Shown here piece by piece: positions 1 through 64,000 of a DNA stretch of 64,000 nucleotides (its first letter is position 1; the number at the start of each line of letters is the position of its first letter). The notes beneath the pieces were generated by a model. The model made no database searches, was not told the origin of the DNA, and was given only the letters and a program-made list of their open reading frames with translations. Source of the stretch: Thermoleophilum album (GTDB lineage Bacteria > Actinomycetota > Thermoleophilia > Solirubrobacterales > Thermoleophilaceae); the NCBI RefSeq assembly GCF_028867705.1, contig NZ_CP066171.1, forward strand, positions 1,178,001-1,242,000, in the 5' to 3' direction. The translations under genes were made by a program, and so were the position numbers.

Positions 1-435
1 GAGTACCGCCTCGCCGATGTGGCCGAACGGGGCGTGCCCGAGATCGTGGCCAAGGCAGATCGCCTCGGTGAGATCCTCGTTTAGACCGAGCGCGCGCGCG
101 ACGTTGCGGGCGATACCGCACGTCTCGAGCGTGTGCGTGAGGCGCGTGCGGTAGTGGTCGCCCTCGGGAGCGATGAAGACCTGCGTTTTGTGTTTCAGGC
201 GACGGAACGCTTTCGAGTGGACGATGCGGTCGCGATCGCGCTGGAACGGTGTGCGGTGGGTGGAGTCGGGCTCGGGGCGCAAGCGGCGAGCCGGGTACGA
301 ACGCTGCGCAAGGGGCGAGAGCAAGAGATCCTCGGCACGTTCGATGCGCTCGCGGAAGCGTTCGCCGCGAATCGAGATCTCGCCGCTAGCCGCTGTTGGA
401 GGGTGCTTCTGCAAGTTCACTGGCACCTGTGCCAC
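1..435 (-). CDS. dgt: dGTP triphosphohydrolase-like HD protein (C-terminus outside window)
   Basis: Translating the minus strand from about 435 to the left edge gives an open frame typical of the N-terminus of deoxynucleoside triphosphate triphosphohydrolases: a segment reading [20 protein letters not shown], then [11 protein letters not shown], and the HD metal site [13 protein letters not shown] close to the edge. The family hydrolyses dGTP and related dNTPs to the nucleoside and triphosphate, using metal held by the His-Asp pair. The start is uncertain: GTG codons at 435, 426 and 420 are all possible. It follows recO in the same direction; recO near dgt and dnaG is a usual actinobacterial order, so dnaG may lie just beyond position 1. 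Confidence 0.85.
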
Positions 436-505
436 TGCCAGATGATCGCAGCTGGTCGGGCCGGCATCCTCGCGCTGCTCGCGCGGTGCGCCCTCCTCTC
501 CGACG

Positions 506-1246
506 CTAGGCGACCCTCCGCAGCTGGACGTGGGCGTGGTGTTCGACCATCGCCCCTAGGGCACGGTCAACACGGGCGAGCACGTCGGGTGGCGCCTCGG
601 GAGCTTCGCGCAACGGGCGGGCCAGCGCTTGCACGGCGAAGGTGTGCTCGGCAACCCCAAAGGCGAGACCGTGACGGGCGCAGCGCTCGCAGACGATTCC
701 ACCGTCGCCCGGCGAAAAACCAGCGAGCGGAAATGTTCCCGGGCCGTCGCGCAGCGCGCGCCCGCAGCTTGCGCAGTGCGCAAGCTCGGGTGCGAAACCG
801 GCGGCGAGCATCAGCTTGAGCCGAAAGGCGAGAGCGAAGCTGCGGCTGGCACGCTGCGGCTCGCAGTCGAGCAGCGCCAGCGCGTTCGCGAGCAGGTTGT
901 AGGCGGAGCGGTTCGGGTCTGCGGCATCGAGCAGCCGCGCTGTCGCTTCGGCACTCTCGAGCGCGCAGCGCAGGGCTTCGCGGTGCTCGCGCAAGCGTGC
1001 GTGGGCGCACACCGTGTCGACGCTCGAGAGCGTGTAGAGATCGCTGTTGCCCGGGCGCAACACGAGCTGGGCGCGCACCAAAAGCTCGAGCCGACCGGCG
1101 CGCCGTGAGCGCGCTCGGCGCACGCCTTTGGCGATCGCCGCGATCCGCCCGAGCTCGCGCGAGTAAAGGTGCAGGACGCGGTCGGCCTCGCCGTAGCGGA
1201 TCGACCGCACGACGATCGCTTCGCACTGGCAGGGTCGTCGCGCCAC
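506..1246 (-). CDS. recO: DNA repair protein RecO
   Basis: 246 residues, normal for RecO, which binds single-stranded DNA and helps RecR load RecA in gap repair. The N-terminal OB-fold is recognisable ([26 protein letters not shown]), followed by the helical domain with the family's '[20 protein letters not shown]' region. A four-cysteine zinc site is complete (C158, C161, C186, C189). The GTG at 1246 is the first start after the divergent glutaredoxin gene, only 20 bp away, so the two promoters must overlap. dgt follows downstream. Confidence 0.93.
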
Positions 1247-1251
1247 GCCCC

Positions 1252-1257
1252 TACACT
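1252..1257 (+). promoter_or_regulatory. Putative leaderless -10 box of glutaredoxin gene
   Basis: TACACT lies 9 nt before the ATG at 1267. It fits the TAnnnT-near-start pattern seen at several first genes in this window. No clear -35 is visible. The 20-bp gap to the divergent recO start means this box and the recO promoter share the same DNA. Confidence 0.45.
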
Positions 1258-1266
1258 GTGGCGGCG

Positions 1267-1563
1267 ATGGCGGACGAAACCAGTAGCGGTGCGACCGCCC
1301 GCGGGCAGACCGCGCAGGTCGTCGTGTACACCACCGAGCCGTGCGCGTACTGCGTCCAGGCGAAGCGCCTGCTCGACGCGCGTGGCATTCCCTACACCGA
1401 GGTGAACCTCGCCCGCGATCCGTCCGGTCGCGCCGAGCTCGTCGCCCTGACAGGCCGCTATACGTTCCCTCAAGTCGTCGTCGGTGGACGGTCGGTAGGC
1501 GGTTTCAGCGAGCTGCTCGCAGCCGACCGCGCCGGGCGTTTGCGCGACCTGCTCGCCGCCTGA
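1267..1563 (+). CDS. Glutaredoxin
   Basis: 98 residues with the dithiol redox motif CAYC (C26, C29), the cis-proline motif TFPQVVVGG and the following GGFSEL, all standard for glutaredoxins that reduce disulfides in the cytoplasm. The frame is open further upstream, but ATG 1267 gives a family-length protein and lies behind a TAnnnT box. Its last 94 bp overlap the 3' end of mutM on the other strand. It is the only plus-strand gene in the first 9 kb. It could equally be a mycoredoxin-type protein; the motif does not decide. Confidence 0.88.
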   Translation: MADETSSGATARGQTAQVVVYTTEPCAYCVQAKRLLDARGIPYTEVNLARDPSGRAELVALTGRYTFPQVVVGGRSVGGFSELLAADRAGRLRDLLAA

Positions 1564-2372
1564 CAGCGGCCACAAAAGTAGGTTCCGCGACCGGCGATCC
1601 GTTCTTTGCGCACGGCCGTTCCGCAGCGCGGGCACGGCAACCCTGCACGGCGGTGCACGAGGAACTCGTTCTGGAAGTTGCCGCGCCTCCCGTCGGGGTG
1701 GCGGAAGTCGTCGATCGAGGCACCGCCGTGCTCGATCCCGGCGCGGAGCGCATCGCGAATCCCCGCCACCAGCCGCTCCAGGTCGCGGCGCAGCAGGCGG
1801 CCGGCCGGTCGCGCGGGATGGATGCCGGCCCGGAACAGCGCCTCGTCGGCATAGATGTTCCCGATCCCCGCGACCGTGCGCTGGTCGAGCAGTAGGGCCT
1901 TTACCGGCGCCCGCCGTCGCGCGAACGCCCGTGCGAGCACCGTCGCGTCGAAGGCATTGGAGAGCGGTTCCGGACCGAGGCGGTCGAGCAGCTGGGCGGC
2001 GAGCTCTTCGCCGTCGGCGAAGAGACGCGCGGTGCCGAAGCGCCGGGGATCGCAGAAAGCGACCGCTAGGTCGCGATCGATCGCGAAGCGCGCGCGCTCG
2101 TAAGGTGCGCGCGGCGCGGTCGTCAGAAAGAGATTGCCGGTCATGCGCAGGTGCAGGGCGAGCCAGGCGCCGTCGTCGAGCGCCCACAGCATGTACTTGC
2201 CGCGCCGCTCGACGGAGGTGACGGTGCGGCCGCGCAGCCGCGCGGCGAGCGTGGCGGTCGGCACCGGGGCGCACAGCCGCGGGTCGGACACCGTGACCGC
2301 CGCGAGTGAGCGCCCCTCGAGGTGCGGCCGCAGCTGCCTGCGTAGCGTCTCGACTTCGGGTAGCTCGGGCAC
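1470..2372 (-). CDS. mutM: Formamidopyrimidine-DNA glycosylase (Fpg)
   Basis: 300 residues. The N-terminus MPELPEVETLRRQL carries the catalytic Pro2 and Glu3 of Fpg/MutM, which removes oxidised purines such as 8-oxoguanine and cuts the abasic site. The helix-two-turn-helix (VAGIGNIYADEALFRAGIHP) and the C-terminal zinc finger (CPRCG ... YFCGRCQ) are intact. About 30 Ser/Arg/Pro-rich residues follow the zinc finger, beyond where the family usually ends; this tail is encoded opposite the glutaredoxin C-terminus. The start lies 9 bp after xerD, so it is probably last in the pyrG-nudix-xerD-mutM unit. Confidence 0.95.
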   Translation of the reverse strand: MPELPEVETLRRQLRPHLEGRSLAAVTVSDPRLCAPVPTATLAARLRGRTVTSVERRGKYMLWALDDGAWLALHLRMTGNLFLTTAPRAPYERARFAIDRDLAVAFCDPRRFGTARLFADGEELAAQLLDRLGPEPLSNAFDATVLARAFARRRAPVKALLLDQRTVAGIGNIYADEALFRAGIHPARPAGRLLRRDLERLVAGIRDALRAGIEHGGASIDDFRHPDGRRGNFQNEFLVHRRAGLPCPRCGTAVRKERIAGRGTYFCGRCQAASRSRKRPARSAASSSLKPPTDRPPTTT

Positions 2373-2381
2373 CCTGCTAGC

Positions 2382-3392
2382 TCACCTCGTCTCTTCGTCT
2401 TCTTCCGTAGCGGCGCTCCCAGCGCCCCCCGCAGGGAACGTGGCGCGGGGGTGCGCGCGGAAGTAGTCGTCGCGCAGACGATCGGCCGCGAGGTGGGTGT
2501 AGACCTGCGTCGTGGTGACGTCGGCGTGGCCGAGAAGCTCCTGGACGGTTCGCAGATCGCACCCGCCCGCGAGCAGGTGCGTGGCGAAAGTGTGGCGGAG
2601 CGTGTGGGGACCGAAGCGCCGCTCGAGCCCGGCGGCCCGGGCGTGGCGGCGCACCACGGTCCACACGCCCTGGCGGCCGAGGCGCCGGCCACGGGCGTTC
2701 ACGAAAAGCGCCTGCTCCCCTGCGCGCTTGGCGACCAGCGGCGGGCGGCCGTCGCGCAGCCACGCGGCGAGAGCGGTCTGCGCTGCGCGCCCGACCGGCA
2801 CGAGCCGCTCTTTGCCCCCTTTTCCGCGCACGCGAACGAGCGCCTCGTCGAAGTCGACGTCGCCGATGTCGAGCGCCGAGGCCTCGGAGGCGCGCAACCC
2901 GGACGCGTACAAGAGCTCGAGGAGCGCACGGTCGCGCAACGCGAGCGGGTCGCGCCCGCGGGGGGCGGCGAGCAGCCGCTCGACCTCGTCGCGACGAAGC
3001 GCTGTCGGCAAACGGCGCGGGCGCCGGGGGGCGCGCAGCGCCGCGGTCGGATCGTCGGTGATCAGGTCCTCGGCACGCAGGAAACGGTAGAAGGCACGCA
3101 GCGCCGCCGCCTTTCGGCGCAGCGTCGCGGGTTGCGCCCCGAGCTCGGCAAGAAAGTCCTGCAAGTCGCCCGGCCGCGCATCGAACGCGTGGCGACGGCG
3201 CCGGGCCAGGAAGGCCCCCCACTGCAGCAGGTCGACGCGGTACGACGCCAACGTGTTGTGTGCGAGACCGCGGTCGAACTCGAGGTGCGCGAGGAAGTCG
3301 AGGACCAGCGACTCGTGCCGGGGCCGTTCGCCCGCGGGCGCGTCGCCACCGCCCCGCTCCCTGCGTTCAGCTGCCAGCGAGGAGCTGCTCAC
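2382..3392 (-). CDS. xerD: Tyrosine recombinase XerD
   Basis: 336 residues. An N-terminal SAM-like core-binding domain (about 27-115) is followed by the catalytic domain with the full active site: R167 (in ASGLRASE), K191/K194, H263 and R266 in HTLRHTFATHLL, H289 and the nucleophile Y298 (TTQVYTHL). XerC/D recombinases resolve chromosome dimers at dif. GTG 3392 is chosen because it overlaps the end of the nudix gene by 26 bp and gives family length; the frame stays open further upstream. The place after pyrG and a nudix gene matches xerD in other Actinobacteria, hence XerD rather than XerC. Confidence 0.92.
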   Translation of the reverse strand: MSSSSLAAERRERGGGDAPAGERPRHESLVLDFLAHLEFDRGLAHNTLASYRVDLLQWGAFLARRRRHAFDARPGDLQDFLAELGAQPATLRRKAAALRAFYRFLRAEDLITDDPTAALRAPRRPRRLPTALRRDEVERLLAAPRGRDPLALRDRALLELLYASGLRASEASALDIGDVDFDEALVRVRGKGGKERLVPVGRAAQTALAAWLRDGRPPLVAKRAGEQALFVNARGRRLGRQGVWTVVRRHARAAGLERRFGPHTLRHTFATHLLAGGCDLRTVQELLGHADVTTTQVYTHLAADRLRDDYFRAHPRATFPAGGAGSAATEEDEETR

Positions 3393-3906
3393 GGCGCAGC
3401 CACAACAGCCCGACGAGGCTCTTGGCGTCGACGCACTGGGCAATCGCGGCGTCGAGGTCGTCGAGCGGCCAGGGAACGACTTCGATGCGCTCCTCTTCGT
3501 CGCTCTCGGCTTCGGCGTCGAAGAGCTCGCTGGCGTAGAAGAGGTGGACCTCCTCGTCGGCGAACCCGGGCGACGTGTAGAAGCTCGCGAGCCGCTTCCA
3601 GCGGCGTGCGCCTTTGCCGATCTCCTCCGCGAGCTCGCGCTGGGCGGTGCGCAGCGGGTCGCGGTCGGGCCCATCGAGCTTGCCCGCTGGCAGCTCGAGT
3701 AGCGACTGGGCGCCGACCGCTTCGCGCGGCTGCCGGACCAGATAGATCGTGCCGCCGTCGACCGCGAGCACCGCCACCGCGCCGGGATGGGCGACGACTT
3801 CGCGCTCGACGACCTCGCCGGTGTCGTCGTGCCGGAAGCGGTCGATGCGGACGGTGGCTATCCGCCCGCGCCAGACGACCTCGGAGGCGACGCGCTCGAA
3901 TGCCAC
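3367..3906 (-). CDS. NUDIX hydrolase, ADP-ribose pyrophosphatase type
   Basis: 179 residues with a complete Nudix box (GKLDGPDRDPLRTAQRELAEEIG), preceded by the LLELPAG sequence usual for ADP-ribose pyrophosphatases. These enzymes split ADP-ribose and similar nucleoside diphosphates into AMP and a phosphorylated sugar, with metal held by the RExxEE glutamates. The acidic stretch AEAESDEEERIEVVPW matches the substrate-binding loop region of that subgroup. The ATG is 3 bp after the pyrG stop, and the 3' end overlaps xerD, so translation is probably coupled. The precise substrate is inferred from subfamily only. Confidence 0.9.
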   Translation of the reverse strand: MAFERVASEVVWRGRIATVRIDRFRHDDTGEVVEREVVAHPGAVAVLAVDGGTIYLVRQPREAVGAQSLLELPAGKLDGPDRDPLRTAQRELAEEIGKGARRWKRLASFYTSPGFADEEVHLFYASELFDAEAESDEEERIEVVPWPLDDLDAAIAQCVDAKSLVGLLWLRREQLLAGS

Positions 3907-3909
3907 CGA

Positions 3910-5625
<1,716 letters not shown>

Positions 5626-5632
5626 GTCGCCG

Positions 5633-5638
5633 AGTCTA
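5633..5638 (-). promoter_or_regulatory. Putative leaderless -10 box of pyrG
   Basis: On the minus strand TAGACT is followed by 7 nt and the pyrG GTG at 5625. No Shine-Dalgarno sequence is visible. The same hexamer and the same 7-nt spacing stand before alaS. Confidence 0.5.
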
Positions 5639-5670
5639 GAGCCGGCCCCGGCGGTTCGCCGGGCTGCCAG

Positions 5671-7353
5671 TTAGGCGGCGCGGCGCAGCGCCTGGGCGTG
5701 GTCGCGCGCGCCGCGGTCGCCGGCCTCGGCACCGAGCATCCGGCACAGCTCGCCGACCACCTCTTCGTCCGCGAGCGTCTCGACGTGACTGACCGCACGC
5801 CCGGCTGTCACCTGCTTGCTGACGCGGAAGTGCGCGTCGGCGCGTGCGGCGACCTGGGGTAGGTGCGTGACGCAGAGCACCTGCGCCTGCGTGGCGACGC
5901 GCGCCAGGCGCTCGCCGACCGCGTGGGCTGTGTGACCGCCGACGCCAGCGTCGATCTCGTCGAAGACGACCGTCGGTATCGAACCGACGCCGGCGACCGC
6001 CGCCAACGCCAATGTCACGCGCGCCAGCTCGCCTCCGGAAGCGGCGTCACGCAGTGCCGCGGGCGGCATGCCGGGGTTGGCGGCGAGCGCGAACTCGACC
6101 TCGTCGCTTCCGGTGGGACCAGGTTCGCGCGCGGCGCCGACCCCGACGACGAAGCGCGCCTCGGGCAGAGCGAGTGCGTGGAGCTCGCTCTCGACCGCCG
6201 CCGCGAGCTCGGCGGCACAGGCGGCACGCCGCGCCGACAGCTGCGCGCAGAGCTCTTCGAAGCGACGCTCGCGATCGGCGAGTGCACGTTCGGCCGCCCC
6301 TAGGGACTCGTCTAGGGATTCGAGCTCCTCGAGGCGCCGACGGCAGTGCTCGGCGTGCGCTAGCGCGGCCTCTACCGAGCCACCGTGTTTGCGCAGCACG
6401 CGTTCGTAATCGGCGAGGCGGCTCTCAATCTGCTCGAGGCGAGCAGGATCGCTCTCGATCGCCGACGCATAGCGACGCAGCTCGCCCGCCAGGTCCTGCG
6501 CTTCGATCGCGAGCGCCGTGAAGCGCTCTAGCAAAGCGTCGAGCTCGGGGTCGCTGCCACGCACGGCGGCCGCGAGGTGCTCGGCGGCGCCAGCGAGCTC
6601 GCGCAACCCGACGTTGTCAGCGTCTTCACTGGCGAGCGCACTTGCGCACGCCACGGCCGCCGCTTGCAGCTCGCCGGCGCGGCGCAGGCGCTCGCGCTCG
6701 GTGCGCAGCTGACGCTCCTCTTCCGCGCTCGGCGCCAACTGTTCGATCTCGTCGAGCTCGAAGCGCAACAGGTCGATCTCGCGCGCGCGTGTGGCGGCGC
6801 TTGCGGCGAGCTCGGCGAGACGCTCGCGCGCGGCACGCAGCTCCGCGTACAGCTCGCTCGCCCGCCGGCGCAGCGCCAGATGGTCACGGCCCGCGTAGCG
6901 GTCGAGCAGATCAAGCTGTGCTCGCGGCGCGGCCAAACGGCGGTGCTCGTGCTGGGCGACGAAGGCGATCAGCCGCTCGCCCACCGCGCGCAGCTCGGAC
7001 ACCGGCACCAGCCGACCATTCAGGTACGCGCGCGTGCGACCGTCATCGCCGACGCGGCGGGCGAGGATCAGCTCGCCCTGGTCGGCGAGCGCAGCACGGG
7101 CGCGCTCGAGCACTTCGTCGCCGTCCGCGAGCACCTCGTCGGGCACCGCGAAAGCGGCCTCCACCCATGCTTCCCGGGCACCGCTGCGGACGCAGTCGCG
7201 CCGCGGGCGCACGCCCAACACCAGTTCGAGCCCGTGCAGGAGGATCGACTTGCCGGCGCCGCTCTCGCCCGTCACGACGTTCAGCCCGGGAGCGAGCTCG
7301 AGTTCGGCGCGCTCGACGAGCATCAGGTTCTCGATCCGCAGGAGCGTGATCAC
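5671..7353 (-). CDS. recN: DNA repair protein RecN
   Basis: 560 residues, the usual RecN length. It is an SMC-like ATPase for double-strand break repair: Walker A GESGAGKS near residue 30, a long coiled coil rich in Glu, Arg and Ala (about 160-380), and the C-terminal ATP-binding half with the ABC-type signature ASGGELARVTLALA and Walker B VVFDEIDAGVGG. The GTG at 7353 is chosen because a purine-rich ribosome site (GAGAGGGGGAC) precedes it directly; the frame is open much further upstream but runs through nadK. No LexA box is visible in the 90 bp before it. Confidence 0.96.
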   Translation of the reverse strand: MITLLRIENLMLVERAELELAPGLNVVTGESGAGKSILLHGLELVLGVRPRRDCVRSGAREAWVEAAFAVPDEVLADGDEVLERARAALADQGELILARRVGDDGRTRAYLNGRLVPVSELRAVGERLIAFVAQHEHRRLAAPRAQLDLLDRYAGRDHLALRRRASELYAELRAARERLAELAASAATRAREIDLLRFELDEIEQLAPSAEEERQLRTERERLRRAGELQAAAVACASALASEDADNVGLRELAGAAEHLAAAVRGSDPELDALLERFTALAIEAQDLAGELRRYASAIESDPARLEQIESRLADYERVLRKHGGSVEAALAHAEHCRRRLEELESLDESLGAAERALADRERRFEELCAQLSARRAACAAELAAAVESELHALALPEARFVVGVGAAREPGPTGSDEVEFALAANPGMPPAALRDAASGGELARVTLALAAVAGVGSIPTVVFDEIDAGVGGHTAHAVGERLARVATQAQVLCVTHLPQVAARADAHFRVSKQVTAGRAVSHVETLADEEVVGELCRMLGAEAGDRGARDHAQALRRAA

Positions 7354-7442
7354 GTCCCCCTCTCGTAGCAGCCCGGCCGGACGAATCCGCCCCCTTGCGG
7401 ACGCGAAAAACCCGCGGCAGGAATCGCCGCCGAGGATCAGGC

Positions 7443-8321
7443 TCAGCTCGCCAGCAGCCCGAACTTGCCACGCAGGCGGGCATAGAACGACGCCCCGGGG
7501 AGCTGCGCAAGCAGCGCTTGGGCGCGCTCGTAGCGCAGCGGCAGCCGCTCGTTCGGCTCGAGGGTGCGGACGGTGCGCCCGTCGAGAACGACGTCGACCG
7601 CTTCCTCGCCCGAGCGGTTGACGATCTCGAGCTCGTCTTGCGGAGCGACGACCAGAGCGCGCGCAGTGAGGGTATGCGGCGCGATGAACGACACCACGAA
7701 ACCCTCGACGCCCCAGGCGAGAACGGGTCCGCCGTTGGCGAGGTTGTACCCCGTGGAGCCCGCCGGCGTCGCGACGACGAGCCCGTCGCAACGCACTTCG
7801 CCGAGCTCCTCGCCGGCGACGAAATAGGCGAGCTCGGCGACGCGGCCGCCCGGCTTGCGATGCACCGCGACGTCGTTGACAGCGAGCAGATTGCCCGGCC
7901 CGGCGAGGCGCAGAGCGGGGAGCGCGAGGACATCGAAGCGGCCGGCGAGCAGGCGGTCCAGACCCTCGTCGAGGTCGTCGCCTTCGATCGTGGCTAGAAA
8001 GCCGATCGCGCCAAAGTTGATCGCAAACACAGGCACGCCGCGACCTGCGAACGTGCGGAGCGCGTGCAGGATCGTCCCGTCGCCGCCCAGTGCCACGGCG
8101 ACGTCGCAATCGGCGTCCGGCGCAGCTTCTCTGACCCCGTCGCAACCCGGCTCGAGGCCGTGTTTGCGTAGCTCCTCGGCCGGCAGCTGTACCACTACGC
8201 CGCGCTCGTGCGCAGCCGCGATGAGGCGCCGCAAAGCGGCCGAGGTGCGCTCGGGGTTGCGGCGCGTGAACACGGTCAGCGTCCGTGGGCGGCTGGGCGC
8301 GGCGCCACCAGCGGGGCTCAC
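7443..8321 (-). CDS. nadK: NAD kinase
   Basis: 292 residues. It phosphorylates NAD to NADP. The catalytic GGDG motif (VALGGDGTILHALR) is present, with the NDVAVHR and the ATPAGSTGYNLANGGP segments typical of NadK. GTG 8321 overlaps the tlyA stop in a GTGA junction, which settles the start and implies translational coupling. The upstream-open part of the frame lies over tlyA and is not coding. tlyA-nadK-recN is a conserved actinobacterial order. Confidence 0.95.
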   Translation of the reverse strand: MSPAGGAAPSRPRTLTVFTRRNPERTSAALRRLIAAAHERGVVVQLPAEELRKHGLEPGCDGVREAAPDADCDVAVALGGDGTILHALRTFAGRGVPVFAINFGAIGFLATIEGDDLDEGLDRLLAGRFDVLALPALRLAGPGNLLAVNDVAVHRKPGGRVAELAYFVAGEELGEVRCDGLVVATPAGSTGYNLANGGPVLAWGVEGFVVSFIAPHTLTARALVVAPQDELEIVNRSGEEAVDVVLDGRTVRTLEPNERLPLRYERAQALLAQLPGASFYARLRGKFGLLAS

Positions 8322-9163
8322 CGTCGTCGCACCTCCACGAGGAGCGCCTCCCAGAGGTCCTCGGCCGCCGCTGCCGCACGCTCGCTGGCGCCGTCGTCGA
8401 GGGCCGCGTGACGCCCTCCCTCGGCAAGGTGCACGAAGGTTTCGCGGTTCCCCGACGGTCCGGGCAGACCGCTCGGATAGAAGCCGAGCACAGCGAGCCC
8501 GAGCTCGTCGCGGGCGAAGCGCGCGACAGCGGCGAGCGCGCGCAAACGCGCCGCACGCTCGCGCACGACGCCGCCCGGCGCCTCGCCCGGCCCGAGCTCG
8601 AACTGCGGTTTCACGAGCGCGAAGCAGTCGAATCGGTCGGCTGTGCACGCGATGACCGCAGGCAGGACCTTGCGCAGCGAGATGAACGACACGTCGACAG
8701 CCACGAGGTCCGGGCGGTAGGGAAGCAGTCCCGGCGCAAGCTCACGCGCGTTCGTGCGCTCGAGCAGGGTGACGCGCGGGTCACGGCGCAGCCGCTGGTC
8801 GAGCAGACCGCGGCCGACGTCGACCGCGACGACGTGCGCGGCGCCGCGCTGCAGAAGACAGTCGGTGAAGCCGCCGGTAGCCGACCCCACGTCGAGCGCG
8901 CGGCGCCCAGCCACCTCGGTAGCGCTGGCGGCGAGCGCGTGCTCGAGCTTCTCTCCCCCGCGAGAAACGAAGCGACGGCGGGCGACGACGTCGACGGGCG
9001 TGTCGACCGCTACCTGCTGACCGGGTTTCTCGGCGCGCGCACGTTCGCGGCCCACAAGCACCTCGCCGGCCATCACGGCTGCCGCAGCGCGCGATCGCGA
9101 GGGAAAAAGTCCGCGTTCGCACAGCAGCACGTCGAGCCTCACCTTTCGCTTGGTGCGCGGCAC
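8318..9163 (-). CDS. tlyA: TlyA family rRNA 2'-O-methyltransferase / hemolysin-like protein
   Basis: 281 residues. An N-terminal S4 RNA-binding domain (RLDVLLCERGLFPSRSRAAAAVMAGEVLV) is joined to a FtsJ-like methyltransferase domain (FVSRGGEKLEHAL, then the SAM-binding LDVGSATGGFTDCLLQRGA, then VAVDVSFISLRKVLP and LVKPQFELGP). The family methylates ribose in 16S and 23S rRNA, and in mycobacteria its loss gives capreomycin resistance. The GTG start is 6 nt behind a TAGGCT box, so it is likely leaderless and heads the tlyA-nadK-recN unit. Confidence 0.94.
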   Translation of the reverse strand: MPRTKRKVRLDVLLCERGLFPSRSRAAAAVMAGEVLVGRERARAEKPGQQVAVDTPVDVVARRRFVSRGGEKLEHALAASATEVAGRRALDVGSATGGFTDCLLQRGAAHVVAVDVGRGLLDQRLRRDPRVTLLERTNARELAPGLLPYRPDLVAVDVSFISLRKVLPAVIACTADRFDCFALVKPQFELGPGEAPGGVVRERAARLRALAAVARFARDELGLAVLGFYPSGLPGPSGNRETFVHLAEGGRHAALDDGASERAAAAAEDLWEALLVEVRRR

Positions 9164-9169
9164 GGCGCC

Positions 9170-9175
9170 AGCCTA
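9170..9175 (-). promoter_or_regulatory. Putative leaderless -10 box of tlyA
   Basis: TAGGCT on the minus strand is followed by GGCGCC and the tlyA GTG at 9163. The same hexamer stands 7 nt before the gloB-like gene at 54718. Confidence 0.45.
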
Positions 9176-9264
9176 TCCGTGCCTCGAGCGGAGCTCGCGC
9201 CGAGTCTGAGCCGGCCAAAGCCGAGCCGGCGCCACCCCGCACCGGTGTGGCACCCGCTCACCAA

Positions 9265-9282
9265 GTGTGAGCAAGTTCACAC
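9265..9282. promoter_or_regulatory. CRP-like operator, GTGTGA-N6-TCACAC
   Basis: A perfect inverted repeat: GTGTGA, six bases (gcaagt), TCACAC. This equals the classical cAMP receptor protein half-sites (TGTGA-N6-TCACA), also used by actinobacterial CRP/GlxR proteins. Its centre (9273.5) would be -41.5 if transcription starts at 9315, which is where the TACCTT box at 9303 predicts. It could also affect tlyA, whose start is about 100 bp away on the other strand. Confidence 0.6.
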
Positions 9283-9302
9283 ATCGCCTCTCGTGTCTCA
9301 CC

Positions 9303-9308
9303 TACCTT
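9303..9308 (+). promoter_or_regulatory. Putative -10 box of the small membrane protein gene
   Basis: TACCTT fits the TAnnnT pattern and lies 10 nt before the ATG at 9319, giving a very short or absent leader. The expected -35 position is covered by the CRP-like palindrome, as in activator-dependent promoters. Confidence 0.4.
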
Positions 9309-9318
9309 CCCGGTAGCG

Positions 9319-9678
9319 ATGACGAGCGCAGCGAGCAACAGCCTAGGTTTCCGCGCCGCAGCGTTGTTCGTGAGCGGTACCGCGCTTGTGGTACTGCCGC
9401 TCGTGCTCGGTCTTGGCGCCGCCGCTGCGGTGACCGGCGCCGTGGCGGGCGCGATCGCTGTCGCGCTCGGCGGCAGCGGCGCCGAAGCGGGCCGCGGTGG
9501 CCTCTCGCTGCGGGCTCAGGCTGCCTACGACCGCGGTCTTGCGCTCGGGCTCGCGGCCGCTGCGCTCGCCTTCGCTACGAGCGGCGCGCTCGGTCCGGCC
9601 GCGCTGTTTGCGGTGGCCGCGATCGTCGCCGCGATCGTCCACTGGCGCACTCGCTACAGCGCTGCGCCGAGCGGCTGA
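9319..9678 (+). CDS. Small integral membrane protein, function unknown
   Basis: 119 residues, very rich in Ala, Gly, Val and Leu, with about four hydrophobic segments (roughly 10-27, 29-48, 73-90 and 93-109) joined by short loops, and a basic C-terminal tail (HWRTRYSAAPSG). No family motif is recognisable. It is transcribed divergently from tlyA, behind a CRP-like site and a TAnnnT box, so it may respond to carbon or cAMP-type signals; that is inference. It may be related to the small SPW-type membrane proteins, but I cannot confirm this. Confidence 0.7.
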   Translation: MTSAASNSLGFRAAALFVSGTALVVLPLVLGLGAAAAVTGAVAGAIAVALGGSGAEAGRGGLSLRAQAAYDRGLALGLAAAALAFATSGALGPAALFAVAAIVAAIVHWRTRYSAAPSG

Positions 9679-9754
9679 CGGTAATCGCCGCCCGAAAAAG
9701 AAAAGCTTCCTCCAACCGCTCGAAAAACCGCATCACTCCTCCCTCAGGCCACGG

Positions 9755-9770
9755 CCCCGCTAACGCGGGG
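9755..9770. terminator. Possible terminator hairpin after the membrane protein gene
   Basis: CCCCGC-taac-GCGGGG forms a perfect 6-bp stem between two convergent genes. Short T runs follow on the plus strand (9780-9783 and 9792-9798) but not directly after the stem, so efficient intrinsic termination is uncertain. The surrounding 9690-9800 stretch has several A and T runs unusual for this DNA. Confidence 0.35.
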
Positions 9771-9890
9771 TCGTCGCCGTTTTCGAGCCCGTTTTTTTCC
9801 CGGTCGACGCAGCCCCTCCACGGCAGGCAACCGCAGCCGCGTGGAGACTCGGCGTCCGGATATCCGACCCTGGACGTAACGAGCGCGACT

Positions 9891-11876
9891 TCAGGCAAGC
9901 GCTTCGCTGTGAGCGAGCACGAGCTGCGCGACGCGAGCCGCCACGTGCTCGCCGGTGAGGCCCACCTCCTCGCGCAGCAAGCGCGGTGCCCCGTGGGTCA
10001 CGAAGCGGTCGGGAAGCCCGAAGCGCACAACCCGCACGTCGCCCAGCGCGCCGCGGTCCGACAGAAGCTCGAGCACCGCCGCGCCGAAGCCGCCGGCTAG
10101 CTGGTTCTCCTCAACCGTGACGATCACCTCGTGCTCGGCGGCGAGCCGCAGGAAGAGCTCCTCGTCGAGAGGTTTGGCGAAGCGCGCGTCCACCAGCTCG
10201 GCTTCGAGCCCGTGCACCTCGCTGAGCAGCTCGCGGGCCGCACGCGCCACCTCCACCCCGTAGCCGTAGCCGACAAGCGCCACGCGCTCGCCGGGTGCGA
10301 GCACCTCGCCACGTCCGATCTCGATCGGCTGCGGATCGTCGGGGAGCGGTACGCCGAGCGCCTCGCCACGCGGGTAGCGCAGCGCGACCGGGCCGTCGTC
10401 GTAGGTGAGCGCGGTCCGCAGCATGCGGACGAGCATCGCCTCGTCGCGCGGTGCCATCAGCACGATGTGCGGCAAACAACGCAGGTAGGAGATATCGAAA
10501 GCGCCGTGGTGGGTCGGCCCGTCGTCGCCCACGAGGCCGGCGCGGTCCATCGCGAAGACGACGTTCAGCCGCTGCAGGCAGACGTCGTGGACGATCTGGT
10601 CGTAGGCGCGCTGGAGGAACGTCGAGTAGATCGCCGCCACCGGTTTCGCACCGGCGAGAGCGAGGCCAGCAGCGAACAGCACGGCGTGCTGCTCGGCGAT
10701 CCCGACGTCGTAGTAGCGGTCGGGAAGCTCGCGCTGGAGGATGTTCAGTCCCGTCCCCGAGTTCATCGCCGCGGTGATGCCGACCACGCGTGGGTCGCGT
10801 CGGCACTCGGCGAGGAGCGCGCGCCCGAACACTTCGGTGTAGGTGGGTTTCGCCGAGGGCGGCGGCGGCTTCTTCGGCGCCGGCGCGCGGTTGAGGATCG
10901 ACCCCGCCTTGGCGGCGTGCCACTTCTCCATCCCTTCGAGGCCGCCCTCTTCGGCCGGCGCGAAGCCCTTGCCCTTGACGGTCTTGCAGTGCACGACGAC
11001 CGGCCTCTCGGCTGCGAGCGCCTCGCGCACGGCCTCGCGTACCGCGGCGACGTCGTGCCCGTCGATGACGCCGACGTAAGCGAGGTTGAGCTCCTCAAAG
11101 AAGAGGCCGGGCGCCCAGTAGGCCTTGAGCGACTCCTTGAGGATCGGGCCGAGCCGCTCGATCCGCTCGCCGATCCCGAGCGGCAGGCGCGTCAGCGCTT
11201 CCTCGATGTCTTCGCGCGCGTGGTGGAGCTTGGGGTTAAGCCGCAGACGGTTGAAAAGCCGCGCTAGCGCGCCGACGTTGGGCGCGATCGACATCCCGTT
11301 GTCGTTGAGCAGGATGACGATCGGGAGCTCCATTCCACCGGCGTTGTGGAGCGCCTCGAAGGCCACCCCGCCGGTCAACGCACCGTCGCCGACGACGGCC
11401 ACGACGTGGCCGTTCGGACAGTGGCCCTTTCGCATCGCCTCTTTCAGGCCGACGGCGTACGAGATGGCGGTCGAGGCGTGGCCGGCGCCCATTATGTCGT
11501 GCTCGGATTCGAAGATCGAGCAGAAGGGCGCTAGCCCGCCGTACTGGCGGATCGTGTGGAAGCGGTCGCGCCGCCCGGTCAGGATCTTGTGCGGGTACGC
11601 CTGGTGACCGACGTCCCAGAGGATCTTGTCGCGCGGCGAGTCGAGGAGGCTATGCAGCGCGACAGCGATCTCGCAGGTGCCGAGGTTGGCGCCGAAGTGC
11701 CCGCCGATCTCGCCGATCGTGTCGATGATCAGCTCGCGGATCTCCTGGGCCACCTGCTGCAGCTCGGATTCCGACAGCCGCTTGAGATCGGCCGGCCCGC
11801 TGATCGCGTCGAGTAGACGGGTGCTGCGCGCACCCGCCCCGTCGCTTTGCCGACGCTTGTCACCGCTCGCGCTCAC
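9891..11876 (-). CDS. dxs: 1-deoxy-D-xylulose-5-phosphate synthase
   Basis: 661 residues. It is the thiamine-diphosphate enzyme that joins pyruvate and glyceraldehyde 3-phosphate in the first step of the non-mevalonate isoprenoid pathway. The N-terminal domain shows ILWDVGHQAYPHKILTGR and the cofactor motif VVGDGALTGGVAFEALHNAG with LNDNGMSI; the central pyrimidine-binding domain shows DVGIAEQHAVLFAAGLA and the ALRYPRG segment. GTG 11876 starts one base after the prenyl synthase stop and is preferred; the family core begins only near LLDAISGPADLKRL, so the first 25 or so residues are an extension. It shares a unit with the prenyltransferase that uses its product. Confidence 0.96.
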   Translation of the reverse strand: MSASGDKRRQSDGAGARSTRLLDAISGPADLKRLSESELQQVAQEIRELIIDTIGEIGGHFGANLGTCEIAVALHSLLDSPRDKILWDVGHQAYPHKILTGRRDRFHTIRQYGGLAPFCSIFESEHDIMGAGHASTAISYAVGLKEAMRKGHCPNGHVVAVVGDGALTGGVAFEALHNAGGMELPIVILLNDNGMSIAPNVGALARLFNRLRLNPKLHHAREDIEEALTRLPLGIGERIERLGPILKESLKAYWAPGLFFEELNLAYVGVIDGHDVAAVREAVREALAAERPVVVHCKTVKGKGFAPAEEGGLEGMEKWHAAKAGSILNRAPAPKKPPPPSAKPTYTEVFGRALLAECRRDPRVVGITAAMNSGTGLNILQRELPDRYYDVGIAEQHAVLFAAGLALAGAKPVAAIYSTFLQRAYDQIVHDVCLQRLNVVFAMDRAGLVGDDGPTHHGAFDISYLRCLPHIVLMAPRDEAMLVRMLRTALTYDDGPVALRYPRGEALGVPLPDDPQPIEIGRGEVLAPGERVALVGYGYGVEVARAARELLSEVHGLEAELVDARFAKPLDEELFLRLAAEHEVIVTVEENQLAGGFGAAVLELLSDRGALGDVRVVRFGLPDRFVTHGAPRLLREEVGLTGEHVAARVAQLVLAHSEALA

Positions 11877-11877
11877 G

Positions 11878-12774
11878 TCACCGTTGCCGCGCAAGAACGT
11901 AGTCCGCCACACGGGCAAGGTCGCTCGTGTCGCCGTCCGCTTGCGCGAGATGCGCACGCGCCCGCGTGTGCGCCTCGCGAGCCAGCTCGCGCGCGCGGTC
12001 CAACCCGAACACGCTCACGTATGTGACCTTGTGCAAGCGCTCGTCGGACCCGCGCCGTTTTCCCAGCTCCTGTTCGTTCCCGCTCACGTCGAGAATGTCG
12101 TCCACGATCTGAAAGAGCAGCCCGAGCTCGGCAGCGAAGGCGCGATACGGGATTGTGGCAGGTCCGTCGCTTCCTGCCAGGGTGAGTACGGACCCCACCG
12201 ACGCAGCGATCAGGGCGCCGGTCTTGAGCCGGTGGATGCGCTGCAAGCGCTCGGCGTCGACTTCGTGTGCGCCGGCCGAGACGTCGAGAAACTGTCCCCC
12301 TACCATCCCCCGCACGCCGGTGGCGGCGATCAGTTCACGCACCGCGGCTAGCACACGCTCGGCCGGTCCCTGTTGGTGGCTCACAACGTGAGCGACAGCC
12401 TCAGCGAACAGCCCGTCGCCGGCGAGGATCGCGACGTCCTCGCCGAAGGCGACGTGGCAAGTCGGCCGCCCGCGCCGCAGGTCGTCGTCGTCCATCGCCG
12501 GCAGATCGTCGTGGATCAGCGAGTAGGTGTGGATCATCTCGATCGCCGCCGCCAGCGGCAGCACCCACTCGGGGTCGCGGCCGAGTGCCCGCGCCGTGGC
12601 GAGGGCGAGAACAGGGCGCACCCGCTTGCCGGGCGCAAGCAGCGAGTAGCGCATCGCCTCGACCAGCCGCTCGGTGCCGGCGACCGCGTCGAGCGGTAGC
12701 GCTGCGAGGTAGCTCTCGACGCGTCGCTGCAGGGCGACCGGGTAGACGCTCTCGACTTCTTCGGCGACGGGCAC
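11878..12774 (-). CDS. Polyprenyl (farnesyl/geranylgeranyl) diphosphate synthase
   Basis: 298 residues. Trans-prenyltransferase that condenses isopentenyl diphosphate with allylic diphosphates. Both aspartate-rich motifs are present: DDLPAMDDDDLRRG (first, with the longer DDxxxxD spacing of short-chain bacterial enzymes) and QIVDDILD (second), along with GKRVRPVL and the LKTGAL segment. Product length cannot be read safely. GTG 12774 stands 6 nt behind TACTCT, so the start is probably leaderless; the frame is open further upstream but lacks family sequence there. dxs follows directly. Confidence 0.94.
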   Translation of the reverse strand: MPVAEEVESVYPVALQRRVESYLAALPLDAVAGTERLVEAMRYSLLAPGKRVRPVLALATARALGRDPEWVLPLAAAIEMIHTYSLIHDDLPAMDDDDLRRGRPTCHVAFGEDVAILAGDGLFAEAVAHVVSHQQGPAERVLAAVRELIAATGVRGMVGGQFLDVSAGAHEVDAERLQRIHRLKTGALIAASVGSVLTLAGSDGPATIPYRAFAAELGLLFQIVDDILDVSGNEQELGKRRGSDERLHKVTYVSVFGLDRARELAREAHTRARAHLAQADGDTSDLARVADYVLARQR

Positions 12775-12780
12775 GAAGCG

Positions 12781-12786
12781 AGAGTA
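12781..12786 (-). promoter_or_regulatory. Putative leaderless -10 box of prenyl synthase gene
   Basis: TACTCT on the minus strand is followed by CGCTTC and the GTG at 12774. It lies just downstream of the XseB-like stop, giving the isoprenoid pair its own start site inside the gene cluster. Confidence 0.45.
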
Positions 12787-12808
12787 GTGGAGCCGCAGTG
12801 GCGAACGC

Positions 12809-13153
12809 CTAGAGGAGGCTCTCCTGCCCGCGCGGCCCCCCACGAGCCAGGGCCTCGACGCTCGCTGCGAGCCGGTCGGCGAGCTCGCGCGCTGTCGCGG
12901 CGCGCTCGCGAGCGAGCGCCAGCGTGGCGGGATCGAACTCGGGGTCGACGCTCGCGGAGGCTGAACCGCCAGGCGCAGCGTCGCGCCCGGACGAGCCGTC
13001 GCTGTCGGGCGCAGCGTTGTCTCGCGTCTCGGCCTTGCCCCCGTGCGCGGCATCGCCGCCCCGCGGGACCTCGCCGCAGTCCCGCGCGAGCGCTGCAGCG
13101 AGGGCGTCTACCGCCGCGAGCGTCCGCTCGAACACGTCGCCGTCAGCCACCAT
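12809..13153 (-). CDS. Small helical protein in the xseB position (possible divergent exonuclease VII small subunit)
   Basis: 114 residues from ATG 13153. Two Ala/Arg/Glu-rich helical stretches (FERTLAAVDALAAALARD near the start; LALARERAATARELADRLAASVEAL near the end) flank a low-complexity Asp/Gly/Ser linker. Exonuclease VII small subunits are about 60-80 residues with two antiparallel helices and often precede the prenyl synthase and dxs, so position and helix layout suggest XseB. The usual conserved residues are not clear and no xseA is in the window, so the name is not given. It sits about 130 bp after nusB. Confidence 0.5.
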   Translation of the reverse strand: MVADGDVFERTLAAVDALAAALARDCGEVPRGGDAAHGGKAETRDNAAPDSDGSSGRDAAPGGSASASVDPEFDPATLALARERAATARELADRLAASVEALARGGPRGQESLL

Positions 13154-13283
13154 CGCCCTCAAGGTAGCGGCGACGGCGGCGCAGCGCCGAGCCGCGTTGC
13201 CGCGGGCGCGCCGCACACGTCGTTGCGGCCCACCGGCGGCGCAGCGCGCATCTGCGGCGTCCGCCGACGCGTCGCGGCACGAC

Positions 13284-13679
13284 TCACTGCGACCCGCCAG
13301 GCACCAGGCCGCGCGCACGGGCGATGCCGGCCAGCACGCCGTTCACGAAAGCGGGCGCCTCGGCCGAGCAGTACCGGGTCGCCTGCTCGACGGCCTCGTC
13401 GATCGCCACCTCCAGTGGCACATCGTCGCGGTAGAGGAGCTCGTATACGGCGACCCGAAGGATGTTGCGTTCGAGCGGCGCGATCCGCTCGAGCGTCCAA
13501 CCTTCGGCGTGCTCGCCGATCAGCGCGTCGATCTCCCGGCGGTGGCGGATCACGCCGTAGATCAGCTCGCGCGTGAAGGTGGGGGCGCGCGCGTCGACGA
13601 GCTCGTCGAGCGGCCGGCCGGTGACATCGTGCTGGTACAGCGCAACGACCGCCGCGCGCCGCTGGTCGCTGCGCCGCAT
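13284..13679 (-). CDS. nusB: Transcription antitermination factor NusB
   Basis: 131 residues, normal for NusB, an RNA-binding partner of NusE (S10) in rRNA antitermination. The start MRRSDQRRAAVVALYQHDVTG matches the arginine-rich RNA-binding N-terminus, and the conserved core is clear (LERIAPLERNILRVAVYELLYRDDVP, VAIDEAVEQATRY, FVNGVLAGIAR). The start lies 3 bp after the efp stop; efp-nusB is a common pair. Confidence 0.95.
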   Translation of the reverse strand: MRRSDQRRAAVVALYQHDVTGRPLDELVDARAPTFTRELIYGVIRHRREIDALIGEHAEGWTLERIAPLERNILRVAVYELLYRDDVPLEVAIDEAVEQATRYCSAEAPAFVNGVLAGIARARGLVPGGSQ

Positions 13680-13682
13680 CGA

Positions 13683-14246
13683 CTAAGCGCGCGAGATGTA
13701 GGTGCCGGTGCGGGGGTCGACGCGCACGCGGTCGCCGACGTTGACGAACAGCGGCACCCGCACCGTGGCGCCCGACTCGAGCGTCGCGGGTTTCTCGCCC
13801 CCGCCAGACACGGTGTCGCCGCGCACGCCGGGTTCCGTCTCGGTGACGGTCAACTCGACCGCACTGGGCAGCACGACGTCCACCGGCTCGCCGTCGACCG
13901 ACAGCACGTCGACCTCTTGGTTCGGCGCTATCCAGCGCAGCGCCTCGGCGACCTGCTGTTCGGGGATAGAGATCTGGTCGAACGTTTCGCTGTCCATGAA
14001 GTGCGCGTCGCTGCCATCGGCATAGAGGAACTGCATGCGCCGCGTCTCGGTATGGACCTGCCGGAAGCGCTCACCGGCACGGAAGGTGCGTTCGAGCACC
14101 GCGCCGTCGTCGAGCCGGCGCAGCTTCGTGCGCACGAACGCCCCGCCCTTCCCGGGTTTCACGTGCTGGAACTCGAGGATCCGGAACACTGTTCCGTCGA
14201 CCTCGATGTGCATTCCGTTGCGGAAGTTGTTGGTGCTGACCTGCAT
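13683..14246 (-). CDS. efp: Elongation factor P
   Basis: 187 residues. EF-P relieves ribosome stalling at proline runs. The KOW-like domain I begins with [15 protein letters not shown] and carries the exposed loop [12 protein letters not shown] with the lysine at the tip; domains II and III follow ([18 protein letters not shown], and the terminal [20 protein letters not shown]). A good ribosome site (GGAGG) lies just before the ATG. No EpmA or EarP partner is seen in the window. nusB follows 3 bp downstream. Confidence 0.96.
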
Positions 14247-14267
14247 GGCCTCCGAGGCGGTCGAAGG

Positions 14268-15023
14268 CTAACCACCGACGCCGCCGCTTGCGTCGTGCCA
14301 GGCGATACCTAGGGTCGTCGGGTCGAGATCGGCGGGAAGGCGCCCCTCGCCGGCGAGCTTGTCGAGATGCGAAGCGAGGTTCACTGCGGCCAGTCCGCGC
14401 AACGGTGGCGGCACGTCGAACCAGGCGCGATCGAGCAAACCCTGCTTGTCCCGCACCCCAGCATCGAGCGCAGCGAGCAGGAGCCGCTCGCGCTCGCGTC
14501 GATGGTTCAGGTACTCGTCGATCTTCGCGATCGGGTCCCAAACCGGCGGGCCATGGCCTGGGCAGAGAACTCGCGGCGCGCGTCGCCGCACCGTTTCCAG
14601 CGAGCGGATGTAGGCGGCGAGCGCGCCCGGTTCCGGGGGCACGATCACCGAGCCACGTCCTGCGACGAGGTCGCCGCACAGGCAGATGTCGCCCAAGAAG
14701 AGACAGACGTGGTCGCGCGCGTGCCCAGGAGTCCACTCGACCGTGAACGGTCCGACCTGGCGCGGGCCGTCGGCGCCCCCGGCGCCGGGCACGACCACGG
14801 CGACCCCGCCGGCAAGTTCGGCGAGCGCTTCGGCGCCCTCGCAGTGATCGGGATGTGAGTGGGTGACGACGATCCCCGCCACCGTGCCGTCCGCAGCTGC
14901 CAAAACCCGGCGCAGATGTCCCTCATCGGCGGGCCCGGGGTCGACCACCCAACCCTCGACGATGAACGTGTTCGTTCCCTCGAGCGTGAGAGGCGACGGA
15001 TTAGGCGCTACGACACACCGCAC
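14268..15023 (-). CDS. Metallo-beta-lactamase fold hydrolase
   Basis: 251 residues from GTG 15023. The metal site is complete: HSHPDHCEGA (HxHxDH), then TPGHARDHVCLFLGD, then LCGD, and a late HGP segment. A C-terminal helical winged region (about 185-245) with DKQGLLDRAWFDVPPPLRGLAAVNLASHLDKLAGEGRL resembles the LACTB2 / RNase-type group of this superfamily. The reaction cannot be read from sequence; RNase or thioester hydrolase are options. The start is uncertain because the frame is open to 15257, but similarity begins near RCVVAPNPSPLTLEGTNT. efp follows 21 bp downstream. Confidence 0.85.
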   Translation of the reverse strand: MRCVVAPNPSPLTLEGTNTFIVEGWVVDPGPADEGHLRRVLAAADGTVAGIVVTHSHPDHCEGAEALAELAGGVAVVVPGAGGADGPRQVGPFTVEWTPGHARDHVCLFLGDICLCGDLVAGRGSVIVPPEPGALAAYIRSLETVRRRAPRVLCPGHGPPVWDPIAKIDEYLNHRRERERLLLAALDAGVRDKQGLLDRAWFDVPPPLRGLAAVNLASHLDKLAGEGRLPADLDPTTLGIAWHDASGGVGG

Positions 15024-15250
15024 CGGCGGCGGCCAAGTTGCCCCGGCGGGGCTACGCCGCTGTATCCCCCTCGCCCGTGTCACACTCGCCCCCACGATCG
15101 GCCGCGCTGCAGGAGTTCGTGCAAAATGTTGCCTTCCTCTGGCGTTACGGGTACTGATTATGTAGCGCTTCGAGAGCCCCACGCCCCCACTGCGGGTCGG
15201 CGGCTCTCCTGTAGCGGATCGGAGTTCGAGGGAGAGGCGGACCAGATCAA

Positions 15251-15730
15251 ATGGCAAAGCAGGCGACGGCAGCGCACGCAGACACGCCCCGCGTGGCGAG
15301 TTCCTCGTCCCCCAGCCCCGTTGGTTCCATGGTCAGGGGCCGTCGTGGACGCGTCGAGGACGTTCTCTCGATCCAACTGCCAGGCGGCCCGCAGGCGGCT
15401 GCGCAGGCGCGCCGAGCGCTGTGGAGGCTGCGCGGCGATCTCGACCCGCCCCTGCTCGAAACGGCCCGGCTGCTCGTGACGGAGCTGATCGCGAACGCGG
15501 TCAAACACGCCCGTTCGGCGACGATCGAGATGAAGGCCGCGGTCGGGCGGCGCAAAGTGCTGATCGAGATCGCCGACGACGGTCCCGGCTTCGAGCACGT
15601 GCCGGCGGGCGCCGACGACGACCGTGCGTCGGGTTGGGGCCTTTTCTTGGTCGACCGTCTCGCCGATCGCTGGGGTGTCACGCGCGAAGGCGGTCGCACC
15701 CGCGTTTGGTTCGAGCTGAAGCGCGCCTAG
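15251..15730 (+). CDS. RsbW/SpoIIAB-like anti-sigma regulatory ATPase
   Basis: 159 residues with a GHKL ATP-binding fold: N-box LLVTELIANAVKHA, G1 box IADDGPGF, and G2 box SGWGLFLVDRLADRWG. Such stand-alone kinases phosphorylate anti-anti-sigma factors or hold SigB/F-type sigma factors. The first 35 residues are Ser/Pro/Arg-rich and probably unstructured. A purine-rich ribosome site (GGGAGAGGCGG) precedes the ATG. No anti-anti-sigma gene is next to it; a SigB/F-type sigma lies at 48017, so a partner relation is possible but not shown. Confidence 0.85.
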   Translation: MAKQATAAHADTPRVASSSSPSPVGSMVRGRRGRVEDVLSIQLPGGPQAAAQARRALWRLRGDLDPPLLETARLLVTELIANAVKHARSATIEMKAAVGRRKVLIEIADDGPGFEHVPAGADDDRASGWGLFLVDRLADRWGVTREGGRTRVWFELKRA

Positions 15731-16265
15731 CGCGAGCGCTTGGAAGCGGCGCGGCAGGCGCGCTCGACAACCGACCGGCGCGAAGCGAGTTCGGCCCGTT
15801 GTCGAAGCACGGCCAGGCTCTTTTTTGTGCGCCGTACAAGCGCCCGGGCGGCTGCGCACGCGATCCTCGGGTCCGACGCTAGGGACAGCGACCAGGAGCG
15901 AGGTTCAGGGCAATGGCAGGGCACAGGTTGTTCACGTTTCTGCTGACGGGGTCGCGGCGCGCAGGAGCCGGCCCGGCGCGGGCTGCCGAAGCGGCGCTCG
16001 CGGGTAGCGATGCTGGGCCGGGCCGGGATGCCGGCTTCGGGCGGCGTCCTTCGCCCGTGCCGGATGCCGAGGCCCGGCAGGAAGCCGGGCGGGTGCGGAC
16101 CGCCACGACCGGGTCGCGTGGACGCCAGAGCGGTCTGCGCGCGCGTCGCGTGCGCCTCGTCGAACTCGGCGGCGGGGAAGGTGGCGCGCGGCGTTTCGCG
16201 CTCGTGCGCGCATAGAGGCGCCGCGCTAGGCAGGATCCGACGGCGCTCGGCGCGCTCCGCGACCG
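15731..16265. other. 535-bp interval without a convincing gene
   Basis: Both strands carry open frames. The plus frame 15913-16215 (100 residues, starting MAGHRLFTFLLTG, then Ala/Gly/Arg-rich, ending VRLVELGGGEGGARRFALVRA) has a fair third-position GC bias and could be a small gene, but no motif and no good ribosome site. The minus frame 15727-16308 looks like an accidental long frame of Arg/Ala/Pro. A long interrupted stem lies at 16018-16077. A T run (15822-15827) follows the RsbW-like gene without a clear hairpin. Confidence 0.5.
16018..16077. repeat. Nested inverted repeats forming a long interrupted stem
   Basis: Three stems nest around one loop: CCGGGCC (16018) with GGCCCGG (16071), CCGGC (16031) with GCCGG (16059), and CGGGCG (16038) with CGCCCG (16052), leaving an 8-nt loop. 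Internal loops are 6/7 nt and 2/1 nt. High GC raises the chance of such pairing, so it may be accidental; it might also be a structured RNA or a termination element between two genes. Confidence 0.4.
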
Positions 16266-17303
16266 TTAGCGCGCTCCGGCAGTGGGATCGTCGACTCTTT
16301 CCTGCCACAGTCGCGGCGGCTCGTCGCTCGGAAGGCGGGAGACCGGGCGCGCAGCGGTTGGGGTAGCGCCGCTCGTTGACGCGCCGGCGGCAGGTGGAGC
16401 GCTTTCGATCTGCCCGAGCAGAGCACGCAACCGCGCCGCAGCCGTCGGCGCGTCGTCACCGCGGTTGTTGTTGAACATCACGTGCACCGCGCGCGCCTCT
16501 CGCGCCAGGCGGCGGGCGCGGGCGGCGATCTCGGCGAGCTCGTCGTCGCTGTAGCGCCAACCGAAACGCTCGGCGACCGTGCGGCCGCGCAGATAGCCGT
16601 CGGTGTTGCGGCCGTGCAAGCGCATGTAGGCGAGGTCTGCGCAAGTGACGGCGTCGAGCGGCGGCATGATCGTGACGTGGTCGCCCGGCGGTGCGTCGAC
16701 GCAGACGAACGTCGCTCTGCGCTCGCGGAACCAGGCGAGCGTGTCGCCCAAGCGTTCTTCCCCGACCCATTTGCGATTGCGCAGCTCGATCGCGACGTGG
16801 TGCGGGGCGAGGGCGTACAGCAAGCGGTCGAGCTCGTCGAGCGCGAAACGGTCGGGATCGAACGCCGGCGTCAGCTGGACCAGGATCGCGCCGAGCTTGC
16901 CTTGCTCGGCCAGGGGCCGGACCACGTCGGCAAGGCGTTCGGCGAGACGCGCCTCGAGTTCCGGCGTCAAGAGCACACGGCCGCGGGCGTTGGTTTTCGC
17001 GATGCCGCGAAGGTCGCGCGGCAGCGAGGCGGGCGGCGCTGCGTGGCGCGACAACACGCGGTGCGCCTTGACGTCGAAGACGAACCCGGGCGGCGTTTCC
17101 TCGGCCCAGCGGCGGACGACGGCGCGGCTCGGGAGCGCGTAGAAGGTCGAGTTGACCTCGACGGCGGCGAAGCGCTCGGCGTACCAGCGCAAGCGGTCGC
17201 GCGCTGGCAGATCGGGCGGGTACCACTCGGCGACGAAGCCTGGGTCGGCCCAGCTAGAGGTGCCGACGAGGATCGTTCCCTGCGGCGAGGTGTCGGTTGC
17301 CAC
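16266..17303 (-). CDS. DUF72 (YecE-like) family protein
   Basis: 345 residues from GTG 17303. DUF72 proteins adopt a TIM-barrel resembling xylose isomerase-like folds; their function is unknown. Typical segments are VGTSSWADPGFVAEWYPP at the start, FAAVEVNSTFYALPS, FDVKAHRVLSRH, LGAILVQLTPAF, AIELRNRKWV, and the late YMRLHGRNT and HVMFNNNRGDDAPTAAARL. It lies 10 bp after dnaE2 and is probably in the same damage-inducible unit; DUF72 genes are common companions of repair genes, though no repair role has been shown. The last 45 residues are Pro/Ser/Arg-rich and variable. Confidence 0.88.
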   Translation of the reverse strand: MATDTSPQGTILVGTSSWADPGFVAEWYPPDLPARDRLRWYAERFAAVEVNSTFYALPSRAVVRRWAEETPPGFVFDVKAHRVLSRHAAPPASLPRDLRGIAKTNARGRVLLTPELEARLAERLADVVRPLAEQGKLGAILVQLTPAFDPDRFALDELDRLLYALAPHHVAIELRNRKWVGEERLGDTLAWFRERRATFVCVDAPPGDHVTIMPPLDAVTCADLAYMRLHGRNTDGYLRGRTVAERFGWRYSDDELAEIAARARRLAREARAVHVMFNNNRGDDAPTAAARLRALLGQIESAPPAAGASTSGATPTAARPVSRLPSDEPPRLWQERVDDPTAGAR

Positions 17304-17313
17304 GCCCCCGACG

Positions 17314-20300
17314 CTAGCGCCAGCTGGCGCGGGCGGCGTGGCGGCTGGCGGCGGCGGGGACGGTGTCGGCACGCGGCGGTGCGCCCGACCAGGCGCGCGC
17401 TGGTTCCAACAGGCGGGCGCGGCGAACCGTGGGCGGTTCGAACGCGAGCCGCTCGAGGTGTTCGCACACCACATGGGTCGTTCCGCTGCGCCGCTCTACC
17501 CGACCGACGGCGAGCAGCAGCGGCTCGCAGCGCACCACCAACCGCTGCCGCTCGTAGAGCGGGGGTGGAACGACAAGGTTGATCGCCCCGTGCTCGTCTT
17601 CCAACAGCAAGAAGGTGACCCCGCGCGCCGTCACCGGACGCTGGCGCACGATCACGAGTCCGGCGCAGCGCACGCGCTCGCCCTCGGGAGCGCTGTCGAG
17701 ATCGGCACTGGAAAGCACGTCGCTGGGCAGACTCGGCCTGATCAGTGCCAGGGGGTGCTCGCCGAGCGAGAATCCCAGCGTGCGATAGTCGGCGACCATC
17801 CGCTGCCACTCGTCGAGCGGCGGCAGCGAAGGCGCGTCTGGCCACTCCAAGGGAAGCCGCCTGCCGCTCTTTCGCCCAGCGACCACGCCCGCTTCCCACA
17901 TAGCCCGCCGCCGGCGTTCGTTCGCCGGCAAGTCGCCGAACAAAGCGTCGCACGCGCCGGCTGCGGCTAGGCGTTCGAGCGTCTGCGCCGAGCAGCCCGT
18001 GCGCGCGGCAAGATCGGCAAGCGAGCGGTAAGGGCCGTTGCGGTCGCGTTCGGCCACCACTTGTTCGAGCTCCGCGAGCGCCACGCCGCCCACGTAGCCG
18101 AGACCGATCCGCACGGCGAGCACCTCCCCACTCTCGCCAGCAAGGTCCTCGCTCGCGCCGATCCGCTCGACGCGACACTCGAGACTGCTGCGAACAACGC
18201 ATGGCGGTTCGACTCTCACCCCCCGCCGGCGTGCCTCGCGCACGAGCGAGTCCGGCGGGTAGAACCCCATCGGTTGCTCGTTGAGTAGTGCACAAAGAAA
18301 CTCCGGTGCGTAGTGCTCGCGCAGCCATGCCGACTGGTAGGCGAGCAGCGCGAAGGCCGCCGCGTGCGCTTTCGGGAAGCCGTAGCCCGAGAAACCGACG
18401 ATCTGTTGCCAAACCCGCTCGGCGAGCTGACGACCGGCACCGCGTCGACAAGCACCGGCGATGAAGCGGCGGCGGTAGACCGCCAGCTCGTCGTGCACGC
18501 GGCGCCGGCTCATCGCTCGCCGCAGCCCCTCGGCCTCGGCGTGGGTGAAGCCAGCCAGCAAACGCGCCACCTCGAGCACCTGGTCTTGAAAGACGATCGC
18601 CCCCAGCGTGTCGGCGAGAGCGCGCTCGAGTGCAGGGTGCTCGTAAACAGGCCGGTAGGAGCGATCGCTACGCAGCCGCTCGCGACGCTCGAGGTAGGGA
18701 TGGACGGCGCCACCTTGGATAGGCCCCGGACGCACGAGCGCCACCTGCACCGTCAGGTCGGCTAGCGACTCGGGTTGTGTGCGCTTGAGCATCTGCATCT
18801 GCGCGCGGCTCTCGATCTGGAACACGCCGAGGGTCTCGGCACGTTGGATCGAGCGCCAGGTGGCGGGATCGTCGTAGGGAATGCGCGAGAGGTCGATGCG
18901 CTCGCCGCGCGCTCGCTCGATCTCGACGACGCAGCGTTCGACCGCCGACAGCATCCCCAGCCCGAGCAGGTCGATCTTCAGAAAACCGGCGTCGGCACAA
19001 GAGTCCTTGTCCCACTGGAGCATCCAGCGCCCTTGCATCGACGCCGGTTGCAGAGCGCAGAAGTCGGTCAAGGGACGGGTAGAGACGATCATGCCGCCCG
19101 GGTGTTGGGTCACGTGGCGGGGCAGGCCGTGAGCCTCGGCGACGAGCTCCACGAGCGCCCGCCAGCGTGGTTCGCGAGCGCGCTCCCCCACCAGCTCGGC
19201 AACGTCGGAAGCGATCTCGTTGCCCTCTCGCCAAGGTTCGAGAGAGCGCGCCAACCGCTCGATCTCGGCGCGCGGCAGGCCGAGCGCGAGCCCCATGTCG
19301 CGCACCGCCGAGCGCACCTGGTAGGTGGCGAAGGAGCAGACCAGCGCCGAGCGGTCGGGGCCGTAGCGGTCGTGGACACGCTCGATCAGCCGGTCGCGGA
19401 TGTCGCGGGGAAAGTCGAGGTCGATGTCGGGCAGACGCGTCAGCCGCTCGTTCAGGAAGCGACCGAGCACGAGACCGTTGGCGATCGGATCGATGTGCGA
19501 CAGACCGGTCAGGTAACAGACGATCGAAGAAACGCTCGATCCGCGACCGCGCCCCGGAGCGAGCAGCGCCCGGGCACTCTCGTCGCCGCGCACCTCGCGC
19601 GCCACCTCGCGAGCGAGCTCGAGCAACTCGTTGTGCAAGAGAAAGAACCCGCACAGGCCGAGCTTGGCGATAACCGCGAGCTCTTCCTCCAACCGTCGCT
19701 CGGCAGCGCGACGGTGACGGTGGCCGGTCGGATAGCGGCGCTCCAGCTCGCAGCGACAGAGCTCGGCGAGGCGGCGCCCGGCTGTGGGATCTTCGCTACC
19801 GGGGTAGGTGTAACCGAGGTTCTGGGCGGGATCGAACTCGATCCGCTCGACAAGTTCGAGCGTCGCAGCCAGAGCGCGGGGATGGTCGGCGAAGCGCTCG
19901 GCGAGATCCTCCAATGTGGCCAGCACGTGAGCGTGGTTGCCGCGCCTCTCGGGTTCGCAGTCGTCGAGCGAGCGCCGCAGTCGCGCTGCCACCAGCGCAT
20001 CCTGAAGACGCGCTCGCCGCGCGATGTGAGCGTGAACGTTGCCGGTAGCGACCACGCCCACGCCGAGATCGTCCGCCAACGCGGCGAGCAGGCGGTTGCG
20101 CTGGCGGTCACGACGCCAGAGCGGTCGTTGCAACTCGACCAGGAAACGCTCGCGGCCGAACGCCCGCAGCAACCGGACAGCGACGGCGCGCGCCGCCGCC
20201 AGATCACCCCGCTCGACGCGTGCCGCCAGCGCTCCCGACCGAGCGCAGCCGCTCAGGCAGATCAAACCCTCCGCATGACGTTCGAGCTCTTCGAGCGTTA

Positions 20301-20709
20301 CCGCCGGGCTGTCGGAGAGAGGGTCGAGCGGTGGACGTGCGCGGCCGAGACGGGAACGCCACCGCCGCTCGCCCCCGCTCGCCCAGCGGCGCGTGCGCCG
20401 GTGAGCGAGCGTCACGAGCCGACAGAGGTTCGACCAGCCGCGACGGTTCTGGCAGAGCAGCGTCAGATGGTGGCCGTCGGCGAGCGTGAGCTCGGCCCCC
20501 GCTACCGGCCGAAGACCGACACCGCGCAGCGCGATCGCACCCTCGAGAACTCCGTAGACACCGTCGTGGTCGCAAACTGCCAGCGCTTCGTAGCCGAGCT
20601 CGGCAGCCCTTGCCGCTAGCTCGCCGGGCAGCGAGGCACCGTCGCGAAAGGAGTACGCGCTGTGGCAGTGCAGCTCCGCATAGGCGGGCCGGCGCTGGCG
20701 TGCGTTCAT
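17314..20709 (-). CDS. dnaE2: Error-prone DNA polymerase III alpha subunit DnaE2
   Basis: 1131 residues. It has the C-family polymerase layout: PHP domain at the N-terminus (YAELHCHSAYSFRDGASLPGEL; CDHDGVYG), palm with the catalytic aspartates in RLPDIDLDFPRDIRDRL, the PGGMIVS and DFCALQP segments, fingers (GFSGYGFPKAHAAAFALLAYQSAWLREHY), and an OB fold near the C-terminus (VRCAGLVIVRQRPVTARGVTFLLLEDE). DnaE2 is the translesion polymerase of the SOS mutasome and needs ImuB to reach the beta clamp. Its ATG overlaps the stop of the preceding small gene (ATGA). Association with imuB distinguishes it from the replicative DnaE1. Confidence 0.96.
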   Translation of the reverse strand: MNARQRRPAYAELHCHSAYSFRDGASLPGELAARAAELGYEALAVCDHDGVYGVLEGAIALRGVGLRPVAGAELTLADGHHLTLLCQNRRGWSNLCRLVTLAHRRTRRWASGGERRWRSRLGRARPPLDPLSDSPAVTLEELERHAEGLICLSGCARSGALAARVERGDLAAARAVAVRLLRAFGRERFLVELQRPLWRRDRQRNRLLAALADDLGVGVVATGNVHAHIARRARLQDALVAARLRRSLDDCEPERRGNHAHVLATLEDLAERFADHPRALAATLELVERIEFDPAQNLGYTYPGSEDPTAGRRLAELCRCELERRYPTGHRHRRAAERRLEEELAVIAKLGLCGFFLLHNELLELAREVAREVRGDESARALLAPGRGRGSSVSSIVCYLTGLSHIDPIANGLVLGRFLNERLTRLPDIDLDFPRDIRDRLIERVHDRYGPDRSALVCSFATYQVRSAVRDMGLALGLPRAEIERLARSLEPWREGNEIASDVAELVGERAREPRWRALVELVAEAHGLPRHVTQHPGGMIVSTRPLTDFCALQPASMQGRWMLQWDKDSCADAGFLKIDLLGLGMLSAVERCVVEIERARGERIDLSRIPYDDPATWRSIQRAETLGVFQIESRAQMQMLKRTQPESLADLTVQVALVRPGPIQGGAVHPYLERRERLRSDRSYRPVYEHPALERALADTLGAIVFQDQVLEVARLLAGFTHAEAEGLRRAMSRRRVHDELAVYRRRFIAGACRRGAGRQLAERVWQQIVGFSGYGFPKAHAAAFALLAYQSAWLREHYAPEFLCALLNEQPMGFYPPDSLVREARRRGVRVEPPCVVRSSLECRVERIGASEDLAGESGEVLAVRIGLGYVGGVALAELEQVVAERDRNGPYRSLADLAARTGCSAQTLERLAAAGACDALFGDLPANERRRRAMWEAGVVAGRKSGRRLPLEWPDAPSLPPLDEWQRMVADYRTLGFSLGEHPLALIRPSLPSDVLSSADLDSAPEGERVRCAGLVIVRQRPVTARGVTFLLLEDEHGAINLVVPPPLYERQRLVVRCEPLLLAVGRVERRSGTTHVVCEHLERLAFEPPTVRRARLLEPARAWSGAPPRADTVPAAASRHAARASWR

Positions 20710-20957
20710 GCCCGTTGCGCGAACCAACGCCCCTCCTCCTCGAAACAAACGACATTGCGCCCGCCGGCGAGCACGAGCTCGAAGTAGCGCCGCCGCAGCG
20801 GACGCGCAGTCCACCAGCGGTCTTCGACGAGCCACTCTTCGCGTACCGCAACGACCGCAGCGCCCGCGATCGCGCGCGGCCTGCCGTCAGCACCCACGCG
20901 GACGGGGCCGAGCGGTTTCGGTTGTGCTAGACGCCGGATTCTCGCCATCGCCGTCAC
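20706..20957 (-). CDS. Small protein of the mutasome block (DUF6504-like)
   Basis: 83 residues: MTAMARIRRLAQPKPLGPVRV, then a beta-rich body with EEWLVEDRWWTARPLRRRYFELVL and a final VVCFEEEGRWFAQRA. Tryptophan- and arginine-rich proteins of this size occur between imuB and dnaE2 in several Actinobacteria and are annotated as DUF6504; I assign it by size, position and the WW/R(R)YF pattern, not by a search. Its stop overlaps the dnaE2 start, and its start overlaps the imuB stop, so the three are translated together. Function unknown; an adaptor between the two polymerase subunits is one possibility. Confidence 0.75.
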   Translation of the reverse strand: MTAMARIRRLAQPKPLGPVRVGADGRPRAIAGAAVVAVREEWLVEDRWWTARPLRRRYFELVLAGGRNVVCFEEEGRWFAQRA

Positions 20958-22267
20958 CGCTCGGCGAAGGGAACGAGCAGCGCACGCCGTTCGGGAACGC
21001 GCGCCTCGGGATCGACCTCGAGCACGCGCAAGAGCGCGTCGGCCCCGAGCGCGCTGTGCACTTGCCGCACCGCTTCACGCAGCCGTTCGCGACGGCGTTG
21101 CGAGGGCGTATCGAGCCCGGCGAGGGGCAGCTGTTCGACGGCAGGGGGACCGAACTCTTCAACGACCAGTCGGAGCTGGGTGGCCGGTGCGGGAAGATCG
21201 CTCAGGCGGCGCGCGACTATCGAAGCGAGAAGAGCAGGGTCGGCGGTGGGACGACGCGGGACGATCCGTACCCGCCAGCTGCCTCCCTGCTCGAGCACAG
21301 CGGTCAGCACCACCACACGCACGCTGCGACCGAGCCGCTCGCGGCGTGCCAGCAAGCGTTCGACGAGCACTGTTGCTGCCCGCTCCAGCTGCAGCCCACA
21401 CCCTGGATCGGGAAGATCGATCGCGACACTCAACTGCCGACGCGGTCGGCGGGGGCAGAGCGGTGTGTCGCGACCGAGGGCGAGCTCGTGGGCGAGCATC
21501 CCCTCGGGGCCGAACCGTTCGGCCACTGCCGCACGGGGCAGCGCGGCGAGCTCGCCGAGCGTCGCCACACCGAGCTCGCCTAGCACCGTCGCCAAAGTCG
21601 CGAGCTCCGGTCGCAACGCGAGCGTGCGCACAGGCTGACGAGCGAGAAAAGCCGCGGCCTCCGCACGCTGCACGACAAGCGACGCCGGCAGCGGCGACCT
21701 GTCGGGATCGTTCAACAAGGAGCGGGCGCCGAGCATCTCCTCGACGATCCGCAACCGCTGGCCGAGGTCGCGGCGAGCCGGAGCCACGAGCGCCGCGACG
21801 TGCGCGCAGAAACGCGCCGGTGCGACCCCCAGCCGGACCGCACCGAGCGCCGCGCGCGCCCTCGTGAGCAACCCCGCCAGCTGGCCGCCGTGCAGCGCGA
21901 TCAGCCCGTCGGCGAGAAAGAACGCGAGTCCTGGCTGGTCGGACTCCGGCTCGGCACCGAGCTGCTCGAGGGCGTCGAGCTGCTGCTCCCAGCGCGCCGC
22001 GACGAGCTCGGGATCGGGATCGACAAGGCGCAGATCGGGGCAGCGTGCAAGCGCCTCCGAAAGCTTCGTTCCCGGGGTCACGCCGCGTGCGCGAGCGGGA
22101 GGCGAGACCTCCCCCACCCCTTCACGGCCGGGATCGGTAGGCGCTACTGCCAGCGGCTCGGCGAGCAGCCGCTGGCGACCGCCGGCCAGAACGGCGAGCT
22201 CGAAATCGGAGACGAACGCGCAGACGACCGTCTTGTCGCCCACGTTGCTGCGGCCAGCCCCCTCCAT
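20954..22267 (-). CDS. imuB: ImuB-like, catalytically inactive Y-family polymerase
   Basis: 437 residues from ATG 22267. The fold follows Y-family polymerases (VVCAFVSDFELAVLAGGR ... DPELVAARW ... FFLADGLIALHGG ... LGELGVATLGELAALPRAAVAERFGPEG), but the catalytic acidic residues (normally the DxD start and the DE pair in the palm) are missing, as expected for ImuB, which serves as a clamp-binding hub for DnaE2. The start is unsure: ATG 22276 lies inside the LexA palindrome, ATG 22267 just after its centre, and GTG 22243 follows a GGAGGGGG stretch. No imuA-type gene is found upstream; pepP is the neighbour. Confidence 0.88.
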   Translation of the reverse strand: MEGAGRSNVGDKTVVCAFVSDFELAVLAGGRQRLLAEPLAVAPTDPGREGVGEVSPPARARGVTPGTKLSEALARCPDLRLVDPDPELVAARWEQQLDALEQLGAEPESDQPGLAFFLADGLIALHGGQLAGLLTRARAALGAVRLGVAPARFCAHVAALVAPARRDLGQRLRIVEEMLGARSLLNDPDRSPLPASLVVQRAEAAAFLARQPVRTLALRPELATLATVLGELGVATLGELAALPRAAVAERFGPEGMLAHELALGRDTPLCPRRPRRQLSVAIDLPDPGCGLQLERAATVLVERLLARRERLGRSVRVVVLTAVLEQGGSWRVRIVPRRPTADPALLASIVARRLSDLPAPATQLRLVVEEFGPPAVEQLPLAGLDTPSQRRRERLREAVRQVHSALGADALLRVLEVDPEARVPERRALLVPFAER

Positions 22268-22287
22268 GGCGAACATATGTTCGCCAT
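22266..22287. promoter_or_regulatory. LexA (SOS) box, perfect palindrome
   Basis: The core CGAACATATGTTCG (22270-22283) matches the Gram-positive/actinobacterial LexA consensus (GAAC-N4-GTTC) exactly. The symmetry continues 4 bp on each side, so all 22 bp (22266-22287) are self-complementary. It overlaps the 5' end of the imuB frame and lies 51 bp after the pepP 3' end (22339). TATGTT within it (22277-22272, minus strand) could be the -10 box, so LexA binding would block the promoter directly. Confidence 0.88.
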
Positions 22288-22338
22288 GCGGTCGGACGGA
22301 AAGCTGCGCCCGCCCCCGCGCGCCGAGCGCTGGAGGAA

Positions 22339-23451
22339 CTAGTCGATCTCGGTGAGCTCCTTGTCGATACCGCTGAGGACCCTCGGCGAGTCGCCCTCGA
22401 CCACCACCAGATCCTCGATGCGCACACCGAAACGCCCCGGCAGGTAAACACCAGGTTCGATCGTCACCACCTCCCCGCCCTCGAGCTCGCCCTCTCCCGC
22501 TCGCGAGAGACGGGGTTCTTCGTGCACCTCGAGACCGACCCCGTGCCCGAGCCCGTGCCCGAAACTATCGCCGTAACCCGCCTCCTCGATCACCGTCCGC
22601 GCTATACGGTCGAGCTCGGCACAGCCCTTGCCGGCACGGACCTCGGCGAGCGCCGCACGCTGCGCCTCGAGCACGAGCTCGTAGACGCTGCGCTCGTCGC
22701 TACCGATCGCTCCGACCGCGAACGTGCGCGTGCAGTCCGAGCAGTAGCCGTCGAGCTTCGCTCCCCAATCGAAGAGCAGCAACCCCCTTCCCTCGACGCG
22801 CGCGTCCCGGCGCGGCTGGGCGTGGGGCAGCGCCGCGTGGGCGGCGAACGCGACGATCGGTGGGAACGCCAACCCCTCAGCACCGAGCTCGCGCATCGCC
22901 CGCTCGAGCTCCCACGCCAGCTCGCTCTCGCTGCGCCCGCCGACCCCTTGCTCGAGCACGCGCCGTAGCGCCGTGTCAGCGAGCTCGGCGGCGGCCGCGA
23001 TCGCCACCACCTCGCCTTCGTCCTTGCGCTTGCGAAGCGCCGCCACGAGACCCGTGACCGGCACCAGCTCGACCCCCTCGCCGACCGCTTCGCACAACCG
23101 GCGGTGCGAGCGCACCGTCACCTGAGCCTCGTCGAAGGCGACTCGTCCCGACACGAAGCGCGCCAGCGCGCGCGCCATGTCCTGACTCTCTTCGACGACC
23201 TCGAAGCCGCCACGCACTTCGGCGCGCGCCTGCTCGGTGTAGCGGAAATCGGTGACGAGCACGCGGCGTTCGGGGCCGACGACAAGCGTCCCGTTGCTGC
23301 CCGAGAAGTTCGACAGGTAGCGAACGTCGGCGCGGTCCGTGACGAGCAGCGCGTCGAGCTGCTTGTCGCGCAGCGCCGCTATTAGCCGCTCGACACGGCG
23401 TGCGAAGCGCTCGTTCGCGTCCACCGTGGTCGCGCCCACCGCCGTGCTCAC
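22339..23451 (-). CDS. pepP: Xaa-Pro aminopeptidase (M24 family)
   Basis: 370 residues. Creatinase-like N-terminal domain (RFARRVERLIAALRDKQLDALLVTDRADVRYLSNFSGSN) and the pita-bread M24 catalytic domain with metal ligands in LFDWGAKLDGYCSDCTRTF (two Asp), GHGLGHGVGLEVHEEP (His) and VVTIEPGVYLPGRFGVRIEDLVVV (two Glu). It removes an N-terminal residue before proline. GTG 23451 overlaps the aroQ stop (GTGA). pepP next to aroQ and before efp is a common arrangement; here the mutasome block separates it from efp. Confidence 0.94.
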   Translation of the reverse strand: MSTAVGATTVDANERFARRVERLIAALRDKQLDALLVTDRADVRYLSNFSGSNGTLVVGPERRVLVTDFRYTEQARAEVRGGFEVVEESQDMARALARFVSGRVAFDEAQVTVRSHRRLCEAVGEGVELVPVTGLVAALRKRKDEGEVVAIAAAAELADTALRRVLEQGVGGRSESELAWELERAMRELGAEGLAFPPIVAFAAHAALPHAQPRRDARVEGRGLLLFDWGAKLDGYCSDCTRTFAVGAIGSDERSVYELVLEAQRAALAEVRAGKGCAELDRIARTVIEEAGYGDSFGHGLGHGVGLEVHEEPRLSRAGEGELEGGEVVTIEPGVYLPGRFGVRIEDLVVVEGDSPRVLSGIDKELTEID

Positions 23452-23903
23452 CGCCCGAGCCTGAGCTCGCGGGCGATGATCTCGAGCGCCTCGCGGTAGC
23501 CCTCGACACCCTTGCCCTGGACGGTGGCGATACAGAGATCGCGGATCACGGACCGCCGCCGCCACTCCTCGCGCTCGTCGATCGCCGAGAGGTGCACCTC
23601 GACCGCCGGTATCCCTGCGACCTCGAGCGCGTCACGGATCGCGTACGAGTAGTGCGTCCAAGCGCCGGGGTTGAGGATCAGCGCGTCCGCGTTGTCGGCC
23701 ACGCGGTGGAGCTGTTCGCAGAACTCGCCCTCGTGGTTGGTCTGGGAGAAAATCGTCTCGAACCCCAGGTCGCGTGCGTAGAGCTTGATGCGCACCTCGA
23801 GGTCGGTCAGCGTCATACCGCCGTAGTGCTCGGGCGATCGACGCTCGAGGACGTCGAAGTTGACACCGTGCATAACCGCGACTCGCGCACGCGATGGCGT
23901 CAC
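23448..23903 (-). CDS. aroQ: 3-dehydroquinate dehydratase, type II
   Basis: 151 residues, normal for the type II dodecameric enzyme that dehydrates 3-dehydroquinate in the shikimate pathway. Catalytic features remain: RRSPEHYGG (Arg and Tyr), NPGAWTHYSYAIRDAL (Asn and His), EVHLSAIDEREEWRRRS (His and two Arg). The usual GPNLN start is changed to GVNFDVLERR, and SNIHAREEF to SAIDEREEW, so it is a divergent member. GTG 23903 overlaps the preceding fused gene's stop (GTGA), and its own stop overlaps pepP. Confidence 0.93.
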   Translation of the reverse strand: MTPSRARVAVMHGVNFDVLERRSPEHYGGMTLTDLEVRIKLYARDLGFETIFSQTNHEGEFCEQLHRVADNADALILNPGAWTHYSYAIRDALEVAGIPAVEVHLSAIDEREEWRRRSVIRDLCIATVQGKGVEGYREALEIIARELRLGR

Positions 23904-25498
23904 GGCCGGTACACCTCCTTGATCGCAGCGAGCATCTCGTCGTCGGACAGCTCGTGCCCGGGCGTGACACGCCCGGGCTCCTCGACGAGCACGAACGGCA
24001 CTCGCCCTTGCCGCCGTTTCTTGTCGCGTCGAACTAGCTCGAGCACCTGCTCGGGAGCGGCGCCGCTGTAGGTGGTCGGCAGGCCCCGTGCCGCCAAGAG
24101 GTCGGCGACCTCGCGCCGCAGGTGATCGCGTCCCGACAGACGCAGCGCGCACAAAAGGCCCACCGCCACCGCCTCGCCGTGACGGTAGCGGCGATACCCG
24201 GTCGCGGCCTCGATCGCGTGACCGACCGTGTGCCCCAGGTTCAAAACCTGTCGGCGGCCGGCGTCGCGCTCGTCGGCGGCTACGACCGCGAGCTTGGTGC
24301 GCAGGCAGCCGAGGATCACCTCGTCGTCGCTCGGATCGGCGCCGCTGCGCACGCGCGCCCACAGCCGCCCGCCGGCGATCAAAGCTGTTTTCACGACCTC
24401 GGCGTAACCGGCCGCGAGCTCTGGTGCAGGTAGCGTCGCGAGCAGATCGGGATCGCAGATCACGGCGGCTGGCAGGTGATAGGCACCGACGTAGTTCTTC
24501 CCTTCGGGGAGATCGACACCTGTCTTTCCGCCGTAAGCCGAGTCGACCTGGGCGACGAGCGTGGAGGGGATCCCAACCCAGCGCGTCCCGCGCTGGTACA
24601 CGGCGGCGCAGAAACCGGCGAGGTCGCCGACCACTCCCCCACCGAAAGCGACGACGATGTCGCCACGCTCGCACCCGGTGCGAGCGAGCTCGCGCAGCAC
24701 CTGCTCGGCCTGCGCCAGCGTTTTCGACTCTTCCCCGCCGCTCACGGCGACCGTGGCAGCGGCGGCGGGCGGCCGGTGGTGTTCCACTAGGGCGGTGTCG
24801 GCGACCAGGAAACGGCGTCCGTCGACGGGGTAGAAGAAGCCGCTTGCGACCAGTCCGCGCGCGAAGAACACGGGGTGGTACCCGGACGCCGCCTCGGCCC
24901 AGACCATGCGCGTGCCGCGCGGCGCCGCCGCCAACTTCTCGAGCGCGGTGAGCGCACGGCGCAGCGATTCCCGGCGGCAGTAGGCGGGAAAGATCGCGTC
25001 GGCGACGCTCTCGTAGAGGGGACGGCGCTCGCGCTCGAGTTGTTCGAAACGGTGGCGGTCGCGCGCCAGCGGCCGTGTGCCTCCCGAGGCCCGCCGCCAC
25101 GCCTCGGCGGGGTCGACCTCGATGTAGACGACGGTGTGCCGGGCAAGCTCTTCGCGCACCCGCTCCGAGGTAACGGCCCCGCCGCCGAGCGCGATCACGC
25201 GCGCTGCGGGATCGGCAAGCGTGCGCAGCACGACGCGCTCCTCGACGGCGCGGAACGCCGCCTCGCCTTCGCGGTCGAAGAAGCTCGCGATCGACTCGCC
25301 GAGCTCTCGTTCGATCTCGCGGTCGGTGTCGACCCAGCGTTCGCCGAGCGCGGCGGCGACAGTGCGTGCGGCCGTCGTCTTGCCGGCACCCATGAAACCG
25401 ACGAAGACGAAGGCGGAACGCTCTGCGGGTCTTGGCTGCGCGGAGCGCGCAGCGGTCGGCGCCACGGCGTGCGCGGGCCGCTCACCCCTAGCGACCAC
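23900..25498 (-). CDS. Fused shikimate kinase - 3-dehydroquinate synthase
   Basis: 532 residues with two enzymes in one frame. Residues about 28-190 are shikimate kinase: Walker A GFMGAGKTT (34-42), DTDREIERELGESIASFF, FRAVEE, ALGGGAV, and the lid region SGGTRPLA. Residues about 195-532 are dehydroquinate synthase: SGGEESKTLAQAEQVL, AFGGGVVGDLAGFCAAVYQRG, PSTLVAQVDSAYGGKTGVDL, KNYVGAYHLP, and metal ligands in LNLGHTVGHAIE and RHGEAVAVGLL. The protein therefore performs two non-consecutive shikimate steps. No stop or frame change lies between the halves. It is placed between aroC and aroQ. Confidence 0.96.
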   Translation of the reverse strand: MVARGERPAHAVAPTAARSAQPRPAERSAFVFVGFMGAGKTTAARTVAAALGERWVDTDREIERELGESIASFFDREGEAAFRAVEERVVLRTLADPAARVIALGGGAVTSERVREELARHTVVYIEVDPAEAWRRASGGTRPLARDRHRFEQLERERRPLYESVADAIFPAYCRRESLRRALTALEKLAAAPRGTRMVWAEAASGYHPVFFARGLVASGFFYPVDGRRFLVADTALVEHHRPPAAAATVAVSGGEESKTLAQAEQVLRELARTGCERGDIVVAFGGGVVGDLAGFCAAVYQRGTRWVGIPSTLVAQVDSAYGGKTGVDLPEGKNYVGAYHLPAAVICDPDLLATLPAPELAAGYAEVVKTALIAGGRLWARVRSGADPSDDEVILGCLRTKLAVVAADERDAGRRQVLNLGHTVGHAIEAATGYRRYRHGEAVAVGLLCALRLSGRDHLRREVADLLAARGLPTTYSGAAPEQVLELVRRDKKRRQGRVPFVLVEEPGRVTPGHELSDDEMLAAIKEVYRP

Positions 25499-25501
25499 CG
25501 C

Positions 25502-26665
25502 TCAGCGCCTCCAGTCGATCCGCGTACGGTAGTGATAGAGCGCGGCTTTGACGTCGTCGACGTGGTCGCCGCCGAACTTCTCGAGGTAGGCACCGGCGAG
25601 GACGATCGCGAGCATCGCCTCGGCAACCACCGCCGCCGCGGGAACGGTGCACGAGTCGGTGCGTTCGCGCAGCGCTTGCGCCGGCTCTTTCGTCGCAACG
25701 TCGACCGAGCGCAGCGGTTTCGTGAGCGTCGGCAGCGGTTTCATCGCACCGCGCACGACGAGCGGCTCGCCGTTCGTCATGCCGCCTTCGAGTCCGCCCG
25801 CGCGGTTCGTCGGGCGCCAGTAGCCGCGCTCCTCGGACCAGAAGATCTCGTCGTGCGCCTGCGAGCCGACACGCCCGGCGACGTCGAAGGCGTCGCCGAT
25901 CGCGACGCCCTTCATCGCCTGGATCGACATGATCGCCTGGGCGATCCGTCCGTCGAGCCGGCGGTCCCAGGAGACGTGCGAGCCGAGACCTGGAACGAGC
26001 CCGAAGGCGCGCACCTCGAAGACGCCGCCCAGCGACTCGTTCGCTTTGCGCGCGCGGTCGATCTCGGCGACCATCGCGGCGCTGGCGTCGGCGTCGAGGC
26101 AGCGCACTGGCGACTCGTCGACAGCATCGAAATCGGCGACCGCTAGGTCGTCTCGCTCCGGCGCCCGCACGGTGCCGATCTGCACCACGTGGCTGCGGAT
26201 CTCGACACCGAGTTCGCGCAACAACACCTTGCACACAGCGCCGACGGCGACGCGGGCGGTGGTTTCGCGTGCGCTCGCGCGCTCGAGCACGTTGCGAACG
26301 TCGCTGTGACCGTACTTGAGCAGTCCTGGGAGGTCGGCGTGGCCGGGGCGCGGCAGGTGGACCTCTTCGATCTCCGCCTCGACCGGCCAAGGGTTCATGC
26401 GCTCTTCCCAATTGCGGTAGTCGAGGTTGTCGACGTGCAGGGCGAGCGGGCTGCCGAGCGTGCGGCCGTGGCGCAAACCAGCGCTCACGCGCACACGATC
26501 GCGCTCGATCTTCATCCGCCCCCCGCGCCCGTGCCCGAGCTGGCGGCGAGCCAGATCGCGATCTATCTCCTCGCGCGGCAACGCGAGGCCGGCGGGGATC
26601 CCCTCGAGGATCGCCGTCAGCCCGGGGCCGTGGGATTCACCAGCGGTGACGAAGCGGATCGTCAT
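25502..26665 (-). CDS. aroC: Chorismate synthase
   Basis: 387 residues. It makes chorismate from EPSP using reduced FMN. Family motifs: MTIRFVTAGESHGPGLTAILEGIPAGL at the start, GRGGRMKIERDRVRVSAG, GSPLALHVDN, RPGHADLPGLLKYGHSDVRNVLERASARETTARVAVG, and AGGLEGGMTNGEPLVVRGAMKP. ATG 26665 is chosen over the longer upstream frame because the family starts here and a TAGGGT box stands 8 nt before it. It heads aroC-aroKB-aroQ-pepP; a terminator-like hairpin at 26717 separates it from the pilus locus. Confidence 0.97.
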   Translation of the reverse strand: MTIRFVTAGESHGPGLTAILEGIPAGLALPREEIDRDLARRQLGHGRGGRMKIERDRVRVSAGLRHGRTLGSPLALHVDNLDYRNWEERMNPWPVEAEIEEVHLPRPGHADLPGLLKYGHSDVRNVLERASARETTARVAVGAVCKVLLRELGVEIRSHVVQIGTVRAPERDDLAVADFDAVDESPVRCLDADASAAMVAEIDRARKANESLGGVFEVRAFGLVPGLGSHVSWDRRLDGRIAQAIMSIQAMKGVAIGDAFDVAGRVGSQAHDEIFWSEERGYWRPTNRAGGLEGGMTNGEPLVVRGAMKPLPTLTKPLRSVDVATKEPAQALRERTDSCTVPAAAVVAEAMLAIVLAGAYLEKFGGDHVDDVKAALYHYRTRIDWRR

Positions 26666-26673
26666 TGCGGGGA

Positions 26674-26679
26674 ACCCTA
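26674..26679 (-). promoter_or_regulatory. Putative leaderless -10 box of aroC
   Basis: TAGGGT on the minus strand is followed by 8 nt and the aroC ATG at 26665. It lies directly after a terminator-like hairpin, which supports an independent promoter for the aro unit. Confidence 0.45.
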
Positions 26680-26716
26680 CCCCGGCTCGCGCGCCACAGG
26701 ACTCCGAGAAAGGGGG

Positions 26717-26749
26717 GCGGGCCGGCAACCCGGACGGGCACCGGCCCGC
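26717..26749 (-). terminator. Terminator-like hairpin after the pilus locus
   Basis: GCGGGCCGG (26717-26725) pairs perfectly with CCGGCCCGC (26741-26749) across a 15-nt loop. On the minus strand the stem is followed by CCCCC and TTTCTC, a weak T tract. It sits 22 bp after the stop of the secreted-protein gene and before aroC. Confidence 0.55.
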
Positions 26750-26770
26750 TGGTCAAGGTGTGCTCGCCTC

Positions 26771-28246
26771 CTACTGGAGCGAGTACCAGTTGGGCGAGCC
26801 GTCGAACGGCGCCCACGGACTGTCGAATGGGACGAAGCGGTTGCAGGTCCGCGCTCCCGTCGACGGCAGGCAGGGGTTGAAGGGATTCACGCGACCGTAA
26901 GTGCTCGCGTGGTGCGTCGCTGGCGGGGCCGGCAAGCCCGACGCCGGCTTGCAGTCCGTGCCAGCGTCGCGATCGTCGAGCCCCGAGGCAGCGATCCGGC
27001 TTAGCTCCTGGATGTTCGGGATGTCGTCGCGGTCCTGGTCGTCGGCGCCGTCGCGCACACCGTCACCGTCACTGTCGGGGTTGAGGAAGTCAGTGCCCTG
27101 GTAGGCGAGGTAGTAGGACTTCTCCTGGGAGTAGCAGCCCTCCCAGTACCCCGGCTGCATCCGACCGCGAGCCTCGTCGTAGTTGGTGAGGCCGTCGGCG
27201 TCCTCGTCGCGCTCGGCGTCCGACAACCAGCCGTTCCCGTCGAGGTCGTAGAGCCGCAGTTCCGACGGCTCTTCGGTGCCGTTGTGGTTGACGTCGACGA
27301 GCCCGAAGGTGCCGTAGCCGGGGATAGCGACGTTCCGGTACCCGGCCGACGAGGCCCAGGACAGGAACTCCGACCACTTCAAGTAGCCGGCCGCCGCTAG
27401 CCCGGGCGTGCGCGGGTCGCGCGACGACAAGATCGAGTACTGCTCGCCGTCCGAGTAGGTGAGCGGGAACAGCGTCCGCGCGGCACCGTGCGCGACCGTG
27501 TAGTTCCAGGCGCGGTACTCCTCGGCCTGGGTGAGGCCATCGCCGTCGTAGTCGGTCGCTGCGTCGCTCGGGTCGAGCGGGTTCGGGTACGGGCGCTTGC
27601 CGGGATACGGCAGCGACGCGTTCGGCGACTGGTAGTCGTCGTTGTTGAGGTCGACCGCCGACTTGTACTCGTACCCGTCGCTGATGCCGTCGCGGTCGGT
27701 GTCGGCGACGCAGGGGTCGGTCTTGAGCTGCGCCTCGAGAGCGGCATCGAGCAGGTCGCCGTCGACGTCGCCCGAGCACACGGGCTGGGTGGTACCACCG
27801 CCGCTGCCGCCGCTGCCACCGCTGCCACCGCCCGCGCTAGCGAGTGGCGTGACGACTGGCGAGAGGCGTCGCGGCGTCCACTTCGAGAACTTGCGGCCCA
27901 CTGCGACGCGCAAGGACAGGCGCGTTGCGCGCGGCTGGCCGCCGCTGACCTTGAGGATCTTCGCGACCGTGCGAGTCAACGTCACCACCAGCTTGCGCGA
28001 GCTGGCGCGCTTCGGCTTGACGAACGCGCTGCGTCCGCTCGCGCCGCGGAAGATCACCGTGTTGCGGCTCGCGCGGCTGCTGAAGTTGCGCCCCTTGATC
28101 GTGATCGTCGCACCGACCTTGGCGCGCATTGGCGAGACGCTCGTGACGACCGGCGTTGCACTCGCCGCCAGCGCCGGTGCGCCGAGCGCGGTGGCGCCGG
28201 CAAAGGCCACGAGAACGCCGAGAGCGATCCGTGCTCGCATTGGCAT
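26771..28246 (-). CDS. Secreted TIG-domain protein with calcium-binding repeats
   Basis: 491 residues. A signal peptide (MRARIALGVLVAFAGATALGAPALAA) is followed by an IPT/TIG-like domain (VTSVSPMRAKVGATITIKGRNFSS, about 33-120), a Gly/Ser linker, and several Asp-rich loops of the thrombospondin type 3 or dockerin kind (DTDRDGISDGYEY, DYDGDGLTQAEEY, DLDGNGWLSDAERDEDADGLTNYDEA, DSDGDGVRDGADDQDRDD). Cysteines in the second half may pair. It overlaps the stop of the pilus gene before it (TGATG), so it belongs to the pilus operon; a surface or pilus-associated adhesin is plausible but not proven. Confidence 0.8.
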   Translation of the reverse strand: MPMRARIALGVLVAFAGATALGAPALAASATPVVTSVSPMRAKVGATITIKGRNFSSRASRNTVIFRGASGRSAFVKPKRASSRKLVVTLTRTVAKILKVSGGQPRATRLSLRVAVGRKFSKWTPRRLSPVVTPLASAGGGSGGSGGSGGGTTQPVCSGDVDGDLLDAALEAQLKTDPCVADTDRDGISDGYEYKSAVDLNNDDYQSPNASLPYPGKRPYPNPLDPSDAATDYDGDGLTQAEEYRAWNYTVAHGAARTLFPLTYSDGEQYSILSSRDPRTPGLAAAGYLKWSEFLSWASSAGYRNVAIPGYGTFGLVDVNHNGTEEPSELRLYDLDGNGWLSDAERDEDADGLTNYDEARGRMQPGYWEGCYSQEKSYYLAYQGTDFLNPDSDGDGVRDGADDQDRDDIPNIQELSRIAASGLDDRDAGTDCKPASGLPAPPATHHASTYGRVNPFNPCLPSTGARTCNRFVPFDSPWAPFDGSPNWYSLQ

Positions 28247-29250
28247 CACTCTCCTCGGTTGGCCGCGCGCTCGGCGCGGGTTTCGCTGGTTACGACCGTG
28301 ACAAGATCGGTGAGGACGGGAAGCTCGAAACGGCGGAACATCTCGCCCGCACCCGCCTCCTCGCTTTCCGCATCGGCGCCGGCGCGCGCCGAGCGAGCGG
28401 TGGTCGACTGCTCGTCAGCTCGAGCGGACTTGGCGGACTTCGGCTCGATCTTCACGCGCCTGATCTGGTCGATCCGCAACAGGTACTCGTTGCCCTGGTC
28501 GTCGCGCAGCCGGTGCTCGTTACCAGGGCCGATGGTGAGGATCGCGCAGTCGTCCTTGGCCGGCTTGCAGCTGCCCTCGCCGGACGTCTTCTTGAGGCTC
28601 GCGTCGACCAGGAAGACAGCGTTGTCGCCGGCCCCTTCGACGCCCAGCAAGATCAGCTGCGGGCGGCTCTCGCTCGGCAGCATCGCGAGCTTGTCGAGAC
28701 CGCGGTAGCGCCGTGTGTTGTCGACCTTACCGAAGGTGAGGTCGACGACGTAGCGGTAGCTCGCGGTGGTGCGCTGCACCTTGGTGGTGCCGCTGCCCCC
28801 GCCGCTCGCACCGCCACCGCTGCTCGCACCGGTGCCGCCGCTTGCACCCGTGCCGCCGCTGTCGCCAGCTCCGCCGGCGCTAGAACCGCCCGACGAGCTG
28901 CCGCCGAGGGTCGGCAGCGAGCCGCTGCCGCTGGCGCTGCTGCCGCTGTTGGTCTGGAAGTCGACGCCGCGCGGTGGCCGGAAAGGATCCCGTGCCCGGA
29001 AGGTGTCGAGCCGCGATCCGCGCGCGTCGTTCTCGGCCGGCTCGAGCGCGAGCTTCGCGAGCTCGCTCTGCGTGGGCGGCTGGACAGGCGCGACGCTCGT
29101 CGCCGTGCCCCCACCCCCGCCGCTGCCGAGCAGCAACACCGGCAGGGCGACGAGGAGCACCACCAACCCGAGCGCGACCGGAAGCAGCCGACGCTCGCGC
29201 AGCTCGTACCAGATATCGGTTAGTTGCTCCTTGATCGCTTCGCTCTTCAT
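28246..29250 (-). CDS. Membrane-anchored pilus assembly protein, PilP-like position
   Basis: 334 residues from ATG 29250. A short cytoplasmic N-terminus and one membrane segment (LLPVALGLVVLLVALPVLLLG, about 22-42) are followed by a long Gly/Ser-rich linker (about 95-160) and a C-terminal soluble domain with YRYVVDLTFGKVDNTRRYRGLDKL and ILTIGPGNEHRLRDDQGNEYLLRIDQI. Gene order after pilM-N-O suggests the PilP-type partner of PilN/PilO, but sequence similarity to PilP is not evident and no PilQ secretin exists here, as expected for an organism without an outer membrane. It starts 4 bp after pilO. Confidence 0.72.
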   Translation of the reverse strand: MKSEAIKEQLTDIWYELRERRLLPVALGLVVLLVALPVLLLGSGGGGGTATSVAPVQPPTQSELAKLALEPAENDARGSRLDTFRARDPFRPPRGVDFQTNSGSSASGSGSLPTLGGSSSGGSSAGGAGDSGGTGASGGTGASSGGGASGGGSGTTKVQRTTASYRYVVDLTFGKVDNTRRYRGLDKLAMLPSESRPQLILLGVEGAGDNAVFLVDASLKKTSGEGSCKPAKDDCAILTIGPGNEHRLRDDQGNEYLLRIDQIRRVKIEPKSAKSARADEQSTTARSARAGADAESEEAGAGEMFRRFELPVLTDLVTVVTSETRAERAANRGE

Positions 29251-29254
29251 CGCT

Positions 29255-30235
29255 TCACCGGGCGGCCGTGGCGGCGGGCGTGGCGGTACCCGACGAGCTG
29301 CCCGTCGCCTGGTTTGACACGGTCGTCGACGGGGCCGGGCCCTGCGGCGTGGCGCCACCCGTCGCTCCCTGCGACTTGGGTGCGAGGTAGACGTTGGCCA
29401 CGAGCTCGGCCCCCACCTGTGGGAACTTCTCTTCGTCGCTGGTGAAGCGCAGGGACTCGACGGTGAGCAGGCGCCCGCGCACCAGCAGGCGGTCACCCGC
29501 AACCCGCACGAAGCGCTTCAGACGGTGGAAGAAGTCGGCTAGGCGCAGAAAGTCGCCGTTGAAGGTGAGGGTGACTTGCACCGAGTCGAGCGCGCCCGAA
29601 GCGGTGGTGGCTGCGCCCTGGCCTTGCGCCCCACCGGCCGCCGCCCCGCCCCCGACGGGCAGCCCGCTGCCCGAGGACGTGGAGGTCTGCGTGTCGGAGG
29701 GGTTCACGCCCGACTGCTCGGCGGCCTGGTTGCGCTGGGCGCTCGCCTGGCTTGCGTTGTTGGCCGCTTCGGCGGCCTGCCCGGGCTGGCTCTGGGCCTG
29801 CTGGCCTCCGGCCGCAGCGGGAGGCTGCGAGCTGCCCGTGCCGGTCTGAGCGTTGCCGGAGGCGCCCGGATTGGCCGGATTCGCCGCCTGTGCGCTCTGG
29901 CGTTCGCCGACCTCGATCTTGGTGAACTTGACTCCCGTCCCCTTGGCAGCGGAGTCGAGCTGTACGAGCACGGTTTCCATGTCGAGATCGGCGGGGATCG
30001 CCTTACCGAGCTTCACGACGACGGCGTAGTCGCGTTCGAAGTTCGCGCGGTTCGCCTGCAGCTGCGCGAGCTGCTGGCGAGCGGCGTCGCGCGCCTGCTC
30101 CTGCTGCTGAAGCTCCTCGCCGGCCTTCGCTGCTTCATCCCGCTTCGGGGAGAGCAGCAGGAACCAGTAGGCGACGATCAGCAGAACGGGAAGGACGAAG
30201 GTGAGGATCTTGCGATCGCGGTCTGTGAGCGTCAC
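29255..30235 (-). CDS. pilO: PilO-like type IV pilus inner-membrane protein
   Basis: 326 residues. Short N-terminus, one membrane helix (ILTFVLPVLLIVAYWFLLLSP, about 10-30), a coiled coil (EAAKAGEELQQQEQARDAARQQLAQLQANRANFERDYAV), then a ferredoxin-like domain split by a long Ala/Gln/Gly/Ser insertion (about 115-210), resuming with VQVTLTFNGDFLRLADFFHRLKRFVRV, the hallmark of PilO. The tail is low-complexity again. The GTG start overlaps the pilN stop (GTGA). It forms the membrane alignment complex with PilN. Confidence 0.85.
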   Translation of the reverse strand: MTLTDRDRKILTFVLPVLLIVAYWFLLLSPKRDEAAKAGEELQQQEQARDAARQQLAQLQANRANFERDYAVVVKLGKAIPADLDMETVLVQLDSAAKGTGVKFTKIEVGERQSAQAANPANPGASGNAQTGTGSSQPPAAAGGQQAQSQPGQAAEAANNASQASAQRNQAAEQSGVNPSDTQTSTSSGSGLPVGGGAAAGGAQGQGAATTASGALDSVQVTLTFNGDFLRLADFFHRLKRFVRVAGDRLLVRGRLLTVESLRFTSDEEKFPQVGAELVANVYLAPKSQGATGGATPQGPAPSTTVSNQATGSSSGTATPAATAAR

Positions 30236-30915
30236 GAGCCGCCTCCGAGCTTCGCGGGGACTTTGTTGCTGCCCTCGGGCGCTTCGTCAGCCGGGGGCGC
30301 CGGGGTGAAGGTCAAGCGGACCTCGAACTTGTAGAAGGAGCCACAGTTGCTCGGCGAGGGCCGCTCGCCGGCTTGGTCCTGGCCCGACGAGACGAGCTCG
30401 ACGTCCTTGACCCGGTGCAGCTGGCGCAACCGCACCATCAGCCGTGCCACCTCGGTCTGCGAGCGCAAGCAACCAGCGAGACGCGCTTGCGGCTCGCTCG
30501 CCGTTTGTTGTGCGGCGGTCGGCTGAGCGGTCGCGCTGCTCTGCAGCCCCGACACCGAAGCTTCCGCTTCCTGCAGCCAGCCGCTGCGCGGCATAACCAG
30601 CGACACCTCGCGCAGGAATCGCTCCCAGTCGAAGCGTTGTGACGCCAGCTGGCGGACGGCCTGCTCGCGCGCTTGTTTCATCTGCGCGAACTGGCCGAAC
30701 GCGCCGAGCTGCGCAGCTTGCGCTTGCAGCTGTTGCGCCTCGAGGCGCGCCTGCTCGGCCTTGTCGCGCCGTTCGCTCGCCTGCCGCGCGGTCAGGGCGT
30801 AGAGGCCGACCATCACCACGAGCACGGCCAGCGCGGCGACGACGATCTGGGCACGGCGACCGTCGCTTTTGCGCGCCCGCCGGCGCTTGTCGGGAAGCAG
30901 GTTTACTGGCCTCAC
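30232..30915 (-). CDS. pilN: PilN-like type IV pilus inner-membrane protein
   Basis: 227 residues from GTG 30915. The cytoplasmic tip MRPVNLLPDKRRR is the conserved PilN motif that binds the PilM groove. A membrane helix (about 25-45), a coiled coil rich in Gln, Ala and Arg, and a periplasmic-side domain with FDWERFLREVSLVMPRSGWLQ follow. Cysteines in LAGCLRSQTEV and SNCGSFYKF may form a disulfide. Start and stop both overlap neighbours (GTGA junctions with pilM and pilO). Confidence 0.88.
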   Translation of the reverse strand: MRPVNLLPDKRRRARKSDGRRAQIVVAALAVLVVMVGLYALTARQASERRDKAEQARLEAQQLQAQAAQLGAFGQFAQMKQAREQAVRQLASQRFDWERFLREVSLVMPRSGWLQEAEASVSGLQSSATAQPTAAQQTASEPQARLAGCLRSQTEVARLMVRLRQLHRVKDVELVSSGQDQAGERPSPSNCGSFYKFEVRLTFTPAPPADEAPEGSNKVPAKLGGGS

Positions 30916-31853
30916 GATTGACCTCCGAGAGCGAGCCCTGCGGCCACGGTGAAGCGCGTCGGGTCGTGCGCTGCCCGCCCCTCGGGATCGAGACCGGGCA
31001 GCGGATCGGCGATCGCCACCGGCAGTGCCAGATGAGCGGCGAGGTCGCCGACGAGTACCTCGTCGCGCGAACCGGGACCCGACAGCACCACCTCCTCCAC
31101 CGGTGGCGAGCCCGGCTGCGCCATGTAGTAGTCGATCGACAAGCGGATCTCGTCGGCGAGACGATCGGCGCTGCCCTCGTCGTCCCAGTGCGTCGCGACA
31201 GTGCGCGTGAACAGGCACGCGGGTCCGCGCGCGATAGCGAGGTTGGTGATGCCGCCGAGATGGCAGTAGACGCGCGCCCCGCCGGTGCCCGGTTCGGTGC
31301 CGGCACCGTTGGCGCGGGTCAGTACACGCACGAGGGCGAAAGCGTCGAGGTCGAGCCCCAAGGGGCGCAGACCGGCCGCCTTGACGGCGGCGACGAGCTC
31401 CTCCACCATCGACCGTCGCGCCGCCACGACGATCACGCGCATGCGCTCGGCGCCGGTCTCGTCGGTGTTGGTGTCGATCGGCTGATAGTCGAGAACCGCT
31501 TCCTCGAGGGGCATCGCTATCGCCTCGGAAGCCTGGAAGCGGATCGCCGCCTCGAGCTCCTCCTCGTCATCGATCGGTGGCAGATCGACGAGGCGAACGA
31601 CGATCTGCTGGTTGGCGACCCCGAGCCAAACGTCGCGACCGAGCTCGGCGGTGCGCGCGAACTCGCGCAATGCTGCGGCGAGACCCTCCTTGTCGCGAAC
31701 CTCGCCGTCGACAACCAGACCTTGCGGGAGGTCGTGCGAGGCGGCCTTGACCACCCGTCCGCCAGCGAGTTCGCAAGCTGCCAGGTAGCGGCCGTCGATA
31801 TCGAGACCGGTTGTTCCGCGTGACGACGGTCGGCGGAAAAGCGATGGAGACAT
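30912..31853 (-). CDS. pilM: PilM-like actin-fold pilus assembly ATPase
   Basis: 313 residues from ATG 31853. FtsA/actin-like fold: TGLDIDGRYLAACELAGGRVV near the start, VWLGVANQQIVVRLVDLPPIDDEEELEAAIRFQASEAIAMPLEEAVLDYQ (typical PilM), RMRVIVVAARRSMVEELV, GLDLDAFALVR, and the late VVLSGPGS and ADPLPGLD segments. It sits on the cytoplasmic face and binds the PilN N-terminus. The frame is open to 31904, but the first 17 residues lack family sequence. It begins 163 bp after pilD; that gap holds no clear gene. Confidence 0.88.
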   Translation of the reverse strand: MSPSLFRRPSSRGTTGLDIDGRYLAACELAGGRVVKAASHDLPQGLVVDGEVRDKEGLAAALREFARTAELGRDVWLGVANQQIVVRLVDLPPIDDEEELEAAIRFQASEAIAMPLEEAVLDYQPIDTNTDETGAERMRVIVVAARRSMVEELVAAVKAAGLRPLGLDLDAFALVRVLTRANGAGTEPGTGGARVYCHLGGITNLAIARGPACLFTRTVATHWDDEGSADRLADEIRLSIDYYMAQPGSPPVEEVVLSGPGSRDEVLVGDLAAHLALPVAIADPLPGLDPEGRAAHDPTRFTVAAGLALGGQS

Positions 31854-32016
31854 TCGGCAGAGGAAGTCGTTTGCTGAGGGGAGGTACGAAGGGAGTCCTT
31901 CCACGTATCGGCAAACCGTCGGAGCGCTTGAATTTCTTCGACGGCTGGTCGATGTCGTGCAACGCGCCGTCCGCCGGCGCGACGTCGCGCGACCGCAGCT
32001 GCCGTTCGCGCCCGGT

Positions 32017-32787
32017 CTACGAGAGGAACCGGTCGACGTAGAGATCGACCAGCTCGGGGCCGGCGAGTATCCCGACCAGCGCGCCCAACGCGAGGAAGGG
32101 ACCGAACGGGACTCCGCGCTTGCGCGCTCCGCGCCCCTCGCGGGCGATCAAGACGATCCCCACCACAGCGCCCACCAGGAAGGCGACGAACAGCGCCGGA
32201 ATCACGCCCACGCCAAGGTACAGCCCGAGCACGCCGGCGAGCTTCACGTCCCCCATCCCCATGCCGGCTGGGTAGGCGAGCGCAACGACGAAGAGCGCCA
32301 AGAACGCACCCGCGGCGGCGGCGGCCAGTTCGACGAGCTCGGAGCGCGCGACGAGCGGCGCCGCGATCAGCGCGTAGGCAAGCGCCGCGAGCACGAGGCG
32401 GTTGGGAATGATCCGCCGCTCGAGGTCGATCACCGCCACGGCGATGAGAAGAGCGGATAGCGGCAGCCAGAGGGCGAGACGCGAGTCGGGCCAGCGCGCC
32501 GCCGTCACCGCCGCGAACACGAAGGCTGTAAGCCCCTCGACGGTCAGGTAGCGACGCGGGATCGCCGCGCTGCAGTGGCGACAGCGGCCACGCAGCAGAA
32601 GGAACGAAACGACGGGGATGTTGTCGTAAGCCGCGATCGGCTGGTGGCAGGCGGGGCAGCGGGAGCGCGGCCGAAGCAAAGATTCCCCACGTGGAAGTCG
32701 GTAGGCGACGACGTTGAGGAAGCTGCCGACGCAAGCGCCCACGACGAGCGCCACCGCGACCGCTACACCTGTCGGCAACTCCCCCAC
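32017..32787 (-). CDS. pilD: Prepilin peptidase / N-methyltransferase
   Basis: 256 residues with about eight membrane segments. The bifunctional enzyme cleaves the prepilin leader and methylates the new N-terminus. The N-terminal cytoplasmic loop has the four-cysteine zinc site (CPAC ... CRHC) in the methyltransferase region, and both catalytic aspartates are visible: AVIDLERRIIPN and GMGMGDVKLAG (GxGD signature). The GTG at 32787 lies downstream of a strong hairpin after pilA, so part of its mRNA may be cut off there. Confidence 0.94.
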   Translation of the reverse strand: MGELPTGVAVAVALVVGACVGSFLNVVAYRLPRGESLLRPRSRCPACHQPIAAYDNIPVVSFLLLRGRCRHCSAAIPRRYLTVEGLTAFVFAAVTAARWPDSRLALWLPLSALLIAVAVIDLERRIIPNRLVLAALAYALIAAPLVARSELVELAAAAAGAFLALFVVALAYPAGMGMGDVKLAGVLGLYLGVGVIPALFVAFLVGAVVGIVLIAREGRGARKRGVPFGPFLALGALVGILAGPELVDLYVDRFLS

Positions 32788-32812
32788 TTTCGCCTACCGG
32801 TTCGACAAAGAA

Positions 32813-32838
32813 CGGGGCGGGCCTTCCGGCCCGCCCCG
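32813..32838 (-). terminator. Strong GNRA-capped hairpin between pilA and pilD
   Basis: GGGGCGGGCC (32814-32823) and GGCCCGCCCC (32828-32837) pair perfectly, with one further C-G pair at the base; the minus-strand loop is GGAA. The following GTTCTTTG is moderately T-rich. It probably terminates or attenuates pilin transcription, giving more pilA than pilD message. Confidence 0.65.
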
Positions 32839-32864
32839 CAGCGAAGGACGTCGCTGTCGACCGA

Positions 32865-33296
32865 CTACCACTGACCGTTGTTCGGGCATCCACCCTGGCC
32901 TGCCGTCTGGCAGGTACGCGTCACGGTCGACCCGTTCTTCGTGTACGTGAACGTGTTACCGGAGCGCGAACGGCCGACCAGCGTGTAGGAGTTCGCACCG
33001 CCGACGGTGATCTCCACCTGACCCTGGCCGTTCCCGATTGGGATGCCCGAGTTCTGCACGTCCTGGGACGTGTCGCAGCCGACGTAGGTCTCGCTGTTGG
33101 TGAAGCACGACTCCATGTGCGACACCAGGTTGCGGACCGCCGACTTGATCTCGGCGTCCTGACCCTTCTGCCGCTGCCCCAAGAACGCCGGCAGCGCGAT
33201 CGCGGCCAGAATGCCGATGATCAGAATCACGACGAGCAGCTCGATCAGCGTGAAGCCTCGCTCGCTGCTCATCCGCTCGCGGAGCGTGCGCAACAT
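32865..33296 (-). CDS. pilA: Type IV major pilin precursor
   Basis: 143 residues. A short charged leader ends at the prepilin site RG/FTLIELLVVILIIGILAAIALPAFLG, with Glu5 of the mature protein present. The mature part has about 120 residues with a four-cysteine pattern (ESCFTNSETYVGCDTS and TRTCQTAGQGGCPNN) that may give disulfides, and NS-rich beta segments. ATG 33296 is favoured over ATG 33317 because a strong ribosome site (GGAGGAGGT) lies 10 nt before it. The leader upstream contains a 12-bp inverted repeat. PilD is the processing enzyme. Confidence 0.94.
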   Translation of the reverse strand: MLRTLRERMSSERGFTLIELLVVILIIGILAAIALPAFLGQRQKGQDAEIKSAVRNLVSHMESCFTNSETYVGCDTSQDVQNSGIPIGNGQGQVEITVGGANSYTLVGRSRSGNTFTYTKNGSTVTRTCQTAGQGGCPNNGQW

Positions 33297-33401
33297 GTTG
33301 CTTGCTACCTCCTCCATGAGGGGTCGTTTGGCCTGGGTCCCGAGCACCCCCGACCGCCTTCCGATCGCCCGGTTGCACGGACAGGGGACGAAGCCCGGGT
33401 G

Positions 33402-33470
33402 TCGTTGGGATCGGCGTCGCCCCCGCGCCGCTTTAGGCCACAAGGCACTTATTTGGCGCGATCCCAACGA
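33402..33470. repeat. 12-bp inverted repeat upstream of pilA
   Basis: TCGTTGGGATCG (33402-33413) is the exact reverse complement of CGATCCCAACGA (33459-33470), with 45 bp between. The enclosed sequence holds the most AT-rich stretch before pilA (AAATAAG on the minus strand), where a promoter would be expected. It may be a paired operator or a leader RNA stem; the arms lie 106 bp or more before the pilA start. Confidence 0.55.
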
Positions 33471-33555
33471 GTGTTCGACCGCGTGGAAAAGCGAACGCCT
33501 GCTGCGGCGGTGCCCGTCAGCGCGCGTGCAGCGAGCGTGCAGCTTGCGACTGCGC

Positions 33556-33975
33556 TCAGGCGCCCGGATCCGGATCGCCGGGCGCGTCGCGCGTAATGGT
33601 CGCGCCCTCGCGTCCGCAGACCGGGCAGGTGTCGCCGGCCGCGAGCGTGCGCTCCGAGCAGTAGTAGCAATCCGTGACCTGCTCGAGCACACCGAGGAGC
33701 TCGCCGACGCGACACACGAGCAAGCGCTCCTCGTCGACCTCCACCCACACCCCCGCCGACGCCGGGAACACCACGTGATCGCCGGGCTTGACCGGCATCT
33801 TCACGCCGACGTGCGCCCACCAGTCGAGACCCGGCCCTACCGCGAGCACGATGCCGTGCTGTGGAGGCGGCTCGTCGGTACCGGGCGGGACGATAAGCCC
33901 GGACCGCCGGACACGGTCGGGCTCGAGCTCCTTGATCACCACACGGTCGAACAGCGGGCGCAGCTGGTGACGCAT
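33556..33975 (-). CDS. GroES-like co-chaperonin fold with C-terminal zinc ribbon
   Basis: 139 residues. The first 100 align with GroES/Cpn10: LRPLFDRVVIKELEPD, a mobile-loop-like SGLIVPPG, GIVLAVGPG, VKPGDHVVFPASAGVWVEVDEERLLVCRVGELLGVL. A zinc ribbon is added at the C-terminus (C103, C106, C117, C120 in CYYC ... CPVC), which normal GroES lacks. No groEL is adjacent. It lies between thiC and pilA in the same direction. A chaperonin cofactor variant or a separate regulatory protein are both possible. Confidence 0.82.
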   Translation of the reverse strand: MRHQLRPLFDRVVIKELEPDRVRRSGLIVPPGTDEPPPQHGIVLAVGPGLDWWAHVGVKMPVKPGDHVVFPASAGVWVEVDEERLLVCRVGELLGVLEQVTDCYYCSERTLAAGDTCPVCGREGATITRDAPGDPDPGA

Positions 33976-34031
33976 CGCCGCGAAGAGTAGGGCGCGCGCC
34001 GCGTGTCGCGCCGTCAGCGTGCCGCCGCGGC

Positions 34032-35414
34032 TTAGCTAGCCGCCGTCACGTGCTCCGAACGCTCGGCGCGGCGACGCTCGACGAGCTCCCGCAGCGCACC
34101 CCAGTCGACGTCACGGAAGTTGTGCATCGGGCAGTACTTCGGGCCGCACATGGAGCAGAACTCCGCGGTCTTGAAGTACTCGTCGGGGAGCGTCTCGTCG
34201 TGCATCGCCTGGGCACGCTCGGGATCGATCGCCAGCTCGAACTGGCGCCGCCAGTCGAAAGCGAAGCGCGCCTCGGAGATCGCCCTGTCCCAGCGGTAGG
34301 CGGCACGGTTGCCGCGCGCAAGATCGGCAGCGTGAGCGGCGATGCGGTAGGCGACGAGCCCCTGACGGACGTCTTCGGCGTTGGGCAGACCGAGGTGCTC
34401 TTTCGGCGTCACGTAACAAAGCAGCGAGGTGCCGTGCCAGCCGACGATCGCCGCGCCGATTGCCGAAGTGATGTGGTCGTAGCCGGGAGCCACGTCGGTG
34501 ACGAGCGGCCCGAGGGTGTAGAAGGGCGCGCCGTCGCACACCTCTTGCTGGCGGCGAACGTTCTCTTCGAGCCGGTGCATCGGGATGTGTCCGGGGCCTT
34601 CGACCATCACCTGCACGTCGCGCTCGCGTGCTCGGCGTACCAGCTCGCCGAGCGTGTCGAGCTCGGCGTACTGCGCGGCGTCGCAGGCATCGGCAATCGC
34701 GCCCGGGCGCAGCCCGTCGCCGAGTGAGATCGTCACGTCGTGGCGGCGGCAGATCCGCAGTACCTCGTCGAAGTTCTCGTAGAGCGGGTTTTCGCGCCGG
34801 TGGTGGACCATCCAGCGCGCCAACAGCCCGCCGCCGCGCGAGACGATCCCGCACACTCGGTGCTGCACGAGCGGCAGGTGCTCGAGCAGAACGCCGGCGT
34901 GGATCGTCATGTAGTCGACGCCCTGTTCCGCCTGCTCCTCGATCACCTCGAGCAACAGCGCCGGAGTCAGATCTTCGATGCGCTTGACGCGCTCAACAGC
35001 CTCGTAGATCGGCACCGTGCCGATCGGCATCGTCGCTGCGTCGATGATCGCGCGCCGCGTCTCGACGATCTCCTTGCCCGTCGAGAGATCCATCACCGTG
35101 TCGGCGCCGAAGCGTGCGCAGAGCTCAAGCTTGGCGAGCTCCTCGTCGATCGACGAGGTGACCTGCGAGCGTCCGATGTTGGCGTTGATCTTGACCCGCG
35201 CGCGCAAGCCGATCGCGATCGGGTCGAGTCGCTCGTGGTTGACGTTCGCCGGCACGATCATGCGACCGGCTGCGACCTCGTCGCGGACGAGCTCCGGCGT
35301 GAGCCCCTCGCGCTCGGCGGCGCGCCGCATCTCGGGCGATACGACTCCTTGCTTGGCTAGCGCGAGCTGGGTACGGCAGTCGGCGTCGGCGGGAAAGAAA
35401 CTGCGCTCGGCCAT
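34032..35414 (-). CDS. thiC: Phosphomethylpyrimidine synthase ThiC
   Basis: 460 residues. A radical SAM enzyme that turns aminoimidazole ribotide into the thiamine pyrimidine HMP-P. Family segments: [104 protein letters not shown], and the C-terminal cluster motif [12 protein letters not shown]. The ATG follows a TPP riboswitch with a GGGAGGA ribosome site. It lies inside the pilus locus, between pilC and the GroES-like gene, with no clear functional link. Confidence 0.98.
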
Positions 35415-35422
35415 CTCGATCC

Positions 35423-35511
35423 TCCCTTCGCTGGCATTACCCAGGGCAGGTTCGGCGGGTCGGCGCTAGGAAGCGCCCTCTCAGCCCCTCGCACAGGAGC
35501 TCCCCGGTCGT
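35423..35511 (-). ncRNA. TPP (THI-box) riboswitch upstream of thiC
   Basis: Read on the minus strand the leader contains the conserved TPP riboswitch blocks in order: ACCGGGGAGC, GGGGCTGAGAGGG, GACCCGCCGAACCTG, and CTGGGTAATGCCAGCGAAGGGAGGA. The last block overlaps the thiC ribosome site, so thiamine diphosphate binding would probably hide it and block translation. Confidence 0.95.
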
Positions 35512-35536
35512 TCTGCGGTATTCGCGGCCGAGCTTA

Positions 35537-36751
35537 CTACCTGATCTGGTCGTAGACGCGGAACATCGGCATGTACATCGAGATGACGATGAAACCGACG
35601 ATCGCACCGACCAGAACGATCATCACCGGCTCGAGGATCGAGGTCAGCGCCTTGACGGCCGCCTCGACCTGTTCCTCGTAGAAGTCGGCGACCTTGCCGA
35701 GCATCGTCTCGAGCGCACCGGTCTCTTCGCCGACGCTGATCATCTGCACGACCATCGCCGGGAAAACGTTCGGCGCCTTTGCCATCGGCGCCGAGATCGT
35801 TCCGCCGCGCGACACCGACTCGCGCACCTCGCGCATCGCCTTTTCGATCACCTTGTTACCAGCGGTGCGCCCGGTGATCTCGATCGCCTCGAGCATCGGA
35901 ACACCGGCTGCCACCAAGCCTGCGAACGTGCGCGAGAACCGTGCGAGCGCCACCTTCTGGACGATGTCGCCGATCTTCATCGGGATCTTCAACTTGAAGG
36001 TGTCCCACTGCATACGGCCCCACTCGGTGCGCTTCCAGCGGCGGAAGAGCACGACGGCGCCAACGCCGACGGCGATCATCAGGTACCAGCGCCCGGTGAT
36101 CAGGTGCGAGAGCCCGACGGTGAACTGCGTGATCGCCGGCAGCTCGCCACCGAAGTCCTTGAAGATCTTTTCGAACACCGGCACCAGGAAGGCGACGAGA
36201 GCGATCAAGACCAAGAACGAGAACGAGATGACGAGCGACGGGTAGACCATCGCCGCCTTGATCATCCGCCGCAGCGCTGCGTCCTTCTCGAGCTGGTTGG
36301 CGACGCGCTGCAGCGTCTGCTCGAGGATGCCGCCCGACTCGCCGGCCTGCACCATCGCCACGTAGAGGTCGTTGAAGACGTCCGGGTGCTTGGCGAGCGC
36401 GCGCGAGAAGGAGAGACCGGCCTCGACGTCTTTGCGAACGGCGGTGAGCGTTTCCTTGAGCTTCTCGTTCTCGGTTTGCTCCTCGATGACGTAGAGCGCG
36501 CGCAGCAGCGTCATTCCCGACGAGACCATCGTGGCTAGCTGGCGCGTCGCGATGACCAGCGCGTCGGCCTTGACGCGCTTGAAGCGAGCGAGGATGTCGT
36601 TGGCGCTCGGCGGCGCCTTCTCCTCGACGTCGAGCACGATCAAGCCCCGCTGGCGGAGCTGGGCCGTGACGGCCTGTTTGGAGTCGGCTTCGATCTCGCC
36701 GCGCGTCGCTACGCCAGCGCGGTCGACGGCCCTGAACGCGAAGGTAGCCAT
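35537..36751 (-). CDS. pilC: Type IV pilus inner-membrane platform protein PilC
   Basis: 404 residues of the GspF/PilC family: two repeated helical domains (SGMTLLRALYVIEEQTENEKLKETL ... GGILEQTLQRVANQLEKDAALRRMIKAA, and again ARFSRTFAGLVAAGVPMLEAIEITGRTAGN ... VQMISVGEETGALETMLGKVADFYEEQVEAAV), each followed by membrane segments. The N-terminal FAFRAVDRAGVATRGEIEADSKQAVTAQLRQRGL is typical. It forms the membrane platform turned by PilB and PilT. The preceding gene is pilT, 38 bp away. Confidence 0.95.
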   Translation of the reverse strand: MATFAFRAVDRAGVATRGEIEADSKQAVTAQLRQRGLIVLDVEEKAPPSANDILARFKRVKADALVIATRQLATMVSSGMTLLRALYVIEEQTENEKLKETLTAVRKDVEAGLSFSRALAKHPDVFNDLYVAMVQAGESGGILEQTLQRVANQLEKDAALRRMIKAAMVYPSLVISFSFLVLIALVAFLVPVFEKIFKDFGGELPAITQFTVGLSHLITGRWYLMIAVGVGAVVLFRRWKRTEWGRMQWDTFKLKIPMKIGDIVQKVALARFSRTFAGLVAAGVPMLEAIEITGRTAGNKVIEKAMREVRESVSRGGTISAPMAKAPNVFPAMVVQMISVGEETGALETMLGKVADFYEEQVEAAVKALTSILEPVMIVLVGAIVGFIVISMYMPMFRVYDQIR

Positions 36752-36789
36752 CCTCTAGCCCTCCAGACTCCTCGCTTGCGCGACCAAGC

Positions 36790-37863
36790 TCACGCCACCC
36801 GCACCGTTCCCATCAGGCGCCGCAGCTCCTCGGGCGAGCCGGCGCGCGCCTCGGCCAGCTCGCGCGTGATGAGGCCACGACGAGCGAGATCGGCGAGCGC
36901 GGCGTCCATCGTTTGCATCCCGTACTGGCCGCCGGTCTGCAAGGCCGAGTAGATCTGGTGCGTTTTGCCCTCGCGGATGAGGTTGCGCACCGCTGGGGTG
37001 GGCACAAGCACCTCGGCAGCCACGACCCGCCCCTGGCCGTCGGCGCGCGGCAAGAGCTGCTGGGTGACGATGCCTTGCAGCGAAACCGACAGCTGCACGC
37101 GCACCTGCTGCTGCTGGTTGGGAGGGAAGACGTCGACGATACGGTCGACCGTTTGCGCGGTGTCCTGGGTGTGCAGGGTCGCGAAAACGAGGTGACCGGT
37201 TTCCGCTGCGGTCAAAGCCGTCGAGATCGTCTCGAGGTCGCGCATCTCGCCAACAAGGATCACGTCGGGGTCCTGGCGCAGCGCGGCCTTCAAGCCAAGC
37301 GCGAAGCTCTCGACGTCGGAGCCGACCTCGCGCTGGTTGACGATGCAGTTCTTGTGGCGGTGCAGGAACTCGATCGGGTCCTCGATCGTGAGGATGTGCT
37401 CGTGGCGGTGCTCGTTGATCAGGTCGAGCATCGCCGCGAGCGTCGTCGACTTACCGGAACCGGTGGGGCCAGTGACGAGCACGAAGCCGCGCGGCTTGCG
37501 CGTGAACTCCTCGAGCACGGGCGGCAGCCCGAGCTCAGCGAGCTTCGGCATGTCGCGCGGGATCAAGCGGAACGCTGCGCTAAGCGCCGAACGCTGGAAG
37601 TAGACGTTGACACGGAAACGGGCGAGATTCGGAACCGAGTACGCAAAGTCGATCTGCCAGTCGGTCTCGAGGCGCTGGCGCTGGTCGTTGGTGAGGATCG
37701 AGTAGACGACCTCGCGCACGATCTGCGGCGTGAGCACCGGGAAGTCGAGCGGCTGCAGGCGACCATGGACGCGCACCATCGGCGGTACACCGGCGGTGAG
37801 GTGCAGGTCGGAAGCACCCTTTTCGACCGTTTGCAAGACGACTTCTGCGAAATCGAGTTCCAT
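36790..37863 (-). CDS. pilT: Type IV pilus retraction ATPase PilT
   Basis: 357 residues. Motifs: GASDLHLTAGVPPMVRVHGRL, Walker A TGPTGSGKST, the Asp box ILTIEDPIEFLH, Walker B ALRQDPDVILVGEMRDLETISTALTAAETGHLVFATLHT, and the PilT C-terminal region with AIRNLIREGK-like sequence (AVRNLIREGKTHQIYSALQTG), the AIRNLIRE hallmark. This region is kept, so retraction rather than assembly is the likely role. A ribosome site (AGGAG) precedes the ATG. It is followed by pilC. Confidence 0.96.
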   Translation of the reverse strand: MELDFAEVVLQTVEKGASDLHLTAGVPPMVRVHGRLQPLDFPVLTPQIVREVVYSILTNDQRQRLETDWQIDFAYSVPNLARFRVNVYFQRSALSAAFRLIPRDMPKLAELGLPPVLEEFTRKPRGFVLVTGPTGSGKSTTLAAMLDLINEHRHEHILTIEDPIEFLHRHKNCIVNQREVGSDVESFALGLKAALRQDPDVILVGEMRDLETISTALTAAETGHLVFATLHTQDTAQTVDRIVDVFPPNQQQQVRVQLSVSLQGIVTQQLLPRADGQGRVVAAEVLVPTPAVRNLIREGKTHQIYSALQTGGQYGMQTMDAALADLARRGLITRELAEARAGSPEELRRLMGTVRVA

Positions 37864-37984
37864 CGCAGTCTCCTATCGGACGGAGCGCTCGGACACCTGA
37901 GTGTGCCGGCGACTTCGCTGCGGGCAGCGCTCTTCTCGCACTATCGGCAGCACGCCGAGACCCATGAAATCCGGGCGCAGTCCG

Positions 37985-39853
37985 CTAAGCGGCGACACGC
38001 GCCACCTCCGAGATCGAGGTGACACCTTGCTTGACCTTCTCGAAGCCGTCTTCGCGCAACGGGCGCATCCCCTGTTCGATCGCGACGCGCCGGATCTGAT
38101 CGCTCGAGGCGCGCTCGACCGTGAGCTCGCGGATCTCGTCGCTCATCAGCATCACCTCGTGGATGCCGGTTCGGCCCTTGTAGCCACTGCCGCCGCAGTG
38201 TTTGCAGCCGACCGGCTCGTACGCCTCGATGTCGAAGGCCGCGTGGTAACCGGCGGCACGCAAAGCCTCGACGGTGAGGATCGTCCGCTCCTTGCAGTGC
38301 ACGCACAGCATCCGCACCAGCCGCTGGGCGACGACGCACACCACCGCCGACGCTGTCAGGAACGGCTCGATACCCATCTCGGTGAGGCGCGTGATCGCCG
38401 AGGGCGCGTCGTTGGTGTGCAGGGTCGACAGCACCAGGTGGCCGGTCAGCGCCGACTCGATCGCGATCTGCGCGGTCTCGGCGTCGCGGATCTCGCCGAC
38501 CATGATCACGTCGGGGTCGGCGCGCAGCATCGCCCGCAGCCCGGCGGCGAAAGTCAAGCCCGCCTTGTTGTTGACCTGCAGCTGGTTGACCCCGGGCAGC
38601 TGGTACTCGACCGGATCCTCGATCGTGATGATCTTGCGGTCGGGCGAGTTGAGCTCGTTCAGCGCGGCGTACAGCGTCGTCGACTTACCGGAACCGGTCG
38701 GGCCCGTGACAAGAACCGCCCCGTGCGGGCGCTTGAACGACTCTTCGAAGCGCTGGCGGTTGCGCGGGCTCATGCCGAGCTTGTCGAGCCCGATCAGCGC
38801 CTTTTCTTTGTCGAGGATGCGCATCACGACGCCCTCGCCGCGCACCGAGGGCATCGTCACAACGCGAACGTCGATCTCGTGTCCGTCGACGTTAAGCGAC
38901 ACCCGCCCGTCCTGGGGGATGCGCTTCTCGGCGATGTCGAGGTTCGCCATGATCTTGATCCGCGAGATCGCGCTCGCGACGAACTTGCGCTGGATCGTCG
39001 TCGCCTCGCGCAAAACGCCGTCGACCCGGAAGCGCACCTTGAGCTCGGAGTCCTCGGGCTCGAAGTGGATATCGGACGCGCCCTCCTCGATCGCCTGCTG
39101 GAGGATCTGGTTGACGAGCCGCACCACCGGCGAGTCGCTCGCCGTTTCGCGCAGCTCGCCGAATGCTTCCTCGAGCTCGGTTTCGTCCTCTTCGACGACG
39201 TCGGCGCCGAGCTCGACGCTCGACGACATCTTTTTGATCAGCGTCTGGATGTCGTCGACCGACGCGACGACGGGCCGCACGTCGCGACGGATCAGCAGCT
39301 TGAGGTCGTCGAGGGTGACGATGTCACGCGGGTTCGCCATCGCCACCGTGACGACGTCGTCGCTCTCGAACCCGACCGGGACAGCCTGGAAGCGCTTGGC
39401 GTCCTCGGGCCGGATCAGGTTGAGGGCGTTGGGGTCAGGCTTGCGCTCCTGGAGATCGAAGTACTCGAGCTCGTAGCGTGCGGCGATCGCCCGCGCGAGT
39501 TGGTCGGGCGTGATCACCCCTTGTTTTACGAGCAGCTCTTCCGGAGCGGCGCCCTCGGCGCGCGCCTGCTCGACCGCGCGATCGACGACAGCGCGCGAGG
39601 CGAAACCGAGCTCGACGATGACGTCGGAAACGAAGCGGCCCTTGGGGCTGCGGTTGCTACCCCCACCGTTCCCGGGGGCGCTACCGGCGGCACCCGCCTT
39701 GCCGTTCGCCGAGTCCGCCGCGCGGCTCCCCCGGCCGCTTGCCGGCTTGGTGGCGGTGGCCACGGCGGCCTCGTCCTCGGATTCAGCCGCCTGCTTGGCG
39801 TTACCGGGGGCCGAGACCGTCCGCGTCTGCGGTTGGCCCCTGGCGTCGCTCAT
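37985..39853 (-). CDS. pilB: Type IV pilus assembly ATPase PilB
   Basis: 622 residues. An Ala/Gly/Ser-rich N-terminal extension (about 1-70) precedes the GspE/MshEN domain (FVSDVIVELGFASRAVVDRAVEQARAEGAAPEELLVKQGVITPDQLARAIAARYEL) and the ATPase core: GASDIHFEPED, Walker A TGPTGSGKST, ITIEDPVEYQL, Walker B RADPDVIMVGEIRDAETAQIAIESALTGHLVLSTLHT. A tetracysteine zinc motif (CVHC ... CKHC) distinguishes it from PilT. It powers pilus extension. The start overlaps the thioredoxin-fold gene (ATGA). Confidence 0.96.
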   Translation of the reverse strand: MSDARGQPQTRTVSAPGNAKQAAESEDEAAVATATKPASGRGSRAADSANGKAGAAGSAPGNGGGSNRSPKGRFVSDVIVELGFASRAVVDRAVEQARAEGAAPEELLVKQGVITPDQLARAIAARYELEYFDLQERKPDPNALNLIRPEDAKRFQAVPVGFESDDVVTVAMANPRDIVTLDDLKLLIRRDVRPVVASVDDIQTLIKKMSSSVELGADVVEEDETELEEAFGELRETASDSPVVRLVNQILQQAIEEGASDIHFEPEDSELKVRFRVDGVLREATTIQRKFVASAISRIKIMANLDIAEKRIPQDGRVSLNVDGHEIDVRVVTMPSVRGEGVVMRILDKEKALIGLDKLGMSPRNRQRFEESFKRPHGAVLVTGPTGSGKSTTLYAALNELNSPDRKIITIEDPVEYQLPGVNQLQVNNKAGLTFAAGLRAMLRADPDVIMVGEIRDAETAQIAIESALTGHLVLSTLHTNDAPSAITRLTEMGIEPFLTASAVVCVVAQRLVRMLCVHCKERTILTVEALRAAGYHAAFDIEAYEPVGCKHCGGSGYKGRTGIHEVMLMSDEIRELTVERASSDQIRRVAIEQGMRPLREDGFEKVKQGVTSISEVARVAA

Positions 39854-40509
39854 CGCCTACTGTCCCGGACCTCCTGAACGAGCGTCTCCGGGTCGATGTA
39901 ACCCTCGACGACCCGTGCCTTGCGGTCGCGCCCAACGATCACCACGGCCGGCACCTGGTTGATCTCGATCTTGCCGAGGACCTGCGCGTAATCGTCGATC
40001 CGCGTCGAGCGGGCGCGGACGACCGGCGCCAGACCGCTGCGCTCGACAGCACGCACGGCGGCCGCCACGTCGCTGTCTTCGATGCCGCGCGGGTCGTAGA
40101 AGAAGAGAACGACCGTCCGCCCGCGTTCGATCGAGCGCAGGAACGCGGCCGGCAGAGACGAGCCGCGCTGCACAGAACTGCGTGGCGCCGATCGCGTGTT
40201 CGTGACCGCACGCTGGCGGGTCTCGGCGCCGGACCGCTCCCGTCCGGCGGCATTGCGCGCTTCCGTCGGCGAGGTTGCACGCTTGCTGTCGCGCGCGGTG
40301 CGCTGCGATCCTGCGCCACGTTTGCCGGCAGCCGATCGCTGCGCGGGGTTAGCGCTCTGCACCGCGTTCTCACTCGGACGCTGGGCTACGGGGGGTGGTG
40401 CTGCTGTGCCAGCGCTCTCGTCGGAGTTGTTGCTGATCGAAACGGCGTAGGTCGCGGCCGCGAGCACCGCTGCGATCAAAGCCAGGAGGAGGGGACGCGA
40501 AATCGCCAT
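39850..40509 (-). CDS. Membrane-anchored thioredoxin-fold protein without the CXXC pair
   Basis: 219 residues. One N-terminal membrane helix (PLLLALIAAVLAAATYAVSI), a Ser/Arg/Ala-rich spacer to about residue 120, then a thioredoxin-like domain: RTVVLFFYDPRGIEDSDVAAAVRAVERS, with NQVPAVVIVGRDRKARVVEGYIDPETLVQEV, including the cis-proline of NQVPAVV. The position where CXXC would stand reads YDPRGIED, so no redox pair exists. Its stop overlaps the pilB start (ATGA); it may act at the outer face during pilus assembly, but this is a guess from context. Confidence 0.8.
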   Translation of the reverse strand: MAISRPLLLALIAAVLAAATYAVSISNNSDESAGTAAPPPVAQRPSENAVQSANPAQRSAAGKRGAGSQRTARDSKRATSPTEARNAAGRERSGAETRQRAVTNTRSAPRSSVQRGSSLPAAFLRSIERGRTVVLFFYDPRGIEDSDVAAAVRAVERSGLAPVVRARSTRIDDYAQVLGKIEINQVPAVVIVGRDRKARVVEGYIDPETLVQEVRDSRR

Positions 40510-40541
40510 GTGGTCGCTATCGGCAGGAAGGCGCGAACGGC

Positions 40542-41414
40542 TTAGACCCGCACGCGCGCCGGCGCAGGACGATCGCCGCCGCTATCGAGACCGACCGCCG
40601 AACGCATCACTTCTAGCGGAGCCGTGCGGCCGGTCCAGCGCTCGAAGCTCCGCGCCCCCTGGCGCACTAGCACTTCGAGTCCGTGCACGAACGAAGCGCC
40701 GGCCCGCCGCGCCCAGCGCTCGAGCGGCGTTTCGTGATCGGCGTAGACAAGGTCGACCACCGTCGCGGGCGGCGTGCTTCCGGCGAGCCGGAGCGCAGCG
40801 AGAGCGTCGTCGAGCGCGAGGGTTGGATCGAGCCCGACGCTCGTCGCGTTCACGAGCAGATCGGGCGCGGAAGCCAGCGGGTCGTGGGCGACGCGGCAAC
40901 CGATGCTCTCGGCGAGCTCACGCGCCCGCTCGCGCGTGCGGTTCCACACCGTGACATCGGCCGCCCCCGCACTGACGAGCGCCCAGGCCGCAGCGCGCGC
41001 CGCGCCACCGGCGCCGAGCACCACCGCTCTGAGCCCACGAACCTCCCGCGGTATCGCGTCGAGGAGGCCACCGACGTCGGTGTTGTCGGCAGCGACCGCA
41101 CCGTCGGCGAACCACAAGGTGTTCGCCGCCCCCGTTTTTTCGACAGCGTCGCTGCGCACCTCGGCCAGCTCGGCGGCCGCGATCTTGTGCGGGATCGTCA
41201 CGTTGACACCGCGGTAGCCGAGCGCTGGCAGCTCCCGCACCACCGCCACGAAACTCTCGGGCGCGACCGGCAGGCGCAGGTAACGCCAAGCATCGAGACC
41301 GACCGCATGCAGAGCGGCGTTCATCATCTGCGGCGAGCGACTGTGTGCGACCGGCCAGCCGACGACCGCCAGGAGCACCTGCGGCTGCGTGCGTTTGCTC
41401 GCATCAGTCGCCAT
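40542..41414 (-). CDS. aroE: Shikimate dehydrogenase
   Basis: 290 residues from ATG 41414. It reduces 3-dehydroshikimate with NADPH. Substrate site: VVGWPVAHSRSPQMMNAAL (Ser residues), GVNVTIPHK (catalytic Lys), GAANTLWF and ADNTDVGGLL (Asn and Asp). NADPH site: VVLGAGGAARAAAWAL and VWNRTRERA. The GLEVLVRQGARSFERWTG end is typical. It lies 5 bp after mltG. The frame is open upstream over mltG but this is not coding. Confidence 0.95.
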   Translation of the reverse strand: MATDASKRTQPQVLLAVVGWPVAHSRSPQMMNAALHAVGLDAWRYLRLPVAPESFVAVVRELPALGYRGVNVTIPHKIAAAELAEVRSDAVEKTGAANTLWFADGAVAADNTDVGGLLDAIPREVRGLRAVVLGAGGAARAAAWALVSAGAADVTVWNRTRERARELAESIGCRVAHDPLASAPDLLVNATSVGLDPTLALDDALAALRLAGSTPPATVVDLVYADHETPLERWARRAGASFVHGLEVLVRQGARSFERWTGRTAPLEVMRSAVGLDSGGDRPAPARVRV

Positions 41415-41419
41415 CGCCG

Positions 41420-42469
41420 TCAGCAACGTGTCGGCGAGCGGCCGCCGGCGCGCTCGCGAGCGGCGCGGTAGCGAGCGACATCGCGCTCGAAGTCGCGCGC
41501 GTTGGTCGAGAAGGCGTGCTCGCCGCAGGTTCCCGGCTTGACCACGTAGTAAAGGAAGTCGGTGCGTGCTGGGCGTGCCGCGGCACGGATCGAGGCAAGA
41601 CCCGGGTTCCCGATCGGTCCGGGCGGCAGGCCGCTGCGCAGGCGCGTGTTGTAGGGGCTCGGCGAGTTCAGCTCGCTGACACGCAGCGGCCTGGTCCAGT
41701 TGTCGAGGGCGTAGCGCAAGGTGGCGTCGATGCCGAGCGGCATCCGGGCGCGCAAGCGGTTGTAGATGACCGAGGCGATCAGCGGCCGCTCGCGCGCCAA
41801 GCGCGCTTCCCGCTCCACCATCGAGGCGATGATCAGAACGTCGTAGGGGGTGAGGTTCTTGCTGCGTGCGTACGCCAGGTCGACGCTCGCGAAGGCGCGG
41901 CGGAAGGCTTCCAACTGGCGCCGCACGAGCTGCGCGGCGGTGGCGCCAGGTCGTAGCTCGTAGGTGGCAGGGAAAAGGAAACCCTCGAGCGTCGCACCCG
42001 CCGGTGCGCCGTAGTTGCGCGGATCGAAACCGGGCGCGCTGCGGCTCGCAGCCAGGTAGTCGCCACGCACCCGGCGGGCGAGTAGCCGCGCCACCTCGCG
42101 TCGCGAAAGCCCCTCGGGGATGACGATGCGAAGAACGCTGGTGTCGGCGCCGGCGCGCAGCGCGGCGATAGCCGCTCCGTAGCTCATGTTCCGGCGCAGC
42201 TCGTAGGTGCCGGCCTCGATCGCGGAAGCCGCCCCCGCTAGGCGTACGCGTAGCGAGAACAGCGTCGCGTCGGCGACGACACCGCGCGCTTCGAGCAGGC
42301 GCGCGACGTCGGTCAGCGTCGCTCCTCGCGGCACGGTCAACACGACCCGCCCGTGTCCACCGCCGTGGAACGGCTGCCACAGAGCGACCGCGAACGCCGC
42401 CACCACCGCGAGCGCCGCAGCGAGCGCAGCGAGCGCGATGGCGCGGCGGCGGCGGGTTCGGGCGCTCAC
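41420..42469 (-). CDS. mltG: Endolytic murein transglycosylase MltG
   Basis: 349 residues from GTG 42469. One membrane helix (AIALAALAAALAVVAAFAVALW), a LysM-like region (VVLTVPRGATLTDVARLLEARGVV), then the YceG/MltG catalytic domain with LEGFLFPATYEL, the catalytic glutamate in IIASMVEREARLARERPLIASVIYNRL, MPLGIDATLRYAL, and SPYNTRLRSGLPPGPIGNPGLASIRAA. It cuts nascent peptidoglycan and sets strand length. The start is one base after the ruvX stop. Confidence 0.95.
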   Translation of the reverse strand: MSARTRRRRAIALAALAAALAVVAAFAVALWQPFHGGGHGRVVLTVPRGATLTDVARLLEARGVVADATLFSLRVRLAGAASAIEAGTYELRRNMSYGAAIAALRAGADTSVLRIVIPEGLSRREVARLLARRVRGDYLAASRSAPGFDPRNYGAPAGATLEGFLFPATYELRPGATAAQLVRRQLEAFRRAFASVDLAYARSKNLTPYDVLIIASMVEREARLARERPLIASVIYNRLRARMPLGIDATLRYALDNWTRPLRVSELNSPSPYNTRLRSGLPPGPIGNPGLASIRAAARPARTDFLYYVVKPGTCGEHAFSTNARDFERDVARYRAARERAGGRSPTRC

Positions 42470-42470
42470 C

Positions 42471-42875
42471 TCACTCCCCCTCCGCTCGCGCCGAAGCGTG
42501 CGACGCGAGCCAACCCTCGAGCAGCACCGCTGCCGCGCGCGCGTCGGCCGGCGCCGCCCCGCCGCGATCCTCGGCCAGCCGGGTGGTGAAGCGCTCGTCG
42601 TAGAGCTCGACCGACACCGCGACAGCGCGCGCGAGCGCGGCGGCGAAGCGCTCGGCTCGGCGCGCCTGCTCGCCACGTTCACCGCGCAGCGTCAGCGGCA
42701 GTCCGACCACGACGCGCTCGACCGCGTGCTCGTCGACGAGGCGCGCAATGCGCGCGACCGCCTCCTCGACCGGACGGCCGGGGATCGCGGCGATCGGGCG
42801 TGCGACCGTGCCCGAGGGATCCGACAAGGCGAGGCCGATCCGAGCCGCGCCGTGATCGACGGCGAGCACGCGCAC
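42471..42875 (-). CDS. ruvX: RuvX/YqgF-type RNase H-fold nuclease
   Basis: 134 residues. RNase H fold with the first catalytic Asp in VLAVDHGAARIGLAL, VVVGLPLTLRGERGEQARRAERF, and YDERFTTRLAE (Glu). The family is linked to 16S rRNA 5'-end processing and to Holliday junctions. GTG 42875 fits the usual MRVLAxDHG start; TTG 42881 is an alternative that would make a TTGA overlap with the alaS stop. alaS-ruvX-mltG-aroE is a conserved order. Confidence 0.93.
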   Translation of the reverse strand: MRVLAVDHGAARIGLALSDPSGTVARPIAAIPGRPVEEAVARIARLVDEHAVERVVVGLPLTLRGERGEQARRAERFAAALARAVAVSVELYDERFTTRLAEDRGGAAPADARAAAVLLEGWLASHASARAEGE

Positions 42876-42877
42876 CG

Positions 42878-45499
42878 TCAACGCAACCGCTGCTCGATCG
42901 CCGCGGCCGCCTGCTCGAGCGCCTCGCCGACGCGCTCGACGTGACGGCCTCCGGCCTGGGCGAGCGTCGGGCGTCCGCCACCGCCCCCGCCGATCACCGC
43001 CGCGGCGACGCGGACAAGCTCGTCGGCGCGCAGATCGCTCTCGGCAAGCTCGGGAGCGACAGTCGCCACCAGGTGAGCACGCTCGCCCGCGCCCGCCCCG
43101 AGCAGCACGACCGCCCGGCCCAGCTTCTGACGCACCTTGTCGGCTAGATCGACAAGCTCGCGGGGCTCGACTCCCGCCACAGCCTCCACCACGACCGCGG
43201 CGTCGCCGACCTGTCGCGCCCGTGCGACGAGATCCTCGGCGCGCACCTGCCCGTCGCCCGCTTGGCGGCGCTTGCGCGCCTCCTTGAGCTCGCGCTGGAG
43301 ACGCTCCACCGCCGGAACGATCTCGTGCTCGGGCACGCGCAACAGTGCGGCGAGCTCGGCCAGCGCGGCGCTGCGCCGGGCAAACAGCTCGGCGGCCCCC
43401 GGCCCGGTCACGGCCTCGATGCGGCGCACGTTGCTCGCGCTCGAAGTCTCGGTTTCGATATCGAACAGACCGATCTCGGCGCTGGACGCCACGTGCGTGC
43501 CGCCGCACAGCTCGCGCGACACATCGTCGATCTCGACGACGCGCACCCAATCGCCGTACTTCTCGCCGAACAGTGCGATCGCGCCGAGACGATCGGCCTC
43601 GGCCCGGGTCGTTTCGAACGCTCGCACCGGCAGCGAGGCGCCGATCCACTTGTTGACGAGCGCCTGGATCTCGTCGACCGCGTCCCGCCCGAGGCGCTGG
43701 CCGTGGGTGAAATCGAAGCGCAGTTTGTCGGGCCCGACGTACGAGCCTGCCTGGCGGACGTGGGCGCCGAGCGTGCGTCGCAGCGCGGCGTGGAGCAGGT
43801 GCGTCGCGGTGTGGTTGCGCATCGTCCGGCGGCGTCGTTCGACGTCGACGCTCGCACGAACCTCGGCGCCGACCGGGGGCGGCTCGCCCTCCTCCAGTTC
43901 GCACACGAGCACCTGGTCGTCGGGCAGACGCACAGCGTCGACGACCCTCGCTCTCCCCCACTCGCCGGCGAGCGTGCCGGTGTCGGACACCTGGCCACCA
44001 CCTTCGGGATAGAACGGACTCTCGGCGAGTTTGACGAGCAGCAGCCCGTCGTCGCGGCCGACGGCCTGGACGGTGGTGTTGGCCGCCAGCTGCTCGTAAC
44101 CGACGAAGCGGGTCGCGCTCGCTGCCTGGCGTGCCACCTCGCTCGCGCGCTCGCGCCGCGCCGCGCTCTGGCCGGCCCGCCCCGCGCCACGGCGCGCGAC
44201 GCTACGCGCTTCCTCCATCAAGCGGCGCACCGCACCTTCGTCGACGGCAAGCCCCTCCTCGGCCAAGAGCTCGCGCGCCATCTCGAACGGGAAGCCGTAG
44301 GTGTCGTGCAGCCGGAAGGCATCTTCCGCCGCCACCTCGCTCCGCCCCTCGGCGCGGGCGCGCTCGACGAGCTCGGCAAGGAGCTCGCGCCCCTGCTCGA
44401 TCGTGCGCGAGAAGTTGCTTTCTTCGTCGCGCGCCCAGCGCAACACCGTCTCGCGCTCTTCGCGCAAGTACGGCCAGGCGCCGGCCATCAGCTCGATCAC
44501 GCGCCCGTAGAGGCGCTCGAGCACGGGCTCTTCGATCCCCAGCACGCGTGCCTGCAGGATCGTGCGGCGCATGATCCGTCGCAGCACGTAGCCCCGCTCC
44601 TCGTTCGACGGGACGACGCCGTCGGCGAGCAGGAAGGTGGCGCCCCGACCGTGATCGGCGAGGATGCGCAAAGCGCGCGTCACCTTGAAGCTCTCGCCGT
44701 AGCGGCGTCCCGACAGCTCCTCGCCGAGCTCGATGAGCGGCCGGAAAAGCTCGGTCTCGAAGACCGACGGCACTCCCTGGAGCAGCGCCGCCAGCCGCTC
44801 AAGGCCGGCGCCTGTATCGATGTTCTTCTGGGGCAGCTCGTCGAGGCGGTCGCCCTCGCGCAGCTCGTACTGCATGAAGACGAGGTTCCAGAACTCGAGG
44901 AAACGATCGGTGTCGTCGCCCGGACGCTCGCTGTCCGCGCCGTAGTCGGGGCCGCGGTCGAGGTACAGCTCGGAGCACGGGCCGCAAGGCCCTGTCGGAC
45001 CTGCTTGCCAGAAGTTGTCGTCGCGACCAAGGCGCACAATGCGCTCTTCGGGCACACCGACAGCGCGCCAGTACTCGATCGCCTCCTCGTCGGGGCCGAG
45101 ACCGAGCGCCTCGTCACCGCCAAAGACAGTGATCCAGATGCGCTCGGGATCGAACCCGAAACCCTCGGTTGACAGTTCGAAAGCGAACTCGATCGCCTCG
45201 CGCTTGAAGTAGTCGCCGATCGAGAAGTTGCCGAGCATCTCGAAGAACGTCAGGTGGCGCGCGGTACGCCCGACGTTTTCGATGTCGGTCGTGCGGAAAC
45301 AGCGCTGGCAAGAGGTGAGCCTTGGCGCGGGCGGCTTCTCCTCTCCGCGGAAGTAGGGCTTGAGCGGCTGCATCCCCGCGGTGGTGAGCAGTACCGAGGG
45401 GTCGTAAACCGACGGCACGAGCGACGCCGACGCGAGTCGTTTGTGGCCGCGCGCCTCGAAGAAGCTCAGGAACCTCTCGCGAATCTCCTCGGCCTGCAT
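42878..45499 (-). CDS. alaS: Alanyl-tRNA synthetase
   Basis: 873 residues, full length. Class II catalytic core at the N-terminus (EIRERFLSFFEARGHKRLASASLVPS, TTAGMQPLKPYFRGEEKPPAPRLTSCQRCFRTTDIENVGRTARHLTFFEMLGNFSIGDYFK), the AGPTGPCGPCSELYLDRG loop, the editing domain with HTATHLLHAAL and ELCGGTHVASSAEIG, and the C-Ala domain (GGGGGGRPTLAQAGG). The ATG stands 7 nt behind a TAGACT box, so it probably heads the alaS-ruvX-mltG-aroE unit as a leaderless mRNA. Confidence 0.98.
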   Translation of the reverse strand: MQAEEIRERFLSFFEARGHKRLASASLVPSVYDPSVLLTTAGMQPLKPYFRGEEKPPAPRLTSCQRCFRTTDIENVGRTARHLTFFEMLGNFSIGDYFKREAIEFAFELSTEGFGFDPERIWITVFGGDEALGLGPDEEAIEYWRAVGVPEERIVRLGRDDNFWQAGPTGPCGPCSELYLDRGPDYGADSERPGDDTDRFLEFWNLVFMQYELREGDRLDELPQKNIDTGAGLERLAALLQGVPSVFETELFRPLIELGEELSGRRYGESFKVTRALRILADHGRGATFLLADGVVPSNEERGYVLRRIMRRTILQARVLGIEEPVLERLYGRVIELMAGAWPYLREERETVLRWARDEESNFSRTIEQGRELLAELVERARAEGRSEVAAEDAFRLHDTYGFPFEMARELLAEEGLAVDEGAVRRLMEEARSVARRGAGRAGQSAARRERASEVARQAASATRFVGYEQLAANTTVQAVGRDDGLLLVKLAESPFYPEGGGQVSDTGTLAGEWGRARVVDAVRLPDDQVLVCELEEGEPPPVGAEVRASVDVERRRRTMRNHTATHLLHAALRRTLGAHVRQAGSYVGPDKLRFDFTHGQRLGRDAVDEIQALVNKWIGASLPVRAFETTRAEADRLGAIALFGEKYGDWVRVVEIDDVSRELCGGTHVASSAEIGLFDIETETSSASNVRRIEAVTGPGAAELFARRSAALAELAALLRVPEHEIVPAVERLQRELKEARKRRQAGDGQVRAEDLVARARQVGDAAVVVEAVAGVEPRELVDLADKVRQKLGRAVVLLGAGAGERAHLVATVAPELAESDLRADELVRVAAAVIGGGGGGRPTLAQAGGRHVERVGEALEQAAAAIEQRLR

Positions 45500-45506
45500 C
45501 GGCCGC

Positions 45507-45512
45507 AGTCTA
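45507..45512 (-). promoter_or_regulatory. Putative leaderless -10 box of alaS
   Basis: TAGACT on the minus strand, 7 nt (GCGGCCG) and then the alaS ATG. Hexamer and spacing equal those of pyrG. No ribosome site is visible. Confidence 0.5.
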
Positions 45513-45614
45513 TGCGCGCTCGCAAGGAAAACTGCGCCCGCGCGGAGCGGTTCCCTGCGCAGAAGCTACAGCCTTCCTGCGCAGCGCTCGCCGCCCCCGG
45601 CCACCGGCCCGACG

Positions 45615-46379
45615 ATGACAGCCATGACCTCTGCGCAGACGAGCGCCAGTCTCGGCGCACTTCGGGGACAGTCGCGGTGGCGGGCGGCGCGGCCGTTCTG
45701 GCGCTCGCTTCGCCGGCGCAACTCTCTCGGATCGCGCGGGCGGGCACGGGCGGTCGTTAGCGCTCGTTCGCAGCGCAGCCCTGACCCCGGCGACGCCAGC
45801 CCGCTCTCGCCTGAAGCGCGCAAGAGCGCGGTCCTTCTGACAAGACTGCTGGCCAGCGAACACGCTTACACCGCGATCCACTCGAGCGCGGTCGTGGCAC
45901 TGGCCGAGGCGGTGGCGGTCGAGCTCGGGCTCGACAGCGCGACGCGCGAGCGCGTCGCGATCGCGGCGCTGCTCCACGACGTTGGCAAGGTCGTAATCCC
46001 GACCGAGATCCTCGACAAGCCCGCACCCCTTTCGGCAGCCGAACTCGCGCTGATCGAACGGCACACTCTCACCGGCGCGGCGATCATCGAACGAGCCCAC
46101 CCCGAGCTGCGACCGGTGGCGGCGATCGTCGCCGCGAGCCACGAGCGCTGGGACGGAAGCGGCTATCCGCGCCGGTTACGCGGCGAGGAGATACCGCTCG
46201 AGGCGCGGATCGTTTTCGCCTGCGACGCCTACGACGCGATGACGAGCACGCGTGCCTACCGTCGCCCGCTGCGAGCAGCGGAGGCGCTGCGCGAGATCGA
46301 GCGCCACGCCGGCAGCCAGTTCGATCCGCGGGTCGCGGCCGCGTTGGTGGCGGTCGTCGAGCGGTCACGCGGCCTTTAA
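45615..46379 (+). CDS. HD-GYP domain protein
   Basis: 254 residues from ATG 45615 (ATG 45624 is also possible). A basic, disordered N-terminus (about 1-70) precedes a single HD-GYP domain: HSSAVVALAEAVAVELGL, LLHDVGKVVIPTEILDKPAPLS, ERHTLTGAAIIER, SHERWDGSGYPRRLRGEEIPLEARIVFACDAYDAMTSTRAYRRP. Many HD-GYP proteins hydrolyse cyclic di-GMP; the HD pair and the GYP sequence are intact. There is no receiver or sensor domain. Divergent from alaS with 115 bp between, and convergent with the lipoprotein gene. Confidence 0.9.
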   Translation: MTAMTSAQTSASLGALRGQSRWRAARPFWRSLRRRNSLGSRGRARAVVSARSQRSPDPGDASPLSPEARKSAVLLTRLLASEHAYTAIHSSAVVALAEAVAVELGLDSATRERVAIAALLHDVGKVVIPTEILDKPAPLSAAELALIERHTLTGAAIIERAHPELRPVAAIVAASHERWDGSGYPRRLRGEEIPLEARIVFACDAYDAMTSTRAYRRPLRAAEALREIERHAGSQFDPRVAAALVAVVERSRGL

Positions 46380-46429
46380 GACAAGGACGCCGAGCGGGCA
46401 TCCGCGCCGGTAGACAGGGCGGCGCTCGC

Positions 46430-48001
46430 TCAGCGCAAGCAGAGCCGCGCGAGGTCGACGCCGTCGAGCGGATCCAGCGCCAGGCAGCTGGCGGTGTCGA
46501 TGCGCTGCGAGAGGAGCAGCGGCCGCCGCACCGCCCCAAGCGGAACCAGCCAGCCCTCCTCTACCGCGCGGTCGACAAGCCGCTGCCAATCTTCCTCGGA
46601 GCCACCGTGCCGCCGCAGGCGCGCGAGCTCGCGCCGGGTCGCGCGGTCGACCGTCGGCAGCTCGCGAAGCAAGTAGTACGGGTGGGCGACGACAGGCCGC
46701 GCGACAGCGACCGCCGTCTGCAGGCGCGGTGTCCGCCCGGCGAAAAGGCGCCCGAGCACCGGAGCGGGCACTACGCGCAAGCGCGCGTCGAGGCCGAGCC
46801 CGCGCAAGGTCCGTACGTACTCGCGCGCGACGGGCACGATCCGCCAGTCGGCTGCGGCCGCCACCGTGACCCGCGCCGCTGTTACGCCCGCGTCAGCGAG
46901 CACGCGCTGTGCATCGTCCGGTCGCGGCTCGTCGGCACGCGCGGCCGCGCTGCACGCTGCGTCCCCCCGGTGCCCCAGCACTCCTGCCGGCAACAGATCG
47001 CAGCTCGCGTCGACGAAACCGAGCGCCAGACGCAACAGCTTGTCGTAGTCGAGCGCAGCGGCGATCGCGCGCCGCACCCGGCGGTCCCCGAACGGCCAGG
47101 AGCGCGGGTCGAGGAAGATGTAGGCGATCGCGCCGGTTTGCACGTCGCGGTAGCGACCGGAATAAGTCGAGCGCAGGATCGGCAAGCGGCCGCGAGCAGG
47201 CACCGCGCTCGCGAGATCGACACGGTTGCGCAGCGCGAGCGAGACCGGATCGCCGGTGACGGTCACCGTCTCGATCCGGTCAAGGAACGCGGGTCCGAAA
47301 CCGGGAACACGCATCCCGTGCCGGCGCACGAGAACCGCGCCCGCGCGCGGCCCCACCCCAGTGAAGCGCACACGGTACGGGCCGCTCGCCGGCGGCGCGC
47401 CGCGGGCGAGCGGCGCAAGCGGCGTGGTCGCGGGCACCACCCCGCTCCACGGCTCGGCGAGCGCCCACGGCAAAGTTGCGTCCGGCCGCGCGAGGTGGAT
47501 CTCGAGCAGGCGCCCCTTGTCGCGAGACACGAGACCCGCCATACGTTCGGCACGGCCACTAGCCACCGACCGCCAGCCGCGAATAGCCGCGAATGCGCGA
47601 GCGCGCCCGCCCCCGCCGCGCACGATCCGCGCGATCGTGCGCGCCACGTCGGCCGCGCGCAGCGGCCGCCCGTCCGAGAAGCGCACACCGTCACGCAGGC
47701 GCACCACGAGGACCCGGCCGCCCGCGCGCGACTCGGGCAGCCCCGCCGCGAGCGCCGGCGCGAGCCGCACGCGGCCGCCCTGCCCCACTTTCCGCCGGTA
47801 GAGCGTCGCGTAGGCGCCCCGCACCAGCGCGATCTCGGTCGGTGTCCTGGCGCGCGCCGGGTCGAGCACGCGGAGCGGTGCGGTGACCGCCACCTCCACG
47901 GAGCCGCCGCGCAGGGCGCTGCCCCGGCGCCCGTCCGCCCCGGCACACCCGCTAGCGGCGACGGCGACGACCGCCGCGAGCACAGCCAACGGCCGCCTCA
48001 T
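46430..48001 (-). CDS. Peptide/solute-binding lipoprotein of ABC transporters (SBP family 5)
   Basis: 523 residues from ATG 48001. A lipoprotein signal peptide ends in AASGC (C19). The body follows the oligopeptide-binding family: VTAPLRVLDPARARTPTEIALVRGAYATLYRR, LRDGVRFSDGRPLRAADVARTI, the YIFLDPRSWPFGDRRVRRAIAAALDYDKLL segment, and ASCDLLPAGVLGH. No permease or ATPase gene adjoins. The gene begins 15 bp after the sigma-factor gene (a GTG at 48013 would leave 3 bp), so the two are cotranscribed. Whether it feeds a transporter elsewhere or acts as a sensor is open. Confidence 0.88.
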   Translation of the reverse strand: MRRPLAVLAAVVAVAASGCAGADGRRGSALRGGSVEVAVTAPLRVLDPARARTPTEIALVRGAYATLYRRKVGQGGRVRLAPALAAGLPESRAGGRVLVVRLRDGVRFSDGRPLRAADVARTIARIVRGGGGRARAFAAIRGWRSVASGRAERMAGLVSRDKGRLLEIHLARPDATLPWALAEPWSGVVPATTPLAPLARGAPPASGPYRVRFTGVGPRAGAVLVRRHGMRVPGFGPAFLDRIETVTVTGDPVSLALRNRVDLASAVPARGRLPILRSTYSGRYRDVQTGAIAYIFLDPRSWPFGDRRVRRAIAAALDYDKLLRLALGFVDASCDLLPAGVLGHRGDAACSAAARADEPRPDDAQRVLADAGVTAARVTVAAAADWRIVPVAREYVRTLRGLGLDARLRVVPAPVLGRLFAGRTPRLQTAVAVARPVVAHPYYLLRELPTVDRATRRELARLRRHGGSEEDWQRLVDRAVEEGWLVPLGAVRRPLLLSQRIDTASCLALDPLDGVDLARLCLR

Positions 48002-48016
48002 GCAGCCGGCCACCGG

Positions 48017-48748
48017 TCAGCCGATCTCCTCGCGCAACACCTGGAGAGCGCGCCTGATGAGCCGCGACACGTGCATCTGCGAAAGTCCTACACGACGCGC
48101 GATCTCGGCCTGCGAGAAACCGAGCGTGAAGCGCATGTGCAGAATCTCGCGCTCGCGGCGCGGCAGCTGCTTGAGCGCCGGGGCGAGCGTCGCGCGTAGC
48201 TCGGAGCGCGCATACCCGGGCTCCTCGCCGCCTAGCGCCGCCAGAGCATCGGTCTCCTCCTCGTCCCCGCCGCCCTGGTCGAGCGAAGCCGGTGTGTACG
48301 CCGAGCCGAGCTCGAGCGCTTCGATCACCTCTTCGACGCTCGTTCCCAGCTCGCGCGCGAGCTCGCTCGCGCTCGGCGAGCGCCCGAGCTCGGCGCCGAG
48401 ACGATCGACCGCGGCGACGACCGCCGCATGTAGCTCCTGCAAGGCGCGCGGAACGCGCACCGCCCAGCCGCGGTCACGGAAGTGGCGGCGGATCTCGCCG
48501 AGGACTGTCGGTGTCGCGAACGTGGCGAGCGAGACGCCGCGCGAGAGGTCGAAACGGTCGATCGCTTTGATCAAGCCGATCGCGCCGACCTGTTCGATGT
48601 CCTCGACCGGTTCGCCGCGCCCCGCGTAGCGACGCGCAAGGGCGCGCACGAGCGGCAGATGGCGCTCGATCAGGAGCTCTCGGGCCCGCCGGTCGCCGTG
48701 CTCGTGGTACCGGCGCAGAAGCTCGCGGTCCACGGCACCGGCTGCCAT
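48017..48748 (-). CDS. RNA polymerase sigma factor, SigB/SigF/WhiG-like group
   Basis: 243 residues with regions 2, 3 and 4: LVRALARRYAGRGEPVEDIEQVGAIGLIKAIDRFDLSRGVSLATFATPTVLGEIRRHFRDRGWAVRVPRALQEL (region 2), LGRSPSASELARELGTSVEEVIEALELGSAYTPASLD (region 3), and LPRREREILHMRFTLGFSQAEIARRVGLSQMHVSRLIRRALQVL (region 4). No region 1.1. This is the group for stress, sporulation or motility genes. A ribosome site (GGGAGG) lies inside the end of the preceding anti-sigma-like gene, 3 bp away, so the pair is coupled. Confidence 0.94.
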   Translation of the reverse strand: MAAGAVDRELLRRYHEHGDRRARELLIERHLPLVRALARRYAGRGEPVEDIEQVGAIGLIKAIDRFDLSRGVSLATFATPTVLGEIRRHFRDRGWAVRVPRALQELHAAVVAAVDRLGAELGRSPSASELARELGTSVEEVIEALELGSAYTPASLDQGGGDEEETDALAALGGEEPGYARSELRATLAPALKQLPRREREILHMRFTLGFSQAEIARRVGLSQMHVSRLIRRALQVLREEIG

Positions 48749-48750
48749 CG

Positions 48751-49215
48751 CTAAACCTCCCTGCGCTCCAGCTTCTCCAGACGCAACGACAGCGCCGAGC
48801 CGCGCGTCTCGACAGCGAACACGTCGACGACGGCGGCAACGATCGTGCGCAGCGACGGCAAAGCCTCCCTGCCAGCGGTACGCGGATCCCGAACACTCCC
48901 CTGCTCGCCCGCCGTGCTCTCGGGCGCCGCGAAAAGCTCGCGCAACGTCGCCGGCAGACCGTCGACCGTAGCTCCGACACGCCCGGGTTCGAGGTCGAAC
49001 GCGACGCGTACCGGCAACGCGGGATCGCAGGCGGCGAGGATCGTTTCGAGCGCTAGCTGGAGGTCGTCGGCGGCGGCGAGCGTCAATTCCGCGCGCGCTG
49101 CAAGGGCGGCGACGAGCATGCGCAGCAACGGGTCGTCGTCGAACCCGAAAGTCGACTCGAGCACCACACGCTCACCGGCTTGCGGCGCGCCGATCCCACC
49201 TGCCTGCTCGCTCAC
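48751..49215 (-). CDS. Degenerate RsbW-like anti-sigma protein
   Basis: 154 residues from GTG 49215. The first half has the start of a GHKL anti-sigma fold (DDPLLRMLVAALAARAELTLAAADDLQLALETILAACDPALPVRVAFDLEPGRVGATVDGL), but the N-box residues and the DxGxG and GxGL boxes of ATP-binding kinases are missing. The last part (LPSLRTIVAAVVDVFAVETRGSALSLRLEKL) resembles the terminal strands of that fold. Position directly before the sigma gene supports a sigma-controlling role without kinase activity; this is inference. Confidence 0.72.
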   Translation of the reverse strand: MSEQAGGIGAPQAGERVVLESTFGFDDDPLLRMLVAALAARAELTLAAADDLQLALETILAACDPALPVRVAFDLEPGRVGATVDGLPATLRELFAAPESTAGEQGSVRDPRTAGREALPSLRTIVAAVVDVFAVETRGSALSLRLEKLERREV

Positions 49216-49219
49216 CGCT

Positions 49220-50683
49220 TCACCGCTCCCAACCGGCGATCGTCGCCGCGCCGAGCACGAACTCCCCTGTCGCGTCGAGGAGGCAAGCGGTCTGACCGGG
49301 CGCGGGGGCGGGTGCTGGCTCGGCGAGCTCGATCGAGAAACCGTCGCCAGAGCGAACGAGGCGGGCGGAAAGCGGTCGCTGGCGGTAGCGCAACTGGACC
49401 TTGCCGACCCGGTCGGCATCGCGGTGCAACACGAGGTCTTCGGCGAGCGCCACACGGCGGGCGAGCAGCTCCTCGCGCCCGCCGACGACGACGCGGTTGT
49501 GGCGCGCATCCTTGGCCAGGACGTACAGCGGCTCGCCAGCCGCGAGCCCAAGACCGCGCCGCTGACCGACCGTGTACAGCTGGTGGCCTTCGTGCTCGCC
49601 GACGACGCGGCCCGCGCTGTCGACGATCTCGCCGCGACGGATGTTGCTGGCGGCATGGCGGCGCAGGAAACGGCGGGTGCCGAGCCCGGCCACGAAGCAG
49701 AGGTCCTGGCTCTCGCGCCGTTCGGCGACCGGCAGCTGCGCGCGGCGGGCGATCTCGCGCACCTCGCGCTTGCTACGCGTGCCGAGCGGGAACGACAGCC
49801 GCTCGAGCAGCTGCGGGCTAAGGCGCGCAAGCATGTACACCTGATCCTTGCCGCTGTCGCACGCGCGCCGCAAAAGCACCCCCTCGCCGTCATCCTCGAC
49901 GCGGGCGTAGTGACCGGTCAAGAGCTTCGCCGCACCGAGGGTGTCGGCAGCGGCGAGCAGAGCGTCGAAGCGCACCTGCCCGTTGCACACGATGCACGGG
50001 TTGGGAGTGCGACCGGCGTCGTGCTCGCGCAGGAACGGTTCGACGACACCGGCGCGGAAGCGCTCGCGCAGATCGAGCGTGAAGTGCGGCAGGCCGAGCC
50101 GGTGGGCGAGGCCGCGCGCGGTCAGAACGGCCTGCGGCGAACAGCAGCTGCGCTCGGGATCGGTGTCGGGGTGCGACCAAAGCTCGAGCGTCACAGCGAC
50201 GACCTCGCGCCCCTCCTGCGCGGCGAGCCAAGCGGCGACGGCGCTGTCGACCCCGCCGGACAAGGCGACGCACACCCGTCGCGGATCGGGTGCAAGAGGC
50301 GCAGCGCCGTCGGCAACGGCACGCCCGAGCGCGCGGTGCAAAGCATCAGCGGCGAGCACGGCGGCGTGCCACTTGCCCGGCGTCAGGCCGCCGACGTGGG
50401 CGGACACGTCGGCGACGCCGATCCGCCCGGCGGCGAGCACGCTGCGTCCCTCGACGAGCTCGACGACCGCTGCGGCACACGCCCGCGCCGCGCCACAGCC
50501 GTGCGCGTCGAAACCGACCTCGGCCACGACGCCGTTGTCGCAGCGTACGGCGATGCGAACGCTGTCGCCGCAGGGAGCTCCGCCCGCCACACCAGCGTGC
50601 GGCCATTCGGCGAGCGCGCCAGCGCCGCGCCGCGAGCGCAGCAGCTCGTCGAAGCGTTCGCGATCGGCGACCGAGGCTTCCAC
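49220..50683 (-). CDS. mnmA: IscU-like domain fused to tRNA 2-thiouridine synthase MnmA
   Basis: 487 residues from GTG 50683. Residues about 1-125 resemble an IscU/NifU scaffold: APCGD (C38), FDAHGCGAARA (C63) and TPGKWHAAVLAADALHRAL, where the third scaffold cysteine (normally HC) is Ala107. Residues about 135-487 are MnmA, which thiolates U34 of Glu, Gln and Lys tRNAs: PP-loop SGGVDS (142-147), CCSPQAVLTARGLAHRLGLPH, NPCIVCNGQVRF (C230, C233), GHYARV, GKDQVYMLARL, and SQDLCFVAG (catalytic Cys329). GTG 50683 is preferred because TACCCT lies 8 nt before it; TTG 50692 is the longer option. Anti-sigma and sigma genes follow within 5 bp. Confidence 0.93.
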   Translation of the reverse strand: MEASVADRERFDELLRSRRGAGALAEWPHAGVAGGAPCGDSVRIAVRCDNGVVAEVGFDAHGCGAARACAAAVVELVEGRSVLAAGRIGVADVSAHVGGLTPGKWHAAVLAADALHRALGRAVADGAAPLAPDPRRVCVALSGGVDSAVAAWLAAQEGREVVAVTLELWSHPDTDPERSCCSPQAVLTARGLAHRLGLPHFTLDLRERFRAGVVEPFLREHDAGRTPNPCIVCNGQVRFDALLAAADTLGAAKLLTGHYARVEDDGEGVLLRRACDSGKDQVYMLARLSPQLLERLSFPLGTRSKREVREIARRAQLPVAERRESQDLCFVAGLGTRRFLRRHAASNIRRGEIVDSAGRVVGEHEGHQLYTVGQRRGLGLAAGEPLYVLAKDARHNRVVVGGREELLARRVALAEDLVLHRDADRVGKVQLRYRQRPLSARLVRSGDGFSIELAEPAPAPAPGQTACLLDATGEFVLGAATIAGWER

Positions 50684-50691
50684 AGCGCCCA

Positions 50692-50697
50692 AGGGTA
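50692..50697 (-). promoter_or_regulatory. Putative leaderless -10 box of the mnmA fusion
   Basis: TACCCT on the minus strand is followed by 8 nt and the GTG at 50683. It overlaps the alternative TTG start at 50692, which argues against that start. Confidence 0.4.
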
Positions 50698-50924
50698 GGG
50701 AGACCCCGGGCTGGTCACGTGCGCGCCCCAGCCTGCCGCTGCCGGTGCGGGTGTTGGGCCTTGATCGACACGATTGGGGGCCGCCGCTTCGGCTGCTGAG
50801 CCGTGCGTGGCCTGGCCTCGGCGAGCCGCCCCCAGTACGACCCGTGGTGTTGGCTCAACCGCGCAGTAAGAGGCCGGCTGGCGAACAGGCTAGGGCTGTA
50901 TCGAGGCTACCAGCGGACGGTGCA

Positions 50925-50978
50925 CGATCAACTGCGGCCGCGCGGTCAACTACGACGGAGCGCGATCAGCTGCGGCCG
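50925..50978. repeat. Short direct repeat at the aspS 3' end
   Basis: CGATCAACTGCGGCCG (50925-50940) and CGATCAGCTGCGGCCG (50963-50978) differ at one base and are 38 bp apart. The second copy contains the aspS stop. The rest of the 50693-50965 gap shows no gene or clear hairpin. It may be a trace of local duplication. Confidence 0.4.
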
Positions 50979-52801
50979 GCGCCTTCCTGCGCCCGCGACG
51001 GCACGTGCGCCAACCTGATTCCGAGCTCGCGCAGCTGCGCGTCGGTGACGGGGGTCGGCGCCCCCGTGAGCGGGTCGGCCCCGCTCGCCGACTTCGGGAA
51101 GGCGATCACGTCACGGATCGACTCGCGCCCGGCCAAAAGCGCCACCAGCCGATCAAGGCCGAAAGCGATACCACCGTGCGGCGGCGCTCCGTAGCGAAGC
51201 GCGTCGAGCAGGAAACCGAACTTTTCCCGCGCCTCCTGCTCGCCGATGCCGAGCGCGTCGAGAACGCGCAGCTGCAGCTCGGGGTCGTGGATGCGGATCG
51301 AGCCGCCACCGAGCTCCCAGCCGTCGACCACCAGGTCGTAGGCGCGACTGCGCCAGGTGAGAGGATCGTCCGAGAGGTCGCCTTTCGGGGCGGTGAAGGG
51401 GTGGTGGAGCGGGTCCAGCCGCTGCTCCTCGCTGTTCCACTCGAACATCGGGAAATCGGTGACCCAGTAGATGTCGTGGCCCGACACCGTCGCCGGTGCC
51501 GCCTCGACACGCAGTGCGCCGAGCACACTCGCGGCCAGCTGCGGCCGGTCGGCGACGATGAAAAGAGCGTCGCCAGGGGCTGCCCCCAAACGCTCGACGG
51601 TGCTGTGCATCTCGGCGGGCGAGAGAAACTTCGCTACCGGCGAGCGCCAGCTTCCGCCCTCCTCAACGACAGCCCACACGAGCCCCCCAGCCCCCAGCTC
51701 GCGTGCGCGCTCGGTTAGCTCGTCGAAGCGTCGCCGCGGGAAGTCGCCTGCCGTGGCGAAACCGCGCACGCAGCCACCGTCGGCCACCGTCTTCGCGAAC
51801 ACGTTGAACTCGCTGGTGCGGAAGATGTCGCTGAGGTCGTGGATCTCGCGCCGCAGCCGCCGGTCGGCGCGGTCCGAGCCATAGCGCAGCATCAGCTCGT
51901 CGTAGGTGACGCGCTCGATCGGCAGTCGGACCTCGATACCGGCGAGCGCGAGCAGACGCGCCACCAACCGGTCGCAGGTGGCGATCACGTCGTCCTCGTC
52001 GACAAACGCCATCTCGATGTCGAGCTGGGTGAACTCGGGCTGGCGGTCGGAGCGCAGGTCCTCGTCGCGGAAACAGCGCGCGATCTGGAAGTAGCGCTCG
52101 TAGCCCGCGATCATCAAGAGCTGCTTGTAGAGCTGCGGCGACTGCGGCAGCGCGTAGAACGTCCCCGGGCGCAGACGTGCCGGCACGAGGAAGTCGCGCG
52201 CTCCCTCGGGCGTCGAGCGCGTGAGGATCGGCGTCTCGATCTCGACGAAACCCTCGCCGGCGAGCTGGTCACGGATCTCGCGACACACGCGGTCGCGCAA
52301 CAGCAGCGCGGTGGCCATCTGCTCGCGTCGCAGATCGAGGTAGCGGTAGCGCAGCCGCGTCTCTTCGCCGAGCTGACGCGGTTCGTCGATCGGGAACGGC
52401 GGCGTAGCGCTGGTTGCGAGCACCTCGAGCTCGTCGACGACGACCTCGATGGCGCCGGTGGCGAGGTCGCGGTTGACGGTTTCCGGCGGGCGCTCGACGA
52501 CCGTGCCGCGCACCGAGACGACGTCCTCGGAACGCAGCTGGTGAGCCCGCTGGTGGACGCTGGGGTCGGCGTCGGGACGAAACACAAGCTGGACGAGCCC
52601 GCTGCGGTCGCGCAAGTCGCAGAAGACGACGCCGCCGTGGTCGCGGCGGCGGTGGATCCACCCTGCCAGCCGTACCTGCGCCCCGGCATCGGCGGGACGC
52701 AGAGTGCCGGCCCAGCGGTCGCGGTAGCGGTTCGGTGCGACGGGCGCGAAGCGCGGATCGCGAGGTACGAGGTCCTTGGCGCCGAGTTCGTTGCCGCTCA
52801 A
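50966..52801 (-). CDS. aspS: Aspartyl-tRNA synthetase
   Basis: 611 residues, the bacterial type. OB-fold anticodon domain (VRLAGWIHRRRDHGGVVFCDLRDRSGLVQLVF), class II motif 2 (FQIARCFRDEDLRSDRQPEFTQLDIEMAFV), the bacterial GAD insertion (about 300-420), and motif 3 (GGIAFGLDRLVALLAG). The start is TTG 52801, overlapping the hisS stop (TTGA). Whether it also charges tRNA-Asn cannot be read from the sequence. hisS and a gloB-like gene precede it. Confidence 0.97.
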   Translation of the reverse strand: MSGNELGAKDLVPRDPRFAPVAPNRYRDRWAGTLRPADAGAQVRLAGWIHRRRDHGGVVFCDLRDRSGLVQLVFRPDADPSVHQRAHQLRSEDVVSVRGTVVERPPETVNRDLATGAIEVVVDELEVLATSATPPFPIDEPRQLGEETRLRYRYLDLRREQMATALLLRDRVCREIRDQLAGEGFVEIETPILTRSTPEGARDFLVPARLRPGTFYALPQSPQLYKQLLMIAGYERYFQIARCFRDEDLRSDRQPEFTQLDIEMAFVDEDDVIATCDRLVARLLALAGIEVRLPIERVTYDELMLRYGSDRADRRLRREIHDLSDIFRTSEFNVFAKTVADGGCVRGFATAGDFPRRRFDELTERARELGAGGLVWAVVEEGGSWRSPVAKFLSPAEMHSTVERLGAAPGDALFIVADRPQLAASVLGALRVEAAPATVSGHDIYWVTDFPMFEWNSEEQRLDPLHHPFTAPKGDLSDDPLTWRSRAYDLVVDGWELGGGSIRIHDPELQLRVLDALGIGEQEAREKFGFLLDALRYGAPPHGGIAFGLDRLVALLAGRESIRDVIAFPKSASGADPLTGAPTPVTDAQLRELGIRLAHVPSRAQEGAGRS

Positions 52802-54072
52802 GCTGTCACCCCCGGGTCTGCACCCTCTCCGCCGCTAGCCAGCGCCCGCACGACCTCCGCTGGGCCGGCGACGGGCGTCTGGGCTCCCGAGTCGAGCATT
52901 TTCAGCTGCAGGTCGTCGCCGACGATCGCCACCGCGCGCGCGCCGACGCGATCGGCCCGTCGCAGTTGGCGCCGCAACGCACGGCCGGGTTCGGCGAGTT
53001 CCGCCGCCAGTCCGGCGGCGCGCAGCTCGCGCGCGAGCCGGAGAGCTCGCGCGACAGCGTCGCGAGCGCCTGTGGCAGTGGCGACGACCACGTCGGGACC
53101 GGCCTTTGCCGGCCCGTTAGCACCGGCGAGCAGGATGCGCTCGACACCCGCTGCCCACCCGCACGCAGGCGTATCGGGACCACCCAGCTCGGCGACGAGA
53201 CGGTCGTAGCGACCGCCGCCGCCGACGCCGCGCTGCGCACCGAGCGCCGCTGACTCGAACTCGAAGACCGTGCGCGTGTAGTAGTCGAGGCCGCGCACGA
53301 GCGTCGTGTCGACCTCGTATTCGAGCCCGGCTGCGTCGAGCAACCCGAGCACCGCCCGGAAGTGCTCGACGTCGTCCGCCGCGAGCCGGTCGAGCAGACG
53401 CGGCGCCGCTGCCATCACAGCGCGCGTGCCGGCGTGGTCGGAGTCGAACGCACGCAGCGGATTGACGTCGAGACGCTCGCGCACCTCCGGTGCTAGCTCC
53501 GCCTCGCGCCCACGCAGGTAGCTGCGCAACTCCTCGGCGTACGCCTGGCGCGTCTCGGGACTGCCGAGGCTCGCGATCCGCAAGCGCAAACGTTCGACGC
53601 CGGCGCGCTCGAGGATCTCGGCGAGCAGCAGGATCGCTTCGGCGTCGATCGCGGGATCGTCGGAGCCAAGCGTCTCGGCGCCCACCTGCGTGAACTGGCG
53701 GTAGCGGCCGGCTTGCGGCGCCTCGTGTCGGAAGAACGGCCCCCAGTACCAGAGGCGCACCGGCTGCGGCCACTTGTGCATGCCGTGCTCGATGTAGGCG
53801 CGGCAGATGCCAGCCGTGTTCTCGGGCCGCAGAGTGAGCGAACGGCCCGCCTTGTCGGAAAAAGTGAACATCTCCTTGCGCACGATGTCAGTGGAGGCAC
53901 CGACGCCGCGGGCGAAAAGCTCGGTGCTTTCGAGCACCGGTGTCTCGACGTAGCTGAACCCGGCGCGTTCCAGCACTTCCGCACACAGCGCCTGGAGCCA
54001 GCGCCGGCGCCCGCTGTCGGGCGGCAGCACGTCGAAGGTTCCGCGCGGTGCGCGTAGTCGCTCGGCCGCCAC
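52798..54072 (-). CDS. hisS: Histidyl-tRNA synthetase
   Basis: 424 residues. Class II motifs: PRGTFDVLPPDSGRR at the start, FSYVETPVLESTELFARGVG, motif 2 RLWYWGPFFRHEAPQAGRYRQFTQVGAETLG, the histidine-specific LVRGLDYYTRTVFEFE, and motif 3 GCGWAAGVERILLA. The C-terminal anticodon domain is present (VVVATATGARDAVARALRLARELRAAGL). GTG 54072 begins one base after the stop of the gloB-like gene. Confidence 0.97.
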   Translation of the reverse strand: MAAERLRAPRGTFDVLPPDSGRRRWLQALCAEVLERAGFSYVETPVLESTELFARGVGASTDIVRKEMFTFSDKAGRSLTLRPENTAGICRAYIEHGMHKWPQPVRLWYWGPFFRHEAPQAGRYRQFTQVGAETLGSDDPAIDAEAILLLAEILERAGVERLRLRIASLGSPETRQAYAEELRSYLRGREAELAPEVRERLDVNPLRAFDSDHAGTRAVMAAAPRLLDRLAADDVEHFRAVLGLLDAAGLEYEVDTTLVRGLDYYTRTVFEFESAALGAQRGVGGGGRYDRLVAELGGPDTPACGWAAGVERILLAGANGPAKAGPDVVVATATGARDAVARALRLARELRAAGLAAELAEPGRALRRQLRRADRVGARAVAIVGDDLQLKMLDSGAQTPVAGPAEVVRALASGGEGADPGVTA

Positions 54073-54073
54073 T

Positions 54074-54718
54074 TCAGCTAGCGATCTCGGCCAGGAAGGG
54101 GTTCGTGTGCCGCTCGCGCTCGAGCGTCGTCACGCCCATGTGCCCGGGATAGACGGTCGTCTCGCCGGGGAGCGTCTCGAGCAGCTTGCGGATGCTGGCG
54201 AGCAGCGTGTCCCAGTCGGCACCGGGCAGGTCGGTGCGCCCCACCGACCCGCGGAAGAGCACGTCGCCCGAAAAGAGCGCACCGCGGTCCGGCAGGGAAT
54301 AGCTCACGTGGCCGGGGCTGTGGCCGGGGGTGAACAGAACGTCGATCTCGAACCCGGCGAGCTCCAGCTTCTCGCCACCAGCAACCGTGTGCTCGGCCTC
54401 CCAGCTCTCGAACGGACCGAACCCGGGCCACGGCACGTAGCTGTTGATGTCGGCGAGAACGTGGCGCTCGGCAGCGGGTACCCACACCGGTGCTCCGGTC
54501 GCACGTGCGACCGGAGCGACAGCACCGATGTGATCGAAGTGGCAGTGCGTGATCAGGATCGCCTCGACGCGGGCCTCGAGACGCTCGATCGCGTCGAGCA
54601 GCCGCTCGGCCTCGTCGCCGGGATCGACGAGCAGCGCCGGCGCACCCGGCCGGTTCTCTGCGCGCACGAGGTAGCAGTTCTCGGCCACCGGACCGACTGT
54701 GAAGCAACGCACGTCCAC
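54074..54718 (-). CDS. Glyoxalase II-like metallo-hydrolase
   Basis: 214 residues. Metallo-beta-lactamase fold with full metal ligands: THCHFDHIGA, TPGHSPGHVSYSL, FSGDVLF, and PGHMGVTTLERERHTNPFL at the end. The start CFTVGPVAENCYLV is typical of the small YcbL/GloB group. These hydrolyse glutathione- or other thiol-esters; the natural thiol here is unknown. GTG 54718 is 7 nt behind a TAGGCT box. gloB-like, hisS and aspS in a row match other Actinobacteria. Confidence 0.9.
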   Translation of the reverse strand: MDVRCFTVGPVAENCYLVRAENRPGAPALLVDPGDEAERLLDAIERLEARVEAILITHCHFDHIGAVAPVARATGAPVWVPAAERHVLADINSYVPWPGFGPFESWEAEHTVAGGEKLELAGFEIDVLFTPGHSPGHVSYSLPDRGALFSGDVLFRGSVGRTDLPGADWDTLLASIRKLLETLPGETTVYPGHMGVTTLERERHTNPFLAEIAS

Positions 54719-54725
54719 GGGCGCG

Positions 54726-54731
54726 AGCCTA
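54726..54731 (-). promoter_or_regulatory. Putative leaderless -10 box of the gloB-like gene
   Basis: TAGGCT on the minus strand is followed by 7 nt and the GTG at 54718. The last gene residues of the upstream small membrane protein overlap this box. Confidence 0.45.
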
Positions 54732-55118
54732 ACCCTTTCGCGTCTTCGTCCCGCCGCGAGCTGATCCGCCCGCTCCGCTGCGCGCCGCCGCAAGCCGCCG
54801 TTGCCGCCAACGCCAGAGCGCCTGGTCGGTGAGGTAGCCGAGCGGCAGGTAGAGCAGGAACAGAAACACCGCCAGCGCCAGCGCGTTCGCGAGCGGGCGG
54901 CCGAGCACCACGAAAATGACGCACACGAGCGCCGCCGCGATCGCCGCGCGAACCGCTGCCTGTCGCCACGTTGGCGGCCGGGCGAGCCGCTCGGCGCGTC
55001 GTTGAGCTGCAAGTTCGCGCGCCTCGCGGCGGGTCGCAGGCACCCCGCGCTTGCGCTCGATCGTGCCCGCGGGGGTGCCGCGGTGCTTGCGCCGCCTGCG
55101 CCTGCGCGTTTCGCCCAT
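54729..55118 (-). CDS. Small membrane protein with basic N-terminus
   Basis: 129 residues. A strongly basic first half (MGETRRRRRRKHRGTPAG, then RREARELAAQRRAERLARPPTWRQ) is followed by two hydrophobic segments (AAVRAAIAAALVCVIFVVLG and ALALAVFLFLLYLPLGYL) and a basic tail. No known motif. TACCCT lies 10 nt before the ATG, so it may have its own promoter. The gene lies between the formimidoyltransferase and the gloB-like gene; no function is suggested by this. Confidence 0.72.
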   Translation of the reverse strand: MGETRRRRRRKHRGTPAGTIERKRGVPATRREARELAAQRRAERLARPPTWRQAAVRAAIAAALVCVIFVVLGRPLANALALAVFLFLLYLPLGYLTDQALWRWRQRRLAAARSGAGGSARGGTKTRKG

Positions 55119-55189
55119 GACGGCGGGCAGGGTACCGCTCGGCGGAGCTGCGCGAGCGGTCGCGGCGAGCGCCCGCGGGCGCCCCAGCT

Positions 55190-55211
55190 CGGGCGGCAGC
55201 GGGGCCGCCCG
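55190..55211 (-). terminator. Hairpin directly after the formimidoyltransferase gene
   Basis: CGGGCGGC (55190-55197) pairs with GCCGCCCG (55204-55211) around a 6-nt loop, 2 bp after the stop. There is no T tract on the minus strand, so it would be a tail-less terminator or an mRNA end stabiliser. Confidence 0.4.
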
Positions 55212-55213
55212 CG

Positions 55214-56092
55214 CTAATCGTCGGCGGCGAGCGCCAGTGCGCGCTCGAGGATCTGGCGCTCGGGGTCGAAGCCGCGTAGCGGCACGTCGGGAGGGAACCC
55301 GTCGAGCGCCGCCGACGGCACGAGACCCACTATCTCGGCAGCAGCGACGGGAGCGCGGGCACGCACCGAAGCGACGATCTCGGCGAGCGGAAGCGAGAGC
55401 GGATCGTGGACGTTGAACGAAACCTGCGCGCGACCGCGCGAACGCAGCGGCACGCCGATCGCGCGCAGGCCGGCAGGCCCGCCACCGGCCTCGCGCAGCT
55501 CGCTGGCGATGCGTCGTGCCTGTTCGACGTCGTCGCTAGCGAGCTCGACGTTGAATGCGACGAGCGGCGGTCGTGCCGTGACGAGCAGCGCACCGCCGCG
55601 CGGGTGCAGCCGCAGCGGGCCGAAGTCGGGCCGCAGCTCGCCCGCTGCCATGCGCCGCGCGAGCAGAGCAGGCCCGCCGCGCCGCAGCTCGGCGCGCTCC
55701 CGGCGACCCGGAGCGGTAGCGAGCTCGCCGTAGAGGAAGGTCGGCAGCTCGAGCTCCTCGCCGATGAGAGCTGCGGCGGTGAGAGCGAGAGCTTGCGCTT
55801 TCGGGCGTGCGGTGGTGTCGGCGTAGACGATCGGCAACACGTCGACCGCACCCACACGCGGGTGCACGCCCTCGTGACGGCCGAGGTCGAGCGTGGCGAG
55901 GGCGCGTTCCACGCCGCCCTTCAAGCCGCCGAGAGCTTCGCTTCCGTACGGCGCAGCAAGCGAGAGCACGGAGCGGTTGTGGTCGGGATCGAGGTGGAGG
56001 TCGAGCAGCCGCCAGGGCGCGAAGGCGCGGGCGATCGCCACGACGAGCTCGCGGTCGCGTCCCTCGCTGATGTTCGGTACGGCGAGCAGCAC
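55214..56092 (-). CDS. Glutamate formimidoyltransferase
   Basis: 292 residues. Motifs: LLAVPNISEGRDRELV, LDLHLDPDHNRSVLSLA, HEGVHPRVGAVDVLPIV, and RAQVSFNVHDP, typical of the formimino-transferase N and C subdomains that move a formimino group from formiminoglutamate to tetrahydrofolate. The cyclodeaminase half of animal FTCD is absent, so this is the stand-alone bacterial form. No histidine-degradation gene is near; it could also work as a 5-formyl-THF handling enzyme. Confidence 0.9.
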   Translation of the reverse strand: MLLAVPNISEGRDRELVVAIARAFAPWRLLDLHLDPDHNRSVLSLAAPYGSEALGGLKGGVERALATLDLGRHEGVHPRVGAVDVLPIVYADTTARPKAQALALTAAALIGEELELPTFLYGELATAPGRRERAELRRGGPALLARRMAAGELRPDFGPLRLHPRGGALLVTARPPLVAFNVELASDDVEQARRIASELREAGGGPAGLRAIGVPLRSRGRAQVSFNVHDPLSLPLAEIVASVRARAPVAAAEIVGLVPSAALDGFPPDVPLRGFDPERQILERALALAADD

Positions 56093-56115
56093 GGGGATAA
56101 TCTTGGGGACGACGC

Positions 56116-56188
56116 GGCTCCGTAGCTCAGCGGTTAGAGCGCTCCACTCATAATGGAGAGGTCGCAGGTTCGAATCCTGCCGGAGCTA
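56116..56188 (+). tRNA. tRNA with CAT anticodon, probably elongator tRNA-Met
   Basis: Acceptor arm GGCTCCG pairs with CGGAGCT (first pair G-U), D arm GCTC/GAGC, anticodon stem CTCCA/TGGAG with loop CTCATAA, T arm GCAGG-TTCGAAT-CCTGC, discriminator A. CCA is not encoded. The initiator type is unlikely, because it lacks the unpaired first base and the three G-C pairs of the anticodon stem. A CAT anticodon could also mean tRNA-Ile2 with lysidine; the acceptor arm favours Met. Confidence 0.93.
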
Positions 56189-56196
56189 TAGAACAG

Positions 56197-56226
56197 CCGG
56201 CGGCCGCAGCGTCTGCCGGTTTTTTT
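56197..56226 (+). terminator. Intrinsic terminator after the tRNA
   Basis: CCGGC (56197-56201) pairs with GCCGG (56215-56219), followed directly by seven T residues (56220-56226). The stem is short but the T run is the best in this window. Confidence 0.6.
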
Positions 56227-56241
56227 GTTCGCCGCAATTCT

Positions 56242-56270
56242 TTGCACGCCGCAATACTTGCGATATGCAA
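56242..56270. promoter_or_regulatory. Twin operator TTGC-N5-GCAA before the exporter gene
   Basis: Two palindromes of the same form lie 16 bp apart: TTGC-acgcc-GCAA (56242-56254) and TTGC-gatat-GCAA (56258-56270); the second is extended by one C-G pair and overlaps the start codon. They resemble MarR-type boxes. The MarR-family gene at 57814, in the same unit, is the natural candidate regulator (inference). Confidence 0.6.
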
Positions 56271-57809
56271 GGATCTTCTCTGTCGACCGCCTACCCGCTC
56301 GGCCTGCGCCGCACCGTCGTGGTGTTCAGCGGCCTGATGCTCGGCATGCTGCTCGCCGCCGTCAGCCAAACCATCGTCGCGACGGCACTGCCGAAGATCG
56401 TCGCCGACCTCGGCGGTCTCGACCACTACTCGTGGGTGGTCTCGGCGTACCTGCTTGCCTCGACAGTGACGGTGCCGCTCTACGGGAAGCTGTCCGACAT
56501 CTATGGCCGGCGCGAGCTCTTCGCTCTCGCGATCTGCCTGTTCATGATCGGTTCCACGGTCTGCGGCCTAGCCACCGGCATGGGCATGCTGATCGCCGGT
56601 CGCGCGGTTCAGGGTCTCGGCGCGGGCGGTTTGATTCCGCTCGCGATCGCAGCCATCGGCGACATCATCGCCCCGCGCGAACGCGGACGTTGGCAGGCGG
56701 TGACGGGTGCAGTGTTCGGTGTCGCTTCTGTCGTCGGTCCCACGCTCGGCGGTTGGATCGCCGACACCGCCAGCTGGCGCTGGGCGTTCTTCGTCGGCAT
56801 GCCGTTCGGCCTGATGGCTCTCGCCGTCGTCGCCGTCGGTTTCCGGGGCGCGTTCGAGCGGCGACCGCACGAGATCGACTACGTGGGTGCTGCTCTGCTC
56901 GTGACCGGTGTCACCGCCGGTTTGCTCGCGTGCGTGTGGGGCGGGAGCAAGCTCGCCTGGACCTCACCCGTCGAGCTTGGCCTTTTCGCACTCTCCCTTG
57001 TGACGCTCGTGGCTTTCGTTGCCTGGGAGCGGCAGCGCGCCGAGCCGATCATCCCGGTCGGCCTCTTCCGCGAGCGCACGTTCGCCGCCAGCCAAGCTGC
57101 TTTGTTCACGGTGGGCGCCGCGATGTTCGGCGCGATCGTTTACGTGCCGCTGTTCGTACAGAGCGCGCTTGGCCGCAGCGCCACGAGCTCTGGGGCGGTG
57201 CTCACGCCGCTGATGTTGGGCCTCGTCGCAGCGAGCGCCGGCGCCGGACAGATCGTCTCGCGCACTGGCCGCTACCGCGCGCTGCTCGCAGCCGGACCGC
57301 TCGTGATGGCGGCCGGTTTCGGACTGCTCGCTGGTCTCGGCGCGCGCTCGACACCCGGACAGGTCACGCTCGCCCTGACAGTCACAGGGATCGGGCTCGG
57401 ACTGTGCATGCAGACGTACGTCGTGGTCGTGCAGAATGCTGTGCCACGTCGACTGATGGGCGCCGCAACCGCCGCCACCCAGTTCTTCCGTCAGATCGGC
57501 GCCACGATCGGCGTGACGATCGGTGGCGCGGTGGTGTCGAGCCGGCTCGCCGACGAGCTCGCCGCCCGCCTCGGCCCGAAGGCGGCGGGAGCGAGCAGCA
57601 CGCTCGCTGCACCGCGTACCGGCGGCCACGCCGAGCAGGCGCTCGCAAGCGCGCTCCCGGCACGGGAAGCGCTGGCGTCGGCGCTGCACCCGGTTTTCGT
57701 GGCCGGCGTACCGTTGCTCCTCGTGGCGTTCGTATGCGCCCTCTTCGTCGAACACATCGAGCTGCGACGGACGGTCGGCGAGTCCGCCGCCGAGGCAAGC
57801 GTCGGTTAA
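56265..57809 (+). CDS. MFS drug exporter, DHA2 (EmrB/QacA) type
   Basis: 514 residues with about 14 membrane segments. Motif A GKLSDIYGRRELF between segments 2 and 3, motif B-like AGRAVQGLGAGGLIPLA, and the antiporter motif C GVASVVGPTLGGWIAD are all present. The early LLAAVSQTIVATALPKIVADL is typical of the DHA2 family. A proton-driven multidrug exporter is the likely role. The ATG lies inside the downstream half of the twin TTGC-N5-GCAA operator. A MarR regulator follows 4 bp after its stop. Confidence 0.93.
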   Translation: MQGSSLSTAYPLGLRRTVVVFSGLMLGMLLAAVSQTIVATALPKIVADLGGLDHYSWVVSAYLLASTVTVPLYGKLSDIYGRRELFALAICLFMIGSTVCGLATGMGMLIAGRAVQGLGAGGLIPLAIAAIGDIIAPRERGRWQAVTGAVFGVASVVGPTLGGWIADTASWRWAFFVGMPFGLMALAVVAVGFRGAFERRPHEIDYVGAALLVTGVTAGLLACVWGGSKLAWTSPVELGLFALSLVTLVAFVAWERQRAEPIIPVGLFRERTFAASQAALFTVGAAMFGAIVYVPLFVQSALGRSATSSGAVLTPLMLGLVAASAGAGQIVSRTGRYRALLAAGPLVMAAGFGLLAGLGARSTPGQVTLALTVTGIGLGLCMQTYVVVVQNAVPRRLMGAATAATQFFRQIGATIGVTIGGAVVSSRLADELAARLGPKAAGASSTLAAPRTGGHAEQALASALPAREALASALHPVFVAGVPLLLVAFVCALFVEHIELRRTVGESAAEASVG

Positions 57810-57813
57810 CGAA

Positions 57814-58359
57814 GTGGGCGCGCACGGCGACAGCGCACGAGAAGACCGCACCCGTCCGTTGCCGGAGTCACAGCGCCTCGCCGCGGCGTTCGAGCGCATC
57901 GGGCTCGCGCTCGGCTGCGGCGACCCCGCGATCGTCGACGCCAGCGAGCGCCACCACCTCACCCACCCGCGGCGCACCGTGCTCGCTCTGCTCGCCGACC
58001 GCGGCGGGATGCGCGTCGGCGAGATCGCCCGGGCGACCGGGATGAGCGACGCCACGGCCAGCCGGACGGTCGACGCGCTGGCGCGGTCGGGCCTCGTCGA
58101 GCGACAGCCCGACCCACACGACCGGCGCAGCGTGCGCGTCGTGGCCACCTCCGCCGGCCGCCAGCTGATCGACCGCCGGCGGCGCACGTTCCTCGCCGTG
58201 CTCGCGCGCGGACTGGAGCGCCTCTCCCCTGCGGAGCGCGACCGCCTGGTGGAGCTGGTCGAAGCGCTCGCGGCGGAGCTCGACAGGCTCGGCAGCTCCC
58301 CCGCGCACGACCGTGCCGGCGACGGCGAGCACGTCCCTGCGGCAACCCGAGTGGGCTGA
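57814..58359 (+). CDS. MarR-family transcriptional regulator
   Basis: 181 residues from GTG 57814. Winged helix-turn-helix: HLTHPRRTVLALLADRGGMRVGEIARATGMSDATASRTVDALARSGLVERQPDPHDRRSVRVVATSAGRQLIDRR, including the DxRS wing. Helices on both sides form the dimer region. It is cotranscribed with the exporter and probably binds the operator before it, giving self-regulation with release by a substrate; this is inferred. No conserved cysteine suggesting an OhrR-type sensor is seen near the N-terminus other than one in LALGCGDP. Confidence 0.9.
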   Translation: MGAHGDSAREDRTRPLPESQRLAAAFERIGLALGCGDPAIVDASERHHLTHPRRTVLALLADRGGMRVGEIARATGMSDATASRTVDALARSGLVERQPDPHDRRSVRVVATSAGRQLIDRRRRTFLAVLARGLERLSPAERDRLVELVEALAAELDRLGSSPAHDRAGDGEHVPAATRVG

Positions 58360-58408
58360 ACGAGCGAGGCGCGCCGCTGCGCACTGGGACGCGCCCCGCC
58401 CGGCGCGA

Positions 58409-59467
58409 TCAGTAGGCGCCGCCGCTACCGCTACCGTCCCCGCCGCCGTCGCCGGGCTGTGCCGGCGGCGGAACCTCGGGTGCGGCTGGTCCCTCGGGGG
58501 CTGGCAGCTTTGCGCCCGGGCACCCTTGCGGGCCTGGGCGATAGGGAAGCCGTACGACGACCGCCGCGCGGTTGTTGCGCTCGTTCGACTCGTACACCGA
58601 GTTCGCCGGGTCGGCGATGTGGACGTAGGCAAAGCAGCCCCGCAACCCCGTCACGTCGATCCACTGCTCGTGGTAGGTGGGCGGATAGATGTCGGACCAG
58701 CCCGGGGACGTACCGAGCGTCACGCGCTGCGCGCTCGCATCGGTGCTGCAAGCGGGATACACCGGAGCAGGCGGCGAGCGGCGCACCCACGGTCGCGTAC
58801 GCCGGAGGTCGCGGAAGCAGTACGACACCTTCGGACCAACGCGCACCCGTGCAATCGCCCTTCCGCGCCGGTCGAGCCGCCAGAGCTCGAACCGAGCTGC
58901 CCGCCACACCTTCCACCAGCGCAGCCCGAGGTGCGCACGCTTGAAGTAGAGGTAGGCGCGCGTGCGCACACGGATGCGCCCCCCGCCGCGCCGGTAGATG
59001 CGCTGCCAGGCGACCATCCAGCTCGCTTTGCGGCGTACGCCGTGGAGCTCGGCGGGGCCGGACCCGATGTTGTCGATCGAGTTGCCGGCCCGCAAAAGGA
59101 GACGCCCGGGCTTGGTCCAGGTGTCGACGTAGAGGCCGAACGGCCGTTTCATCACGAGATCCGGACAGTAGAGCTGGCGCCGCTTGCGCCGGTCGAGGCA
59201 GGGGTTGGGGTCGAGCCCTGTGGGCGGTGGCGGCGGCACGAAGCGCGCCGTCGCCACCAGACCTGGGCGCTCGCGGTCGGTACCGGCGACCGCCCCGACG
59301 CTGTCGCCTAGCACGAGCGTCGCGGCGAGAGCTACCGCTGCGCCCACAGCGACGATCGCCGCCCCGCGCCCGTCGGCGCGCCGCGGCGGGCGCTCCCCCC
59401 GCGCCGCCCTGTTCATCTCCGCTTCGTTGTCGCCAGTCGTGTCGGTCGCGTGCACCCGGACGATCAT
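58409..59467 (-). CDS. Lysyl-oxidase-fold protein lacking the copper histidines
   Basis: 352 residues (ATG 59416 is an equally good start). One membrane anchor (AAIVAVGAAVALAATLVLG), then a lysyl-oxidase domain: LYVDTWTKPGRLLLRAGNSIDNIGSGPAELHG, WQRIYRR, PKVSYCFRDL, LGTSPGWSDIYPPTYHEQWIDVTGL, DPANSVYESNERNN. The Lys and Tyr that form the LTQ cofactor in active enzymes have counterparts (K213, Y261), but the HxHxH copper site, which should stand near residues 181-187 (AHLGLRWWKVWRAARFEL), reads Leu, Trp, Lys. It is probably not an amine oxidase. The Pro/Gly-rich tail follows. Confidence 0.82.
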   Translation of the reverse strand: MIVRVHATDTTGDNEAEMNRAARGERPPRRADGRGAAIVAVGAAVALAATLVLGDSVGAVAGTDRERPGLVATARFVPPPPPTGLDPNPCLDRRKRRQLYCPDLVMKRPFGLYVDTWTKPGRLLLRAGNSIDNIGSGPAELHGVRRKASWMVAWQRIYRRGGGRIRVRTRAYLYFKRAHLGLRWWKVWRAARFELWRLDRRGRAIARVRVGPKVSYCFRDLRRTRPWVRRSPPAPVYPACSTDASAQRVTLGTSPGWSDIYPPTYHEQWIDVTGLRGCFAYVHIADPANSVYESNERNNRAAVVVRLPYRPGPQGCPGAKLPAPEGPAAPEVPPPAQPGDGGGDGSGSGGAY

Positions 59468-59593
59468 GCCGGATCGGGCCGACGGTCAGGCGAGCGGGCA
59501 CCGCTGCCGTGTCGGATCTCGGGGCAGTCGCCCCCGGTGCGCATGCTTCCGCGAGCCGGCGCCGGTCACGGACGCGCCTCAGCCGACCGAGGC

Positions 59594-59968
59594 TCACACT
59601 TGAGCCAGACGCCGCCGGAAGTGGTCAGCGCTGACCACCGCCGCCCCCAGCGCCCGGGCCGCATCGGCCAGCCAGCGGTCGGACGTAACCACGCACACCG
59701 TGGTCGGCGCCTGGCACGCGCGCAATCTCCGGACGAGCTCGAAATCGCCGGCGTCCGGACCCCGCCGGCGCGCGTGAACGATCTCGACCAAAGGCGAGCG
59801 CAGCAGCGGCCGCGGTCGGCGCTCGAACACCACGCAGACGTCGTCGCCGGTGCGCGCGACGTACGTCTCGAGCTCGGCGACGAGCTCCGCCATCGCTCGG
59901 TCGCGGTCGCGCTGCCACCCGGGCGGTCCTGCCGCGACGACGTTCATGCCGTCGACCAGCCACAGCAC
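59594..59968 (-). CDS. NYN/PIN-fold nuclease-like protein (YacP type)
   Basis: 124 residues. NYN fold: LWLVDGMNVVAAG with the first Asp, the DDVCVVFERRP segment, and VCVVTSDRWLADAARALGAAVVSADHF with the second acidic site, as in YacP/Rae1-type ribonucleases. GTG 59968 is preferred because TAACGT stands 7 nt before it; the frame runs upstream to 59998. The neighbours give no clue to its RNA. Confidence 0.85.
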   Translation of the reverse strand: MLWLVDGMNVVAAGPPGWQRDRDRAMAELVAELETYVARTGDDVCVVFERRPRPLLRSPLVEIVHARRRGPDAGDFELVRRLRACQAPTTVCVVTSDRWLADAARALGAAVVSADHFRRRLAQV

Positions 59969-59975
59969 GCCGCCT

Positions 59976-59981
59976 ACGTTA
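59976..59981 (-). promoter_or_regulatory. Putative leaderless -10 box of the NYN gene
   Basis: TAACGT on the minus strand, 7 nt, then GTG at 59968. Confidence 0.45.
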
Positions 59982-60014
59982 TTTGCGCCCGCGCGCAAGG
60001 CACCCGAAAAGGAA

Positions 60015-60045
60015 CGAGGGCGGTGCCCCCACTACACCGCCCTCG
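60015..60045 (-). terminator. Intrinsic terminator, 11-bp stem
   Basis: CGAGGGCGGTG (60015-60025) and CACCGCCCTCG (60035-60045) pair perfectly around a 9-nt loop. On the minus strand the stem is followed by TTCCTTTT, so it should end transcripts coming from the glycosidase-like gene before the NYN promoter. Confidence 0.75.
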
Positions 60046-60128
60046 TGCTGGACGCCTCCCTTGCGGTCGGCGATTCCCCTGCCCCCTGGGGAAGTCTTTT
60101 GGCGCTTTTGCAAGGGGAAACGCAGGGC

Positions 60129-60171
60129 GGCGCGGAAACTTGCGGGTGCGGAGAAAAAAATTTTCCGCGCC
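60129..60171. repeat. Inverted repeat with an A/T run in the loop
   Basis: GGCGCGGAAA (60129-60138) is matched by TTTCCGCGCC (60162-60171). The loop contains seven A and four T in a row (60154-60164 region), unusual for DNA this rich in GC. It lies 18 bp after the glycosidase-like stop on the minus strand and may be a first terminator or a processing site. Confidence 0.5.
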
Positions 60172-60188
60172 CTTCGGTCGCTGCTCGC

Positions 60189-61316
60189 TTAGCGGTGGCC
60201 GCGGCTGAGAAGGTCGCGCAGCAAGCGTCGATAGGTCGCGAACGCCGGTTTCGGTGTGTAGTCGCTGCGCAATAGGCCGAAATGCTGGAACGGCAGCGGC
60301 GAAGAACTGTCGCCGTCGCGCAGGTTGAACCAGCGAAAGTCGGTAATCCGTAGCTCGCCGCGGGCGCGCCACGCCGCGCGCACCATGCGGGCCAGCGCTG
60401 TCGCCTGGTAGCGCTCGGAGCGCCCGGGGAACGTCGGCCAGCCGCACTCCTCGATCCGCAGCGGCAGACGCGAGGAGAGATGGGCGAGGCGGGCGTACTT
60501 GCGCAGCTCGCGGACGGCGGCGACCAGCGCCCGCCCCTCGTCGAGACCCGGCGACGGGGGCGGGAACACCGTGCCGGGATATGCGTCCAGACCGATCCAC
60601 TGAACCGAGCGCGCGAAGCGAGCTCCACCGAGACGCCCGAGGTCGCGCCAGAACGCTCGCTCGAAGGCCGGGTCGCGGCGGTAAGCCCAGTTGAAACCGA
60701 TCCGCAGATGGCGCAAGCGCAGTCGCCGCGCCTCGTCGCGCGCGGCCATCACTCCCGCAACGAGGGCGCGCCGCGCCCCCGGGAACCACCCGTCCGACGA
60801 GTCGGGCGAGAAATCGAAGTTCACCTCGTTGGCGATCTGCAGCGCCTCAACCGCGCGGATGCGCCCGAAGCGGCGCACCACCGCCCGCACGTGAGCTGTC
60901 CAGGCGCGAATATCGCCCGCCTTGCCGACCGGTGGGCGGTAGCGGACCTGGAGCTCGATCTTGTAACCGGCGGCGCCGAAGCGCCGCGCCAACCGCAGGT
61001 AGCGGGCGAACCCGCGTTCGCCGTCGGCCCAGAAAAAGCGGTTGAGGCGGAGCACGAAAGGATGCCGCGCGGGCCGCAGACGGTCAAGCCACCGCAAGGT
61101 CGCGCGCAGATCCTCGCCGACGGCGGGGGCTGGGGTCGCACCGATCTGGCCCGCCTGCGCGAGCGGTGCGATGCCGAAACGCAGCGCCGGTGGGGCAGCG
61201 GCAGCCGGGCCCGCACCCACCAGCGACGCGACTGCGGCAAGGAGCAGCGTCGTGGCCACGAGGATCGTCGTGGCCACGCTCGGGGTTAGCGTCTCGCGCC
61301 GGGCGATCGCGTTCAC
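60189..61316 (-). CDS. Secreted glycoside hydrolase-like (clan A TIM barrel) protein
   Basis: 375 residues from GTG 61316 (GTG 61349 is the longer option). A signal peptide (TTILVATTLLLAAVASLVGAGPAAAA) leads to a TIM-barrel glycosidase domain: FVLRLNRFFWADGERGFARYL, YKIELQVRYRPP, ALQIANEVNFDFSPDSSDGW with the acid/base Asn-Glu, QWIGLDAYPGTVFP, and RIEECGWPTFPGRSE with the probable nucleophile Glu, then FRWFNLRDGDS. This layout is like GH5, GH39 or GH53. The substrate is unknown. Divergent from the ABC transporter with 25 bp between starts. Confidence 0.78.
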   Translation of the reverse strand: MNAIARRETLTPSVATTILVATTLLLAAVASLVGAGPAAAAPPALRFGIAPLAQAGQIGATPAPAVGEDLRATLRWLDRLRPARHPFVLRLNRFFWADGERGFARYLRLARRFGAAGYKIELQVRYRPPVGKAGDIRAWTAHVRAVVRRFGRIRAVEALQIANEVNFDFSPDSSDGWFPGARRALVAGVMAARDEARRLRLRHLRIGFNWAYRRDPAFERAFWRDLGRLGGARFARSVQWIGLDAYPGTVFPPPSPGLDEGRALVAAVRELRKYARLAHLSSRLPLRIEECGWPTFPGRSERYQATALARMVRAAWRARGELRITDFRWFNLRDGDSSSPLPFQHFGLLRSDYTPKPAFATYRRLLRDLLSRGHR

Positions 61317-61328
61317 GCGCCCTGTTCG

Positions 61329-61334
61329 TACAGT
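61329..61334 (+). promoter_or_regulatory. Putative leaderless -10 box of the ABC exporter gene
   Basis: TACAGT is followed by 7 nt and a TTG at 61342. The box lies in the 25-bp gap to the divergent glycosidase-like gene. Confidence 0.4.
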
Positions 61335-61341
61335 CGGTGCG

Positions 61342-63057
61342 TTGCGCACGTTCCGCCGTCTATTAGGTCTCCTCGACCGCTACCGCGCCGCCGTGGTCGC
61401 CTCGGTGCTGTTGGCCTGCGCGGCGCTCGCGGCCGGGGTCGCTATCCCCTACGTGATCGGCCGCGCCGTCGACGATATCCGTGCCGGCGGCGCGAGGCTC
61501 GAGTTCTACGGGGCTGCGATCGCCGCGCTTGCGATCGTGCGCTGGCTCGTCAGCGTCGCCCGCCGGCTGGTGGCGGGTCGTGTCTCGCTCGGTGTCGAGC
61601 GCGACCTCCGCAACCTCATGTACGCCCACCTCCACCGCCTCGACAGTGCGTTTTTCGACAGGAGCGAGATCGGTCAGCTCGTCTCGCGCACCACGGCCGA
61701 CCTGCAGTCGATCCGCTTCTTCCTCGGCTACGGCCTGGTCTTCGCGATCCAGTCGCTCGTGACGCTGGTCGTAGCGCTTGCGGTGATGGTCTGGTCGAGC
61801 CCACTTTTGACAGTTGTCGCGCTGTGGCCGGCGCCGCTCTTGATCGCCGCGGCGACACGCTTTGGCCGCCGAAACCGCCCGGCGAGCCAGCTCGTCCAGC
61901 AGCGCCTCGCCGAGCTCACCGCCGAGGCGGAGCAGTCGCTAGCCGGGATCCAGGTCGTCAAGGCCCACGCTGCCGAGGCGTGGCGCCAACACCGCTTCGC
62001 TGGGTCCGCCCGACGCCTCTACGCCCAGGCGCTGGTTTCTACCCGGCTGCGCGCGTTCTACGGGCCGCTGATCGCGTTCCTTCCTCAGCTCGGGCTGGCG
62101 ACGCTGCTCGTCGTGGGCGCGCAGGCGGTGCGGTCGGGGTCGGTGACGCTCGGTGAGTTCGTCGCCTTCTACGGATACGTCGTCGTGCTGAGCGGCCCGA
62201 TGCGCACGCTCGGTATGGCCCTTGGGATGGCACAGCGTGCGGTGGCTGCCGGCAACCGCGTGTTCGAGGTGCTCGATCGCCGCCCCGCGATCGTCGAACG
62301 GCGGCCGGCGCGCCCCCTACCGCGCGGGCACGGGCAGCTCGAGCTGCGCGACGTGTGGTTCGGCTACGACCCGGCACGGCCGATCCTGCGCGGACTCTCG
62401 CTCACCATCGAGCCGGGAAGCGTGCTTGGGATCGAGGGACCGACAGGCTGCGGCAAGAGCACGCTCGCCGCGCTCGTCGCCCGCCTATACGACGTCGACC
62501 GCGGGGCGGTGTTGCTGGACGGCGTCGACGTGCGCGAGCTGCGGCTCGCCGAGCTTCGTCGCGCAGTGTGTCTGGCGAGCGCCGACGCCCCGCTGCTGCC
62601 CTTGACTTTGCGCGCTAACGTCGCCTACGGCGACCCGGCGGCGAGCGACAGCGAAATCGTCGCCGCGCTCACCGCGGCCGGTGCAGAGAAGCTGCTGGAA
62701 GAGCTTCCCCAGGGGCTCGACACGCTGCTTGGCGAGCGCGGCCAGCGGCTCTCCGGCGGTCAACGCCAGCGCGTCGCGCTGGCGCGCGCGCTCCTCTTGC
62801 GCCCGCGCGTTTTGATCCTCGACGATCCGGTGGCGAGCGTCGACGCGCGCACCGAGCGCCTTATCGCCGAGCGCATCGCGCCGATCGTTCGCCGCCAGAC
62901 GACGCTGATCGTCGCCCACCGTCCCGCTCTCCTCGAGCTGGCGGACCGTGTGGTGGCGCTCGACGGCGGCAAGGTGCGCGACCGTCGAGCGGGCGCCGCG
63001 GGGCGATCGAGCGCGGGCGCGCCGGGCGCGCACGGGAGGAGCACGGTCGATGCCTGA
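61342..63057 (+). CDS. ABC exporter half with degenerate nucleotide-binding domain
   Basis: 571 residues from TTG 61342, chosen by the TACAGT box and the family length. Six membrane segments (about 15-290) with LGVERDLRNLMYAHLHRLDSAFFDRSEIGQLVSR, then an ATPase domain: Walker A GPTGCGKST, signature LSGGQRQRVALARALLL, Walker B ILDDP and H-loop VAHRP. The catalytic Glu after Walker B is Asp (ILDDPVASVD), and the Q-loop glutamine is Ala (LASADAPLLP). Such changes mark the degenerate half of heterodimeric exporters (TM287/288 type). The next gene overlaps by 8 bp. Confidence 0.92.
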   Translation: MRTFRRLLGLLDRYRAAVVASVLLACAALAAGVAIPYVIGRAVDDIRAGGARLEFYGAAIAALAIVRWLVSVARRLVAGRVSLGVERDLRNLMYAHLHRLDSAFFDRSEIGQLVSRTTADLQSIRFFLGYGLVFAIQSLVTLVVALAVMVWSSPLLTVVALWPAPLLIAAATRFGRRNRPASQLVQQRLAELTAEAEQSLAGIQVVKAHAAEAWRQHRFAGSARRLYAQALVSTRLRAFYGPLIAFLPQLGLATLLVVGAQAVRSGSVTLGEFVAFYGYVVVLSGPMRTLGMALGMAQRAVAAGNRVFEVLDRRPAIVERRPARPLPRGHGQLELRDVWFGYDPARPILRGLSLTIEPGSVLGIEGPTGCGKSTLAALVARLYDVDRGAVLLDGVDVRELRLAELRRAVCLASADAPLLPLTLRANVAYGDPAASDSEIVAALTAAGAEKLLEELPQGLDTLLGERGQRLSGGQRQRVALARALLLRPRVLILDDPVASVDARTERLIAERIAPIVRRQTTLIVAHRPALLELADRVVALDGGKVRDRRAGAAGRSSAGAPGAHGRSTVDA

Positions 63058-64000
63058 CGCGCGCTCTCGCGACACCAGCGCCGAGCTTCCGGAGCACCGC
63101 CTGCGCGCCCTGTGGGCTCTGCTTGCCGGGCAACGCGGTCGCGCGCTGGCCGCGGCGACCGCGATCGTCTGTGCGACCGCCGCTTCGCTCGCGCCGCCGT
63201 ATCTGGCCGGCCGCGTCGTCGACGCGGCCGCACACCACCGCGGGAACGGCACGATCGCGCTGTTGGCAGCGGCCTTCCTCGCCAGCAGCGCCCTCGTCTT
63301 CGCGACCAGCCGTGCCCAGACGCTGCTAGTCGGCATCGTCGGCCAAGCCGTGTTGCGCGACCTGCGCGTGCGCGCGTTCGGCCACCTGCTGCGCCAGCCG
63401 CTGGCGTACCACCACCGTGTCGCCACCGGAACGTCGCTGTCGCGTCTCACCAACGATGTCCAGGCGCTCGATCAGCTCCTCAGCGACGGCGCCGTGACGT
63501 TCGTCAGTGCGACGCTGACGCTCGTCGGCCTCGCCGTCGTGCTGTTCCTGCTCGACCCCACGCTTGCCGCGCTCGCATTCGGTTTCGCGCTGCCCGTCCT
63601 GGCTGCGGGTCTGTGGTTCCGTTCGGCGTCGCGCGCTGCTTACCGCATCACGCGCGAGCGGATCGCCGCGATCACCGCCTACATCCAGCAGACCCTCGCC
63701 GCAATTCGCACGAGCAAGCTCTTCGTCCAGGAGAAGCGACACCTGCGCGAGCTTGCCGAGCTCGGCGAAAGCAACGTGGCGGCGAACATGCGCACGGTCC
63801 GCCTCAACGCCGCCTACTTCCCGGGCGTCGAGCTTCTGACGGGGCTCGCCACGGTGGTGGTCGTGGTGGTCGGCGGCAAGCGCGTGCTCGACGGTGCGAC
63901 GTCGATCGGCACGCTGGCGGCGTTCGTCTTTTACCTCCAGAACTTCTTCGATCCCGTCCAGCAGCTTTCGCAGCTTCACACCACCTACCAAGCGGGCGTC
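63050..64000 (+). CDS. ABC exporter half, membrane domain (C-terminus outside window)
   Basis: The first 317 residues from ATG 63050 are visible: a six-segment exporter membrane domain (LWALLAGQRGRALAAATAIVCATAASLAPPYLAGRVVD, LLVGIVGQAVLRDLRVRAFGHLLRQPLAYHHRVATGTSLSRLTNDVQALDQLLSDG, and the late SIGTLAAFVFYLQNFFDPVQQLSQLHTTYQAGV). A ribosome site (GGGAGGAG) lies 9 nt before the ATG. It overlaps the first half by 8 bp and is its partner; it should carry the normal ATPase site, but this domain is not in the window. Confidence 0.92.
   Translation, partial: MPDARSRDTSAELPEHRLRALWALLAGQRGRALAAATAIVCATAASLAPPYLAGRVVDAAAHHRGNGTIALLAAAFLASSALVFATSRAQTLLVGIVGQAVLRDLRVRAFGHLLRQPLAYHHRVATGTSLSRLTNDVQALDQLLSDGAVTFVSATLTLVGLAVVLFLLDPTLAALAFGFALPVLAAGLWFRSASRAAYRITRERIAAITAYIQQTLAAIRTSKLFVQEKRHLRELAELGESNVAANMRTVRLNAAYFPGVELLTGLATVVVVVVGGKRVLDGATSIGTLAAFVFYLQNFFDPVQQLSQLHTTYQAGV

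What the first reader, a model, noticed from the sequence alone, without database searches (positions are those of the whole stretch)
49220..50683. IscU-like scaffold fused to MnmA, with the third scaffold cysteine lost
The N-terminal domain keeps C38 and C63 but has Ala at the position of the third IscU cysteine. MnmA here has a CXXC pair (C230, C233) plus the catalytic Cys329. The fusion suggests that tRNA thiolation uses an iron-sulfur cluster or sulfur held on the fused domain, bearing on the debated role of clusters in MnmA.
Basis: partly seen in the sequence, partly recalled or inferred. Interest (0 to 1): 0.7.

Follow-up and report, generated by a model that had tools for sequence, protein, structure and literature searches.

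The report
Scaffold-derived domain fused to tRNA-thiolation enzyme
A tRNA-thiolating enzyme (MnmA) carries at its front a domain derived from an iron-sulfur scaffold protein (IscU) that has kept its metal-binding residues but lost the cysteine known to accept sulfur, so it probably docks the sulfur-supplying enzyme and hands sulfur to MnmA instead of building iron-sulfur clusters.

Summary
On the minus strand (49220-50692) one open frame joins a NifU_N/IscU domain (E 1e-17; predicted IscU fold, Z about 18-20) to a complete C-type MnmA. Cys38 and Cys63 are present and Ala107 replaces the third cysteine. The fusion is the normal state of mnmA across the order and recurs in several further families sampled from the same phylum. 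In 70 fused proteins from six families, C38, D40, C63 and H106 are at least 99% conserved while position 107 is never Cys. In ISCU those four residues bind Fe2+/Zn2+, and the next cysteine is the persulfide acceptor. So the domain kept the metal site and lost the sulfur acceptor: a cluster scaffold is unlikely. The window's genome has SufU and a SufU-type SufS, no TusA and no recognisable IscS. Most likely the domain is a metal-containing docking arm that brings the desulfurase to MnmA, possibly relaying persulfide on Cys38 as SufU does. Other families lost other ligands, two lost all, yet the domain stays under purifying selection in most, so docking may be the shared role. The nearest published parallel is a SufE-like domain on apicomplexan MnmA. 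I found no published account of this fusion. Mechanism is inferred; no biochemistry exists.

The parts
49220..50692 (-).
50327..50623 (-). NifU_N (IscU-fold) domain, aa 21-119
   Evidence: fold
50570..50572 (-). Cys38 (IscU C37 / ISCU C35 / SufU C40-41 position), predicted metal ligand and candidate persulfide carrier
   Evidence: 99% conserved in 70 fusions; alignment; PMC8924461, PMC10216065
50564..50566 (-). Asp40 (ISCU D37), predicted metal ligand
   Evidence: 99% conserved
50495..50497 (-). Cys63 (ISCU C61), predicted metal ligand
   Evidence: 100% conserved
50366..50368 (-). His106 (ISCU H103), predicted metal ligand
   Evidence: 100% conserved
50363..50365 (-). Ala107 in place of the persulfide-accepting cysteine (IscU C106 / ISCU C104)
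   Evidence: never Cys in 70 fusions of six families
49688..50278 (-). MnmA PP-loop (HUP) domain, aa 136-332
50141..50146 (-). Cys180-Cys181 pair typical of C-type MnmA
   Evidence: 100% conserved; class definition in PMC11784392
49985..49996 (-). Cys230-x-x-Cys233 of MnmA
   Evidence: 100% conserved
49697..49699 (-). Cys329, equivalent of catalytic E. coli MnmA Cys199
   Evidence: 100% conserved
49481..49672 (-). MnmA PRC-barrel domain, aa 338-401
49238..49402 (-). MnmA C-terminal beta-barrel, aa 428-482

Best explanation
It is a MnmA (tRNA 2-thiouridine-34 synthase) with an N-terminal domain derived from an IscU. The domain keeps the four residues that bind Fe2+ or Zn2+ in ISCU (C38, D40, C63, H106) and has lost the cysteine that accepts persulfide for cluster assembly (now A107). 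Proposed mechanism: the metal-loaded domain docks the cysteine desulfurase (SufS in this genome, the neighbouring IscS in family f19). The metal helps draw the desulfurase's persulfide cysteine, or the His of the SufS HPHD motif, into the site. The sulfur is then handed to MnmA, either through a persulfide on Cys38 (as on SufU Cys40/41) or straight to MnmA Cys329, without ever forming a cluster on the domain. Shown: the fusion, the fold, the residue pattern, the gene inventory, and an IscS gene directly upstream of the fusion in f19. Inferred: metal binding, docking, and the transfer route.
For: IscU fold: Pfam, PDB sequence match E 6e-15, predicted structure matching IscU at Z about 18-20. 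In 70 fusions from six families C38, D40, C63 and H106 are four of only ten N-domain positions conserved at 97% or more, and position 107 is never Cys. The same four residues are the metal ligands of free ISCU, and Cys104/Cys138 is the specific persulfide acceptor (PMC8924461; PMC11021402). In SufU the first cysteine of CGD is the acceptor after the zinc swaps to SufS His354 (PMC10216065). The window genome has SufS over its NCBIfam cut-off (541 against 475.1) with HPHD and GHHC motifs, SufU, no TusA, and no IscS-type match better than 2e-21. In f19 IscS ends 4 bases before the fusion starts (L103). Some f19 genomes carry the same acceptor-less IscU as a separate ORF next to mnmA. Purifying selection on the N-domain is like that on MnmA (dN/dS mostly 0.07-0.4).
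Against: Families f5, f12 and f69 keep the fusion with part of the tetrad gone, and f7 and f30 with all of it gone, so the metal site is not essential to every fused enzyme. Cys38 is also lost in f7, f30, and one member each of f12 and f69. No experiment shows metal binding, desulfurase contact or sulfur transfer. B. subtilis YrvO and P. falciparum SufS are thought to feed MnmA directly, without a relay (PMC10219651), so an arm is not strictly needed.
Confidence: 0.5

Rival explanations
1. Docking or structural domain only: the IscU-derived domain binds the desulfurase or stabilises MnmA, and neither metal nor its cysteines take part in chemistry.
For: f5 (keeps one cysteine) and f12 (no Asp) still have a recognisable, selected NifU_N domain; f7 and f30 have lost every ligand but keep an N-terminal extension.
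Against: In six families the four ligands are nearly invariant while most of the domain varies (10 of 127 positions at 97% or more); a pure docking domain would not need C, D, C and H.
Confidence: 0.25
2. A working Fe-S scaffold: the fused domain assembles a cluster with C38, D40, C63 and H106 as ligands and passes it to the MnmA Cys triad, or uses it for sulfur activation.
For: Four ligands could in principle hold a [2Fe-2S] cluster; MnmA has been reported to bind [4Fe-4S] through its own residues (reviewed in PMC11784392).
Against: The acceptor cysteine needed for cluster assembly in ISCU is absent in all 70 core fusions; families with no ligands keep MnmA; cluster dependence of MnmA is itself disputed (PMC11784392).
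Confidence: 0.12
3. A metal or redox sensing switch: the domain loads Fe2+ or Zn2+ and gates thiolation, competing with SufU for SufS so that cluster synthesis and tRNA thiolation are balanced.
For: Metal tetrad kept without the acceptor; SufU and the fusion coexist with one recognisable SufS in this genome; IscU and TusA compete for IscS in E. coli (PMC2854127).
Against: No regulatory element or variant found that points to sensing; f19 has an IscS gene next to the fusion.
Confidence: 0.1

Closest known systems
IscU / NifU_N scaffold proteins (ISCU, clostridial NifU, PDB 7c8m)
   Same: Fold, CGD and GC motifs, conserved His; best NCBIfam relative is clostridial NifU (62.8 bits).
   Different: Third cysteine (persulfide acceptor) gone; fused to MnmA; scores far below the IscU, NifU and SufU equivalog cut-offs.
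SufU, zinc-dependent sulfurtransferase partner of SufS
   Same: Proposed way of working: metal site docking on SufS, first cysteine as carrier; this genome's SufS has the HPHD histidine used in the zinc swap.
   Different: Histidine instead of the third zinc-ligand cysteine; scores 30 bits against a cut-off of 92.5 for SufU; the true SufU is a separate gene.
Apicomplexan MnmA with a SufE-like N-terminal domain (PMC10219651)
   Same: Sulfur-acceptor-type domain at the N-terminus of MnmA, proposed to take sulfur from SufS; SufE and IscU/NifU folds are related (own knowledge).
   Different: SufE-like rather than IscU-like, without the metal tetrad (own knowledge of SufE); eukaryotic organelle; the relay role there is also only proposed.
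YrvO-MnmA of Bacillus subtilis
   Same: C-type MnmA served by a desulfurase without the Tus relay; a desulfurase gene lies beside the fusion in f19.
   Different: B. subtilis MnmA has no IscU domain (own knowledge).

Membership tests
MnmA (tRNA 2-thiouridine-34 synthase) | Full-length match over the curated equivalog cut-off | tested here: met
   PRK00143.1 344.4 bits (cut-off 284) and TIGR00420 291.1 (cut-off 236.95), aa 136-482
MnmA (tRNA 2-thiouridine-34 synthase) | C-type cysteine pattern CC-CxxC-C | tested here: met
   C180-C181, C230/C233, C329, each 100% in 70 fusions; class definition PMC11784392
IscU-type Fe-S scaffold | NifU_N fold | tested here: met
IscU-type Fe-S scaffold | Three conserved assembly-site cysteines | tested here: not met
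   third position is Ala107; never Cys in 70 core fusions
IscU-type Fe-S scaffold | Metal-site Asp and His | tested here: met
   D40 99%, H106 100%
IscU-type Fe-S scaffold | Score over curated IscU/NifU equivalog cut-offs | tested here: not met
   iscU 53.7 against 192.4; NifU_clost 62.8 against 187.9
IscU-type Fe-S scaffold | Assembles and transfers a cluster | not testable with these tools
   needs purified protein
SufU | Score over curated SufU cut-off | tested here: not met
   30.2 against 92.5; the genome's separate SufU scores 101.3
SufU | Zinc-ligand set of three Cys plus Asp | tested here: not met
   set here is Cys, Asp, Cys, His
SufU | Sulfurtransferase activity with SufS | not testable with these tools
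   only the partner SufS with HPHD/GHHC motifs was found

The most novel reading that the evidence does not exclude
An unrecognised route of sulfur delivery to MnmA, beside the Tus relay and direct transfer from a dedicated desulfurase: an IscU-derived, metal-gated arm built into MnmA that takes persulfide from SufS or IscS on Cys38, having lost the cysteine needed to make clusters.
Probability: 0.4. Interest if true: 0.68.

Novelty: new variant of a known kind. Interest (0 to 1): 0.52.

Why it matters
How sulfur reaches MnmA without Tus proteins, and whether MnmA needs an Fe-S cluster, are open questions. This is a natural experiment: evolution tethered a scaffold to MnmA and, across whole families, kept its metal site while removing its cluster-building cysteine. 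That gives a clean prediction (metal yes, cluster no) that a purified protein can test, and a set of families with graded loss of ligands to compare.

Tried and rejected
Chance ORF or assembly artefact: rejected, as the fusion is unbroken in 49 of 61 relatives. Change private to this genome: rejected, the loss of the third cysteine is family-wide. Scaffold replacing a missing IscU/SufU: rejected, every fusion genome of the order that was searched has a second, separate NifU_N gene. Loss of the cysteine as a consequence of fusion: not settled; f19 has acceptor-less copies as separate ORFs, but the tree places them inside the fused group, so they may be later splits. Fusion in the phylum of locus L058 (an Acidobacteria MAG): no clear case in the listed matches of 119 genomes, where MnmA and NifU_N lie apart. 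That search was prompted by free-standing acceptor-less IscU relatives (L057-L060). Literature: no paper found for the fusion terms searched.

Full report
What is there. The gene lies on the minus strand, 49220..50692, and encodes about 490 residues. Residues 21-119 are a NifU_N domain and 136-482 a complete MnmA with its three domains. Residue numbers below follow the GTG start at 50683. C38, D40, C63 and H106 are present. A107 stands where the third IscU cysteine would be (alignment to PDB 7c8m). MnmA carries C180-C181, C230/C233 and C329, the standard C-type pattern (PMC11784392; conservation). The predicted structure gives the N-domain with pLDDT 86-94 over residues 41-120, and it matches solved IscU structures (Foldseek E about 1e-8; Z about 18-20).

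How widespread. A match over the whole fused protein occurs in 49 of 61 genomes of relatives (my count from the table; a few of these matches hold one stop codon); most of the rest are fragmentary or cut by contig ends. It occurs in about 69 of 396 genomes drawn from the phylum (my count from the table, in which weaker matches are not listed). The tool names no groups; a named Solirubrobacterales MAG carries the fusion at 53% identity (L061), so the order is probably Solirubrobacterales. Fused families: f1, f2, f3, f77 (the order), f4, f5, f6, f8 (same class), and f12, f19, f51, f69 (same phylum). f7 and f30 have an N-terminal stretch that Pfam no longer recognises. f25 has the three genes separate and in order iscS, iscU with three cysteines, mnmA (L068-L070). 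f19 has iscS directly upstream of the fusion (L103), and some f19 genomes have the acceptor-less IscU and mnmA as two adjacent ORFs (L097, L135-L137, L139). This points to an operon iscS-iscU-mnmA as the source. A tree of the domain groups all fused and split copies apart from free IscU and SufU, but with weak support (74/53).

Which residues are kept. In 70 fused proteins of f1, f2, f3, f77, f4 and f19, the tetrad C38, D40, C63, H106 is 99-100% conserved, while position 107 is Ala in 80% and never Cys. Only 10 of 127 N-domain positions reach 97%; the four ligands are among them (about 2 in 100,000 if ten positions were drawn at random, my arithmetic, ignoring kinship). Other families differ. 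f51, f8 and most of f6 keep three Cys and Asp but lost the His. f5 keeps only the first Cys. f12 keeps the second Cys, mostly the first, and lost the Asp. f69 keeps the second and third Cys. f7 and f30 lost the cysteines and His. The N-domain evolves under purifying selection of the same order as the MnmA part (dN/dS 0.07-0.53 against 0.07-0.42 outside f7 and f30), including in f5, f12 and f51; it looks looser in f7 (0.57) and f30 (0.38). So the domain is useful in most lineages even where the metal site has changed.

What the residues do elsewhere. In free ISCU, Fe2+ or Zn2+ is bound by exactly these four residues (mouse C35, D37, C61, H103; human C69, D71, C95, H137), and the next cysteine (C104/C138) is the specific persulfide acceptor on the way to a cluster (PMC8924461; PMC11021402). 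In SufU, zinc swaps from the first cysteine to a histidine of SufS, freeing that cysteine to accept persulfide (PMC10216065). The fused domain thus keeps the metal site and the SufU-type acceptor position, and lacks the cluster-building acceptor.

Partners in this genome. A second NifU_N gene is a three-cysteine SufU in a sufC-sufU-sufB-sufD cluster (L107). One desulfurase passes its family cut-off, SufS (541 bits against 475.1), with HPHD and GHHC motifs matching H352, H354, D355, H371 and C373 of the M. tuberculosis enzyme (PMC10216065). Two other class V aminotransferases fall below every desulfurase cut-off. No TusA is found, although the same search rings in E. coli and others. An IscS query gives nothing better than 2e-21 here, nor an IscS-like full-length match in the other 18 genomes of the order searched (the one at 3e-34 is a 142-residue piece), whereas f4, f5, f6, f12, f19, f25 and f51 have clear IscS-type hits. 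The genome is about 96% complete on one contig, so absences are likely but not certain.

Most likely working. The domain is a docking arm for the desulfurase that keeps a bound metal ion. Sulfur then goes to MnmA either through Cys38 or directly to Cys329. Cluster assembly on the domain is unlikely. P. falciparum apicoplast MnmA has a SufE-like domain at the same end and depends on SufS (PMC10219651), an independent parallel. The fold, residue pattern and gene inventory are shown; metal, docking and transfer are inferred.

Novelty. Both domains are known families; the combination, with family-wide loss of the acceptor cysteine and retention of the metal tetrad, is a new variant. The held literature gave no account of it, but most subscription papers are not in that library. 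The fusion itself would be visible to anyone reading domain databases, which limits the interest.

Noticed in passing
L057 5986-6348, L058 5974-6333, L059 2928-3281, L060 924-1322: Free-standing IscU-like proteins in Acidobacteria/Terriglobia MAGs and one unnamed MAG keep C-D-C-H and have Ala at the acceptor position (HAAVLAADA), with no mnmA or iscS found next to them; an acceptor-less IscU also exists outside the fusion.
   Followed up: partly
L097, L135, L136, L137, L139: In family f19 the acceptor-less IscU and MnmA are sometimes two adjacent ORFs instead of one, with breaks close to the linker; real fission or MAG frame errors could not be told apart.
   Followed up: partly
L084, L088, L092 (f7) and L078, L079 (f30): MnmA with a short or drifted N-terminal extension in which no Cys or His ligand is left and Pfam no longer sees NifU_N; looks like the end stage of decay.
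   Followed up: partly
window 48017-49242, minus strand: Directly downstream lie a protein without family match (163 codons read) and a SigB/SigF/SigG-type sigma factor (48017-48748); by position the first could be its anti-sigma factor.
   Followed up: no
G000:C1 around 1990000 (L107) and 1567803 (L112): The SUF cluster of this genome is sufC-sufU-sufB-sufD, with sufS about 420 kb away, whereas several other genomes of the order have sufS beside sufU.
   Followed up: no
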